From Lichina pygmaea (lineage: Eukaryota; Ascomycota; Lichinomycetes; Lichinales; Lichinaceae), in assembly GCA_963422465.1 (NCBI GenBank), contig OY730172.1, forward strand, positions 4,526,001 to 4,590,000: DNA of 64,000 bases, given 5' to 3'. Each line of letters opens with the position of its first letter. The first letter of the stretch is position 1. Under the pieces are notes generated by a model. The model ran no database searches, was not told the DNA's origin, and saw nothing but the letters and a program-made list of their open reading frames with translations. A program made the translations under genes and the position numbers. This document shows, piece by piece, positions 1-64,000 of this stretch.

Positions 1-627
1 CTCTCTGGCAAGAGGAGAGACGGTGAGGTAAGCTCTCCAGTCCGGCAAGGCAAGGCCAGGAAAGATATGCTCTCCCATAAGGCAAGAGAAGGAAAGGTTC
101 GCAGCTCTCACCGAGCTCCATACCACGACACTGTACGTTTGCATCGACAGGACCTTGCGCGCAGATATTCAGAACCTGTGTACAGTAACGTAGATACGTG
201 TAGCAACGGTGTTCTCACGCCACAACCGAACTACAGATGCCGGAGCAAATCCTGCGGGGACATTCCGTCACAGCGACTTGGGGGGCCCCCGGCTGATTAG
301 CGTCTTACGCTCGACAGACGGCCGTCTCTAGGCGGCGCCCAGCCCAGTCTACGGATCCAAGGCCGCTGTGTCGGTGATGAAGCACAGTACGTAGTCCTCG
401 TGCTTGTTTCGGTCTCTCCCCTTTTTGTACCAGAGATGTTGAAGTGACGTCTCCCCCGCAGAGGACAACGACAAGGGCTTGTTCTTTCTTTCTTTTCAAG
501 GATGGTCAATGGTTGCGGTAAGTGGATCGATGGTGTGAATGCTTCTGTGCTGGTGTGATGTTTACGTTTGATCCTTGGTCTTGCGTGATCTGCGTTGCGG
601 CTTTCCGCGACGGGGAGGGCAAGTCGA
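1..627. other. Unassigned sequence before ESF2
   Basis: No open frame here shows a recognisable motif. The stretch from about 300 to 627 lies directly downstream of the ESF2 stop codon and may hold its 3' untranslated region. Nothing else is supported. Confidence 0.4.
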
Positions 628-1782
628 TCAGAAGATCTTGCCCAATACTCGCTCGAGTACGTCGGGCGGCTGCGAGAGGCCATCCGGATCGTGTCTGCGT
701 CGAGGCAACTGCTTCTGCTTGGGCACGACTTCCCTCTGGGCGATGCTGTATCTCGGTCGAGGGTGGGCCTCGGTCCCGCCGGCCTCGCCCCTGGTATCCG
801 CTGGGGCGGTGCGATGCGGGGCGGGAGCCGGAGCGGCTGCCTCGTCACGATCCCCCTCGTCGCCGTCGCCGCCGCCGCCGCCTCTTCGCTTCTTCGTCGC
901 CCGTTTCTTCCGCATCCCCTCGATGCGTTTCGCAATCTCGACGTTCCGCACAAACTCCCTGTCCTGCTTGCGCGCCTTGGAGATCTCGGCGCGTAGTCTG
1001 GCGGCGCGTTCGGCGTTCTCGTTGGCGATCTGGTCCGTCAGGTGGTGCCACTTGAAGCCCCGCAGGTATTTGATGTTCCAGACGTCGTCGTGGTAGTAGT
1101 TGCCCTTCTTGCCGCCGATGATCTGCGTGTTGAGCGACTCGGCCACCAGCTTGGCGTCGCGCTTCGACTCGAACTCGACCCAGCCGTCGATGAACAGCCG
1201 CTTCTTGTTGCCGCCCCCTTTGACGCGCGACGTCCGCGCCGATGCGTCCTCGGGCGTGAGGAAGATCCGGTTGATCGGCCCGTACGGCGAGAGCAGAGAT
1301 CGCACTTTGGCCGGCTTCATGAACGGTGGGATCCGTGAGATGTAGATGACACCGCTTCTGCGGCTCTTCTCTCGCGCCTCCTCCACATCCTTGGCCGTCA
1401 GGGGCTGGACCGTCCTCCTCTTGCGGCCTTGCTCGTCTCGTCGCTCTCGCGCAGTCGACGACCCGTCGCGGTGTCGTAAGCCCAGGTCCGGATCCTGCTC
1501 CGCGTCTGCGGCAGCATCATCCGCTTCTCCGTCCTGGAGAGGTCTGTCGCCGTCCGACTCTCTGTCATCCCGATGAGCGTCGTCGCCGTCGTCGTCGTCA
1601 TCTGTTTCCTCTCTGCCCCGCACTCCATCGGCCAACCGTCTCATCTTGGAAGGTCGAGCGGCGGGACCCCCGAGTCGACCACCGCCTTTTCTCTTCTGGC
1701 CGGCCTCCGAATCATATCCGACATCTTGATCGTCGTCGTCGTCGTCGCCGGCGCCGAACCAGGCACTTGGATCTTGACCCAT
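628..1782 (-). CDS. esf2: Esf2-type 18S rRNA processing factor
   Basis: Intronless 384-residue protein of the Esf2/ABT1 family, which in yeast acts in the small-subunit processome in the nucleolus and stimulates the helicase Dbp8. Residues 1-140 are acidic and low in complexity. An RRM fold follows at about 144-245, opening with GVIYISRIPPFMKPAKVRSL and including the family-typical insert before GWVEFESKRDAK and the segment WNIKYLRGFKWHHLTDQIA. A basic helix (AERAARLRAEISKARKQD) comes next, as in Esf2. The frame is open for 41 more codons upstream, but the ATG at 1782 gives the natural start MGQDPSAWF. The longer acidic arm makes the protein somewhat larger than yeast Esf2 (316 residues). The family assignment is firm; the nucleolar role is inferred from the family. 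Confidence 0.88.
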   Translation of the reverse strand: MGQDPSAWFGAGDDDDDDQDVGYDSEAGQKRKGGGRLGGPAARPSKMRRLADGVRGREETDDDDDGDDAHRDDRESDGDRPLQDGEADDAAADAEQDPDLGLRHRDGSSTARERRDEQGRKRRTVQPLTAKDVEEAREKSRRSGVIYISRIPPFMKPAKVRSLLSPYGPINRIFLTPEDASARTSRVKGGGNKKRLFIDGWVEFESKRDAKLVAESLNTQIIGGKKGNYYHDDVWNIKYLRGFKWHHLTDQIANENAERAARLRAEISKARKQDREFVRNVEIAKRIEGMRKKRATKKRRGGGGGDGDEGDRDEAAAPAPAPHRTAPADTRGEAGGTEAHPRPRYSIAQREVVPKQKQLPRRRHDPDGLSQPPDVLERVLGKIF

Positions 1783-2090
1783 TTTCTCCTGGTCTTGGCC
1801 TGAATGTGGCTTGAACGGTGTTGTACGTAGCTCCACTACGGTACGGAAGTACTCCATACAGTACTGTACGGTACCCCTCATACCCGTCGCAGTACTTACG
1901 TACATACTTTGCGTACCTCGTTGTCAGAGGGGCAGTCATGCGTCATATAAGTCTCTCTCATAAGTATCCAGACCGCTCGCTGGAGAGGGGCGCGGAAGAT
2001 GGTGTGCGTCGAAAGTGCCTTTAGCGCTGATACCGATTGAAGTCCCAGTCGGCAACTGCTGCACCTAGAACGACAGTGCAGTACGTAACG

Positions 2091-2292
2091 TACGTATGTA
2101 CAGTGTCACGACACAAGTCTGCGTACACCAGTACAAGCTGTCCACTGCTACTCCGTACTTTCACAAGGAATAGGACTAGATTGAGGAGTTACCCCAGTAA
2201 CAACAAGCTGCTATGTATTGACTTCCCAAAGTAGCCCAAGGTAGATTTTGTATGGAGGTGTACGCAGACATTTGTCGTGCCACTGTACGTAG
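2091..2292. repeat. MITE-like element, copy 1
   Basis: A roughly 200-base element with terminal inverted repeats. The left end (2091-2129) contains GTACAGTGTCACGACACAAG. The right end (2255-2292), read in reverse complement, matches it over about 32 bases with three differences. It has no coding capacity. A second copy in the same orientation lies at 3093-3276, so the two bracket the element at 2386-3088. Confidence 0.6.
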
Positions 2293-2385
2293 CGGCCAAG
2301 GCCCTAGCGATAGTGGGGCATTGTGGGGTTAAGGGACGCTACCCGTGCCATGGGTGGGTAATACCCCCCTCCTCCCGTCCCTTCG

Positions 2386-3088
2386 GTACGTCCGGAACAC
2401 CCTCCTCCGAAGGAGGGTGTCTATCACCGGAACGTCAGGATCAGCCGAACGTCAGATTTTCTTCATAGAATTGACAGCAATGCCTACAGTACGTATAGGT
2501 ACAACTCCACAATACTGGGACCAAATCAAGATGCAACCAGCTTATTTGATTCCCCTACTTCTGCACTGATTGCAGGCCTTTTCACAAGCTACGAAAGTTA
2601 GAACTGTACAAAACAAGGAAGGGTGACCAAAAGATCACACGTCTGAGAGAAGTGAAGCGGGCGACTCAAATTTCTATTGTAGATAAGGTGGCTATAGTAG
2701 CTACTCAACAACACCAGCAGAATCCAAGAGAGCTTGTAGTACCAGGGAAGATAGTAGAAGAACAGGGAAATCAGATGGGCACATCAAAACTGACGCTTGT
2801 CTATCTGGTTGTGGAGTTATCAGTGTTTCAAATTCGATATTCTGTTCTGCAAGTGACAACTATTGTAACTTTGCAACAATGGCCACAAAAATCTAGGGAA
2901 GCCAATAATTTCAAGGATTATAGTAGAGAAGTAGGAGAATCAGATAAGCCGGTTACATTTCAATTTAGTCATTGCGTTGTGAAGTTATAGATGTTGCAGT
3001 TGAGTCGTGACTGAAAACCTGACGCTCCGCTGATCCTGGCGTTCCGGTGATAGACACCCTCCTTCGGAGGAGAGTGTTCCGGACGTAC
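2386..3088. mobile_element. Non-coding element with 75-base terminal inverted repeats
   Basis: Bases 2386-2460 and the reverse complement of 3014-3088 agree at 70 of 75 positions, so the 703-base segment has long terminal inverted repeats. Each arm holds its own short hairpin (2397-2420 in the left arm, stem ACACCCTCCT). The interior (2470-3010) is AT-richer than its surroundings and has no transposase-like frame. This is best read as a non-autonomous DNA element. No clear target-site duplication was found. Confidence 0.6.
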
Positions 3089-3092
3089 TATA

Positions 3093-3276
3093 CGTACGTA
3101 CAGTGTCACGACACAAGTCTGCGTACACCGCTACAACCCGTCAACTGCTATCTTCTTAAGTAATGCGACAGAATCAGAGTTACAGCGACAGCAGCAGGTG
3201 ATGATGTATTGATCGTCCGGACTAACCCGAGGTAGATTATGTATGACCGCAGACTTGTGTCGTACCACCGTACGTA
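3093..3276. repeat. MITE-like element, copy 2
   Basis: The left end (3093-3129) repeats the copy 1 terminus with almost no change. The right end (3246-3276) is its diverged inverted copy. The internal stretch shares the GTAGATTNTGTATG segment with copy 1. It is non-coding. Confidence 0.55.
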
Positions 3277-6200
3277 CGTACAGTACGTACTGGCTGCATC
3301 CTTTCAGCTCAATGTCCATCAATCTCTAGTCTTGTCTTCTGCCTCCGTAAGCTGATCTTGGAGTGCTGTGGCCAAACTGTGGGTTGGGTGTTCACATACT
3401 ATACTGATCTCCAAGTACGATGGCCCTGGATATGCTTTTGTGCTTCACAAAGACGATTGGTTCCATTCAGCACGCACTTTGCATTGACATCATCTTCTAT
3501 CATTTCGTAGAGGCCATTACTTCATTACTATACCACCGTCCTGGTCAGGGTTCGACACTATACCGTACTCAAGTGATGATCTGGCTATGATTCTTGCTGT
3601 CCAGTCGAGCTGCTGGCCAGGACCAACCTTGCGGTTTGCAGTGTGTTTCGACGGGCAACAAGCACAGACACGTTGGCACATCTAAGATGTCGCTATGGCC
3701 TGCTCCATTGTGCTTGGTGCTCGTCCAGAGCTACTTTCGATTATTTTCGACTTGAGCAGCCTATCGACGTCTTTCTGCTGCTGCTTATCCTTGCGTTCCA
3801 GGATAAGCAGCCCGTCAATGGTGTTCAACGGACGCTCTCGTCCTGCCGCACCTGCATCAGTTTCTCCGATGCAGGCATGCTTTGGAGATGGAATGAACCT
3901 GAGCTTTCATATCACATCATCGCCCGCGAAGACGACGGTTACCGTAAGCTGAGGACGGACTCACGGCGCAAGACCCGCTTGGAGGGATTGTTGTTGTTGC
4001 CCTCGAGCACGCATCCCGACCTCCCGAGGGCGTTCATCTGTCAGCGACCAATGGCAAGGAGTTGCAGGTCACACCCTTGGCCTGGTCTTCACGACGATGC
4101 TCTCGCGCTCGTCCAGACCTGAAGGATGGGGCAATATGACGTGTCCTCTTTCGTCCAAGCAACGAGTTGGCGTTCATGACGTCGCGAGTAGGCGAAGCCA
4201 CCGAGCGCCAGTCAGTCGCCGCACCTTTATCGGCTCCAATGGCCAAACGACCTCCAGAGAACAGTTCAATACTTCGTACTGTACGGGAGACTCCGTACGG
4301 GAGTACGGTACCTTGACCTTGGCCACGGTACCACGTACGCACATACGTTCCGTACGTACATACAGAGCAACACTGTCGTTGCTGTTTTCTCTCCATGCAT
4401 CATGATTGCTAGCTCGACAAGACAACTCTCATCTCAAGCAAGGCATAGGGGAATTGGCTTCTCCAATCGCGTTCGAGCCAAACATGACGACCAGTCTACG
4501 GGTACGGTAAGCTGGCCTCGGACGACACACACATGGAGCATGTTTGTCGATCTGGTCGATACCGGAACGCAAGCCGGCTGCCGACCCGATCGAATACGCT
4601 GGCGGCGGATAGGACCGATGTGGGCCAAGTGAAGATCAGGGCAGTCGTGGCGAGATACCGTACAAGACAACACGTGCGGCACCCTTACCGTGGACAGATC
4701 AGGTCGGCGGCGGCGGCGGCGGCAACAACAACCAGCGCCACCACCGGCAGAAGTGTTACGCAGAGTCACTCCAAAGAAGAAGCCGAACTGAAACCGTCAC
4801 GAAGCCTAGACGCCTCGATGGACATCGATCTTGGAACTGCGCATTGACTCCTCACGCCGTGACTGTCTCGGTACATACAGTGCGCGAGTACATACGTACA
4901 TACGCACGTACCTCGTACGCCACCTACACACGTACGTACCCATTCAACGCTCGACCAAGGCTGGGCCTTGATCGTCCTGTACGATTACGGAGGAAGTTAC
5001 GTACAGCGCGCCTCCTCCGAAAGGTTGGTCGGGTCAAGCGGTCCTCGACGTTTGAAGCTTAGCCGCGTAGGTTTTGAACTCGGTCATCCCTGCGCGCCCT
5101 GACACTCGTGGTGGACGACCTGCTGATTCTTTCTCCACTCGAGCATTCGGCGAGCAAGGCACGCAAGGGTCAAGCCACAGGTGCGCGCCAATCGATGCAG
5201 CCAACAGTGGGCCGGCTTTGCTTCTTCGAAAAGTCGATCTCAGCTGGAATCTCCAGGGAAGTCCGGGAACAACCTGGCAGGTCGTCCACGGCAGCTGCAG
5301 TGCGGTACGGAAGTACAGTAGCGCCACAAGAAACATCAAGCCGTTCCGCTGGCGACCGCTGGCGACTTACGGCGAGGGCTTGTTTCGCTTCCACCACAAT
5401 TTCGGTTGGCCCAATCCAAGCCGAAACGATCCGGTCCATGTCATCGACGTCGTCGCCGTCAGACGTCCGTCCTTCGGCACTCGCTCGGTGGATGTTGCGC
5501 CATGGGTCGCGGAGCGGCGACGTTGTGCTCTCCAGAGTCGTCCGCGTGCTGTCACTGTCTGTCTCTTGTCACATGCACGCTGCTGTGGCCAGGCAGGCCA
5601 GACACGCCAGGGAGGCCAGGCACGGCAGGCACGCCAGGCCAACAAGGAGGTTGCGAAGAGTACTCCGTACGTACGAGTACTGTACTGTACTGTACTGTGC
5701 GTAGTACGTATGTACGTATGTACTCCGTACGTACTGTGCAGACACAGACAGGCGGCCCACCGGCTGCAACTGCGCTTGGACCCCGAGCCGTTCATGGTTA
5801 CGTCGCGTATGCGTCGCGCGCCTTTCGTACTAGGAATCGAGGGACGACCGTGCGGCAGGCACGGCACTACCGGTACTCCGTCGGCGAGAAATCCGGCCCA
5901 GGACGTGCGGCACACTCCTACCAGACAGCCGCACCGTGCGTCACCGGTTGTCTTCCGGAGACGGCGAAAAGAAAGCAGAAGAAGAAGAAGAAGAAGAGGA
6001 GGAGGAGGAGGAGGAGGAGGAGGAGGAAGAGGAGGAGGAGAAGCTACTAGCGCCGGGAACTCGTCGTGTCCTGATAACGAGACCAGACAATGTCTCAAGG
6101 GAAACGGGCCCGAGCATACGAATGCTCTACATACATACGGAGTACCGATGTACGGAAGTACGTGTGTGCAACTATGCGCCACGAGGAGCGGATCGTCCAA

Positions 6201-6810
6201 AAGCGCCTCCGGGGGAGCAACATCCATCTTCGGACGACCCATGTCGTCTGTGGCGTCCTGAAGCGATTTACATCCCCGTCTTGGAGGAGATGTACGGAGT
6301 CCAGTATCGACCGAGCCGCCTGCGCTCAAGACCTGCCCGGAACGTCGTGCCTGCTCCCCTTGATGGGATGAGGGATAATTGAACCGAATCTTCCCCTGCA
6401 GGTGGCCACGGTACCGGACGAGGAGAGCGCAACACCTGCGGCTTCTCGTCAGGATGCACGTTGATGTCGCCGATGTTGCCACGGCTGCCTCCGGCCACGG
6501 TCCGGGTCCATGGGAGGACCCTGGCGACCGTCGGTGCTCGCGCCTCTCCGAGGCTGATGCCCAGGGCCGGTCTCGCGGCTCTCGACCACCTGAGCCGCTA
6601 GGCCTGTGCCCCTTGACTGGACTCTACCGAAACCGCCAACTACTGTACGGTACAGTACGTACTGCGGGAAACTTGATACGCACGGCAACGGGAAGCCTTA
6701 CAGGAAGTCTCTTCCAAACTCTCGACGACCGGGAGGATGACCCCATTCTCTTGATCCTTGAAGAGGGTCGAAGGGTCCTGGCGTCGAGTTCTATATACCT
6801 TTGATGCCCT

Positions 6811-6854
<44 letters not shown>

Positions 6855-7543
6855 AACAACAACAACAACAACGAAGTATCCACAAGGGCGGGCTGTAGCG
6901 AGGAGCTCCAAGGGGCCTTCATGAACTCGAGCCGGCCACCGATGCGACCGTCTTCTGCAGCATGTCGAGCAGGACGAACTGCTATTTCCGGCATCAGGGT
7001 GCTTGGGCCATGCAATGTCTGTATGTGTGTATGTATGAGATCAGGACGGCTTCAAGGTCGACTGCGACGAAGAGAGAGAGAAAAAAAGAATGAAAGAAAA
7101 AGGAAGAAAACACATTGGCTCGACAACACCCCAACGGTACGAGACAAGGATCAGGCCTGAAAGCTCCGCGATGGCTTGAACGTCGATCTGCTGCTCGTCC
7201 ATCTTGAATGCATACAGTACGTGCTCGCTCTGCTCTCAACGTCGAGCGCATTGACCTCTTCTCTCTCTGTCTCTCTCTCGTTAGCGTGATTCATGTTCTC
7301 GTTAGTAGCATGTGTACTCTGGTGGTGGAGGAGGAGGAGGAGGAGGAGGAGCCGGAGGAGGGAGAAAGGAAGGAGGGCAGAGCTATATCTCCGGTCTCCG
7401 TTCCTCGAACTCTGTCCAGGGTCGACTACGTCTTTGGTCAACTTACCCAACCTCAAGCGTTGCGTCGTCGTTCTTTTGAGTTCGAGGGACCCGACTCGGA
7501 CCTCATCTGACCTTGACCTGCTCGGTCGAGGATCTAGAACGCC
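3277..7543. other. Long intergenic region, no gene recognised
   Basis: Several open frames of 80-395 codons exist on both strands, but none shows a motif, signal peptide or convincing splice structure. The region contains GTAC/TACG palindrome clusters (near 4280-4360, 4880-4940, 5650-5740, 6120-6170), a GAA/GAG run at 5975-6042 and a CGA/CAA trinucleotide run at 6810-6870. The last few hundred bases, with a GAG run near 7330, probably contain the leader of the XlnR-like gene. Confidence 0.45.
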
Positions 7544-9974
7544 ATGTACGATTACGTTGCGTCGACGTCCGCCGCCCTCGGTCACCAGTATGGCTCCACC
7601 ATGGTGGCGAGCCCGACCAGCTACGCGCCTTACGGTGCCGGCCAGCTCGACTTTCGCCCCGACTCGCCGACGCCCGCCATGTGGCCAGGGTCCGGCGACC
7701 ACTCGTGGGACCAGAGCTATCACAACAGCGGGCCCTCTGACGCTTCCGCCGACGCCTCCCCCGAGTCCGTGCCTCGGGCCCACAAGCTGGCCAAGAGGAA
7801 GGACGCACCTTCGCCCAGAAAGCGCATCAGCCGAGCATGCGATCAGTGCAACCAGCTGAGGACGAAGTGCGACGGTGAGAAGCCATGTGCGCACTGCATA
7901 TGTACGTGATCCTCTTCGATGCCGTCGACGGACGTGGGGATGTCCGACTTCTTTGCATGCTGATCCCGTCCCAGCCTTCGAACTGCCGTGTGAATACAAA
8001 CGTGAGCGCAAGAAGCGCGGCAAGGTATCCAGGAAGGATCTGGAACTGCAGCAAAGCCTCACGGCGGCGGCGGCGGCGGCGGCAGCAGCGGCGGCCGCCG
8101 CCGCTTCTGCCGCCGCCGATGGGCACAAGCCCATCGACAGCCTGTCGCCGCGGTCGTGCGCCTCATTTCCGACTGGCTTGTCTACCATGGACTCGTACGA
8201 GCCTGGCACTCTGCTCGGTGGAAGGAAGGTGGACCAGATGTCCCGCTCCCCTACCGGCGGCAGCTCCATCAGCGGCGCCAGCAGCCTCTCGATCCCCGCC
8301 GAGACCATCATCGACGGCGTCGCTTCGTATGGCGGCGCCGAAGGCTTGGCCGGCGGCCACATGGACGGTGGCATGACACCGATGACTAACGCTGCCGGGG
8401 CGGTGACGGCATCGACCGAGCATCTTCATCCAGCCTCGGGCGTGACCCAGGTCGTCCACATGAACGTTGTCGGCTGCTCGCCCGAGTATCGGCCGAGCGA
8501 CTTTGTCTCGGCGGCGGGCTGCGGCTCCGCCGCTACCAATACGACCACCACCGCCACCACCTCTCTCTACAGCGCCGCCGGTATGGCGTTGGCGTCGGAG
8601 CAGAACGTCGGGCCTACCTGCTGCGACTGCCTCGGATCGTGTGGCGACGGGCAGGCGGCCTGCATGTCGACCGTGCAGACACGCGAGTCGGCGAACCCTC
8701 GGCGGCGGCCGAGGCCGCTCGTCGTGACCTCGGACCCCAACATGCATCGGCCCCTCCACTCGCCCTACGGATCCGTCATGACCGACTATTCGTCGGCGAC
8801 GTGCTCCATCCCTTCGCCGGCGCCGAGCGCGCGGCAGATGAACCAACTCGACGATCAGATGCACTGCCTGCGTTACCCGGCCCTGCGACCGCTGATCCCT
8901 CACCTGACACCGTCCATCACACCCGCGCTCGCGTGCGATCTGCTGGAGCTCTTCTTCGCCGACTTCGCTCGGGTCGGCATGCACCATCCGCTCTCGCCGT
9001 ACCTGCTCGGCCACGCGTTCCGAAAGGAGTCCTTGCTGCATCCGGTCCGGCCGCGGGTCTGCAGCCCGGCCTTGCTCGCCAGCATCCTCTGGGTCGCGGC
9101 TCGCGCGCACCAGAAGGGTTCTCGTCCGACGCAGAGCAGCGAGCAGAAGGCGCTGTCGCGCGACCTCATGGACCTCACGCTCAGGCTCCTGAACCTACGC
9201 ATCTCCGACCCGTCCCGGGGCACGCTGTCCGGCAGCGCCACGCCGATCGGGGGCACCGCCTACCTACCGGACTCGGCGAGGCTGGGCGTCTACGGTCACG
9301 CCGACGCCATGTCCCCGTGCCTCGCCGCGCCCAGCGCACCTTCGATCGTGGACGACATCGCCACCTACATCAACCTCGCCGTCATGTCCGCGAGGGATTC
9401 GCCTTCCCAGAGCCTGCCGTGGTGGAAGGCGGCCTGGAGCATCGCTCGCGGCGAGAAGATGTACATGGAAGCCCCCTACGGCCCGACGGTACGCCAGGTG
9501 CGGTCCTCCATGGCCGCTCTCTCGGCCGAGGAGGTCGACGCCGGTCTCCACAACGCCGCCTACCTGCATTCCGAATCGGCCGTGCAGCACGGTCCCATCC
9601 CCAGCGCGCCGCAGAGCCCCGGCATCCAGATCAAGATCGAGCACCCTCACGACACGGCGCTCTGGTTCGCCACGGAGGAGCAGAGGGAGGAACGGCGCCG
9701 GATCTGGTGGCTCCTGTACATCATGGACCGCCACATGGCTCTGTGCTGCGAGAGACCCTTGGCCTTCTCCGCGGGCGAGGGCCACGCTCTCCTGAAACCG
9801 ATGGACGAAGGAGCCTGGCAGGCGGGCGACTTTCGCGGCCAACATACGGACAGGTCACCGCTGGCGGCAATGGCCGAGGAGACGAGCCACAGCGGGCCAT
9901 CGTTCTTCACCACCTTTCTCCCGGTGATGGTGCTCGTCGGGAAAACCATCCAACCGATGATCACGAGACGTTGA
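7544..9974 (+). CDS. xlnR: XlnR/Xyr1-like zinc-cluster regulator, C-terminally truncated
   Basis: Two exons, 7544-7901 and 7975-9974, encode 785 residues. The 73-base intron interrupts the Zn(II)2Cys6 cluster; splicing restores [12 protein letters not shown] followed by CAHCISFELPCEY, the XlnR/Xyr1 signature, then the basic [15 protein letters not shown] poly-alanine run follows the cluster. The fungal_trans middle domain is present ([63 protein letters not shown]). Family members control xylanase, cellulase and pentose-use genes and run to about 940 residues. This one stops shortly after [16 protein letters not shown], the point where relatives read FGYFL..MTILGEIVD. About 250 conserved C-terminal residues are therefore missing, and I found no continuation downstream. 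Either the gene is a truncated allele or pseudogene, or a strange intron or assembly fault hides the rest. Confidence 0.85.
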
Positions 9975-12900
9975 TACGTCCTCGTCTTCCTGGGCACAAG
10001 GGAGCACATCACGAGCCGACCGGTCTGAGAGGGAGAGGCCAAGATTTGACTGCCTGGAGTGTTATCCTTTGCGCTCTTGCCGACAGACTAACATATCTGA
10101 CGGATCCGACGGCGAGGAGAAGGGGCTTTTGGAGCCTTTTTTGTTCATTTATCTTTCTTCTACTACTACTCGGGGCGTTCTATGGTTCTGGCAGTCCGGT
10201 CAAAAGTTGGGACTTGGAGGCGTCCACCGAGGCGTCTACCAGTGAGTTACGTCGGTGACGACACGTACTTTCGTACATACAACTGAGATGTGGTTGACGA
10301 CAATAATTGCAGCGACTTGGGAAGCAACGGATAGATAAAAGAAAAGCAGGATTGAAAAATCGATTGAGATTGACCTACACATCTACTTTCTCCGAGCTTG
10401 TTCCGTGGCGTATGAAACACGTGCCTACTCGTCACTGTCGATCGATAGAACGGCGATCTCGCCACATCTTGCTCGACCTGGTGGACACCCCTTCCCTCCT
10501 CACGACAAGTCCACCTTTCACTCCGTTCGCAGGTCAAGCCGAAGGCAGAGTAGAACTACGGAGGGTACTCTCCTGGCCTCGAGTGTGCCACGAACGACGA
10601 TGGATGTCTTCGACCGGCGCTCTGCGGTACGTATGTACATCCGACGTACGAATGTACGCATGTACTCGTTCCTCCGCAGAACGGCGCTAATACGGACCGT
10701 CAGGACGTCGGGTCCGAACCTGCGCTAGCCGTGTAGGCTTGGATCAAGAGAAGGATCCGAAACGGGAGGCAGGGATTGTCCCTGGAGCCGACGACAGCGA
10801 GGCTTCGTTTGCGGAGATCGGAAAGTGGACGGCGCAGTCGGCACAGTGCCGGTGTTGCTACCCCGCATGTGCAGGTGCATGTGCATTGCAGGCGCATCGC
10901 ATCGCATTGCAGGTTGCATTGCGCGCGCGCGGATGCCGAGCATCTCGGGACATTGCAGCCGACCAGCCCTGTCCTGGTTCTTCTCGGCGCAGTCCTTGTA
11001 CCGGTGAGCTCACTTGTCATCTCGTTGGAAGACTCGTAACGCTTACTGCGGTCGTACATACGAGCCGTACCCGGACAGGCCCGAGCCCCCGCTAGGATTT
11101 CCGTTGCCATGGTCGTTCTGGTGGCACCTCAACTCAACGCTCACATGGGACCCCTGTGGCCCCGCGCTGCTTGCTCGCTCGTCTCGCCGAGCGATTCCTC
11201 CAGCGCAGGTACGGAACGTACGTACGTATGGCACTACGTACAGACGTACCTTGGGACAATCCCGTGGCCCGCGCTCGTACAGTAGCAAGGCACCCGAGCG
11301 AACCCGAACCAATCGTTTCGCGGCCGTGATTCATCGACCGCGGATCTGTGGTGGACCAGATCGGTCGGAGCTCGACACAGCGGCGGGCTCCCAAACACTG
11401 CGGCCTGAGCCACGCCACTGCAGCGGAGGAGATTGTGGTGTCACGGCAAGGCCGGCAACCGCACGAGCCTGCCTCCGTCTTTCCTTCTTTGTCTTCTGTT
11501 CTTCTCTTTTCCCGACCCGTTCTGCTGTCTCGAATCCAAACCGCCAGCATGCTCGACTATCATGCATTGTGGAGCCGACGACAAGGTAAGAGGTGTTCCT
11601 GTGAGATCTGGAAGGTGGAACTTGTGTCTCCGATTGTCTCCTCCTCTCTCTCTCTCTCTCTCCCTCTCGTCTGTCCTTCCGATGCGAAGCTTCTGGCGGG
11701 TCTGTATACGGACCGTGTCATGACGAGGAGGGATTGTGGGAGGAGGGCATGTGCTTCGAGCCCTGTGCGTTGGAAGAGCTCTCTCTCACCCCGAAACCGG
11801 GTGTCACCAAGGCGGCTCCATCTCGCTGAGTACTAGGGACGTCGAGGTCCGTGACCTATTCAGCCCTTTCTGGCGAATCCCTCATGGAGGAAAAAGTCAA
11901 TGGTCCACCACTCGCGCGGCGAATCTCGTGCTGCAGTCTACGGTACGTCTTGGTACGGCGGCGCGAAGGAACGTGTGACTTACTCGCCGCTAGCTTCCCC
12001 TTATCCTCCCCCAACCCTCGACCGTTGACGCTGTCACAGGACGCTCGAGCTGGAGACTTTTGCGGGCACGAGCGTCAGCATGGCTTTGCGCCGCCTCGAT
12101 AACGGCAACAGGCCCGTTAGGCCCGTCTAGGCTGTTCGCTCAACGGTCCGATCTTTCTGGCTCGGCCGGAAATGCTCTCCCCACCTCGCCACCCCAGATC
12201 GAGCTTGCGCCCTTTTCGATGGTACGTACGATACGTACGATACCGTGGATACGCACGATGCCTACATACGAACGAAGGTACCGTCGTCGATTCTCGGGAA
12301 CCACATGCCGGTGCCCGCTCGCTTGGTTGCTCGACTGCTTGCTTCTTCTCTAGCTCGTGCCTCTTTGCTCTGCCACAGTACGCACCGCTCACCATGCCTT
12401 AATTTTTATACTTTGCTCCCCTGTTCGCCTCCGCATACCACATACCGTAAATCCGTACGAGCGGACTTGCTCCTGCCTCGACTGACTGACGTTGGAATGC
12501 TGCCTCCAGGGAGCTACCGTCCCGTGGCCGGGCCATTCGGTCGACGTCGCTTGACGAAGTCGCGTACAGGCCCGGAGCGCCCCAAGCATGGCTGCGGATG
12601 CAGGCATGTCTTTCGCCTCACTGCTGATGGAGACAGGGCTAATGACATTCGCGTGAGCTGCGAGGGCCAGCGCGAGGCCAGCGCGAGGCCAGCGCGAGAC
12701 CAGCGAGAGGGGTCGTTGGCGAGCGGTTGCACTGCCGTATTGGGTCGTCACACAACGTTTATTGGCATCCTTCATGGGCATCGCGCTGCATTCGCTGGAC
12801 CCCACGCACGCTTGGGCCCGCTGACCCATCTTACCCACGATCATGAACGGACGTCGACGTGCAGTCGGAGGTGCGCATGTACGTACGGGCGGTATGAGCA

Positions 12901-13668
12901 CTTGCCCATATCACCGCACGGACTCCAGCAAGCACTTGCGGCCCCCCGTCGCCGAACCGAAGTGAGACCAGTGCGGAGTGCTCCCGAAGCAACGCACAGT
13001 CATAGTTATCTCCGTCCCCTCTGTGAGTCGGCATCGTGGCATCAGCCATCGACCAGAGTCTCGTCAGCCATGCTCTCGCAGGAGCGACGGCCCATTCGGA
13101 TGGCACACGATTGCGATCGAGATTCGATGCAATGCGCTGCGCTGCGCGGTGCTGCAGCTGCGGTGCTACAGCTGCGCTGTATCTCGTACGATTGCTGGGA
13201 AGAGAAGACCACGGACTCCGCTTCTGGCGGTCAAGGATCCGACTCTGGACGTACAGATCTACCCTGGAGGATCCGGCCACACACGAGAACTCGTTGTATG
13301 CGCCATGTTCATCCGAGAGGAGAGAGTTTTCCTCGCCGTCTGCGAAACGGAGCTGAACCCTGCACTGCGCCGCGGTACGGTAGCTCGGTCGCTGCGAACA
13401 CGTACGTATGTACCCCTCATCCAGCAGCTTCCTTGCTTGCGTGACGCACACCGAGTCTGCCATGGGCCGGACCTCGTCGCAAGCTTGATCGGCCCCTTTT
13501 TCCTTCTTCTCCTTCTTTCGGGGAAACATGCTCTGGTCCATCGAAGAGGAGACGCGCTCGTAAGGGGAGACAGACAGCACACGGCTACCTTGGCCATCCA
13601 GCCACTGTTGCAGGGTCACTTTGCTTCAGCGAGCAGCCCAGAAGAGTCTTGTTGTTACATACAGCTCA
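9975..13668. other. Long intergenic region, no gene recognised
   Basis: The C-terminal part of a XlnR protein was looked for here and not found. Open frames of up to about 400 codons lack motifs. A pyrimidine-rich leader at 11470-11550, then an ATG at 11549 and a GTAAGA-type splice donor near 11586, look gene-like, but no downstream exon could be matched. GTAC clusters occur near 10260, 10630, 11215 and 12230. Confidence 0.4.
12664..12709. repeat. Short tandem repeat, 11-base unit
   Basis: Four copies of GGCCAGCGCGA, the last one degenerate. It lies in apparently non-coding DNA. Confidence 0.6.
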
Positions 13669-14520
13669 TCATCTAGTTGTTTCAAGTTCTGTCGTGACAC
13701 TTGTCGGCTGCTTCCAGCCGTTCACATTTGACCAGACAACCGTCTGTGGTGGCGATGTGATACACTTTACATGTGTATACCTATATTCCATCGTCGGTGT
13801 TGAAATCGTGATTACCGAGGTGATCAAGATTCGAGGCCCGTAGCATTCCACCGAAGAGGTGTAGAGAATCGAGCTTGAACATCTGTGCCACCGAGTCAGC
13901 ACGGGCGCAGCTCTGCAGAGGTAGAAGCAAGTGTAAATATGTGGAGGAGCCTGGAACATTGCCGCACCGAGCGAAACCTGGAAGATGGAAAACTCAGAGG
14001 TACCAGAGTACTCAAAATCGACATCCTTCTCAACCGTTGAGATCTTGAACCGATCATCCTGCTCGAGTCCGTGCCAAGGCCATTGGATCATGCGCAGTCA
14101 AGTTTTGGGCTGTGGGCGACACTTGACCTGGGAATCTCTCATCTCGAGACGCCAAAGAATGCTCGTACAAGTCATGTTGGTAGCTTTGCACAGACATCTC
14201 ACTGGGCTGATAACATTCATTCGCTCTATATCACATGGAGCCGTTGTAATGAAGTCTGAGACTTGGGAGTAGTACAATTGATAGAGAAATCCGTCCCGCG
14301 GGCTGACCTGACCCTTCGAGTTTTTAGTCTCTGTTGCACAACAACGGACTGGTGGAACGACAGCGAGGGGACCTGCCGAGTCAGCACTACGGTGCAGTAC
14401 GTACCGTATGTAGTTGACTCTGCGGCTGGGGCACGCAGGCGCGACAGCGAGGATCACGACAAGTATAAAGAGAGCAGCAGCAGCAGTAGATCCACTTGAA
14501 CGGCCGAGGAGGCCGTTCAC
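13669..14520 (-). other. Possible minus-strand secreted-protein gene or relic
   Basis: The frame from 14520 opens with MNGLLGRSSGSTAAAALFIL and more hydrophobic residues, resembling a signal peptide. Further along, a stretch containing TNMTCTSILWRLEMRDSQ can be joined through a GTCAAG...GAGCAG intron of about 75 bases to DDRFKISTVEKDVDFEYSGT and on to FQVSLGAAMFQAPP. The joined piece reads like a real small secreted protein. The link between the two parts is unresolved and I do not recognise the family. Confidence 0.2.
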
Positions 14521-14538
14521 TCTGAAGAGTCAGAGTGA
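14498..14538. repeat. Two adjoining perfect hairpins
   Basis: 14498-14518 has an 8-base stem (GAACGGCC/GGCCGTTC) with a 5-base loop. 14517-14538 has an 8-base stem (TCACTCTG/CAGAGTGA) with a 6-base loop. Confidence 0.5.
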
Positions 14539-17083
14539 ATGGAATCCACAGTCTCTGGTGTTTTGCTCGGGTCAGGTCCGGACCGTGGGCCCAACTCCCA
14601 ACATTTGCCACCAAACCCTGGCATTCCATGTGTTCTAGGGTTGTTGCCACACACTTGAAAGAACAGCAAATCGAAGTTGTTTCAACTTTCAGATGGCACT
14701 TGGGACCTCCAATCATGGCTGTACTTGCGGAGAAACAAGTACAGGGGAAATTTTTTTTCCACATGTGTGGCCCACAACGGCAGAACATTGGATCGTGAAG
14801 AACAGCTCGAGATATATCTGGGTGCTTTCCACGGTCCCGATACCGGTCTGCTGGGTGTCCCGGACACTCCATATCTGTCGCTTCCCATCCCGTAGAGGCT
14901 GAGAAGTGCGTTGAGGAGGCGGGGGAGCTTCATCCATCTTTGGCCGAGATGGAGAGTCTTACCGTAAGGCGTCGTAGCGCTGAGGATAGTGACGCGTCAC
15001 CGAACTTGTCGGGGAAGATGCTTCTCCCATCTCGACCTGCCCTGGCGTCCGAAGTGCATCATGCCCAGCTCATGACTCGAGATGGAGTGGGTGGCCTGGC
15101 TGTGAGATCATCCACCTCTGCTCTCTACTTCCGTGGCTGGGCTTCCAAGTCTCAAGATGGTGCTGTTGCCGACGACAGGGAGGACCGTCGGTCCTGTTTC
15201 TGATCGGACCCTTGACTGGACTAGGCAAAAGTCTGACCGGTGCTCTGTATGCTTGACAGAGGGGCTGATCTGGAGCTTCGTGCACCTGGCTGTCGAACTC
15301 AGACCGTCAAGTCGAGCCTGCTGTCTGCGGTAACTGGCCAGCTACCGACCAATGCTCCTTCCTATCTAGTCTCCTGCTAGGCGCCTGCCCGACGCCCTCC
15401 ACCTCGACCGTGTGACTGACGTCGCATCCGGCCTCGGTCAGCCCAGACCCCCCCCCCCCCGCTGGATGGAGACTAAAATGTAGTAGAAAAACATGCTTCT
15501 ATTCCGTGGCGGGCGGTTGACTTGATTCTTGGGATCGTGAAGGTTCAAGAGTCGCCTGCCGCGCACGCCAGGCTCCGGCTGGATCGTGATGGGCCAGCCA
15601 TGCATACCGCAAGGGATGAAACCAGGAAACAAGGGATTGGACTGATTATCACGACCCCAACCAATGTCTTTAGCCCAGCACGTGCAAACGTGCCAGCCAC
15701 ACTACGGTATTCAGCCCACATACTGTACTCCCGTACGGTCATCGCACAACAGGAGGCATCGTGTTCATCTTTTCCTTTCCAATCGTTCTATCACAGACGC
15801 ATGCAAGCCGACGACGGATCAGGCTTGAAGGGGGCTATGCCAAGCTCCCACTTGGATCGTCACAGGCCACCGTCGGCCTACGTATCATAGGGGCTGAAGC
15901 CAGGAGTGGCCTCAAGGGCCGGATGTCTCTGCCCCAGTAGCCGCAAACACGCCGGCCACACCACCGCAGCGTCTCGGCCAGCTGCCGACTGTCCATCGTG
16001 CAACAGGCCTCTATCACCGATGCAACGCGAGCTGATGACGTAGCAGGCCTGAAGGTGGCAAAGGAAGGCTATGCGGTATGAGGAGCCTCCCCGGCTAGAC
16101 GATATTCTCAGGCTGTGAAAACACAGGGGGCTTCTTGACTCTGCAGTGGCTGTTGTACAGGTACACTGTTCGTCTCGGCCCAGCAGCTCGTCTTCGGTAG
16201 CCAAGCGGCTTGGGTGGGGGCTACTGCTTCTTCTCCTCCAGACACGGAGACCGAACCGCCATCGCGGAGCACGTCGTCAACGACAGCCAAGCTCGGTGGC
16301 AGCCACGGCAGCTGTTTGACCTTTATTCCACCAGGACCATCTCGGTTGTGGAGGGTGGTGTCGTGGCACGTCAGGCACGACTTAATACCCCTCCCTCCTT
16401 CCCACTCATCCTAAGGCCCGTCGTCGTCGTCTTCTCCACCCGGTATCCTTGGGATGTTCTGCGACGGTCATGTGAAGAATGCGTCTGATCTGTTCTATGA
16501 AAATCAGGACTCGCGGGGGTGGGGGAGACAAGATGTTCACCTACATGCTGTCCAATCAACCCTTGTCTCGATCGACACAATGTCCCATTGCTGCAGTACA
16601 GACCGATAGCCCGCTCCATCAACAACGCCAATGACATGGACCTGGACAAAGACACTGATAGTTTGGCGTTCAACAGCACCCATTCCTTTCGAGCCACACC
16701 GGGAGAAGAAGAAGATGACGCAGGGTGGCAACTCAGTCAAGCCTGTTTCAATTGACGTCCTCCACCGGCAAGTCCCCCCTTGAGGATCTCAAGGAGTGCC
16801 TGAAACCAACTGACGCCTCGCTGGTGTACCTATCCAGGGTTCCCGTACAGAAGGGGGTTACCTGCTACATGCACTTCATGTTCGGCTAGGTAGATAGATT
16901 CCAGCGGCATGTTCGACGATGTGCTCAAGGTGGAAGATCCTCGGTGCCCCTACTTGGAGGGCCCAGGTATTTCCTGCTTTCGATCTAGGACCACTCGACG
17001 AGGCAAGTTGTGTTTGTAAGCCACAGACAGTTGATCTAATTTGAAGCTTGTGGAGAATTTTCTCTGGCCATGACATGGACCGC
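14539..17083. other. Intergenic region with diverged repeats
   Basis: Apart from the repeat described at 15300-16080, nothing is recognisable. Open frames are short and motif-free. A C10 run lies at 15449-15460. Confidence 0.4.
15300..16080 (+). repeat. Diverged direct repeats of about 150 bases
   Basis: Segments 15661-15845 and 15925-16080 align along their length. Shared blocks include GCAAACxxGCCxGCCACAC, ATCGxxCAACAGG, TCTATCAC, and CAGGC followed by TGAAGG and CTATGC. Many differences are C/T or G/A changes. A third, poorer copy starts near 15325, where GGCCAGCTxCCGAC recurs. Neither the origin nor any coding role is clear. Confidence 0.45.
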
Positions 17084-17776
17084 CTAGTAAAAGAAGCCCA
17101 GGATCTTCCCCGACACGTGTTTCCGTCTCGCCTCATCGTGATCCATAATGCCGGCCGAGGTGGTGAGGACAATGTATCCAAACTGACGCGAGGGCAGCAG
17201 CTTGACCACCCACTTCTCCAGATCGCCGAAGCGGATGTTGAACCGAGGGCTGATGACGCCGGTCTTGTTTAAGCTGGACAGGATCATATTAGCATCACGA
17301 TAAACTGGCAGAATGACAGCGTATACATACCGGCCATTGAGCTGGATGACAATCTTGCCGTTCCGATGGTCGTCAACTTCCTCGAATTCACCAATGTAGC
17401 CTGTTTGGATCGCGTTAGCATCGTGCTGTTACGAAGAACCATGTCACGAGCGTCACAGTCGAAGACTCGGAGCATCTTTTGGGTTTCTTCGTTGAAAGAC
17501 ATGCTTGATATATCGGGTTCTTAAAAGTCAAGGATCGTGGGAGATGAATGCGAACATGAGATGATTGACTAGTTATATCAACCCGAAGGAGAGGAATGCC
17601 ATATGCTCCGGAACAGGGTCACACGAGAGACCAGGCTACTCACCGTGCTTCTGCATGACGCTCAAGAACTTGACGATGACCTTCGAACTGGGCCGGATCA
17701 TGACCTGCCTCTTGCCCGCCTTTTCGGCATTGTTGATGCTCTTGAGGGCGTCATTGAGGACGCTTGTTCGAACCAT
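17084..17776 (-). CDS. rps22: 40S ribosomal protein uS8 (S22/S15a)
   Basis: Three exons (17644-17776, 17331-17400, 17084-17273; introns of 243 and 57 bases) encode exactly 130 residues, the usual length for uS8. The product begins [20 protein letters not shown] and runs through [47 protein letters not shown] and [20 protein letters not shown], ending in GKILGFFY. uS8 is a small-subunit protein that binds the central domain of 18S rRNA. All splice sites are GT-AG and every phase joins cleanly. An additional 5' untranslated exon, common in ribosomal protein genes, cannot be excluded. Confidence 0.95.
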
Positions 17777-18212
17777 CTTGAAGGCGGGTGTCTTGATGAG
17801 GACGGCAACGACGACGACCGGAGATCAGGATTTGAGATTCTCAAGCCCGTAGGAATGAGGTATCTGCATCGCGACCGGTGCTTGTCAGCTTCAGAGCTCT
17901 TGGACCAGAAGAGTGCCCTCCCATCTTCTCAGAGAGGGTTCTTCAGCCCGTTTCATCACCGCTTGCGGCGGAGCTGGGAGCCGTTGTCCATCTGTCAAAG
18001 TGAGGACGATGAACAGCTGTGGGAAGACGCTGGATACTCAGCTATGCGCCCTGTTTTGAGCATACGTACCTCGTGGTCGATGAAAGGCGTGGTGCGTGGA
18101 TAGATGGTCGTCAAGTCGGCAATTTTAGTGTTGGCGGTCGATGGGATTTTTGAAATTAGGGCTCGCATATCAAGCCCTAATCGGCACGTGACTGAAAGGT
18201 GCTAGTGGCGCA
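17777..18212. other. uS8 upstream region
   Basis: Presumed promoter and leader of the uS8 gene. It contains a CACGTG at 18185-18190. No gene is recognised. Confidence 0.4.
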
Positions 18213-18626
18213 GTGTGGCGGTGCTGACGGCGACACATCGACCAGGCGAGCGAGTAACAATTGGCGCCAGCGCTTCCACAATCCGGGCCACGCCGGAGCC
18301 TCTTCGCCGCCGTCTACACTCAAGTCGAGGGCGACGTTCCAGCTGCGGCCAAGCCCACCTTGCCGTCCGTATCCCCAGCAACGTCTGTCATCGATGGCGA
18401 CCTCGACGAGGATGAAGCTTCCAAGCCAGAAACATCTAGGCAGCGTCTTTCCCCAATCCTTGTCCTCGCCCTTTCCGCAGACTAGTTCACGCCGGCCAAG
18501 ATACAGGCCCATCTGCTGAACCATGGACCTGACCTCGACCGCGCCGTCAAAGGTGCCGACGAGAGGGCGCGTACAACGCTCGAGGACAAGCGCAAGAAGA
18601 ACAAGGACAAGAAGACACGAGCCTAA
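18213..18626 (+). pseudogene. Relic of the C-terminal part of a Bcs1-like AAA ATPase
   Basis: Translated across frames, this stretch shows, in order, VLTATHRPGE (compare the 'TTNHPE' segment before the second region of homology in Bcs1-like proteins), then IR/PGHA (compare 'IRPGRVD'), then LFAAVYTQVEGD. A variable linker follows, then FTPAKIQAHLL with a lysine-rich tail (LEDKRKKNKDKK), matching the family's 'FTPAEIQGFLL' and charged C-terminus. A TAG stop sits directly before FTPAK and at least one frame change lies upstream. No P-loop region precedes it. The order of blocks supports a fragmentary AAA ATPase pseudogene. The match is from memory of the family and is moderate. Confidence 0.42.
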
Positions 18627-19451
18627 GCAGCACGGACGACCGCCACTTTCCTTTTCTGCTTCCCGCACTTTAATCCGCGTCCCAGTGTTCAGCCCAGCAT
18701 AGCATATAGACAGTGACATGCTATGATATCCTCGTACGGCGAGAAGCTCTAGTACAGTACGGTACAGTACGGTACGACACAGTCTACTACGGCCACGGGC
18801 CGCGCATGCAGTGACGATGATGACAATGATGATGATGATGGCCATCGACCTCTCGACTCTCCACCCCCCTCTTCCTTTCTCTTGGGCGGGGCAATGGTGG
18901 AGAAACGAAAAGAAGCCCATCGGTAGGTACAGTAGATGGAATACAATCATATACCACCGCACCGACATCAATCTTCTTCTGTCTATTATTCTAGCTTGAG
19001 CCATTTTCTGTCCGTTCACGGGTCCCTGCTTGCTTCCTTACGACACCCGGCACCGCGGGACGGGGAGGGGAGGGGATGAGACAAGAACTGAGAGCTCTGG
19101 GTTTGCGCGGCGTTTCGTAGCACAAGGCGTGAACATTAATACTTGGCGCATTCTCGCGGGTTGTTCGGCCTTTACTTGTCGTAGACATGTACAGTAACGG
19201 TTGACTGTGCGATGAGCGGATTGGAGAGAGAACGATGCTGCAGGCAGGGGGAGGGGGGGTGGAAGAGATAAAGAGGCATGAGCTGGAGATGAGCTAGAGA
19301 AGAGCTACAAGATATAAAGCGTGAAAATGGAGAACACTGTTAGCTGTAGAAATGTCATGGTCGTCATCAAGAAGTCCGTGTTCGAGCAGTGCGAACGCTG
19401 CATCAAACAGAAAGAGAGCGGTGTCTACAAAGGCGTCGCAGGTTGTTGTGT
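18627..19451. other. Intergenic region
   Basis: Contains a palindromic run at 18750-18775 (repeated CAGTACGGTA) and a GATGAT run at 18815-18840. No gene is recognised. Confidence 0.4.
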
Positions 19452-20486
19452 TCATAGCTTCTTGTACAGCTCCTCGACATCGTGAACGAGATCTTCGACA
19501 TGCGATCCGCCAGGGCAATCCTTCCATCGGCCCGCGTCGCGGATGCAACGAACTTTATTGTCGAGGCGGATCTGGAACGATGATAAAGGGCGGTGAGTAA
19601 GTGCGTTGCTCAAGGAAAAAAGTGGGGTAAGGCGTTTGCCTCGAGTGGAGAGGAGGAAGGGGAGATACGGTCCACGTACGGTACAGCTAACGCCGACACC
19701 CGCGTCCGCGCTCCTCCGGACGCTGTCCCGTAAAAGTCCCGCCGCGTATGCATCGTCGCGGCTGATGCAGCCGTTGAGCCTTCCAAAGTCGATGCCGTGC
19801 TCGAGCGCGCAGTCCTCAATGAGAGTCCGCTCCGGGATGCGCTCGTACTCGCGCGTCAGACACATGGTGAAGCCGAGATAGATCTTCGGGTCCGGATAGA
19901 GGTCGGCCGCGCACAGCTCGATCATGTTGCCCAAGCACTCCATCGGGCCGTGCTTACATTCGACGCTGTCGTCGACGCTCGAGGCCCTGCATGTCACGCG
20001 GCAGGAGGAGGTTAGCTCTGCTCCGTTTGCATTGCCATGTCGAACGTGGGCGTGGAGGGAAGTGAGACCATCCACTCGGGATTGGTTGGGGGGATATCTA
20101 GACTGACGGGCTCACCTCCCGATATACGACAGCTTGAAGTCGACCTTGTCTTGCACCCTCTGCATCGCCGGTAGGATGAGGTCGTGCAGGCAATCTTTCG
20201 CATCAGGACATTTGCTCATGATATGCGCCTCGAGGGGAACGGCCTTGCGAGGACGGATTGTCGTCGCTTTGATCGCATTGCCGCGGGGGGAACGAAGCGA
20301 GACACGCCGGCGCAAGTGCGTGTATGATCGGTAGAGCAGGAGGGAGGAAAAGATCACCGCGACTACTAGGAGCAGCCATTGCCTACGGCGCCGCTTCGAA
20401 CGGTTCGAGAGGCTCTGATCCAGACCTGGGGCTTGCCACCATTGCTGGCTGTCTCGCACCGCCGGCCGTCGCTGTTTTTCGTCCAT
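19452..20486 (-). CDS. GILT-family thiol reductase-like membrane protein
   Basis: Three exons (20116-20486, 19680-19986, 19452-19571) encode 265 residues. A basic cytosolic stretch (KRRRRQ) precedes one membrane span at about 37-52 (WLLLVVAVIFSSLLLY), giving a type II topology. The luminal part follows the GILT layout: VPLEAHIMSKCPDAKDCL, then VDFKLSYIG, CKHGPMECLGNMIELC, YLGFTMCLTREY, IPERTLIEDCALEHGIDF and a C-terminal SCT-IRLDNKVRCIRD block. GILT enzymes reduce protein disulfides in acidic compartments. Here the first cysteine pair is C93 and C99 (C-x5-C) instead of the C-x2-C of the animal enzyme, so redox activity should not be assumed. Introns are GT-AG (129 and 108 bases). Confidence 0.82.
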
Positions 20487-21595
20487 TGATACCGTCGAGA
20501 GGGTCGCAGTGATCGTTCACGAGACGAGACCAGCTGATCCTCGAGCTCGAAACTGGATGCCGACCGTTTTATTGATTTTGTCGCTGGAGGTCTAGCAGCG
20601 GTCCATACCGGAACATGTACGTAACGTACGTAGTACGTACTCTGTCGTGGATGCTCAGTACGAGTACGGAGGTACGTGCATACGTATGTATGTACAGTAA
20701 GACGTCATAAGTCGAAATCGACTTCGGGTACGACCATCTGACTGTTAGTTCGTATGTAATGCGACTTCAAAATCCCGGAGAACTACCGATATGGTCACAC
20801 TACTTATGACCACTGCGACCAATGGCATGTAGAGATATACGCAGGCTTGTATTACATACGACACTGTACTTACATACTCCGTACTCTATCTGGTACATAT
20901 GTACCGTAGGCCGACCGTCACACTAACGGTGCCGCGGCGTGCCGGATGATTAAGCAGTCAGAGTCTAGCTTAGTCAGCTTGATTAATCAGCTGATCCTGC
21001 GTGTAGTAGAAAAAGTCTTGTCCAGCGACCATCGTGCTACATACACCTACCAATAGACTCGACATCCAGAGTACCAACTACGTATGTACGGAGGTACCGT
21101 ACGTCAAAATGCAACCAGCACGTCTTCCGATCCAAAGACTCTCTGGCAAAAGTGAGTCTAGAATGGGGCGTGCTTCTTCCAAAGAACAGAATCTAATCGT
21201 AGACTGCTTATTTTTGAGTTCGCTGTTCCCCAAACACTAGCTATCGTATAGATACGATAGAACCTATCATCGATTCCTGGATGAGGACATTGGGTTCGGA
21301 CTCTTCTGCAGTATATACGTAGAAAGGTATCTTCAGGTTCTTAGTTGTCAGTATGAATGGAGACTGTCATTGTCACTTATAACGTTGCTATCTTGCGACA
21401 AATCTTACTCTAGCAAGACTCTCAATTCTGCTTGGAATAAGAAGCCAAGGCCAGGAAAATTCTTGTCGAGTACAAACTGCTATCAATTGTCTGATTCAGG
21501 AGAGCTCGGATGTGATCCAGCCCTTTACGACTTTTATGGACCGACAGCATATGAAGAGGAGGAAGGTTTGAGGAACAGGTATCGTCAGGGACACT
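20487..21595. other. Intergenic region with a probable third MITE-like remnant
   Basis: Between about 20690 and 20880 the sequence resembles the 2.1 and 3.1 kb elements. The reverse complement of its right part contains GTACAGTGTC, ACAAG and CTGCGTA in the order seen in their termini, and TAATGCGAC is shared with the interior of copy 2. Dense GTAC palindromes flank it (20610-20700, 20860-20910). No gene is recognised. Confidence 0.35.
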
Positions 21596-22240
21596 TCAAC
21601 ACCCGTATGGTGGGGCCGCATAAGGTGGTCCTCGGACCGGACATGATGCTGTCTCGGTAAGGATGCCAGTCGCACAACCCGCGCGACAAGCGGTCTTGCA
21701 GGGGAAGGTGCTGGTCGAGGTCGGCGTGCACGGGCAAGCCTCGGTCGGACAAGGCCGGGTCTCGGTGATCAGCTCAATGCATTGAAGCTCGACGCAATCG
21801 GTCGGTTCCGGTGGGCAGCCGGTTGACTGTGAGACGCGCGTGACGGCCGTATAGCATCCCGGGCAGGGCGACGATATGACGGTGTTGGTGATCGTCGGGC
21901 AGCCAATCTGACGACACCCGGGACACTTTCCCTTCTCGGTCTTGGTCTGGGTGGTCGGGCAGTCCGAGTTGGGACACGGCAGCGTCACAACCTCCGTTTC
22001 GAGCCTCAGGCACTGCAGCGGCGGCGCGCATCTCAACAGCGGGCAGACCTTCGGCGGCGTAGTTACGGTGGCGGTGTAGCACTTGGTCTTGGTCCCCGTA
22101 GGCTCGGCCGAGACGCAGACGCTGGGAGTGGACGCCAATTAACAGGGCCAACAACATCTCTGCCAAGGAGTCAGAGGGGATGCTTACCCGAGGAAGATGG
22201 CGAGGGCCAGAAAGGCACGGTCAAGGCCTGCTGTCAACAT
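21596..22240 (-). CDS. Small secreted cysteine-rich protein with CPxC motifs
   Basis: Two exons (22188-22240, 21596-22121; GT-AG intron of 66 bases) encode 192 residues. The product starts with a signal peptide, MLTAGLDRAFLALAIFLG, with cleavage likely near VCVSA. The mature part is rich in cysteine, proline and threonine, with repeated CP steps: LPCPNSDCP, KGKCPGCRQ, SSPCPGCYTA and ACPCTPTSTSTFPC. It has no membrane segment and no clear GPI signal, ending YAAPPYGC. I do not recognise a named family. The CPxC/threonine-rich style recalls fungal wall or surface proteins. It shares CPxC motifs and promoter layout with the giant protein at 27229-31239. An alternative acceptor (CCTTGGCAG) would give a different start to exon 2 and a broken frame. 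Confidence 0.72.
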
Positions 22241-22348
22241 CGTGACGGTTTTTGACGGACGATATCAAGCTATGGGACAGTATGACCTCAGTGAAGCGCA
22301 GATTCAAGTTGGACGAGCGCGGAGAGAGCGAACACCCCATGCCTCCTG

Positions 22349-22356
22349 TTATATAT
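22349..22356 (-). promoter_or_regulatory. TATA box of the small CPxC gene
   Basis: ATATATAA on the minus strand, with its near edge 109 bases upstream of the start codon at 22240. A TATA element at this spacing suits a regulated secreted-protein gene. Confidence 0.5.
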
Positions 22357-23964
22357 CCTCCTCTGGGGGGAAAGATTCCCCTTGCGGCGAGCGGGAGGGG
22401 GACACATTCTCCCACACAGCGTCCCAAATTTCCTCCGGCGAACCACCGTCATTGGCCAGAACCCAACCCTTCGGGTCGGCGACCCCGCATTCGGATAAAT
22501 ACTGTAGGCCGGCTTGCGGTTCAGCTCGTCAGGTTCGCGCGACCATCAGCTCGCTACCGGCCGGAGCAAGCGTTGGGCTCTGGTGGTGGGGTCGTCCTGT
22601 GGCAACTTGGTTCCGCGTGGTACTGACAGAGCCACTGCCTGGCCAATGTAGACAGGATCCAGAACAAGGTGCGTTGAGACTAGCGTTGGCAAGACGACTG
22701 GTCCAGGATTCGGAGGAAGTGATTCCCGTCACGGCCTTGCTTTTTTCGGTAGATAGTTATCGTCATCATAGGCCGAGCCGTCTTTGCCAGGAAGCGGCAT
22801 TGGCCTCCCATCACCTGCCGGCAGAGGCTTAGTTGATCTTGTTACCTGCCCATGCCAGCGAGCATGGCCATGGCCCCGTGATCAATTGGTGCATTTGCAG
22901 TCGAAGCCAAGCATGAGAGGTTCCGATCACCTTGGTCGTGTGGGGTCTGTTTTGATGGTTGTGGAGAAGACTGAACGTCGGCTTGCATAGCTGAGCGGGT
23001 CACCGTATCAGATGCACCATGGAATGCAGATCTGGTATAGCTGTACTTCCGTAGGAGTGTTTGAATCGTACTAACAGTCTCAAGGTGCGAATCATCGTTC
23101 AAGCCGCCGAAGACCACTACCGTCCTCTGATTTTCTGGAAGATGAAAGGATGTCGGGGTAGCTCTAGCAATAGCCTTACTCATAAGGCTATCTGAACTGC
23201 TTCGAATGCAGAAAAGCAAAGCACTATCAAACTCTCCTCTCCCCAGAGAAGTGAATAACTTCTATCCCGCCGTAGGGATCTGACATATGCTGTACGTATC
23301 GTACGCATGTTTTGTACCATCATTCCGTAGTCTTAGTACCGGTAAAGCTAGTACGTAACCGTGGTAGCGTACGGAGGCGTGTAGCTACTGTAGCTGCAGA
23401 TGTGTAGGGTGACACCGGCGAGGGGTAACAGAAGGAGAAACACGCTTCGAGAGTACTCTGCACTTGTAGATGTCGTGCTGTCAGGACGGCTCGACGGCCT
23501 TCTCTACCAATGACGGCGGCGTCGATAGACAGAGCAAGGTCTTGTTCTGAGAACAAGACACCCCCATGCGTTTGTATTGATTGGGGATCTGTTCTCGGTG
23601 GCCGCGGTCCAGAAACAGATGATCTCGAGTAGATACGTACCTCGAACGGACGTACGGAGTACGTACCGGTACGTACGTACATACGGGTAATTGTGAAGCT
23701 GACTAATAGGGCAGGGCCAGTCACATATCTGATAGGAGGGGCAGGCACGTGACGTCGAGTAGGCCCCCCTCGTCACTGCATGGAGCAACTGAGTTGATGG
23801 CCAAGCTGGCACGTGCCTTCAAAACACCACCGAACCAAACCTTAGCCTAGGAACGATCTGATAGCCCAGAGAGTCTAATTATTTCTCCGGTGTAGGATCA
23901 ACTCATCACTGCCACCGCTGAATCCAGAGCCGCTCTCTTATCCACCAACAGCACTCAAGCCAAG
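22357..23964. other. Intergenic region
   Basis: No coding frame with a motif was found. GTAC-rich palindromes lie at 23290-23360 and 23630-23690. The last part is the presumed promoter of the aldehyde dehydrogenase gene. Confidence 0.4.
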
Positions 23965-25514
23965 ATGGGGATTCCGGCCGAGGAAAGGGAGGTGCTCACG
24001 ACCATCTCGCCCACTACGAACCAACCGATCGTGACCAGACATGGCCTGAACTCTACGGAGCTGTATGCTCTCGGGAACCGAGCACGAGAGGCACAGGCCC
24101 GACTGCGGAAGCTCAGTCTCTCGGAAAGGCAAGACATCGTGACCAAGGCGCTCGCGTCGCTTCGTGACAGTAAGGATGTGCTGGGCCAAGATCTGACCAA
24201 GGAAATGGGTCGTCCCATCGCATCTACTCCCGGTGAGATCGACACGGCGGTCAAGCGAGGAGAATACTGTCTCAAGATCAGTTCGGCTGCCATGAGCGAC
24301 ACGCCAGGCGACGAACAGCTGGGGTTCAGGAGGTACATCCGGAAGGAGCCTGTGGGCGTGGTGCTGATCGTTTTTGCCTGGAACGCAAGTGGCTCAATCC
24401 TGCGCGAGCCAGGAACGTCTATTCTGACCAGGGGTCGCTGAACGCAGTATCCTTACCTGATCCTGATGAACTCTTTGATCCCCGCCCTCCTGGCAGGTAA
24501 TGCCGTGGTCTTGAAACCGTCACCGCAGACGCCAACCGTCGCCGAGCACATCCAGCGCATCTTCGTCGCTGCTGGTCTGCCTCAAGACGTGATTCAGTAT
24601 TTCCATTGTGGATCCAGCGAGCAGCTGGAATCTTTCATCAGGTCCGGCAACGTGGATATGGTTTCCTTCACGGGCTCCGTGGCCGGAGGGAGGGCGGTCG
24701 AGAAGATGGCCAGCGGCGTGCTCATTCCGGTCTGTCTCGAGCTCGGCGGGAAGGACCCTGCCTACGTGAGGGCCGACGCCGACATTCCCAAGGCCGCCGA
24801 GGCTATCGTCGACGGCGCCATCTACAACTCGGGCCAGAGCTGCTGCTCCGTGGAGCGTGTCTATGTGCACGACTCCGTCCACGACGACCTGGTCGCCGCC
24901 ATGAAGGATGTCTTGCGGGAACATCGTGTCGGAGACCCGCTCGACAAGGACACGACTTTGGGGCCGGTCATCTCGAAGAAGGCGCTCGAGTCCATCCACC
25001 GGCACCTGGCCGATGCCTTGTCTCGGGGAGCTTCTGATGCGACACCGAAGCATCCTAGTTTCGAAAGGCTGCCGTCTGAGGGCAACTTCATCGCTCCCAG
25101 ACTGCTCATCGACGTCAAACAAGACATGGAAGTCATGCAGGAAGAGACTTTTGGGCCCATCATTCCGGTGATGAGGGTTCCCGACGATGCGGAGGCAATC
25201 CGAGTGATGAACGATTGCAAGTACGGTCTCACAGCAAGCATCTGGACCAAGGACATCGCAGGGGCCGAAGAGATGGTCGACAAGATCGTCGCTGGCACAG
25301 TCTTCATCAACCGATGCGACTATCCAAGTCCTGTAAGTCAGACGCAGAGCCGCGGGGCCGGCTTAGGAGCAACGCGCTGACCGCAACAATGTAGGATCTG
25401 GCCTGGAGCGGGCGGAAGCTCTCGGGCAAAGGCGTCACGCTCAGCCGCTTCGGGTTCGAGCAGTTCCTCAAGTTCAAGAGCATTCACATCAAGGAAAGTC
25501 TGGGGGAGACATAA
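23965..25514 (+). CDS. Aldehyde dehydrogenase (succinate-semialdehyde type)
   Basis: Three exons (23965-24384, 24448-25332, 25395-25514) encode 474 residues of the NAD(P)-dependent aldehyde dehydrogenase superfamily, which oxidises aldehydes to acids in the cytosol or mitochondria. The Rossmann part holds ALLAGNAVVLKPSPQTP and VSFTGSVAGGRAVEK. The catalytic residues are E238 (CLELGGKDP) and C272 (NSGQSCCSVERV). The C-terminal EETFGPIIPVM and FGFEQFLKFKSIHIK are typical. The first intron (24385-24447) begins GCAAGT, a GC-AG intron; reading without it hits stops, and removing it joins FAWN to YPYLILMNSLIPALLAGN. The second intron is GT-AG. No targeting peptide is evident. The substrate is not determinable; similarity of style points to succinate semialdehyde or a broad-range enzyme. 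Confidence 0.88.
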
Positions 25515-27228
25515 GACGTTGCTTCGGCAGCGACGACGACCAAGACTGGGTGTGGCAGCCGGACAGCCGAGCCATACAAAGGCAGGATCCATGGCTGCCC
25601 AGACGATGCAACAACGCGTACGGATCCATAGACCAAGATCGACATCGGGATTTAGTTCACGGTCGAGGTCAGAATCAAGATTAAGATCCAGATTGAGAGT
25701 GAGATCAAGATCCCGCGATAAGAAGCTCAAGTCTGAGATAAGAAAGACTTGTCTAATTGGCCAGTCACGCAACAGTACGGAGGTACGTATGTACGTACTC
25801 ATAGCTTTGTGTCAAATAGTACCCTCGTACGTAACGGTACTTCGTACTCTGAGAATCCTGCCGACGTTCGACGGAAAGAAACTGGCTTGTTGGTTGCTTA
25901 CAAATAAGTGTGGAGCACGCAACGTACGTTACGTAATACGTACCGTAATTCCGCGCAAGGGTACGAAGTACCATACTGTACGCACCATAAGAGAGCCAAG
26001 TCACGTGCTGTATGTACCTCTCACAGGAGAGTCAGATCACGTGCCATGTGCCAGCTTCTTCTAATGTTAGCGTATCGTACATACTCTGTACGGAAGTACG
26101 TTACGTACAAGGTACGTCCTGTATGTCCGGATGGCAGACGTTGGCAGATGTTGGCAGATGAAGGCCACATGAAGATACCGTACGGGAGTACTAGACTATA
26201 AGAGTAGGGAAGTACCGTACGGTACCACCAGGGATTTAGGGATGTATCATAGGGATGTGCTCCTGTACTTACCGCACGGAATGTAGATGGATGTACGTAC
26301 GTACGGACGTAGAGGATGTACGGACGTAGGGATACAGGAAATGTAGGGATACAGGAACGCAGAGATGCAGGGAATGTAGGAAGCAATGCTCCAGATACAT
26401 ACGTACGAGTACGTCTGGAACTGTCATACATGTTACGTACCCTAGTCTCCCCACGATGGACGGGAAGATGAGGAGCAAGGCTTCGTTGGGATCCATCAAT
26501 GCCAGATCTCCATTTGATAGACCCCTTGCGTACGCTCATGCTCGTTGATACATATACATTGCAGACAAGAATCATCACGGTTGACCCCACCGCGGCCAAG
26601 GAAGATCGGTGATTAGCATTATTACTTTGGGAGGGGGTTTCGAGTCCTCCCCCGTCTATTCTTCTATGTTATATTCAAGCTCGTCCTCGAGACAGATTCT
26701 TGCATCCAAAAGGTCCAGCCCAAAGGGCCAGCGTCAACCGGTCCCTCCTCTTTCCCTTGTACTTTTCCATCCCCTGGAAACAGCATTCTTCGAGAGTGCT
26801 TTTGACCGAAGCTTTCTTGCCCGACCAGCGACAACTTTTGGCCTTTCCAAGAGGGATCTTGAAAAGAGCAACCCCTGCCAAGGGCCAAGGGAAACCAACG
26901 AGAGTCGGAAAAGGAATGAGAAGCGAATGAAGAGAAAGAGAAGATTTGGTGAAGCATCAAAATGGGGATGGGGGTGGGGACAGAAACAGGTCAAAACAGA
27001 CAGTATGGGAAGGGCGAGGTGCGGCACCAGCACACGAGAAGTAGAACAAAAGCTGGCTTCGGTCTTGCTCATCGAGCCCGTGCACCATGTCCAGGGTGAG
27101 ACCTGGTCGGCTTCCCGCTCCACCGTTGTAAGCAGCCCATGTCGGTGGTCGGCCTGCAACGGTAGGTTGAAAGGGCTCCTGGAACCCTTTCGCCCCGCGT
27201 CCTGGTGCACGGGCGTGACCGATGACGC
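25515..27228. other. Convergent intergenic region
   Basis: Lies between the ends of two convergent genes. A hexamer-like (A/T)AGATC/GAGATC run occupies about 25635-25720. GTAC/TACG palindromes are dense from 25770 to 26300, and a GTACGGACGTAG/AGGGATACAGGAA tandem stretch runs from 26300 to 26390. A plus-strand frame at 26609-27430 has no motif and partly overlaps the 3' end of the opposite gene. Confidence 0.4.
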
Positions 27229-30200
27229 CTACCACAGCTGGAGGATCAACGAGATCGAGCCGATGCACACGGCCGCCGCGATGGAGTTCACGGTAACCGC
27301 TCGGGAAGCAACGGACTCATCTGTTGCGCATCGGAAGCCATCAATGTCAGACAGTCGTCCAGAAAAGCCACATGCTTCCAGGGCAAACTTACACATGATG
27401 AACGAGTCCGTTGCGTTGGGGTTGGCCTGAGCGTCAGGATTGACCTTGGCATCAGGGTTGGCACCCGCATCAGGATTGGCACCCCCGTCGGCTTTGGGCG
27501 GAGCAGCCATCGGATTCGAGGTTGCGGCCGGCCCGTGCGAATCGGTCAAGGGGCCAGAAGTGACGACCGTAGAAAACCCTTGGTTGCCCGCAGGCGCGGC
27601 GGAAGAATGGCTGTAGCCAGGCGCACCGCCTGCCGCAGCATCGGCCGGGTTGGCCATCGGCCCGTCGGCGTGTTCGACAGCAGTTTCGGCGCTCTGGTCA
27701 CCAGCCGCCGAGGAGGCTGGGTGACCCTGGGCTCCGGGGAGGCGCGACACGCCAGAATCTTGGGGTGATTGAGCCACGGGCGTCCCCATGTCTTGGGATC
27801 CTGAGGCATCGTGGGACATCGCAGTATGCTCGGGCGCCGTGTGGTGGGATCCTGGAGTACCATGGGACATCGCGGGGTGCTGAGCCGCTGTGTGGTGGGA
27901 TCCTGGGGTACCGTGGAACATCGCAGTATGCTCGGGCGCTGTGTGGTGGGATCCTGGGGTACCGTGTGACATCGTGGTGTGCTCGGCCGCTGTGTGGTGG
28001 GATCCTGGGGTACCGTGCGACATCGCGGGGTGCTCGACCGCTGTGTGGTGGGATCCTGGGGTACCGTGGAACATCGCAGTATGCTCGGGCGCTGTGTGGT
28101 GGGATCCTGGGGTACCGTGCGACATCGTGGTGTGCTCAGCCGCTGTGTGGTGGGATCCTGGAGTACCGTGGGACATCGCGGGGTGCTGAGCCGCTGTGTG
28201 GTGGGATCCTGGGGTACCGTGCGACATCGCGGGGTGCTCGACCGCTGTGTGGTGGGATCCTGGAGTACCGTGGAACATCGCAGTATGCTGGGGCGCCGTG
28301 CGGTGGGATCCTGGGGTACCGTGGGGCATGGCAGGGTGCTCGGGCGCCCCCATTAGGTGAGATCCTGGAGCGCCGTGAGACATCGCGAGGTGCTCAGGCG
28401 CCACCGTGTGGTGGGATCCTAGGGCACCATGGGGCATGGCAGTGTGCTCGGGCGCCGCTGTGTGATGAGATCCTGGAGTGCCGTGAAACATCGCAGTGTG
28501 CTCGGGCGCTCCTGCGTGGCGGGATCCTGGAGTGCCGTGGGACATCGCAGAGTGCTTGGGCGCCGCTGCGTGGTGGGATCCTGGAGCACCGTGGGGCGTG
28601 GCGGGATGCTCGGGCGCCCCCATGTGGTGGAAAGCTGGAGCACCGTGGGGCATCGCAGGGTGCGTATCGGGACAGTCTGGGCATTCCGGCGAGGGGCGTC
28701 GGGTCGCTTCGGGTCCATCCACCCTGCGGGTATTGTTCAGGAACGTGTTGTGGCTGCCGATGCTGCTCGCTGCCGCCATCGGAACCGGGAGGGTGGTGAC
28801 GTAAGTCGTGGTTGCCTCGTCGCAGGTGGGGCAAGGCTTCACGACAACGGTCATGGTAGTTGTCATGAGCGTCACCTTCTTGGTGGCCGTTAGCGTCGAC
28901 ACCGTGGCCGGCGCCGTCATCGGCGGGCAGTCGGGGCAGGGGCTGGTAAGGGTCGCTCCGTGGACTGGTGGCTGGACGTTGACCCCATCCGGGCAGTCGG
29001 GGCAGGGGCTGGCAAGGGTCGCTCCGTGGACTGGTGGCTGGACGTTGACCCCATCCGGGCAGTCGGGGCAGGGGCTGGTCCACTTCATGGTGTGGGCCAA
29101 CGCGCCCTTGGGTGGCGCAGTAGCCGTCACGGGCAGGGCTACCATCAAGGGGGGGCATTCGGGACACTCATGCCCCACGGTGATGGTGGTGATGCTCTGC
29201 GGCCGGTGCGGCATCGGTCCTAAAGGCACGGGTCAGCAGAGACCTTCGTCGACGAGATGCCCTCCAAAGGGGGGGGGGGGGGGGGGGGGGTAAAGGATGA
29301 GCAAGATCGCCGTACCTGTGCTGTCGCCGCGATGCATCACCCAGGGCTCGCCATAATGCAGGAGAGCCATCTTGGCGTCGACCTTGGGCGGCGCATGTGC
29401 CATGACGACGTTCTGCGCATGGTCGAAGTAGCAGTCGCAGTGCTTGAAGACCTCGACCAACGGACAGTCTGGACAGAACTTGGCGATGTATATCGTGGGA
29501 CCGAAGTTGTAGTAGTTGATCTCGTTACGAGCGAACATGATCAGGACGCTGGAGGGGAAGTCGAAGCTGTAGTTCGGCCCATAGTAGAAGTGGTTGTTCG
29601 CCGAGACGTCTCCGGTCGAGGCCTTGGCACCCAGGTGAGCAGTCTCGGTGTTGAAGGTGTGGTTGTTGATCGTATGGCTGTTGACCGTATGGCTGTTGAC
29701 CGTATGGTTGTTGATCGTATGGCTGTTGACCGTGTGGCTGTTGAACGTCTGGTTGTTGTACGTCTGGCTGTTGTACGTCTGGTTGTTGTACGTCTGGCTG
29801 TTGTACGTCTGACTGTTGACAGTCTGGTTGTTGATCGTTTGGCTGTTGACCGTTTGATCGTTGACCGTTTGATTGTTGACCGTGTCATCGTTCGCCGTCT
29901 GGTTGTTGACTGTTGGATCAATGCCCGTCTCGTTGTTCGCCGTCTGGTTATTGCCTGTTGGATCGCTGACCGTCTCGTTGTTCGCCGTCTGGTCGACTGC
30001 TGGATCGCTGACAGTCCCGTTGTTCGCCGTCTGGGTGGCTGTTGGATCGCTGGCTGTTGGATCGCTGGTTGCTGGGTCGCTGACTGCTGGATCGCTGACA
30101 GTCCCGTTGTTCGCCGTCTGGGTGGCTGTTGGATCGCTGGTTGCTGGGTCGCTGACTGCTGGATCGCTGACAGTCCCGTTGTTCGCCGTCTGGGTGGCTG

Positions 30201-31239
30201 TTGGATCGCTGGCTGTTGGATCGCTGGCTGCTGGATCGCTGACAGTGCCGTCGGTCGCCGTCTGGGTGGCTGTCGGATCGCTGGCTGCCGGGTCGCTGGC
30301 TGCTGGGTCGCTGACTGCCGGATCGCTGACTGCTGGATCGCTGACAGTGCCGTCGGTCGCCGTCTGGGTGGCTGTTGGATCGCTGGCTGCCGGGTCGCTG
30401 GCTGCTGGATCGCTGGCTGCTGGATCGCTGGCTGCTGGATCGCTGGCTGCTGGATCGCTGGCTGCTGGATCGCTGGCTGCTGGGTCGCTGACTGCTGGAT
30501 CGCTGACAGTGCTGTCGGTCGCCGTCTGGGTGGCTGTTGGATCGCTGGCTGCTGGATCACTGGCTGCTGGATCGCTGGCTGCTGGGTCGGTGGCTGCTGG
30601 ATCGCTGGCTGTTGGATCGCTGGCTGTTGGATCGCTGGCTGTTGGATCGCTGGCTGCTGGATCGCTGGCTGCTGGATCGGTGGCTGCTGGATCGGTGGCT
30701 GCTGGATCGGTGGCTGCTGGATCGGTGGCTGCTGGATCGCTAGCTGCTGGATCGCTGGCTGCTGGGTCGGTGGCTGCTGGGTCGGTGGCTGCTGGATCGC
30801 TGGCTGCTGGATCGCTGGCTGCTGGATCGCTGGCTGCTGGGTCGCTGGCTGCTGGGTCGGTGGCTGCTGGGTCGGTGGCTGCTGGATCGCTGGCTGTTGG
30901 ATCGGTGGCTGCTGGATCGGTGGCTGCTGGGTCGGTGGCTGCTGGATCGGTGGCTGCTGGATCGGTGGCTGCTGGATCGCTAGCTGCTGGATCGCTGGCT
31001 GCTGGGTCGGTGGCTGCTGGGTCGGTGGCTGCTGGGTCGGTGGCTGCTGGATCGCTGGCTGCTGGATCGGTGGCTGCTGGATCGGTGGCTGCTGGGTCGG
31101 TGGCTGCTGGGTCGGTGGCTGCTGGATCGCTGGCTGCTGGGTCGCTGACAGTCGCTACGTCCGTCGTGGCCGATTCGTCCTGAGCAAAAGTGACACCAGC
31201 CAGCAGGCTGGCCAGAATCGCAAATCGGATGAGAAGCAT
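27229..31239 (-). CDS. Giant repeat-built, CPxC- and His-rich surface protein
   Basis: Three exons (29316-31239, 27393-29219, 27229-27320) encode 1,280 residues. Introns of 96 and 72 bases join in frame; the first contains the G/C homopolymer near 29270. Layout: signal peptide ([19 protein letters not shown]); pentapeptide repeats [S/T]DPA[A/T/V], about residues 30-413; Asn-rich NNQT/NSQT/NSHT repeats with many N-glycosylation sequons, 416-530; a non-repeated segment, 533-641 ([20 protein letters not shown]); a CPxC region, about 642-818 ([14 protein letters not shown] twice, KPCPTC, ECPDC); about 16 copies of a 17-18-residue [16 protein letters not shown] repeat, 828-1118; a Pro/Ala-rich linker; and a hydrophobic tail after S/N residues that suits GPI anchoring. 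It is probably a wall-anchored adhesin- or mucin-like protein. His and CPxC repeats make metal binding possible (inference). No named family is recognised. Confidence 0.75.
27790..28660 (-). repeat. Coding minisatellite, 51-54-base unit
   Basis: About 16 copies of a unit carrying GTGGTGGGATCCTGG on the plus strand, encoding the His/Gly/Pro/Met 17-18-residue repeat of the giant protein. Unit lengths are multiples of three, so copy-number change keeps the frame. The copies between 27840 and 28320 are the most alike, which suggests recent expansion or homogenisation. Confidence 0.85.
30000..31150 (-). repeat. Coding minisatellite, 15-base unit
   Basis: A long array of GCTGCTGGATCG(C/G)TG-type 15-mers on the plus strand, encoding the [S/T]DPAA pentapeptide of the giant protein. 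Higher-order units carrying TQTATDGTV or TQTANNGTV appear at its 30000-30540 end. Because 15 is a multiple of three, gains and losses are frame-neutral. Confidence 0.9.
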
Positions 31240-31347
31240 GGTGACGATCGACGCCGGCGTCCGGGGCTAGGCTCGTGGATGACAACCGTGGAGAAACACT
31301 TGACTGAGATACGAGCAACTCCTCGAAGAAGGGGCGACAAGCCATCC

Positions 31348-31353
31348 TTATAT
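31348..31353 (-). promoter_or_regulatory. TATA box of the giant surface-protein gene
   Basis: ATATAA on the minus strand, with its near edge 109 bases upstream of the start codon at 31239. This is the same spacing as in the small CPxC gene. Confidence 0.5.
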
Positions 31354-32384
31354 GTCCCTGAGAGAGCCATCCTAAGGGGTAAAGGGAAGAGAGCAGCTCC
31401 CGGCCGATGAAGCTCTGACTTCTTTACGCCACGGCAAGAAAGTGGTCCAGACAAGCGGAAGGGCAAATCCAATCGATCGTACAGCACATTCGTACTGTAG
31501 TGTTCCCGTTCAGGAACTCCACTCTACTACCAGCAAGCGGGTAGTAGGTCAGAAAGGGGTCTAGCCGTCAAGCATTCGGCCGTCGTGGCCGCCGTGGCCG
31601 CCGTGGCCGCCAAGGGGTTCTGCTGTCAAAGCGTTGAGCGATGTCGCAGTTGCAACTTATCGCAATGCATGTGATGACGATTTCATGTGATCGGGTCGTC
31701 GTTGCGCACGTGATGGCGATTCTGCATGAGTAGGTCATCATCATGCACGTGACAGTCTCATGTGAGCGACGAGCGACCTTGACGAAGAATGCCATTCCAA
31801 AAAAGGAGAAGTTCGAGATCCAATTCAGAAATTCAATGGAACGATCTTCAGTTTGGAATTCGTCCAGAGTTCAACAGGAGCTACGTAACGGATGAAGCCG
31901 GAATTGTCTGTTGAACCGTTGCGATGCCATGGACTAGTTGCGCTAGACGTCACGTGCCTTAGTCCGTTCACCTTCTCGTATGTACGGAAGTAGGCGTGGG
32001 GCACGCTGACCTTAGGCGCAGCCCCGCCTAACCATGGGCCTATTAGCAAGCAGAGAACTTTCTTTACGCGCTCGATCACGCCATCTCGACTTTGTTTCCT
32101 CTGGGGGTATAGCTCCGATTAGCTCCAGTCAGCGTCATGTGGTGGGGGACCGGTGGGGACCCAGCGTCAACGAGAACGTCGATTGCTAACGCTCCGTTCG
32201 TGGCCATTCCCTACGATGGCGAAGATTTTCAGTCCCACGGAATGGGACCCGCTGCCACTGGAAACGCTTCCTGATCCTCACATCGAGATCTAAGCCAGAC
32301 TTGACGGCAGCTCTACGCTGTTGCTCTGACCAGCCCGACAACGACAGCTGCCGGTGGGAACGGTGACCGCGTTCCGATTGAAAA
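31354..32384. other. Divergent intergenic region before MET5
   Basis: Lies between the promoter of the surface-protein gene and the MET5 start. It has a GGCCGCCGT tandem at 31580-31612 and repeated CATGTGAT/CACGTGAT steps at 31670-31760. No gene is recognised. Confidence 0.4.
31707..31956. promoter_or_regulatory. Three CACGTG E-boxes upstream of MET5
   Basis: CACGTG occurs at 31707-31712, 31746-31751 and 31951-31956 (the last as TCACGTG). In yeast, Cbf1 with Met4 binds TCACGTG in sulfur-assimilation promoters, so regulation of the downstream sulfite reductase gene is plausible. The same motif also occurs near unrelated genes in this window, so specificity is uncertain. Confidence 0.35.
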
Positions 32385-35300
32385 ATGTCTCTCGGCCAGA
32401 GCATCTCGACTGCTGAGGAAGCTGGTATGCGCACGCTGGAGCAACACCTCTTTCGTTCCGGGCAGCATCGCTGACACCTGAACCGGACCTGCAGCGGCGA
32501 GGATCGCGTATCTGGCGAGCGATGTGGTGATCTCGGTGCAGCCGTCGCTGGCACGGGATTCGGCCTTCTCGGGCACACTCGATGATCTCTCTAGGGCAAA
32601 GGTGGCGAGCGCGGATTCCAGACGAGCCGGGATCGTGCCGGAGGTATGAGCCCGCTCGCCTCGATATCGCCATGCGCCGAAGGTAACCTCTGCGCAGGTC
32701 CGAAAGGTTCGATACAATGCAGATCCCCTGCTGTCTGTCTTTGGCCCTTTGCGGTCTGGCCGCTTGGTGTCCGTCACAACAGACCTGTCCATCTTGCTCT
32801 CATCTGTATCGTATCTCTACAAGCTTGCTCAGTATCCGCTGGTCGTGCATGTGTCCTTGCAGCCGGCCGGCAAGGCCGATTTCTCCGAGATCACTGCCGT
32901 GAGACAGACCGGTTTCACCTTCTTGCAGTCCGAGTCGTTGTTGGAAGCCCAGGACATGGCGCTGTCGGCCCATGCGCTGGCGAACAAGTCCGGAAAGGGT
33001 GTGATTCATTTCTTCGATGGTCGGTCCTCGAGGCACGACCGACCGATATCGGTGGAGAAGCCGGATGTCTTGCGGCAACTTCTCCACGGACCCAGCCTGG
33101 GAACGGCAAAGTCTGCGGACGACGAGAGCCTGGCTCTCTACGCGGACGATGGCACGACGGCCACGTTCACCGAAGTACAATTCTCTCATGACCGTGGGGC
33201 CGGTGTTGCTCCCGGGGAGCTAAAAGGGACCCCGACCCCAATGTCCAGGGAGCAGTCGTCCGTCGGCTCCTCGCGCCGCGACAGCAGCGTTGAGAGCGGG
33301 GCTCTGGCGTCCTCGGTCACTTCGGTGGAGCCGACGATCACTCGGGCTGTGTCCGCCCGAGACCTATGCGGGTGGCTATCCGACATCTGGCGCTCCCTTC
33401 ATTCCGCCACCGGCCGGCTGTACACTCCCTTCGAGTACTCCGGTCCGCCCGACGCCAAGACCGCTCTGTTCCTCTTCGGTACGGATGCTGGCCTGTTCGG
33501 CAACGCCATCGACGCTGCCGCGAGCGCGGAGGTGTACGCGAGCGCTGGCATCGTCACCGCGCGGCTGTACCGGCCTTGGCTGGGGCAGGAGCTCCTCAAG
33601 ACCTTGCCGGGATCGATCGAGCGCGTGGCCGTGTTGGAGCCGATTCGCCGTAAGACGACAAGGTGGGGGCCCCTTCTCCTGGACGTCCTCTCCGCCGTCA
33701 AGGACGGCTCGGTCGCCCGGCGAGACGTGCTCGTGGTTGCCTATCAGCTCGGCGTCGTGGCTGCCTCGACCGTCGCCCAGGCTCTCCGGGGGATTCTTCA
33801 GAACCTGACCGCCGACGCTCCGCTGCAGAACGTCGTCGTCGGTGGCTCGGACGCTTCGATCCCGGCCGTTGTCCGCGACCACCTCGACCGGCCGAAACTG
33901 GAGTCGGCCTACACGAAGATCTTGAACCAGCTGTTCGGCGAGCGCCTGTACATCGCCAACGCACCCGGCTCCGACGGCGGTGGCGTATCGGCCCGCATCG
34001 CGTCGAATCCAGAGTTTGGCCTCGGCTCGTTGATTGCCCGTCAGGAGCGTCGAAAACGGCTCATCCAAGACGTGCAGTCCATGGTCGAATCTAACCAGTT
34101 CGTCACCGGCAATCCCGGGGCATGGCTGTCGAAGTGGGCTCTGCATGCAGATGACTCGAAGAAGGCGAACGACCTGGCGCGTGAGGTCGTCGCGCGCCTG
34201 GCAACCGACGGTTCTAGGCTGTCGTCCGACCTGCTTTCGATCAGACCCCTGTTCTTCAAGGAGTCGCAATGGCTGATCGGCTCGGACGCCTGGGCGTACG
34301 ACCTGGGCAACTCGGGCGTCCACCACGTCTTGGCGTCCGGTGCCAACGTCAACATGCTCATCATCGATTCGCAACCGTACTCGGACCGGTCCGCGAGCGA
34401 CGCGTATCGAAGAAAGAAGGACATCGGGCTGTACGCGATGAACTTCGGCAACGCTTACGTCGCATCGGTCGCCGTCTACAGCTCATACACGCAGGTGCTA
34501 CAGGCCATGGCCGAGGCGGACCGGTTCGACGGCCCTTCGGTCGTGCTGGCGTACCTCCCATACCAGGCCGAGGACGAGTCGCCGATAACGGTCCTTCAGG
34601 AGACCAAGAAAGCAGTCGACGTCGGCTACTGGCCTCTGTATCGCTGGACCCCTCCGGCGGATGAGAAGGCCGAGCCCACGTTCGAACTCGACTCGGAACG
34701 CATCAAGGCGGAGCTGCAGGACTTCCTCCGAAGAGACAACCAGCTCACCCAGCTGATGCGGAGACATGCACGATTCTCCGCAAACCTGTCCGAGTCGTAC
34801 GGTAGCGAAGTCCGGAGATTGCAGAGACGCAGCGCGAAGGATGCGTACGACAAGCTCCTCGAAGGCCTTGGTGGCGCCCCGTTGACGGTCCTCTTCGCCT
34901 CGGACAACGGCAACGCCGAGTCTCTGGCCAAACGGCTAGGCTCGCGAGGCAAGGCCCGTGGGCTCAAGACCGTCGTCATGGCCATGGACGACTATCCTCT
35001 GGAGGACCTGCCGAGCGAAGAAAACGTTGCGCTGCTGACAAGCACGGCTGGTCAGGGAGAGTTCCCCCAGAACGGACGGTCCTTCTGGGATGCGATCAGA
35101 AACTCGACCGATCTCGACCTCTCCCGGATCAACTTTGCCGTCTTTGCCCTCGGCGACAGTCACTACTGGCCGAGGAAGGAGGATCGAGTCTACTACAACA
35201 AGCCCGGCAAAGACCTCGACGGGAGACTGGCGACCCTAGGCGGCAGCCGATTGACGGAGATCGGGATGGGGGACGATCAGGACCCTGATACCTACCAGAC

Positions 35301-37376
35301 CGGCTACGCCGAATGGGAGCCCAAGCTGTGGCGAGCGCTCGGCGTCGATGCGGTCGACGGGCTGCCCGAGGAGCCCCCGCCCATCACCAACGAGGACATC
35401 AAGATCGCGTCGGGCTATCTTCGCGGCACCATCGCCGAGGGCCTCGAAGATCAGACGACCGGCGCCATATCCGCCAGCGACCAGCAGCTCACCAAGTTCC
35501 ACGGCACGTACATGCAGGACGACCGGGACCTGCGGGACGAGCGGAAAGCACAGGGGCTAGAGCCGGCGTACGCGTTCATGATTCGATGTCGGCTGTCGGC
35601 CGGCGTGGCGACGCCGTCGCAGTGGCTCCAGATGGACGCCATCTGCGGCATGTACGGCAACGAGACGATGAAGCTGACCACCCGACAGACGTTTCAGTTC
35701 CACGGCGTCATCAAGGGCAAGCTCCGTCCGGCCATGCAGGCGATAAACAAGGCGCTCATGACCACGATCGCCGCCTGCGGCGACGTCAATCGCAACGTCA
35801 TGTGCAGCACCATCCCGGAGCACTCGAGCCTCCACGGCGAGGTGTACGCGGCGTCCCAGCGGATAAGCGACCATCTGCTGCCGTCGACGACGGCCTACCA
35901 TGAGATCTGGCTCCAAGGAGACGGCGACAAGAAGACCCAGGTCGCCGGCGACGCCGTCGTCGACCACGAGCCGCTGTACGGACCGACGTATCTTCCTCGC
36001 AAGTTCAAGATCACCATCGCCGTGCCGCCGCACAACGATACCGACGTGTACGCCCACGACATCGGGCTCATCGCGATAAGGAACGGCGACGGGGCCCTGG
36101 CCGGATTCGACGTCCTCGCCGGCGGCGGCATGGGCGTGACGCACAACAACAAGAAGACGTACCCGCGTACCGGGAGCATGCTTGGCTACGTGCCGGCCGA
36201 CAAGGTTCACCTGGCGTGCGAGAAGATCATGCTGGTGCAGCGCGACCACGGAGACCGCAAGAACCGCAAGCACGCCAGGCTGAAGTACACGATGGACGAC
36301 ATGGGAGTCGACGCGTTCAAGGCGAAGGTCGAGGAGCTCCTCGGGAAGAAGTTTGACGAACCGCGCCCGTTCCGTTTCGACAGCAACATCGACACCTTCG
36401 GCTGGCAGAAGGACGAGGGCGGGCTCAACCACTTCACGTTCTTCATCGAGAACGGCCGGGTCGAGGACACGGCCGATTTCCCGATGCGGACCGGCCTGCG
36501 CGAGATCGCCAAGGTCCACCGAGGCGAGTTCCGGCTGACGGGCAACCAGCATCTGATCCTGAGCGGCGTCGCCGACGCGGACCTGCCGGCGATGAAGGAG
36601 ATGCTCGCGCGCTACAAGCTGGACAACATCGGCTTCTCGGGCCTGCGTCTCTCGTCCTCGGCCTGCGTCGCCTTCCCGACGTGCGGTCTCGCGATGGCCG
36701 AGAGCGAGCGGTACCTGCCGCAGCTGATCACGAAGCTCGAGTCGACGCTGGAGGAGAGCGGGCTTCGGCACGACAGCATCGTCATGCGCATGACCGGCTG
36801 CCCGAACGGCTGCGCCCGGCCGTGGCTCGCCGAGGTGGCCTTTGTCGGCAAGGCGTACGGGGCCTACAACATGTACCTCGGCGGCGGATACCACGGCCAG
36901 CGCTTGAACAAGCTCTTCCGAAGCAGCATCCAGGAGGCCGAGATCCTCGACATTATGAAGCCGCTCCTCAAGCAGTACGCTCTGGAGCGCCACGACGGCG
37001 AGCGGTTCGGCGACTTTGTCATTCGGATCGGCATGATCAAGCCGACCTCGGAGGGGAAGACATTTCACGAAGACGTAAGTCTGCCATCTGCTTTTCTTCT
37101 TGTTGCTTCTCTTCCTTTCCGGGCAATCTTTACCGCCCCAACCTTTCTTTTTTCTCCTTCTCCACATCGTCCCGAGCTCTTTACCCTGTCCATCCCGCCA
37201 GGGGGGTTGGGAGCCTTCCCTTATCTGCCGGGCCAAAACTCGGTGCCGTCTCTTCTCCTCGCGTTTTCACACGCAACGGGCCAACCGCTGTCCGCAATCG
37301 GTCCTTGACAAAGGCTAACGTTCTGCTCTTCCGAACACGTCCACAGGTCGCCGAGGAAGACGAGCCGGAGGAGTAA
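32385..37376 (+). CDS. met5: Sulfite reductase (NADPH) beta subunit
   Basis: Four exons (32385-32424, 32495-32643, 32698-37074, 37347-37376) encode 1,531 residues. The chain reduces sulfite to sulfide in the cytosol together with the flavoprotein alpha subunit (Met10). The N-terminal half resembles pyruvate:ferredoxin oxidoreductase-type domains (TALFLFGTDAG, KWALHADDSKKANDLA). A flavodoxin-like domain starts at about 793 (LTVLFASDNGNAESLAKRLG, STAGQGEFP, FALGDSHYW). The hemoprotein part follows, with the siroheme/4Fe-4S cysteines C1386 and C1392 (SACVAFPTCGLA) and C1431 and C1435 (TGCPNGCARP). The first exon codes 13 residues, MSLGQSISTAEEA, and phases join perfectly to ARIAYLASDVVISVQPSLA. 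The last exon supplies only VAEEDEPEE. Length agrees with fungal Met5 (about 1,440-1,530). Confidence 0.95.
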
Positions 37377-38774
37377 TGCCATCTGAGCCATCTGGCACAA
37401 CCCTCGCCTGGAACAGTCCTGCATTGTACCGTCTCTTGTAACTTGGCATCTGGTGCGGAGTCCATCTTCCTTTCGAACCGACAATCATCGATCACGGGCG
37501 CTAGAAGATAAAGCGGGCGGGGCGGGGAGGAGTTCTCGTGGGAGCAAACCCCATCTCTTTGTCTTGGCAAGATCGGGAGAGACGGAGAGAGACGGAGAGA
37601 GACGGAGACGAGTCAACATGGGTGAATATTCAAACCATGTCCTCCGGTCCGTCGAATGGCAATCGAATAGATAGATAGATCATCCGCAGCCTCCCTCAAA
37701 GATTCCCTTTGCTCTCAGAAGCCCCATTCATTCGTCGTCCTCCAGCCCAAGATGTCTGTCGCGTTCTCCTTCATTCCTTGGACCCTGCAGTAGGTTTGGG
37801 GCCTGGGATGTTTGTCAGTCTGCTTTTCCTTGGAGATCTACGCACGTCTTGCTCATCTTTTTTCGGTCCTTCTTCTTCCTCTTTGTCATCCTCTTTACGT
37901 ATTGGTTCATATCCGTCGTCTTCTTCTTCTTCTTCTTCTCCTCCTCCTTCCTCCTCCTCCTCTTCTTCTCCTTCTTCTTCTCCTCCTCCTTCCTCCTCTC
38001 CTCCTCCTCTTCTTCTTCTTCTCCTCCTCCTCCTCCTCTTCTTCTTCTTCTTCTCATACGTACAGGGGGGGGGGAAAGGGCTTGCTTAGAGCTTGGCGTT
38101 CGAAGCCTGCTCACCGCTAGAATCTCAAAAGCTTCCGGCTGACAGAGAGCTCACAGATCAAAGCTCACAGATCATATCCTAAAGCACGGAGACCCCAAAG
38201 CCTTGGCGCTCCAGACACGGACCTTAGACCTCGAAGCTCAGAGCCTACGTACAGCTCACGAACTTGGGGCGTTTCGTGGCTTGGGGACTCGATGCCCCCT
38301 GTCCTTTCCCACTTACCGGTACCGTACTCCGTACGGTAGTCATCCACCCACACACAAAATACTGTACCCACACCAAAACCACACCAACACCACACCAACA
38401 CCACACCAACACCACACCCCCCACAAGACCCCACAAGACCCCACCACCACCATTCCACAATCCTGTAGTCACACAAAAACGATTCTTCAACATCTTGAAA
38501 TAGGGGATCGGTGTAATTGGGGTTTTGCGTCGATGTAGGGCTTGATACACTCGAGTCGACGAACCTCCGGTATGAGATACATGGGTCCACGGTCGTCTTT
38601 ACTTTTCCATCAGACGCCATCAGAGGCTATTGGAGGGCTATTCGGCCCCGTGAGGTTTCATCTGGAATGCAAAAGAGATGTTGACCGGTACATTCAGGAC
38701 GTACAGCCGGTGGATTTCTTGGTTGATCATCGTATCGGTCTTGCATCAGCTGGTAGTGTAATCAAGTCTTCCCT
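37377..38774. other. Convergent intergenic region, low complexity
   Basis: Holds a long polypyrimidine TCTTCC/TCC tract at 37920-38055, a G-run near 38067 and a CCACACCAACA tandem at 38375-38425. It lies between the 3' ends of MET5 and NOP53. No gene is recognised. Confidence 0.5.
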
Positions 38775-40327
38775 CTAGACGAGCTTCCAGTCCTTGTAGC
38801 TCCACTTCTCCGTCCACTTGACCCTGCGGCGCTTCTGGCGCGACACGCGACGTCGCGATTCGACCTTGCCGCGGAGCAGCATGCTCCGGAAGCGGTCGCG
38901 CAGGAGGTTGCCTTCCGGCTTGAGCGCGCGCAGCGAGTCGCGCAGATCGTCCGGGAGCACGAGGTCGAGCGTTTCCGCGAGGATTCTTGGAAGCTGGTCA
39001 GCACTTGTGCGTTGGAGCATGGGAGACAACGAAGCGACGAGGGGCGAGAACAAGCCGCCACGCGTAGAGGATTACGGGCAGGAAAGGGGAACGAGAGTGA
39101 CGACGTATACGTACGGTGCTTTCCCAAAACGCTTCTTTCGCACTGCCACCTCCTCGTTGTCAGACGACAAGGCAGAGGCCGCATCGTCGTCAGCTTGGCC
39201 GTCAGCACCGTTGGCACGTCCTCGACCGTCGCTCTTCGATCGGCGTTCTTGGGCGTCGAGCGCCTTCACAATCTGTCGAATCTGCGCAGCCTGCCGAGAG
39301 CGCTTCTTCATCGCCAGCTCCGCCGCCCTCTGCCGCTCGGCTTCCTTCCTCCGAGCGATCTTGTTTCGTTCGGATTTTGTCTTCTTCCGCTGCACCTTTG
39401 CTTTAGGCCGCTCTGGCTCTGGCTCTCGGTCGCTCACGATGCCTTCCCATTCGCTGCCGTCGTCATCGTCATCGCCCTCGTCGTTGTTGACGCGCCTTTC
39501 GTATTCCTCCACCGTTTCTCGTTCTCTCTGGAAGCGAAGCTCTTTCTCCTTGGCCGCCTCCTCCTCCTCTCTCTGCTTCTTCTCCGCCTTGACCTCCTTT
39601 TCGCCCTCTCGGATCAATGCCTCGAAATACTCGGTCGACTGGGGATTGTAGCTCGTCGCCGGTTTGGGCTTCTGAACGGCCGGGACATCCTTCCCATTCG
39701 CCGACAGAGACACCGGTGCTCGTTTGAGCGTCTTGGGCTCTCGAATCGGCTTTGGCCGGTCGAGGAACGAGAACTGCTCCGACAAGTCTTGGGCCGCCCA
39801 CGGATCCTGCTTGGCCTCCTCGTCGTGTTGCAAAATCCGGGAGCGCTCGCTGTCTCCGCTCGTGTACGCGAAGGTCCTCAGCCGGTTGAGCTCCTTTCCG
39901 CTTATGCCCCCAGATCGAAATCTCTTGGATCTCGGCGCCAGGACCCCATCCGTGACTTTGGACGAAGCACGCTTCCGCGTGTCTACAGCTGGTATGGCCG
40001 ACCGCGCAGTCAAGATCTCATCCGCCCTCAAGGGCTTGTTGTGTTTGTTGTATGCACGCTGAGCAGCGTCATTGCCGGCAGTGTCGAGCGTAAAGAGCTC
40101 GGAAGACGGTTTCTCGGCGATGACACCTCTGGAGGCAAATCAGCGCGACATGACCTGAGCCATTCAGACGACGACCGGTCGCAACCGAACCCTTTGATCA
40201 CTTCATCGCGTACATTCTCAAGCCCCTCCTCCACTTGCGTGAGATCTACGTTCTTCCTCCATGCCTTTTTGCCTTTCCGTGAAGGCTGCTTGAATTGCTG
40301 CGGAGCCGATATCGATTTAGCAGCCAT
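38775..40327 (-). CDS. nop53: Ribosome biogenesis protein Nop53
   Basis: Three exons (40191-40327, 39115-40128, 38775-39003) encode 459 residues. Nop53 (GLTSCR2 family) acts in late pre-60S maturation in the nucleolus and recruits the exosome helicase Mtr4 in yeast. The start MAAKSISAPQQFKQPSRKGK and KAWRKNVDLTQVEEGLENVR are diagnostic, followed across the first intron by KGGVIAEKPSSELFTLDTAG. The middle is charged and coiled-coil-like. The C-terminus LPDDLRDSLRALKPEGNLLR, VKWTEKWSYKDWKLV is the family's conserved end. The first intron has a weak GTTCGG donor; the second uses GTACGT. Divergent from YPT6 with 313 bases between start codons. Confidence 0.92.
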
Positions 40328-40640
40328 TTCGCTCAAGATTTCCTCGGGAGGTGCGGAAGGAAACAATCGATAAAGAGTGTGGAGATGATGACTAAGCTGC
40401 AGAGCCAAGAGAAGGCTTTCAAGTACGGAAGGTACGTAAGTACCGTACGGAGTACGGAAGTACATACGTACGTACTTCCGTATTACTCGTAAGCTTGCGT
40501 CGTACCACAACTAGTACAAACGTACAAGGACAGAGTCCCTCTAAAGGCCGTCATCGCTTTGCGCCGGAAACAGCTCGAACACTGCCAAAAGGGCATCTCC
40601 AGGCCCGACACTGCCACAGATGGCAGCACCACAGGCAACC
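40328..40640. promoter_or_regulatory. Divergent NOP53/YPT6 promoter region
   Basis: A 313-base spacer between two start codons on opposite strands. It contains a dense GTAC/TACG cluster (40430-40490) with a perfect inverted repeat. No TATA box is obvious. Confidence 0.45.
40453..40482. repeat. Perfect inverted repeat with 11-base arms
   Basis: TACGGAAGTAC, an 8-base spacer, then GTACTTCCGTA, in the shared promoter of NOP53 and YPT6. Confidence 0.7.
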
Positions 40641-41629
<989 letters not shown>

Positions 41630-42856
41630 CATCCTTAGGCGTCGGTCAGCGGCTGGGAGCGAGCTACAGCTTTGGCAGGAAAAAGCAGGAGTGGCGACGG
41701 TAACAGGGTCCTTTCATGTAGACTACATTCGTGTTTCAGCAGCAGCAGCAGCAGCAGCAATTCTGGCAGTATATCCTATCCTTCAACGCATCATTTCATT
41801 TCCAGCATTCTAAAGTGCATCCATTCTCTGAGATTTTTGCGACCCTTGTGGATTCCAGAGGCATTTTTGCCCCAGTCTATCCTGTCCAGTCCTAACCATG
41901 CTGTCCCATTGTCCTCAGTACTTTCTTTTCCTATTGTACCTGCTCCAAAACTCTACATTCAACCACTCCATATTCTCCCTTGCCTTCCCTTCAGCCTACA
42001 AACATCACCCAACAAACTCACACTTGCCACAACAGCTCCAATCAAAACAAAAAAACAACGGGAACAATATGGATCCAAGCCACAGTCGTCCGCCCGCCTG
42101 CACCTCGACGAACACGTCAAGCAAGCTCTACCGACAGTCATGTGAAACTTGAGTTGTTCACGTACAGTACAAAAAAAAGGGTCTCTGGATAGGTGTGCTT
42201 TGGTGGCTGGAGTAGAATCTCTAACTTGGAAAGATGTTGATATGCTGGCTGCCGTATAATCCCACTTGACAAGATTTTGGTTGGCTACTGTGTTCTTGGC
42301 AAGAGTGGGCTGAATGGGCTGAATGGGCAAAGAGCTTGGGTTGAGGGTGCTGGCTCGGAGTGCAGCACCGTGCGGGTCGTGGTGGTTATGGAGAGGGAAA
42401 GTTTTCCTGAGATCACAAACACGTATCTAGAAGTTCTGCATCGCTCACCAGCCAAATCAGAGTAAGAATAAAATAGAATGAAGTATGGAGAGGGAACGGC
42501 GATTGGGATAGGAAGAGGGGGGTGTGGCTCGGAGGTCAGGCTACTGTGGGTTGTGCTTCGTAGGTACTGTGTGGTGTACCTTGACATGATAATTTTACCT
42601 TCGATAGTTTACGTACGGCCATAAAACCCCCGATAGACTTCTCTGGACCCTACTCAATCAAGATGAGGGTAACAACGAGTGTCACGACCACGAAGGGACA
42701 CTCGTGAGGCGAGGGTGGATAAAGGACTGGAAAGTCTGGAGAAGAGTGTTGAGGGTCGTGCCGTGAACAGTAATTCAAAGTCGACGGCGACGTGTCGATT
42801 GGTGGTGATGATACATGGGCAAGAGCCATGGTGAATAAATATAAAAGGAGGACGAA
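41630..42856. other. Convergent intergenic region
   Basis: Contains an AGC run at 41739-41757 and a palindromic GTGGTTATGG area near 42380. It probably holds the 3' untranslated regions of YPT6 and KEI1. No gene is recognised. Confidence 0.4.
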
Positions 42857-42957
42857 TCAGGCCGCAGAACCAGTCTGCCAGGTGGGCACCTGCAAGTTGG
42901 CGGGATTCGGAGCAGGTGGGTCGGTTCCGCTCCTCCGTCTTCGCTCGCGTTCGACCA

Positions 42958-43012
<55 letters not shown>

Positions 43013-43968
43013 CATTTCCGTACTGTCTTTGCGCAGAAACCTTCCGCTAACGCCAAGAGCCCAGCTTTCGTCTTCGTTGCTGTCGACCCCGAGCCAATAA
43101 CTCCGTCCGATGGAAACCATGATCCGACCGAGCCTTGCTCGCCAGCCTTGACCCTCGGGGGTAGCTGCATCGAACGGGTTGGGCAACGAAGACGGAGCCT
43201 TTCGAGAATCCGCCGAGTTCATGCCGTACACACTACGCACATGCTGTTTGAGCACCGAACGGGCAAAGGCCATGACGACGAGGACGAAGTACACGCGAAC
43301 GGCCCAAAGGAACGACATGACGACGATGCTGGTTATGCTCTCGGGCTGTAACACGGCACGACCAAGGCCTGAATTGGCTGTCCCTCCAGGAGCGCTGGGA
43401 ACGCCCATAGCAACGGCGTCCTGACCTGCTCCGAGCCCGTCGGCCGGCGACGCGACAACATCGACGTGACTGACGTCGTATTCCGGAGACGTGAATCCGG
43501 CAGCGTCACCCATGGTCTTCCCAGCATTCCCAGGCCCAGCGACGGCATTGCGACCGTGTTGACTGACGACGAGAAACCAAGTGACGGCGAAGGCGGCGGT
43601 GTAGCTGGCGTTCACCACCGAGTCGATGATGTAGAACCAAGCCAGCGCGAGCGAATGAAAAGGCGACTGTCTCCGGATGTGTGACGACAAGTACGCGGTC
43701 GTACCCAGAGCGATGACAGAGTAGATGTACATGGAGAGTTGCATCGGCGATAGGGTGAAGCCGGTCAAGAGCGCCAGCAGGCCGTATATGCCTGACAGTT
43801 TGTTGAGCAAGAGGGACAGCGTTATCAACTCTGCCCCTGTCCGGAGGGACATGAGGTAGAGGAACGTCTGCGCAAGGATGGAGGGTTAGTTCAAGGACAG
43901 ACTAGCTGGACCAGATGACGAGTAACCTTTGGACGTGGGATCCTGAGGGGACTCCACGAGAGCGCCAT
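42857..43968 (-). CDS. kei1: Kei1, inositolphosphorylceramide synthase subunit
   Basis: Two exons (43927-43968, 42857-43867) encode 350 residues. Kei1 partners the catalytic Aur1 in the Golgi to make inositolphosphorylceramide. The N-terminus MALSWSPLRIPRPKTFLYLM, then SLRTGAELITLSLLLNKLSG and LTLSPMQLSMYIYS-like helices fit the family. Four hydrophobic segments are visible, the last around SIVVMSFLWAVRVYFVLVVMAF. The C-terminal tail carries a run of 18 glycines coded by a GCC/GGC repeat (42958-43013 on the plus strand). The acidic/basic end after the glycine run has no counterpart I recall. The intron is 59 bases, GT-AG. Confidence 0.88.
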
Positions 43969-44312
43969 GGTTGGCAAGAGGATGCGCTCGCCGGCCACAG
44001 CCCCTCGAGAAGACTGGGGGAGAAAGAATACAAACTCGGAGTCCTTCAAAGTCGCTCGCAGAGGCGTCAACAAGCTGCTTTTCAGTGTACCTCGTTCAAA
44101 TCCTTTGCTGACGTCCGTCGGTGTTTGCGACCGATCACGTGATACGTCACGTGAGCGTTGGTGGAACTAACTTTGTGGACAGACGTCATACGGTACGGTA
44201 CAGTACCTGCGTACGTTGTACGTGGGCACGAAGGTACGTCATTGCATACGCTCCGGCGCGGCAAAACAGTGGGCATGAAACAACCGCAGTAAAGACCATC
44301 GCGACGTCTACC
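43969..44312. promoter_or_regulatory. Divergent promoter with two TCACGTGA palindromes
   Basis: Between KEI1 and the DUF4385 gene. TCACGTGA occurs at 44135-44142 and 44147-44154, 12 bases apart start to start. This is the E-box class bound by Cbf1-type bHLH factors. A GTAC cluster follows at 44190-44225. Confidence 0.45.
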
Positions 44313-44891
44313 ATGTCCGCCGTCACAGACAAACGACTACGGATGAGCTACCGCATCGGGCGTGGCGAGCAGGGTGTGCTGACATTCGAACCGTACAAGT
44401 CGGCCCTGCTGCCCCTATGGCGATTCCGCACTGTCGAAATAGCCAGGAAGAGCAGCGACGATCTCTGGCGTGCTTTCCTTGACTACGACCGCGAGGGCGA
44501 TTTCGTCGGCATGGACATGGCTCGGAAATTCATTCAGATGGTGGGTGTGCGAGCTATGGAACATAGCCTGTCCTGAGAAGGTCAATCGACGAGAGATGCA
44601 CAACCCGGTCGCCCGTCACTGCAGATCTTGCTCACGTATTACACATGTGGCCAGGGCATGACGAGGGCAAAGCGTTACGCCAACCATGCTGGCGGAAGAA
44701 AATACGCCAAAGACACTGGTCAGGAGCTGAAAAAGTCTTCAAGCCACAAGGACGCCGCAGAAAAGCTGGCGGCTTCGAACATCTTCCGAGAGGTGTGGGA
44801 CCGCTGTCGCCAGCATGAAGGATACCTGCGCCGCAAACAAGAGTTTCAAGATGAACAGAAACAGTACCTACAGGAGAAGCAAGAAAGCTAG
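44313..44891 (+). CDS. DUF4385 family protein
   Basis: Two exons (44313-44540, 44655-44891; GT-AG intron of 114 bases) encode 154 residues. The joined product has the DUF4385 core: YRIGRGEQGVLTFEPYKSAL, LPLWRFRT, DDLWRAFLDYDREGDFVGMD, MARKFIQM, then GMTRAKRYANHAGGRKYAKD and IFREVWDRCRQHEGYLRRKQ. The family is found in bacteria and fungi and has no established function. Compared with relatives the N-terminus is short: about 30 residues that usually precede YRIGRGEQG are missing here, so an upstream exon or truncation is possible. The 3' end lies 24 bases from the convergent RNase H2C gene. Confidence 0.82.
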
Positions 44892-44915
44892 GGAATATCG
44901 ACGCTCTGGTCTTTC

Positions 44916-45572
44916 CTACTTTGATACCGCCGCTGCGTTCTCGCTGGCAGAAGCAGGGAACGAATTCATCTTCACAGCCATTAATCAGCAGAAACTTGGA
45001 AATGATATCTGCGACCGCTGACCTTTTCGGCGAATTGGACCCACTCTTCGATGCCCTTGATATGTGCGTCTGCCGTCTGGTCAGGTAGGCTTTCGTGCGC
45101 CCAGGAGATGATCTCGCCGAACGCAGACACCTCCTGATATAGTGCAACTTCCTCCTCGGCATCATCTGGGTCGTCATCGGATTCTGCTGGGTTCGCCGAT
45201 CTTCGAGGGTCTGTATTCGTCGACGGAGGAAGTTTATGATTGGTTTTGACGACGACGGCTCCTTTTCGGATCTTAAGGATCATGCTGTGCGTTTCTGCAG
45301 GCATCATGTAACGCACCTCGGTACCCATCAGGAACCTCGACCACCTTGCCTTGCAGACGCCGTCCTCGAAAATGTGCCGTCAAGCCTCCGTCTGGAAGGA
45401 TCTGTGAGCCCGGTTGTCATGACGGGGTGGAAGAAATCCTCGTACTGCTGTTTACATCAGGCGCCCAGAATCTCTCCGAGGCATTGGCAGGTCCATTATA
45501 CCGAATAGCACAAGGCAGCACGTTGGGTGTACATTTTGCCTGCGGCTCTTGCTTGTTCTGTCTGGCTAGCAT
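44916..45572 (-). CDS. rnh203: Ribonuclease H2 subunit C
   Basis: Four exons (45456-45572, 45317-45401, 45023-45261, 44916-44969) encode 164 residues. Joined, they read MLARQNKQEPQAKCTPNVLP, CAIRYNGPANASERFWAPD, ILPDGGLTAHFRGRRLQGKV, VEVPDGYRGAVVVKTNHKLP, and later FGEIISWAHESLPDQTADAH, IKGIEEWVQFAEK. This is the RNase H2C pattern (LPC at the start, FRGR.L.GK..., P..Y.G, then the W.H and EW..FAE helix). The subunit is non-catalytic and supports removal of ribonucleotides from DNA. Intron 45262-45316 is needed to turn YRG into YRGAVVVK. The last exon (MNSFPASASENAAAVSK) is the least certain; reading through the donor instead gives VSGRRYHFQVSAD. Confidence 0.85.
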
Positions 45573-45779
45573 TGTGGGTGGACTTCTGCTGATATGCTAT
45601 GTCGCTCGGGGGCATTGGCACACGCGAGCTGGACGTGACGCGACAAGTGCAGCTGCAGGCTGGAAGAAGCCTAATCCAGAGTAGGAAACAGTACGGAGTA
45701 CTTAACGATCACATGACATGACTGGTTGAGCCACTGAGCTTAGCCTTACTACTCGCAACGTGAAGCGAGGGTCGGCTCT

Positions 45780-46760
45780 CAGTGCGATGTCCGACAGAAG
45801 AGAGACGTGATGCCAGCCACCTTTTCTTTGGACGCCGTACGAGGTATACAGCTGATCTCAGCTCGACAGCGAAATTCCCCGCGAAACTGAGCCAGAGCAC
45901 CTCATTTGTCTTACGTAGGATATCTGATGGGAGTAGCCCCGTACTTGGTCACTATTCCATCAGATATCGTCGAGGAACGACCAGAGCTTAGCGGGTACTC
46001 TGGGCTGGCCTACGCTGCGATGTCCGACAGAAATGTGACAGCCCCTGTACGTTCTGCTGGTTGCTTCTTTGGTGGACATCGTATGAAGCATTGTCAATCT
46101 GCACCTGAGCCAGCGTGTGCTTCCCTTTGTGCTCACCAGTTGGGATGTTCGACAGCAGAGTGACCAGCGCTTTTGGTCTCTTCTCTGTCGGACATCGGCC
46201 AAACCACCACCAGAACCCCTATGATTAGTCATACATGCCATGTCTGCACTCGTCGCTCTTCATGGCACACAGCCTACTGAGATCAAATCACGATGTCCGA
46301 CAAAAATAGTACTGGTAATAGTCGTACTGTACATACGACGTCGTCGCTCTTCCATCAGACATCGTTGGACTGTCAAGGAGTGCGCTGGGCCCAGTCATAC
46401 TGTCTTGCCCAAGCCGAGATGTGCAACAGAAGAGTGACCTTGGTTCGAGTCACCTTTCCGTCGAACATCTGCTACAGCAGGCAAAACCCCCTAAGCCAGT
46501 ATCTCTCGTACATGATTAGTCATGCTACGTATGCTCTATCTTTTTCTGGACTTAGTCAAAATAAGTCACATCTAGGCCACGACGTTCGATGGAAGAGTGA
46601 CCATACGAGTAGTATGAATTGTGGGGCATCTCATACAGAACGTGGTTAGTCATGCTATGCGCCGGACTTGGTCAGGATTGCTAGGTCGCGATGTCCGATG
46701 GAAGAGTGATCATAGCGAGTATTTCGTCCGAGTTGTCCGACATCCAATACAGCACATGAT
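45780..46760. repeat. Degenerate satellite-like repeat field
   Basis: A core close to GATGTCCGACAGAAGAGTGA recurs on the plus strand at 45786, 46019, 46144, 46292, 46418, 46581 and 46690. It recurs inverted near 45951, 46181, 46345, 46457 and 46728. Around the later copies the neighbouring sequence also repeats (TTAGTCATGCTA, GGACTTxGTCA), giving a unit of roughly 105-165 bases. Copies are heavily diverged. No coding function is visible. Confidence 0.65.
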
Positions 46761-47274
46761 GTGTCAAGCTATGCTGTGCCCGTTCCTGAATCTACACAAA
46801 ACTACTCAAATCCCATGATTCTCTGACTTGCATATAAGTCGATTAGACATAAATCAGATCTTGCCCAATCGAACACACCTAGCAAAAAAAAATTCAAGAT
46901 CATCCTATCGAGTAGGTTTTCGTCTTCTCTTCTTTGGTTCGCTATTCTCTCCCATGAAGGTCGATTGATTGATTGATTGAATTCTCACACAATTTTGAAA
47001 CTAATTGGGCTAGATGATGCCGGGAGCTACAATAATGAAATGGAAGGATGAAACCGTCTTCGGGGCAAAAACATCCACCTCTTGTCCACATCGTGGGAAT
47101 TCTTATCGTGTGTCGTGCATGGATAAAGCCATGCGTACCGTGGTTGTAGATCCTGTAGCCGTAATGGCTGCCCTGCTCCTGCTCCTCCGTTATCCCCGCG
47201 ACTCTGCCCCTGGACTGCGGCATCCACCGTGGTCTGCCCCTGAAGTTGCCCCCTGGGGCGGCCTCGCTTTGTTG
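46761..47274. other. Intergenic region downstream of REX4
   Basis: Contains an A-run at 46883-46890 and a TTGA tandem at 46963-46981. No gene is recognised. Confidence 0.4.
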
Positions 47275-48507
47275 TTATCTCTGGGGGGGGGGGGCCACTC
47301 CCTTGAAGGTATTAGGAGTAGAATTGGGCTTCCGTTGCTCCATGTTCTGAGGCTGCTGGGCTTTGCCAGGATGTTGCATCCGTTGCTCCGTTCTTTGAGG
47401 ACGCAGATTCTGGGCCCCGCCAAGATGTTGCCTCTGTTCGAACGCTTCCTTATGCTGGCGATAGACGAGCATACATGTCCTCGCATCGTCCACCTGTACA
47501 GGTCAATGGCGTTCGTGAGCATTCTTCGACCCAGTGACCGGGGGTTGTGGCTGTTTGCGTACACTTGAATGGGCACCTTCCTGGACGGTTACGCCCAATA
47601 TATCCTCAGCCAAGGTCTTAAGCCGGGGTGTCAGCCCTTGGTACAGAGGATGTTGAGAAGTGTCTCTGGTTTTTGATCTCGGATGAGAAAGAAACAGAGC
47701 CTTGAGGTCGTGATGCACGGAATGGCCCACCAAGATGCGGCCTTGGAGTATTCGAGCAACGTCCCGTTGAACAGTGGCGAACTCCCGAGCTACACACTGC
47801 ATCAACACTTGACCACGTGGACAGCGGATTCAATGACGCACCGCAGGAGTATATTGTAGCGGAACTATCACATACCTGATACCATATCGCTCGGTCTTAC
47901 TCCGCTGACAGGGGTTCGCCAATTTGTAACAGCCTCCCTTGGCTTGACAAATGAGTCGTACAATTGCTCGCCATGGTAGTTCACGACGCTGGCTCGTGCT
48001 AATACAGACCGCTCGTTGTTGCCGACGCCGCCAACACCGACCATTTCACAGTCCAGTGCGACATATCTGCCAATTTCGTACCTGGGTACGGTTTAGCAGG
48101 TGCAGTCGAGAGGAAATGCAGAACAACACCAGAAAATGTATCAAGAGATAGGCATGAACTCACTTTGACGAGACTCCTTCATTTAGAACACCAGTCATTG
48201 GACCGCCAGTAAGTCCAGGTTGTGCCCCGGAATCATATGCTTTTGCGAGGTCTGATACAGCAATGTCGTTGTCTACAGCCCAAGTCATCAGAGATTTCGA
48301 TTGCTGGGACGACGGGGTAGTTTTGTCCATCTTCAGGCTTGAAGGTTCTTCGTCATGGGACGGAGTGATACGTGCTTTGCGGGGTGCGGATTGCGTTTTT
48401 CCCCTCTTGACAACTGCTCCATCATGCCTATCTTTATACGACGAATGACCTCTGTGTAAGGTAGATTGTAGTTTCTTCCAGTTACTTGACAAAGCTTCTG
48501 TTTCCAT
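47275..48507 (-). CDS. rex4: RNA exonuclease 4 (Rex4)
   Basis: Four exons (48164-48507, 47876-48081, 47563-47789, 47275-47493) encode 331 residues. Rex4 is a DEDDh 3'-5' exonuclease linked to pre-rRNA processing in the nucleolus. The N-terminus [17 protein letters not shown] is the Rex4 type. Motif I is [12 protein letters not shown], then [20 protein letters not shown] and [10 protein letters not shown]. Motif II is [20 protein letters not shown], and motif [23 protein letters not shown] spans the last intron. The tail is Gln/Pro-rich and ends after a proline run. A start 42 bases upstream (48549) is open and possible. The third-exon junction was chosen because GTATGT...GTGTAG gives [11 protein letters not shown], the family pattern. 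Confidence 0.9.
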
Positions 48508-48797
48508 GGCGGTATTGTGTTGATGGATATTCTGACCACTCGATACCATCTTCAACAAGCTATCCTGTTGTTTGATATGGAAGGAGGTACTGGTACGTTC
48601 CATACATGCTGTAAAGTACGTCTCTTTGTTGCTGACTTATCAAAAGCATGTGACTTTGCTAGCAGCTCTACGATTACCGGATGGCTGCCTAAAGACCTGT
48701 TCTGGATCAGCGACAATCTACTGCACCAACATTAAGTCACGTTGGTTCAATCTTTCCATTGATACTGTCTGGAAATCGGTGTTTTCTGGCGCAGGTG
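48508..48797. promoter_or_regulatory. Divergent REX4/ESA1 promoter
   Basis: A 290-base spacer between start codons of two genes on opposite strands. No strong core-promoter motif is seen. Confidence 0.4.
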
Positions 48798-50869
48798 ATG
48801 GCCAAAAGTGATCCGCCACAGGAGGTGCAGAGCACTCCGGATCCTGTGGAAAGAGGCTTCGCTACCTTGGCGACTCTGACGTGAGTTCATTCCACTCGTG
48901 AACGAATGGAGGTTGTCCGATTGCAGGCTTCCAGAAAGATTACTGACCTCGCCTTCAGGATTGGTGTCAAGGCATTTGTCGAGAAGGTGAGGCTACCGGT
49001 TGGATCCGTTTGACATCTCCACTCTGAAAGTGGACAGCGACATGATCTCAATATCTGATTGTCTTTCTTGTGTTTGATCGTATCTGCTCTTTGCATGTTC
49101 ATCGTGAATATGTTTTTATCATATCTCGAGGTCATACAGACTTCCATATGTCCTGGTGTCTGGTCACGTGAGCCATTGGCATGCGCTACTCAGGCGTTGG
49201 CCTTGATAGCTGGTTGGCTGACTGACTCAGGATGGTGAGGACCGACGAGCAGAAATTCTCTCCATACAACAGCGGAAAGGGCAGCTATTTTACTAGCAAG
49301 TCTCCGCACAACCCCGTGATCGAACATCAGCTGACCCTGATAGCGTCCACTATGAGGAGTTCAACAAGCGGTTGGATGGTAGATACCCCCTGCCATCCAC
49401 GCTGATTACGTACTAACTATGCTAGAATGGGTCTCTGCACCCAGGATAGATCTCTCCAAAGAAGTAGAATGGCCAGCTCCAGAAAAGCCAGACAAGAAAA
49501 AAGGGGCATCTGCCGCAGACGTGGCAAAGAAAGTGCCCAAAGGGCAGAAACGACTACGGGCAGAGTCTGCTGCTCGAGAACCGTCAGCGCCTACCGAGTT
49601 GAGCTCGACAAATGTCCCTGGCAAAGCCTCAAGGCCATCTAAGGCAGGGGGCAAAGAAAATGTGGGCACAATCGCCATTGTTCAGACCGAGGTCATGGAA
49701 GGCACTCCCAAGGCGGATGACGAAGAGATGGATGTCGAGGACGCCCAAGATGCGGCAGCGGTGGCCAAGGCGTCAGCGCCGGATGCCATTTACTCGCGAG
49801 AGGATGAGATTGAGAAGCTCCGGACGTCCGGCTCCATGACCCAGAACCAAGCGGAGATTTCACGAGTGCGAAATCTGTCCAGGATCCAGATGGGCCAGTA
49901 CGAGATGGAGCCGTGGTACTTCTCGCCCTATCCCGTCGAATTCTCCGAGGCGGACGTGATGCACATCTGCGAGTTCTGCCTGTCGTACCACGGCTGCCGG
50001 CGTCAGTTCGACCGACACCGGGCCAAGTGCACATTGCTCCATCCACCGGGTAACGAGATCTACCGGGATGACTACGTTTCTTTCTTCGAGGTCGACGGCC
50101 GAAGGCAGCGGACGTGGTGCCGCAATCTATGCCTCTTGTCCAAGCTGTTTCTCGACCACAAGACGCTGTACTACGACGTTGATCCGTTTCTGTTCTACTG
50201 CATGACGACCCGCGACGAGCACGGCTGCCATCTGGTCGGCTACTTCTCCAAGGAGAAGGAATCGGCCGAGGGGTACAACGTCGCGTGTATCCTCACGCTG
50301 CCGCAGTTCCAACGTCGCGGCTTTGGTCGGTTGCTCATCGCGTTCTCGTACGAACTGTCGAAACGCGAGGGCAAGCACGGTTCGCCGGAGAAGCCTCTCT
50401 CGGATCTCGGCCTGCTTGGTTATCGAGCGTATTGGCAGGAGGCCATTGTGGATATCCTCGTGGACGGCCGGAGCGAGTTGACGGTGGAAGAGGTGGCTGC
50501 GTTGACGTCTATGACTACAAACGACGTGTTGCACACCCTGCAGAATTTGAACATGCTTCGATACTCGGTGAGTGTCGTCGCTGGTCCCTTGACTTGCTTT
50601 TTTTTTAATTACATCTCTCTTGTTCATCAAAGCGGCCACCTCAACTCGATACAGCTAATTGACTCTACCCTAAGCTCAACCAAACCGTACTGACCACCTC
50701 CCGTCTCTAGAAAGGCCAACACATCATCGTGCTCACCAACGCCGTAGTGCAACAAAAGCATAAGCAACTCGAGAAGGACAGAATCAAGGGCAAACGCCGC
50801 ATTGAACCGGAGCGTCTGCAGTGGAAGCCGCCCGTTTTCACGGCATCGAGTCGGACATGGAACTGGTGA
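48798..50869 (+). CDS. esa1: Esa1, MYST histone acetyltransferase of NuA4
   Basis: Six exons (48798-48880, 48959-48986, 49231-49295, 49344-49378, 49426-50567, 50711-50869) encode 503 residues. Esa1 acetylates histone H4 and H2A within NuA4 in the nucleus. The chromo/tudor-knot part reads [20 protein letters not shown], then [20 protein letters not shown], and needs the GC-AG intron at 49296-49343. The MYST domain has the C2HC finger ([17 protein letters not shown]), the autoacetylated lysine segment [18 protein letters not shown], the active cysteine in [10 protein letters not shown], the acetyl-CoA loop [12 protein letters not shown] and [18 protein letters not shown]. It ends with [15 protein letters not shown], the usual Esa1 terminus. 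All phases join. Confidence 0.95.
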
Positions 50870-51076
50870 CGTGTTTGGTCCTTTCAGCATTGACCGCTGT
50901 CATTTGGTTTGGAACGCAACGAAGGCGATCACATACGTTGACCTCGTCAATGATCAAAATCGCGCCGTATACGGAGACACAGCTACTCACCCATGCAGTC
51001 ATCCATCCATCCATGCACCAAAAGCAATTTGCAAAAACCCACTTTGACCCGTTGAAGCTCACTCACTCTTAGTGAA

Positions 51077-51222
51077 GCCGCGGTGCAAGCAACCTGGGTA
51101 TCTTGTGCTGGTTCATTGTGTGTTGTGAGTTTGGTCTGACCCAATTGTAGGCAGCCCGCAGTGCAAGCAACCTGGGTGTCTCGTGTTGGTCCCTCCATAC
51201 GTTATGAGGTCGGGATGACCCC
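51077..51222 (+). repeat. Tandem duplication, about 70-75-base unit
   Basis: 51077-51142 and 51152-51222 share GTGCAAGCAACCTGGGT, then CTxGTGxTGGT and a GAGxTxGGxxTGACCC end. Copies are diverged. Confidence 0.55.
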
Positions 51223-52212
51223 ACGGTTGTTTCAACCGCTATGGATGGGTCTCTGCGGCACCAAGCTTCAGCCATCTGCCCGCATGCTCCACAGAGTGAT
51301 TCTGCTAATAAGAGGGGGTAGGATGGTGGAGCTTAACGTTCGATTAACTGGGCCACAAGTGAGACTGTCCCGTGCTACTGAGAGGGCTTTGAGGGCGGGA
51401 AGAATGAGAGGGAAAGGGCCGAGGTGTTCCTCATACGAGAAGATAATTCGTACTTCTGGGTATACAGATAGGGCAGTGAGCTGTTGGGACAAGACGTTGA
51501 TCTGGCGAAAGAGTATCTGGTCTTTTGTGTTTTTTTCTCGCCCTAAGTAGCAAGTACAGTTTACAAAACACAACTCGCGCAGCCGAGACAAGCTCAAGCC
51601 CATAGAACAGACGATCGCTACCTTCTTTGCTCAGGGGTCAGGAGCAAACAATCACCGATCGCTACCGACATTCTGAATCGCTAGCCATTGAATACAGCTA
51701 AGAATCTGACCTCAGCCATATCATACCACTGCCAAGAGAAGATCGACTTGAATCGGATTGTGCGCCCGGCTAGCAACCGAGGCACCGAGGATCTCGACAC
51801 CAAGACAGCTGCGGGCACGTCGAAGGAAAGAGCCACGAGACAGCCCAGCAATGTCGTTGTCGGACGACCTTCCCGAGCTGCTGAGGGGAAGGGAGAAACT
51901 ATCGATCGTCAGCCGGGCTAACGTGCAGACGTCGCTTACGATACCTGGGGAAGCCTATGGCAGACCGTCGAACCCACCGGGGACGTGCAGAAGACGCCTG
52001 GTTTTCGCAGGAAGAATGCGAGAGCCAAGACAACAGTGGTTCCCCCACGGTACTCCCTTGTTTCCCTGCACGATCCATCCTGCACTGTCTTCACTTACCT
52101 CCCAAGAGTATAGATACGGTAGATAGGCAGATTGTATGACCTCTTTACGCGAATCTGTTGTCCGTCCAATGTACTGCATGTAGACTTGATGCGCGGGACT
52201 CGATGCGGGTGA

Positions 52213-52395
52213 TATGATGCTTGAAATGATGCTTGAATCGATGCTTGAATCGATGTGTGAATCAGTGTGTGAATCAGTATGTGAATCGGTGTGTGAATTG
52301 ATGCGCGAACTGACGTGTGAATTGATGCGCGAACTGATGTGTGAGTCAACGGGTGAATCAGTGAGTGGATCAGTGCGTGAATTAATCGCGAATCA
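52213..52395. repeat. Minisatellite, 12-base unit
   Basis: About 15 copies of a GATGTGTGAATC-like unit with drifting variants (GATGCTTGAATC, GATGCGCGAACT, CAGTGTGTGAAT). Confidence 0.75.
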
Positions 52396-52615
52396 ACAGG
52401 TCAAACCACTGGGAGAATTTCTACAGAGAAATAACACAGATATTGAATGGAGAATCAGGGAAGATGAATTACTTCCATCGAGAGCCGAACCAAGCACTGA
52501 TTTGGTGGGGACAGGAGGACAAGAATGAATGGACCACATGAATGAACAGTATGATTGGACAGAGTACCGTACGTCTCCGATGCATACCCCTGTCCGATAC
52601 AGACCTCTCCGATGC

Positions 52616-52648
<33 letters not shown>

Positions 52649-53383
52649 GCACATGTCTCTCACCGACACATCCGTTCCTTTCAAAAAGTTTAAAGGGGTA
52701 GAAGGTATGAGGGACAAGTTGGAAGTAGTAAGAAGCAAGACGTAAGAACTAAAAAATGGAATATTGATGATTACGGTACGATAGCGGAGGGAGGTGGAGA
52801 ACTACGCTACAGCAAAAAAAAAGGGGGGCAGTAAAAATAAAATTAAAAGGTAGAAGCAGTAGAGATAAGAAGTTGGTAATGGTAGTAGTAGTAGTAGTAG
52901 TGATGGTGACGATGCACGAACCCCATCCTCCAGACTCGCCGGTGCAGAATGCTGTGGTCCTTTCCTTCCTTTCCTCTCTTCCCTGTTCTTCCCTGTCCTT
53001 TTCCTCGCGTCCCACCTGATGATTTGACGGGACCCGGACCACTCCCGATGATGAAACCGTTGATGAATCAAAGGACCATCTGTCAATGGGTCTGTCAATG
53101 GAGAAGAGACCATCTGTCGATGGACTGTCGACGAAGCAAAGACTATCCGTCAATGGGATCAAAAGACCAGAACGAGATGAGCAACTAGTCAAGGAGGATG
53201 AGGGGGATGACGGAAATGAGGAGATGAAGAGGAAGAGAAAGAAGGGGGGAACGACGAGACGACTGAAAACCCCCAAGCTATCACAAGCCCCCCAAGCGAG
53301 AACCGCTGTCTGGCCGCCTTTCCCCTCGTCGTACTCCCTTGCGATCATGACCTTGGGCCCCCGTCGTCTTGCTTGTACCCCGC

Positions 53384-56300
53384 TCAAACCGCTCCCGACA
53401 GACGTCTGGCCCACGTCATTGGCAGGGCTGGCCCTGGTCCAGACATCGACGAGGCTTGACCGCCAGAAGAGGTAGAGGAGGCCTGTGGCGGTTGTGGACG
53501 CGCGTATACTCGTTCAGACGGCTGTGCGGCCAGGATATGCGGTGGCAACCGTTGCTGCTGCTGTTGTTGTTGTGGTCGGGGAGACGCACCGCCGGGAGGC
53601 GTCTGCGGCGCCGAAACGGTCGGGACGGATTGCTGTCCGGATCGCGGCGGGCCTTGGGAATGAGCGTGACCCTGGCCGTGGCCGTGGCCGTGTCCAAATC
53701 CTCCAGGGGCTTCTCGCGGCTTGTGAGAGCCTCGTCGTCCGCCGCCCTTGCTGTGGCCACCGCTCTGGCTCGAGGGCGCTCGCTGCTTGTTCGTCGGGGC
53801 CGAAGACGTCGCGGGACGACTGCCGGGAGCGCCAGATCGGCCTCTGAAGAGGAATGCTTTCGTCTTCAACGACCCCGGGAGGCGGACCTCGATGACGGAG
53901 CCTTGCGCAGACTGGGTCTCCTTGAAGACGAACGCGTCGCGGGTGGTCACCTGGATGGGCCTCTGGAAGCGTTGCCGTCCCTTGCCGGCGTTGGCGGGCG
54001 CCCTGGCTGGTTGCCACGAGCTCTCCGGCGTGCGGACAGGGAGCTTCACCGTCGGTCGAGAGCCGAACTCGGGTTCGCCGAAGACGGCCTCGTCCGTGAC
54101 GCGCGAGAAGACGTCTTCGACGGCGATCTGGAGCACGGGCGAGCCTGCGTCTCCGGCGGCAGCGGCTGCCGTCGCTGCACGGTTGCGGACGGGCAACGAC
54201 ACCGTCGCCGACGGCCGCATCGGCGCCACCTCCAACGGGGCCTTGCTCGACGAAGTCACGCTCGCCGTATGCGATTTGGTGCTCCCGCCGTGCTTCCGCC
54301 CCATGAGCGTGTCGATCTTCTCCTGCCAGGACGACGGTGCCTCGGACGACCGCGCTGGCGAGCCCACCGCGGCCGGTTCGACAGGCTTGGCGGCGACGGT
54401 GGGCGGAGTCGTCGGCGGAGCCGGCGTCGCCGCAGGCGGCAACCGCACGATTGGCTTGGGCGGGGGCAGACTGACGTTGGGACGCTTGCTGTTGCCGTCG
54501 TAGGCAGGGTGATCGCTCGACTCGGGCGGCGGTGACGTCGGCAGCTCTTCGAGCACCGGGTCCGGTGCAGGTCGTTGTTCCTGGGGCGCTGCCGGCGCCG
54601 TCGCCGTCGTGTGCGGGAAGAACCGAGACTCGCGTGTGCCACCGTGGGTCGAGGACGACATGATGTTCCCCTGCGTCGTCGGCGCGGGACTTTGGCCCGC
54701 CGCCCGGTGCGGAATCGTCGTGTTCAGCTGACTCGAGGCCAGCGAATCGCCCGTGATCTTCGCCTCCGACTTGCTGATGACTTTTCGCTGCGCGCTGTGG
54801 ATCGTCTCGTCCACGACGACGCGTCGCCACGTGTCAGTGAACGCAGGCAGGCTCGGAACGTGCTGAGCACCGACGGTCGCCTGCTGAGCGGCTCGTGCGT
54901 TGCGTTCGTCGCGCTCGCGCGCGGCTTTGATCACCGCCGCCGCGTCGTTCGCCTCGATCTGAGCCGGAAGGCTCTTCCAGGCTGCTCGCGCTCGCTGTTC
55001 GCCCGTCATCTCGGACACGAGGGGCGACGAGGTCGACTGGCCAATGTCGCCCGCCGGCACGATGCCGGTCCCGATGCGACCCGACGAGGAGGCGCCGCCG
55101 CCGCCGCCGCCGCCGAAGAGGCCGCCGTCGTGACCGAGGCCCAACCGTGACTTGACGCGATCCGGAGCTTGCTGTGCTGCCATGCTGGGTGGACCGATGG
55201 GCCCAGGAGCAACGGACGACGGCCGTAGAGATTGCGCTTCCGCCGCCGCCGAGAGGTTCGGGTGCTCGTTTCGAGCGACGCCCGAATCCGTTGGCCCGTC
55301 CGAGTTCGGCGGGCCCCACAGCGGACTCTGCTGATTCGGCCGTGCGTCGCCGATGAGCTCTCGTGCCATATTCCTCGACGGCTCGAACGGTGTGCGGGGC
55401 TTGTTCCTGGGCTGCTCGGGTCGCTCGTGCGGAGGCACGTTCTCTCGTGGTCGCGCCTGGCCACGGCCGTCTTTCGTCGGACCGGCTCTCGCGTCCATCG
55501 GACCGTTCAGATGCGGTCGCTCGCGGCGCGATTCCGCGCTCTCCTCCGCCGGCCCTGGCTGCGTTGGCCCGTCGCCGACTTTGGTGCCCGTCGTGTTGTG
55601 AATCGAGTTACTGCGCCAGCTGGACCCCTTGCGGAGCGATATCGGATTGTGAACTTTCATCGAACCGTATTGCTTTACGTCTTCCGACGCCTCGGAGACC
55701 AGCGGCTGCGGAGGCGAAAGAGCGAGTCGTGGTGTTTCTTTGTCGGTGGTGGGTTGAGGGATCTTGACGTCGGTCGTTGTTGGCGTTGGCGTTGGCGTTG
55801 GTGTTGTTGAGGTGATGTTGTTGAGCCCAGCCACCGCTTTTTGGGCCGGTTCGGTTTTCTCCTCCAGGGGCATGCCCAGGTCTTCGAGTTTTTTCCGAAT
55901 TCGCTCTCTCCTCTCGGAATTCTCCCGCTCTTCTTCCTCCTTTCTGCGCTTCATCGCGAGTTCTCGACTTTCACGCATGATCTTCCGTTGTAGAGCGATG
56001 GGGTCTTCGATCGGTGCTGGCTGGGTCGGAGGTGGCGTCGGTTGAACCGGGTGCGGGGCCTGGTGATGTGGATCCGGCCTCGACGTATCGACTGCGGGGC
56101 CTGCCTCGGCATTTGCCTCGGCCTGCAGCGGCGACCGGCCTCGGTCGGGATCCGACGGCGCGTAATCGGAAAGGCCCTGGCCGTGAGGTGACGCTGGGTC
56201 GGTAGCCCTGTCGGAGTGTATGGTCTGCTGCGAGCCTTGCCTACCTCGAGGAGGTGGAGGTGGGAGAGGGGGGGGAGGCATCGCGTCGGGCGAGAACTGC

Positions 56301-58229
56301 TGTCCGTCCGGCGCTTTGCCGAGCAAGGCGTGGCGAGCTTGGACGGCGCTCCCACCGCTGACGTTGGACGAACCCCGCCGTCGTCCCCAGCCCAGGTCTT
56401 GTCCGCCCGATCGATGGGTCTGAAATGCGGCCGACGGTTCGGCAGGACCTCGGTGGTCGAGGTGCGGCGGCCTCTGCAGGACCGAGGGCTGGCGGTAGCC
56501 GGCGTCGGCGCGGATCGAGTTTCGTCGATGCTCGCCGACGGGCTCGTAGCGACCGGACTGAGAGTTGAAGAGCTCCCGGCTCGCGCCAGGCTGGTTGTCA
56601 CGCCACGCTCGGTTGAAGTCGTCGGCCGCGATCTCCTTGGCCGGAGACGGGGCGCGAGGCGGCGTTTCAAACCCATGAGGGTCCTTCTGGAAGCGCTCGA
56701 ACGGCGGGGGTTGCGGAGGGTTGATGGGCACCGGTGGGACCTTGTCGACCGGTGGTAGAGGTGCCCATGGCGACTTGACGGCCACGGGGGCTGGCGGCTT
56801 GGCCACGAGCGTCGGTTTCTCCGGAGCCCCTTTCAGGACGAGGCCGACTGGCCTGGACTGCCCGTTCGAAGGGGTCGACGCCGGCTTCGAGCTCGGTTGT
56901 GCGACGTTTGGCGCCGGCTTGGCCGCAGGAGGTGGCGACTTGGGCTTCTCGGCCGCGGTTGATTGTTGTTCTTGTTGTTCTTGTTGCTGCTGCTGCTGCT
57001 GCTGCTGTTGTTGTTGTTGCTCCCCCTCCCCCTCCAGCGGCTTCACTGGCGGCTTCACCGAGCCCACATCGTTTGGTGGCTCGTCCGCCGTGCCAAGCGT
57101 GATCTTAGTGCCGTCGTTCCATTCGATCGTCTCGGGCGCCCAGTCGTCGTCGTCGTCGTCAATGTCGGCCCACTTTGCCTCTTTGCTAGTCTCGTCTGCC
57201 CGAAGCCTCGTCGCCAGATGGATCCCATACTGCTGCTTGAGCTCTTCGTCGGTGAACTGCTTTGGCGGTGGCGGTTGAACGGCTGGTTCGTCTCCGTCAG
57301 TCGCTGTGAGGCAGCCGAGGACCGAAAGAAGCATTGCCGAAGGCACTCACGTCTGTTCTTGTTCCAGACCTGGCTCGGGTCTGGAGCGGTGGCATGGCCC
57401 GCGCTGGCGGCGCTTATGGAAGTACGGAGGCCGCCCTCTCGGCCGCCTCCAGACTTGGCGACGAGGCGAGGCCGGGGCGGCGCGCCCGGAGCCGAGGACG
57501 AAGGTTGCGCGCCGGCAGACGTGCCCGTGGCTGTTGTGACATCGTTAACCCCATGGCCCCTTCGTGCCCCGAGATGCGACATCAACCAACCTTTCTCGCC
57601 TGGCAGCTTCGACGGAGGGGCCGATCCGGCCGCAGCTTTGGCGAGGAAACTCTTGGTGACCGACACGGCCTTGAACGATGCCGGCTTCTTGACCGAGCTA
57701 GACCGGAGGTGACCTCGATTGCCGCCATCCGATCGACCCGGGGCCGGACTCGCGCCCCGTTTGCCGACCTCGTTGTCGGAGCCGCCGCTGAAATCAGCCA
57801 AGGGGCCGTGGGCGCTCAAATCTTCCGCGTCTAACGCCTCGGGCCCGTCACCGTTGACCATCGGCGTCGCAGCCCTGGAGACATCGTTCTTGCCCACCGA
57901 CGTGGACGATCCAGCACGGCCCTAACAATCCGATGAGCAGGCTGCCGACGCGCATTGAAGCGGACCGAACTCACGGTCTCGCCGTGCGACTGCGAGGTGC
58001 CCTCTGGGTCTATCCCGTTTACAAGAGGCCTCAGAGCCGAGGCGGTAGAAGCTGGTGCGGTGCGATCGATGCTATTGCGCGTGTCGTTGCCGGCGGTCGA
58101 AGTTGGCTGTCCCTGCATATCTGCGGTCGTAGAAGGCTGCTGGGATGTACTCGTATGATCGTCGGCGAGCGAGTGGTCGCCCACCGACCTGGCTTGAACT
58201 ACCACATCGTGGGCACCCTGATCTGCCAT
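53384..58229 (-). CDS. Large disordered fungal protein of unknown function
   Basis: Three exons (57975-58229, 57351-57921, 53384-57303) encode 1,581 residues. Almost the whole chain is low-complexity (Pro, Ser, Gly, Gln, Ala), with no signal peptide or membrane span. Two parts look conserved: a short acidic-tryptophan block after EELKQQYGIHLATRLRADE, namely KWADIDDDDDDWAPETIEW, and a basic coiled-coil block IALQRKIMRESRELAMKRRK, EEEERENSERRERIRKKLED. A poly-Gln run (about 56970-57017) follows the first block. I recall this pattern in proteins of other moulds but no name or function for it. RG/GG-rich and Trp-rich disordered proteins often belong to RNA or translation complexes, but this is only a guess. 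Intron 1 (57922-57974) and intron 2 (57304-57350) are GT-AG and in phase. Confidence 0.7.
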
Positions 58230-59274
58230 AACAATGTCCGATTCTGCCCGTCGAGGAGAAGAAAGGTTAGGTCAAATTTCGATCCACAATGTCCTCCTCC
58301 CGCCAGATATTGGGCCGCGACGACGAAAATTTCAGCAACCGGGCTCCCACCCAAGTGGACGCTCACGTACCGGTCAGCCGCCTGAGATGTCCGCCACGAT
58401 CCTGGCTGGGGGGGTTTTTTTTCCCTTACGCGATCCCAACCCTCGGAGTGAACGGGTCGATCAAGGGTCACGCAGAGGCTGATGTGTCACGGGGTGAGTG
58501 ACGCTGAGACTGCGCTGGATGGGGAAGGATCGTCTCCTCACCAACAACGAGTCTGGCCGCTGCAAAGAGAACAGCTCCTTCAGACTCGAACGGTCAGAAG
58601 GAGGCTACGATGTTGGTCTGCCGCTGAGAGAAAGCGCGATCGGGGATGATGTGGTTGATGTGGTTGTCGTCTATCTCTCTCTCTGTCTCTATCCGAGTTC
58701 GGGTCGATGAGAAGCTAGAAGCGATTTTATGCTTCGGCGCCTTTCTGACTGTGACGATACCGTGACCGTTCATAAATCCTGATCGGGTATCGCGGCAACG
58801 GGAGACCAGACCTAACGCAAGAGTTATGCAGCAAATCTCACGTGACCATGCTTGTCACACGCGTAAGATGGGGCAGTTTTGTAAATGAAAAGATGTGGGC
58901 TGTGTTTTGGGATAAGAAGCGCTGTAAAGAGTATGAGATACTACGTTTACGTCGTACTATCACGGTGAATAACGGGCTATAAATAAGGTGTCACGTGCCT
59001 CAGAGATGGTATCACACTCTGTTGGGCTGCAGCTGGGTGAGATCGAGCCTTTACTACTGGTAGCAAGCCAAGGAAACAGCGCACAGCAAAGGCTCAGTAT
59101 GGTACAGGGTGGGAGTCTTTAGGGCTTGCCCGGAATCCTGCACCCAATTGAATTTGTAGATATATCAACAGAGCCGAAACCCGTTCAGAACGCTTCTGAC
59201 AGTAGGACGACAGAGGAGTTGGCTATCGAGGACGGATGGACACCACTGAAGAAATCGAATTGCTGCTGACTCCA
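58230..59274. other. Intergenic region
   Basis: The first part is the upstream region of the disordered-protein gene. CACGTG occurs at about 58839 and 58992. No gene is recognised. Confidence 0.4.
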
Positions 59275-59873
59275 TCAATGAGCATTGTTCTTATGATGAC
59301 CTAGCAGGTGTCAGCAGAGAGAGCGGATGCACGAGAGGTATCTGGGGATGTACGTAGGTGGAAGTAGTAATTCTGCGAATAGCCAAAGACGATGAGAACG
59401 CCGATGAGGTGAAAAAGCGCTGTAAAACGACAGGTCAGCGGAATTCAATTCTGTGGGAACAGCATGGCGGGTAGAGGAAAACCATACGTGCGACGGAAGG
59501 ATTTTTTCCCATATATCTCGCCTGATATCGCTGCACCAGGCCCTTCGGCTGGGCCTCGGGGGCTGGTCCCTTTGGAATTCTCTCGTACAGAGAGACCAGT
59601 CTCTGCAGCCCTCTCGAAGTTTGAGTGCCTCCGACCGCCTGTGTCGTGGGAGAGCTGGATCAGTAACGACCCCTACCCGCAGGACCGAGCATGACAATGA
59701 CAACTGCAGATGCTGGGATTCGGTAGTCATCATCAGATGGATAGGACTGACCGTAGGCGAAGCAATCTGGGCACGATGATTAGCGCACACGCCACGACAT
59801 CTTGGAGGGCGTCGTTCTCGCTGACCTTTGGAGGAATGAGAGTCGACAAGCCGCGACGCTGAACGAAACTCAT
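59275..59873 (-). CDS. atp17: ATP synthase subunit f (Atp17)
   Basis: Five exons (59826-59873, 59752-59766, 59488-59638, 59354-59419, 59275-59300) encode 101 residues, the length of the yeast Atp17 precursor. Subunit f belongs to the membrane Fo part of mitochondrial ATP synthase. The joined product reads MSFVQRRGLSTLIPPK, IASPT, AVGGTQTSRGLQRLVSLYER, IPKGPAPEAQPKGLVQRYQA, RYMGKNPSVAP, LFHLIGVLIVFGYSQNYYFH, LRHHKNNAH. STLIPPK, the GPAP segment and FGYSxxYYFHLRHHK match the family. The second exon is only 15 bases; its five residues fill exactly the gap seen when exon 1 is joined directly to exon 3. The last exon is 26 bases. The gene has no long open frame and is easily missed. Confidence 0.9.
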
Positions 59874-60196
59874 CTTGGGCTAACTCGGGGAGCTCAAAAA
59901 CTCGGATACTTAGGACTGGACACGAGCACTAGGAGATACGATTTGACGTCGATGAAGCGGGCACTGTGTTCAAGTAACGATCATGGACAACGGCGATGAT
60001 GTCTGGCTAAACGAGAGATGCCGACAGTCAGTCACGTGATACCGGTACGGTATGGCAGTGTCAAGAAGAGCTGACTCAGCAATACGATACGGTACCGGTA
60101 CGTAACGTACGGTACGGTATGACTAATCAAAGTTCAGCACGTTGACGGAACGTTGACCGGGGAGAGCATTGCAACTCTGACGGGCTACGAGGCACC
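59874..60196. promoter_or_regulatory. Shared ATP17/NDUFS4 promoter with TCACGTGA
   Basis: A 323-base spacer between divergent start codons of two mitochondrial energy genes. TCACGTGA lies at 60032-60039, followed by a dense palindromic GGTACCGGTACG cluster (60040-60120). Confidence 0.5.
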
Positions 60197-60994
60197 ATGT
60201 CGCCGTCAAGGGTATTGAGTACCGTCAGACTAGCCTCCAGCTACAATATTGTCCCCCGGGGTGCCTCGACAGTATGGAGACGGTTCGAGGGAGATTTGTC
60301 TTCGGCAGAGCGATCGCCAAAGACCGACTCGTCAGACGCACCGCAGGTCAAGCTGGGAGAGTCAAACATGACCAGTCAAGAGGGCGCCGCAACGTCGATG
60401 GTGCACCATGCGCCACCAAAATACACAGCACGTGTTGACCATGCAACATCGTGAGTGACCTGATGACTGCTCGTGACCAAATCTATGATGACGCAGCTAA
60501 GCACCAAATCGCAGGCAATTCTCGCCTGTGCCAAAACATGTCCAGGACGGCAGCGAGGAAGTCGATACCCTACCTGCCGCCGTCCTCTCCGGCGCGCCGG
60601 TGGATCTTCAGGCACGGACAGTGTGGTGCGCCTCCCCAGCACACGTTCCCACCCCAGCTTAGACGCTCAACGCCTTCGTTCTAGGATCTTTCGTCCGAGC
60701 AAGGCGGCCACGCAGTCCGGCGATTGGCACTCCCACGAGTGGCGCATGGACTGGGATGTGCAGGGCAAGGGCCATCGATGGGAGAACTTCCTGATGGGCT
60801 GGCAGTCGTCGGGTGACTCGATGCAAGCGACGCACCTGAGCTTCAAGTCCAAGGAGGACGCAATCCATTTCGCCGAGAAGCAGGGCTACGAGTACTTTGT
60901 GCAGGAGACGCAGGAGAGGAAACTCGTGCCCAAGGCGTACGCCAACAATTTCATGCACACCTCTAAGAAGCTGAAGATAGTCCGTACAAAGTAG
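60197..60994 (+). CDS. nuo-21: Complex I subunit NDUFS4 (21 kDa)
   Basis: Three exons (60197-60450, 60515-60625, 60685-60994) encode 224 residues. The N-terminus MSPSRVLSTVRLASS is a mitochondrial presequence. The mature part reads FSPVPKHVQDGSEEVDTLPA, AVLSGAPVDLQARTV, then IFRPSKAATQSGDW, EWRMDWDVQGKGHRWENFLM, GWQSSGDSMQATHLSFKSKE, DAIHFAEKQGYEYFV and KAYANNFMHTSKKLKIVRTK, matching the accessory NDUFS4 subunit at the NADH-dehydrogenase arm. The second intron's donor is ambiguous: GTGCGC (60626) gives ..TVWIFRP.., while a donor three bases earlier gives ..TVIFRP... The first intron is 64 bases. The gene diverges from ATP17. Confidence 0.93.
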
Positions 60995-61162
60995 AATGGA
61001 ATTATGTCCGTACGTACACCACTCGGGCTTCCCAGTCGTGCTGGAGCCAGTCTTGACGTGCACCCCTGATGCCTCTACCGAATTAGTCAATCCTCGCGGA
61101 CGAGCTGTGCGAGCCACCAGTCAAGCGGCCGACGAGCAGGGGAGGCCTCGCGTCCGTCCAGC

Positions 61163-62927
61163 TCAGCATCCAAAGTACCGCCTCTCGACCCAGCGGTCCT
61201 CGTTGTCATCGACGATACGCCCGACGACGACGTGGACCCGAGGAAAGACCTTGCACAGGCGGTTCAGGCCGATCCTGCCGGCGAAGTACGTGACGAAGAC
61301 GATGTGATCCTCGTCCACGCCGTGGTCGATGAGCACGCGCACCGCCATGAGCGCCGCCCCGCCGCTGGACATCTGCGTGTCCAGCAGCAGGACGAGGTCG
61401 TGCGAACGGATGTCCGAGGGCAGCAGCTGATAGTGGAGCTCTGGCTCGCCCGTCCGGAAGCTCGATTGGATCAACAGCCGGCCGGTCCGGCAGTCCGGAA
61501 TGACGCGCTTGAGGCCCGTCTCCAGGGCGGAGCCGCCGCGGAGGATGACGACGGCGCTTATCTACGACGACGTGAGAAAGGCGGTACGGATGCCATCTGT
61601 GCGAGTGCTTGACGGACCTGGCCTGATGGAGAAAGGCCCCTGTACAAATTCCCCTGGGGTGTTTCAACCTCGGCGGTCACAAAGTGAGCGTACTCGCCAA
61701 GAGCGCTGTTCAAAAATTCTCAGCACCAGTCGCTGAACTTGCCAGTGACCGCTCACCGTTCAACCAGGATCGTGGCCACGCGATTGAAGTGGAAGATGAA
61801 GTCCTCCGTCTCCGAATCTTGATCTTCGAGCATCGTCCCCAAGGCCTGGAGCTGAGGACCTTGGTCGAGGGAGAGAATCCGGCGTGACAGAGGGTCGTCT
61901 TCGACCTGCTGGCCGAGCCTTTTGAGCTCGGCCGCGTGTTTCCTCGAGTTTGCTTTCAACAGCTGGTGGATGTGCTTCACGATCATGTCTGTCATGTCTT
62001 AATCTCATCACCCTGCAACTTCCTGGGCCGGTGACCCACCTATGGCTACCCTGTTCTCAATTCCTCTTGGTACGATGATATCTGCGTCGTCAGCATGGAT
62101 CAGGGTATGACTGATAGACCCCCCCTACCGGCATTTTTCCTTTGGGGATCCACATATCGTTCGAAGTTGGGCTTCACAAATGTGAACCACTGCTTGATGA
62201 CGCCCTCGATATCTCTTCCTCGATGCTTCACATCACGCAAGACTAGCCTCCCATGACTTTCATCAGCGTCCCCTTGTGCATTTCACCAGCGGAAGATGTT
62301 TACCCCGCCTCGCCAGACAAGTATCTGCATCCGCCTCGGCGAAAATCTGTGCTGGTCAATCTCAGAACACAAGCTGCAAGGTAGTAGTACGGCACTACCT
62401 TGATGTCCAGCAGCTCTTTAACCCTGTGATCATAGAGCGCGAAGATGCCCTCGAGAATCAGAACCCGCACGGAATATATAGGAGATGTCTTTGGTAGTCG
62501 TTGATGCTCCTTGAAGGAATATATAGGTACTTCAGTTCTCTTCCTGAGCCGCTCAACCATCAGACACCGCCCGTTGCCGGAAACACCGAGTGTGCAGACC
62601 CTTGCTTGATGTCCAGCAGTTTCTCCACGAGTAGATCAAAATCAACGGCATCAGGAGAATCGAAATCGTATTCATTTCGAAATGCAGCTGCCGATTCATC
62701 TGGCAACAGCGACTTGTAGAACGAGTCCTGCGAGCGTAGTTGAGCTACTCTGCGCCAGGGATACAGAACCAAGCTGATAAACGGACCATCGAGAGAATCG
62801 CGACCCAAGGTCGATCGAGGGCGCCCACGATCTCTACAGCCAAGGAGGTCTTGCCGGAGCCAGAGCTGCCGGCAATACCGATGATGCTGACATCTTGCCA
62901 TGGAGGAGAGTAGACATATCTTTGCAT
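61163..62927 (-). CDS. urk1: Uridine kinase (Urk1) with UPRT-like domain
   Basis: Nine exons (62787-62927, 62600-62727, 62399-62543, 62304-62346, 62129-62242, 62040-62081, 61757-61997, 61618-61705, 61163-61561) encode 446 residues. Urk1 phosphorylates uridine and cytidine in pyrimidine salvage. The P-loop GIAGSSGSGKTS, DSFYKSLLPDESAAAFRNEY, DFDSPDAVDFD, YSFKEHQRL, VLILEGIFALYD, FAEADADTCLARR, RGRDIEGVIKQWFTFVKPNF and DIIVPRGIENRVAI form the kinase. The C-terminal half is the uracil-phosphoribosyltransferase-like domain (VVILRGGSALETGLKRVIPD, GRLLIQSSFRTGEPELHY, SSGGAALMAVRVLIDHGVDE), ending VERRYFGC. Every junction is GT-AG with phases that sum to an open frame. Two introns use GTCCGT donors. 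Relatives have a longer N-terminus, so a further 5' exon beyond 62927 is likely. Confidence 0.92.
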
Positions 62928-63329
62928 TGTTCCTGATCAGAACACAAAGATACCTGAATCCTCTAACGTGAATTACACTCGTGCACGATCCTCATCATCA
63001 CAATAACAGATCATCACATTGTGACGGCTCTCACAGGTCAGTACGTATCTTCCGGAACGTGCCGGTAAGTTACGTACTCGGACTTGAGCGACGGCAATTG
63101 CCGCCGTACGGTACCGTACCGCCACAAATACGGAAGGAAGAGGTTTGTTCCCATCTTCCCTCCCACAAACTCTGGCGGAAAGACTCCATCCTTCCGTCCC
63201 TTCCCTTCCCTCATCGCCTTTGTTCACGTCCTTGAGGATGCATCAACTGTGTATAAGTACAGTAGATGCCTGAGAGAGGATGCTCGGCTCTGAGATCGGC
63301 TTCGAGAGAGTCATCGAGTCGCAAGCATC
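62928..63329. promoter_or_regulatory. Divergent URK1/GID8-like promoter region
   Basis: Lies between two genes on opposite strands. It contains a GTACGGTACCGTACCG palindrome at about 63103-63120. It may hide a 5' exon of URK1. Confidence 0.35.
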
Positions 63330-64000
63330 ATGGTAGGTGCATCTATCCACATGCTTGTGGCATCGGGCTGACAGCCAAAGAGACCTCTACAACATCGACG
63401 GCCACTCCGGTAAGGCTGTCGTTCGAGCGGCGGATGGAGGAGGTGAAGCCCTTGAAGAGGTGAGTATTGCACCTTCGACGCCTCCGTCCCCAATTGCCGC
63501 ACGTGATGTATCCACACAAGTAGGGAATCTCTCTGAAACTTCACTGAAGAGCTTGAATTACTTATTTACTCTCTGACGCACCTGGCATTTCCAAAACCTC
63601 CCACACGCGCACGCTTGTCCGAGTTGCGTCATCTGGCTAACCGTCGCTTTCGACTCGAACAGCGAGATCAATTTCGTCGTCATGGATTATCTGGTGAGCG
63701 AAGGCTACCCGGCCGCCGCAAAGAAGTTTGCTGCCGAAGCGGGAATCCAGGCGACGGGGGACAGCTTCGCCATCAGGACGCGGGTCGAGATCAAGAACGC
63801 CATCCATCGTGGGGACATCCAGACTGCGATAGATAAGATCAATTACGTCGGCTATCAGGTCAGTCAAGTCGAGTTAGTCTCGCCCCTGCGTCAGTCACAA
63901 GGTTTTCTATGATTAGAGTCTACTCATGCACCACGCATACACCCCTAAACGGGTGGTGATGATTCAAAGTCGAGCTTCAGTCCTCCGTATGAGAAATGCC
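63330..64000 (+). CDS. gid8: GID8-like LisH/CTLH protein, partial
   Basis: Exons seen: 63330-63332 (the ATG alone), 63383-63459, 63663-63858; the gene continues past the window. Joined, they give M, TSTTSTATPVRLSFERRMEE, VKPLKSEINFVVMDYLVSEG, YPAAAKKFAAEAGIQATGDS, FAIRTRVEIKNAIHRGDIQT, AIDKINYVGYQ. The LisH motif (INFVVMDYLVSEGYPAAAKKF) and the start of CTLH (IRTRVEIKNAIHRGDIQTAI) match Gid8/TWA1, a scaffold of the GID/CTLH ubiquitin ligase that degrades gluconeogenic enzymes in yeast. The initiator codon is split off by a 50-base intron (63333-63382, GTAGGT...GAG). RanBP9-like proteins share these motifs but have a SPRY domain first, absent here. Confidence 0.75.

Follow-up and report, generated by a model that had tools for sequence, protein, structure and literature searches.

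We predict a single spliced gene on the minus strand between positions 31239 and 27229 of the 64-kb window (the whole stretch of Lichina pygmaea DNA that was analysed). Its product would be a secreted, GPI-anchored cell wall protein of 1,280 residues, adhesive or structural in role and possibly responsive to pH or metals, and we put the probability of this reading at about one in two. That the gene is single is supported by the phase and signals of its splice sites, the codon scores of most of its unique parts, the way exon 2 begins and the hydrophobic tail. An earlier sequence-only reading had described the same chain, and its observations largely hold, with corrections given below; its interpretation is partly supported. 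The parts of the gene, all on the minus strand, are as follows.

29316..31239, minus strand: exon 1 (by translation, residues 1-641 plus the first base of codon 642), comprising a signal-type start, a field of 5-residue repeats and a unique segment
31183..31239, minus strand: signal-type start, residues 1-19, likely cleavage before Q20, as read from the sequence
29650..31149, minus strand: field of 15-bp (5-residue) repeats, residues 31-530
29317..29649, minus strand: residues 531-641, the sole long segment free of repeats, with a CPxC motif at residue 589
29220..29315, minus strand: predicted intron 1, 96 nt, GTACGG...CTGAC...TTTAG, with a long C run inside
27393..29219, minus strand: exon 2, comprising the CPxC region, the His array and a low-complexity stretch
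28672..29166, minus strand: all CPxC motifs but the first, residues 660-824
27760..28647, minus strand: His array, starting at residue 833, with 16 units of 17-18 residues and a degenerate unit at residues 1111-1128
27321..27392, minus strand: predicted intron 2, 72 nt, GTAAGT...CTGAC...CAACAG, in frame and free of stops
27229..27320, minus strand: exon 3, hydrophobic GPI-type tail and stop codon

Scripted translation of 31239-29316, 29219-27393 and 27320-27229 (minus strand) gives one frame of 1,280 residues with no internal stop, and so confirms the earlier claim that two long minus-strand frames can be joined in exact phase through a 96-base intron. The start context of exon 1 is CACCATG. 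Splicing of both introns is predicted from signals in the DNA. Intron 1 splits codon 642 exactly, and the branch A of its CTGAC is 13 bases from the intron end. When all GT-AG pairs of 45-300 nt that join both frames without a stop were ranked by an ad hoc consensus score, this intron was the best of 26 frame-keeping candidates, narrowly, with a score of 7 compared with 6 for the next three. As the C run is within the intron, slippage there would leave the protein unchanged. The sequence-only reading had also proposed that a third small exon supplies the GPI-like tail, and this is incorrect. Intron 2 is a multiple of three in length and contains no stop, so the tail is read with or without splicing; the 666-residue open frame by itself already reads across it. 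Retention of the intron would give 1,304 rather than 1,280 residues with an identical end, and splicing merely deletes the 24 additional residues.

Coding potential was examined using a table of 2,408 codons taken from four nearby stretches, with codon log-odds scored over all six frames; 39072-40136 and 928-1900 (minus), which have stops in the chosen frame, were left out of the table. The sense frame scored highest of the six in the region of residues 531-641 (0.28; next 0.16), the Asn-rich array (0.20; next 0.09), the tail of exon 2 (0.08; next -0.05) and exon 3 (0.28; next 0.19). In the CPxC region, it was second (0.02), slightly below an antisense frame that includes one stop (0.07), and it was third of six in the His array (-0.15) and the lowest of six in the DPAA array (-0.13, or -0.21 when only synonymous choices were scored). 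The synonymous-only score barely separated the frames for residues 531-641 (0.16 for the sense frame and 0.15 for one that contains 8 stops) and did not separate them in the exon 2 tail (0.01 vs 0.02).

A second test used the differences between repeat units. In the comparison of the 16 His units, from which the degenerate unit and the additional codon of the six units with 18 residues were excluded, the sense frame makes 49 of 99 differences synonymous (0.30 expected; z 4.6, next frame 3.1), and the His codons account for 8 synonymous and 3 other changes compared with 24 and 43 for the remaining codons (Fisher p 0.043); both tests count repeat copies, and as the units were copied from one another the z values do not count independent events. 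By the same test, the 19 units of the Asn-rich array are neutral (z -0.3), and the 65 DPAA units favour an antisense frame (z 6.5; sense frame z 1.4). The DPAA array itself thus provides no support for coding. In our view, the repeats reveal little about coding, and the unique parts favour the sense frame.

Two other gene models compete with a single spliced gene. The two long frames could be separate genes, the first ending at 29233 and the second starting from the ATG at 29214, since each is long and open independently and this ATG, the earliest in frame in exon 2, is 5 bases into the exon. We consider this very improbable: the donor, branch sequence and acceptor of intron 1 are in exact phase and come first of 26, and a second protein beginning at 29214 would have a GPI-type tail and yet no signal-type start. 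The true gene could instead be a 717-residue frame on the opposite strand (29257-31410, plus strand), which is open across all of exon 1 and has the better codon score in the DPAA array (-0.01 vs -0.13). However, several frames are open over the exon 1 repeats because 15-bp repeats without stops keep them so, and the scores of this antisense frame in the unique part (-0.11) and in the Asn-rich units (-0.22) fall well short of the sense values given above, which leaves the antisense gene scarcely credible. In the predicted 1,280-residue protein, the most hydrophobic 18-residue windows of the whole chain begin at residues 1 and 2, and by sequence and hydropathy residues 1-19 look like the N-terminal signal expected of GPI wall proteins, in agreement with the signal peptide first proposed. 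The last 18 residues have a mean hydropathy of 1.91 and follow a stretch of small residues, as in GPI signals; on inspection, small residues, a spacer and a hydrophobic end are all present. These ends predict that the protein is secreted and probably GPI-anchored.

The repeat field of exon 1 begins at about residue 31 with pentapeptides of the form DPxx[S/T], of which there are 65 (25 DPAAS, 21 DPAAT and the remainder variants), and continues downstream as 20 Asn-rich units of the form N[NDS][QHED]T. The two kinds of unit have a common 5-residue period and are interleaved over approximately residues 236-445, and inserts of the TQTA(TD/NN)GTV type among the DP units shift the unit register. For these reasons, we describe them as one interleaved field. 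Of the repeat systems counted earlier as four, the DPAA and Asn-rich units are not separate from each other. Similarly, the Asn-rich units had been described as glycosylation repeats, and this is only partly true: the chain includes 16 N-x-S/T sequons, 13 of them within residues 340-530.

The tandem arrays are far beyond chance: at a Tandem Repeats Finder threshold of 50, the 15-bp array scores 1243, the 51-bp array 883 and the 66-bp array 303. The repeats are in frame, with units of 15, 51/54 and 66 bp, and the spacings of the exact repeats listed (15, 66, 72, 75, 153, 159, 204, 240 and 357) are all multiples of 3, which bears out the description of these minisatellites as frame-neutral. Exact copies of at least 80 bases are found at spacings of 240, 72 and 153 bp. 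In the His array, 62 of 285 residues are His, and the 16 units counted, plus the degenerate one, match the earlier estimate of about 16 His-rich repeats of 17-18 residues. Positions 1 (His), 2 (Gly) and 13 (His) are kept in 16/16 units, His 7 in 15/16 and His 8 in 14/16.

A count in the translated chain confirmed seven CPxC motifs, at residues 589, 660, 692, 714, 736, 771 and 821. Three of them are contained in a 66-bp tandem array (2.3 copies, 98 % matches), and most are within Pro/Thr-rich sequence. In all six frames of the 64-kb window there are 21 CPxC strings, seven of which are in this gene, and two belong to a short frame rich in Cys, near 21.9 kb (about 21.6-22.2 kb), that has one paralogue in the genome. 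When the CPxC region was compared with the genome, neither of these short Cys-rich frames was matched (E up to 10). The Pro/Thr-rich setting and the occurrence of the motif in these two other Cys-rich frames fit a role of the CPxC pairs as disulphide staples. The redox activity suggested in the sequence-only reading finds no support, as the case for it consists of the letters CPxC, which the two other frames also have. The structure model of residues 531-641 (mean pLDDT 35.1) is uninformative and too poor to reveal or exclude a redox fold; the result of the fold search made with it (best E 1.7) consequently carries no information.

Relatives of the protein were sought in its own genome (32,469,017 bases in 8 contigs; only the best candidates were scored), where residues 531-641, the CPxC region and the His array had no other significant match. 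Apart from itself, the CPxC region found three weak places (E 0.028, 0.12 and 0.17), in frames without resemblance. As this search covered the organism's own genome, the gene is unique in the sense of being single in this genome. The analysed DNA also has fungal features, namely introns and matches to Kei1, Nop53, MYST-type and fungal transcription factor proteins.

In Pfam-A, no family was found above the cut-off for the whole chain or for its parts, including the unique segment and the CPxC region, for which a profile search had been suggested earlier. Matches below the cut-off in the DP field to Extensin_1 (35.5 bits, cut-off 105) and HC2 (30.2, cut-off 40), and a weak match to DUF7560 in the CPxC region (E 0.42), were taken as effects of composition and rejected as relationships. 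PDB sequences gave no significant match to the protein, and for residues 531-641 none of the 21 pattern matches in the bacterial/archaeal collection or the 8 in the viral collection was confirmed. The earlier statement that no described family has this order therefore holds for Pfam-A and PDB sequences. At the level of class, surface proteins of fungi whose in-frame repeats vary are well described (PMC3843709, PMC5049851, PMC6023273). A limited search of the open PubMed Central subset brought up no GPI wall protein that is His-rich and has this design.

FGSG_01588 and FGSG_08844 of Fusarium graminearum are length-variable GPI proteins that share a signal peptide, a GPI signal and in-frame tandem repeats with the gene described here (PMC3843709). 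In Aspergillus fumigatus, CspA (Afu3g08990), MP-2 and a CFEM protein are repeat-variable surface proteins; the repeats are shared, and the available part of the source text does not mention GPI for this group (PMC5049851). Compared with the variable-repeat proteins of these two species, the present chain combines several kinds of repeat and has both acidic and His-rich parts. Adhesin features have been catalogued for fungi in a further source (PMC6023273), and Mad1 of Metarhizium and of nematode-trapping fungi shares secretion and GPI signals, repeats and Cys-rich parts with this protein (PMC4778117, PMC3596358, PMC6023273). Mad1 of nematode-trapping fungi is described as having a CFEM domain and Thr-rich Cys repeats such as EAPCTEYSCTA (PMC4778117). 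However, a Pfam search up to E 5 gave no CFEM domain, and on reading the chain no repeats of this Thr-rich Cys type were found.

The ALS, Flo and GLEYA adhesins have a repeat stalk and a GPI-type tail in common with this protein, but their N-terminal ligand domain had no Pfam match up to E 5, and the repeats here start near residue 31, only about 12 residues past the likely signal cut. PIR wall proteins are recognized by the internal repeat pattern Q[IV]xDGQ[IVP]Q, and this pattern has no match in the chain. Distinct blocks of His-rich and of Asp-rich repeats within a single chain also occur in mussel foot protein 4 and in further adhesive proteins rich in His and Asp; this likeness is an analogy of composition only, and homology is not expected. 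By its anatomy, the gene most likely groups with the repeat-rich GPI wall proteins, an assignment made here from sequence. Within that known class, the combination of several kinds of repeat with blocks of opposite charge is unusual.

Residues 20-530 include 77 Asp, 3 Glu and 6 His and no Lys or Arg, and their net charge, calculated with textbook pK values, is -70.8 at pH 5 and -79.4 at pH 7. By the same arithmetic, the His array would carry +48.2 at pH 5, +21.2 at pH 6 and -4.3 at pH 7. These values suggest that the chain is a block polyampholyte that switches at around pH 6. The protein would be held in the cell wall via the remnant of its GPI anchor, and outward from the anchor the order would be the short low-complexity stretch, the His array, the CPxC modules, the Tyr/Cys-bearing non-repeat segment and, outermost, a long acidic Asp-Pro-Ala-(Ser/Thr) stalk. 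Its most likely role is structural or adhesive, as a wall protein of the adhesin-like kind with variable repeats. The His block would turn positive once the pH falls below about 6, and it could then pair with the acidic stalks on adjacent molecules or with polyanions of other kinds. At neutral pH, His units might bind Zn or Cu ions, as an alternative or in addition to charge pairing, and the CPxC pairs could act as disulphide staples or cross-links. In this sense, we infer secretion, wall anchoring, self-association, adhesion, metal binding and a pH or metal switch. A more specific version, namely an encoded pH-switched wall adhesive whose oppositely charged Asp and His blocks stem from a separate minisatellite each, and which has neither a second copy in the genome nor a classical ligand domain, appears unlikely as a whole; under it, repeat number would tune the strength of self-association.

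A strong rival is that the protein serves as a passive spacer: it would be a repeat-rich wall protein of an ordinary sort, with a composition that drifted as the minisatellites expanded and with His and Asp residues that have no specific job. The DPAA units do not favour the codons that neighbouring genes use, the long exact copies and the 98 %-alike 66-bp array point to recent turnover of the arrays, and in the F. graminearum study the two length-variable GPI-protein genes were deleted with no obvious phenotype (PMC3843709). Against drift are the excess of synonymous differences in the His array, the invariance of His at positions 1 and 13 of its units and the complete absence of Lys and Arg over residues 20-530. 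On this balance, we regard the spacer as possible but doubtful. The interpretation first offered, a metal-binding or redox wall protein in which the His units sequester Zn or Cu and the CPxC pairs are redox active, draws on the density of His in the array and the number of CPxC motifs, and on chemical grounds the His units could plausibly bind Zn or Cu. However, Pfam and PDB provide no match that would bear this interpretation out and the setting of the CPxC pairs fits disulphide staples, and it seems to us distinctly unlikely.

If the class assignment alone holds, this gene adds another unnamed wall protein and would serve at most as a strain-typing marker. If the charge-block reading of a secreted wall protein is true, separate minisatellites in one gene would encode an adhesin-like protein lacking a classical ligand domain, a natural acid- or metal-responsive adhesive with a strength that is tunable through repeat number.

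A short Cys-rich frame of the secreted type, which carries CPxC and CP motifs, lies at about 21600-22240 on the minus strand, the same strand as the main gene and approximately 5 kb from it. No match to this frame was found in Pfam up to E 5, and a search of the L. pygmaea genome itself recovered one paralogue (C3:1806527-1806973 in that assembly; E 2.4e-10).

Other tandem repeats in the window include a degenerate array at 52210-52382, made up of 12/24-bp TGAATC-like units, and a perfect CGC repeat (42958-43012; 18.3 copies), which reads as a poly-Gly run in a frame bearing a Kei1 domain. An open stretch of 1,319 residues that is rich in Pro, Gln and Ser (53384-57343, minus strand) had no match in Pfam at E 0.001.

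On the plus strand, an aldehyde dehydrogenase gene probably includes a GC-AG intron of 63 nt (24385-24447), identified by eye. NIR_SIR, flavodoxin and POR_N domains are found together in one open frame at 32749-37308, also on the plus strand, and this domain make-up points to a fungal sulphite reductase subunit.
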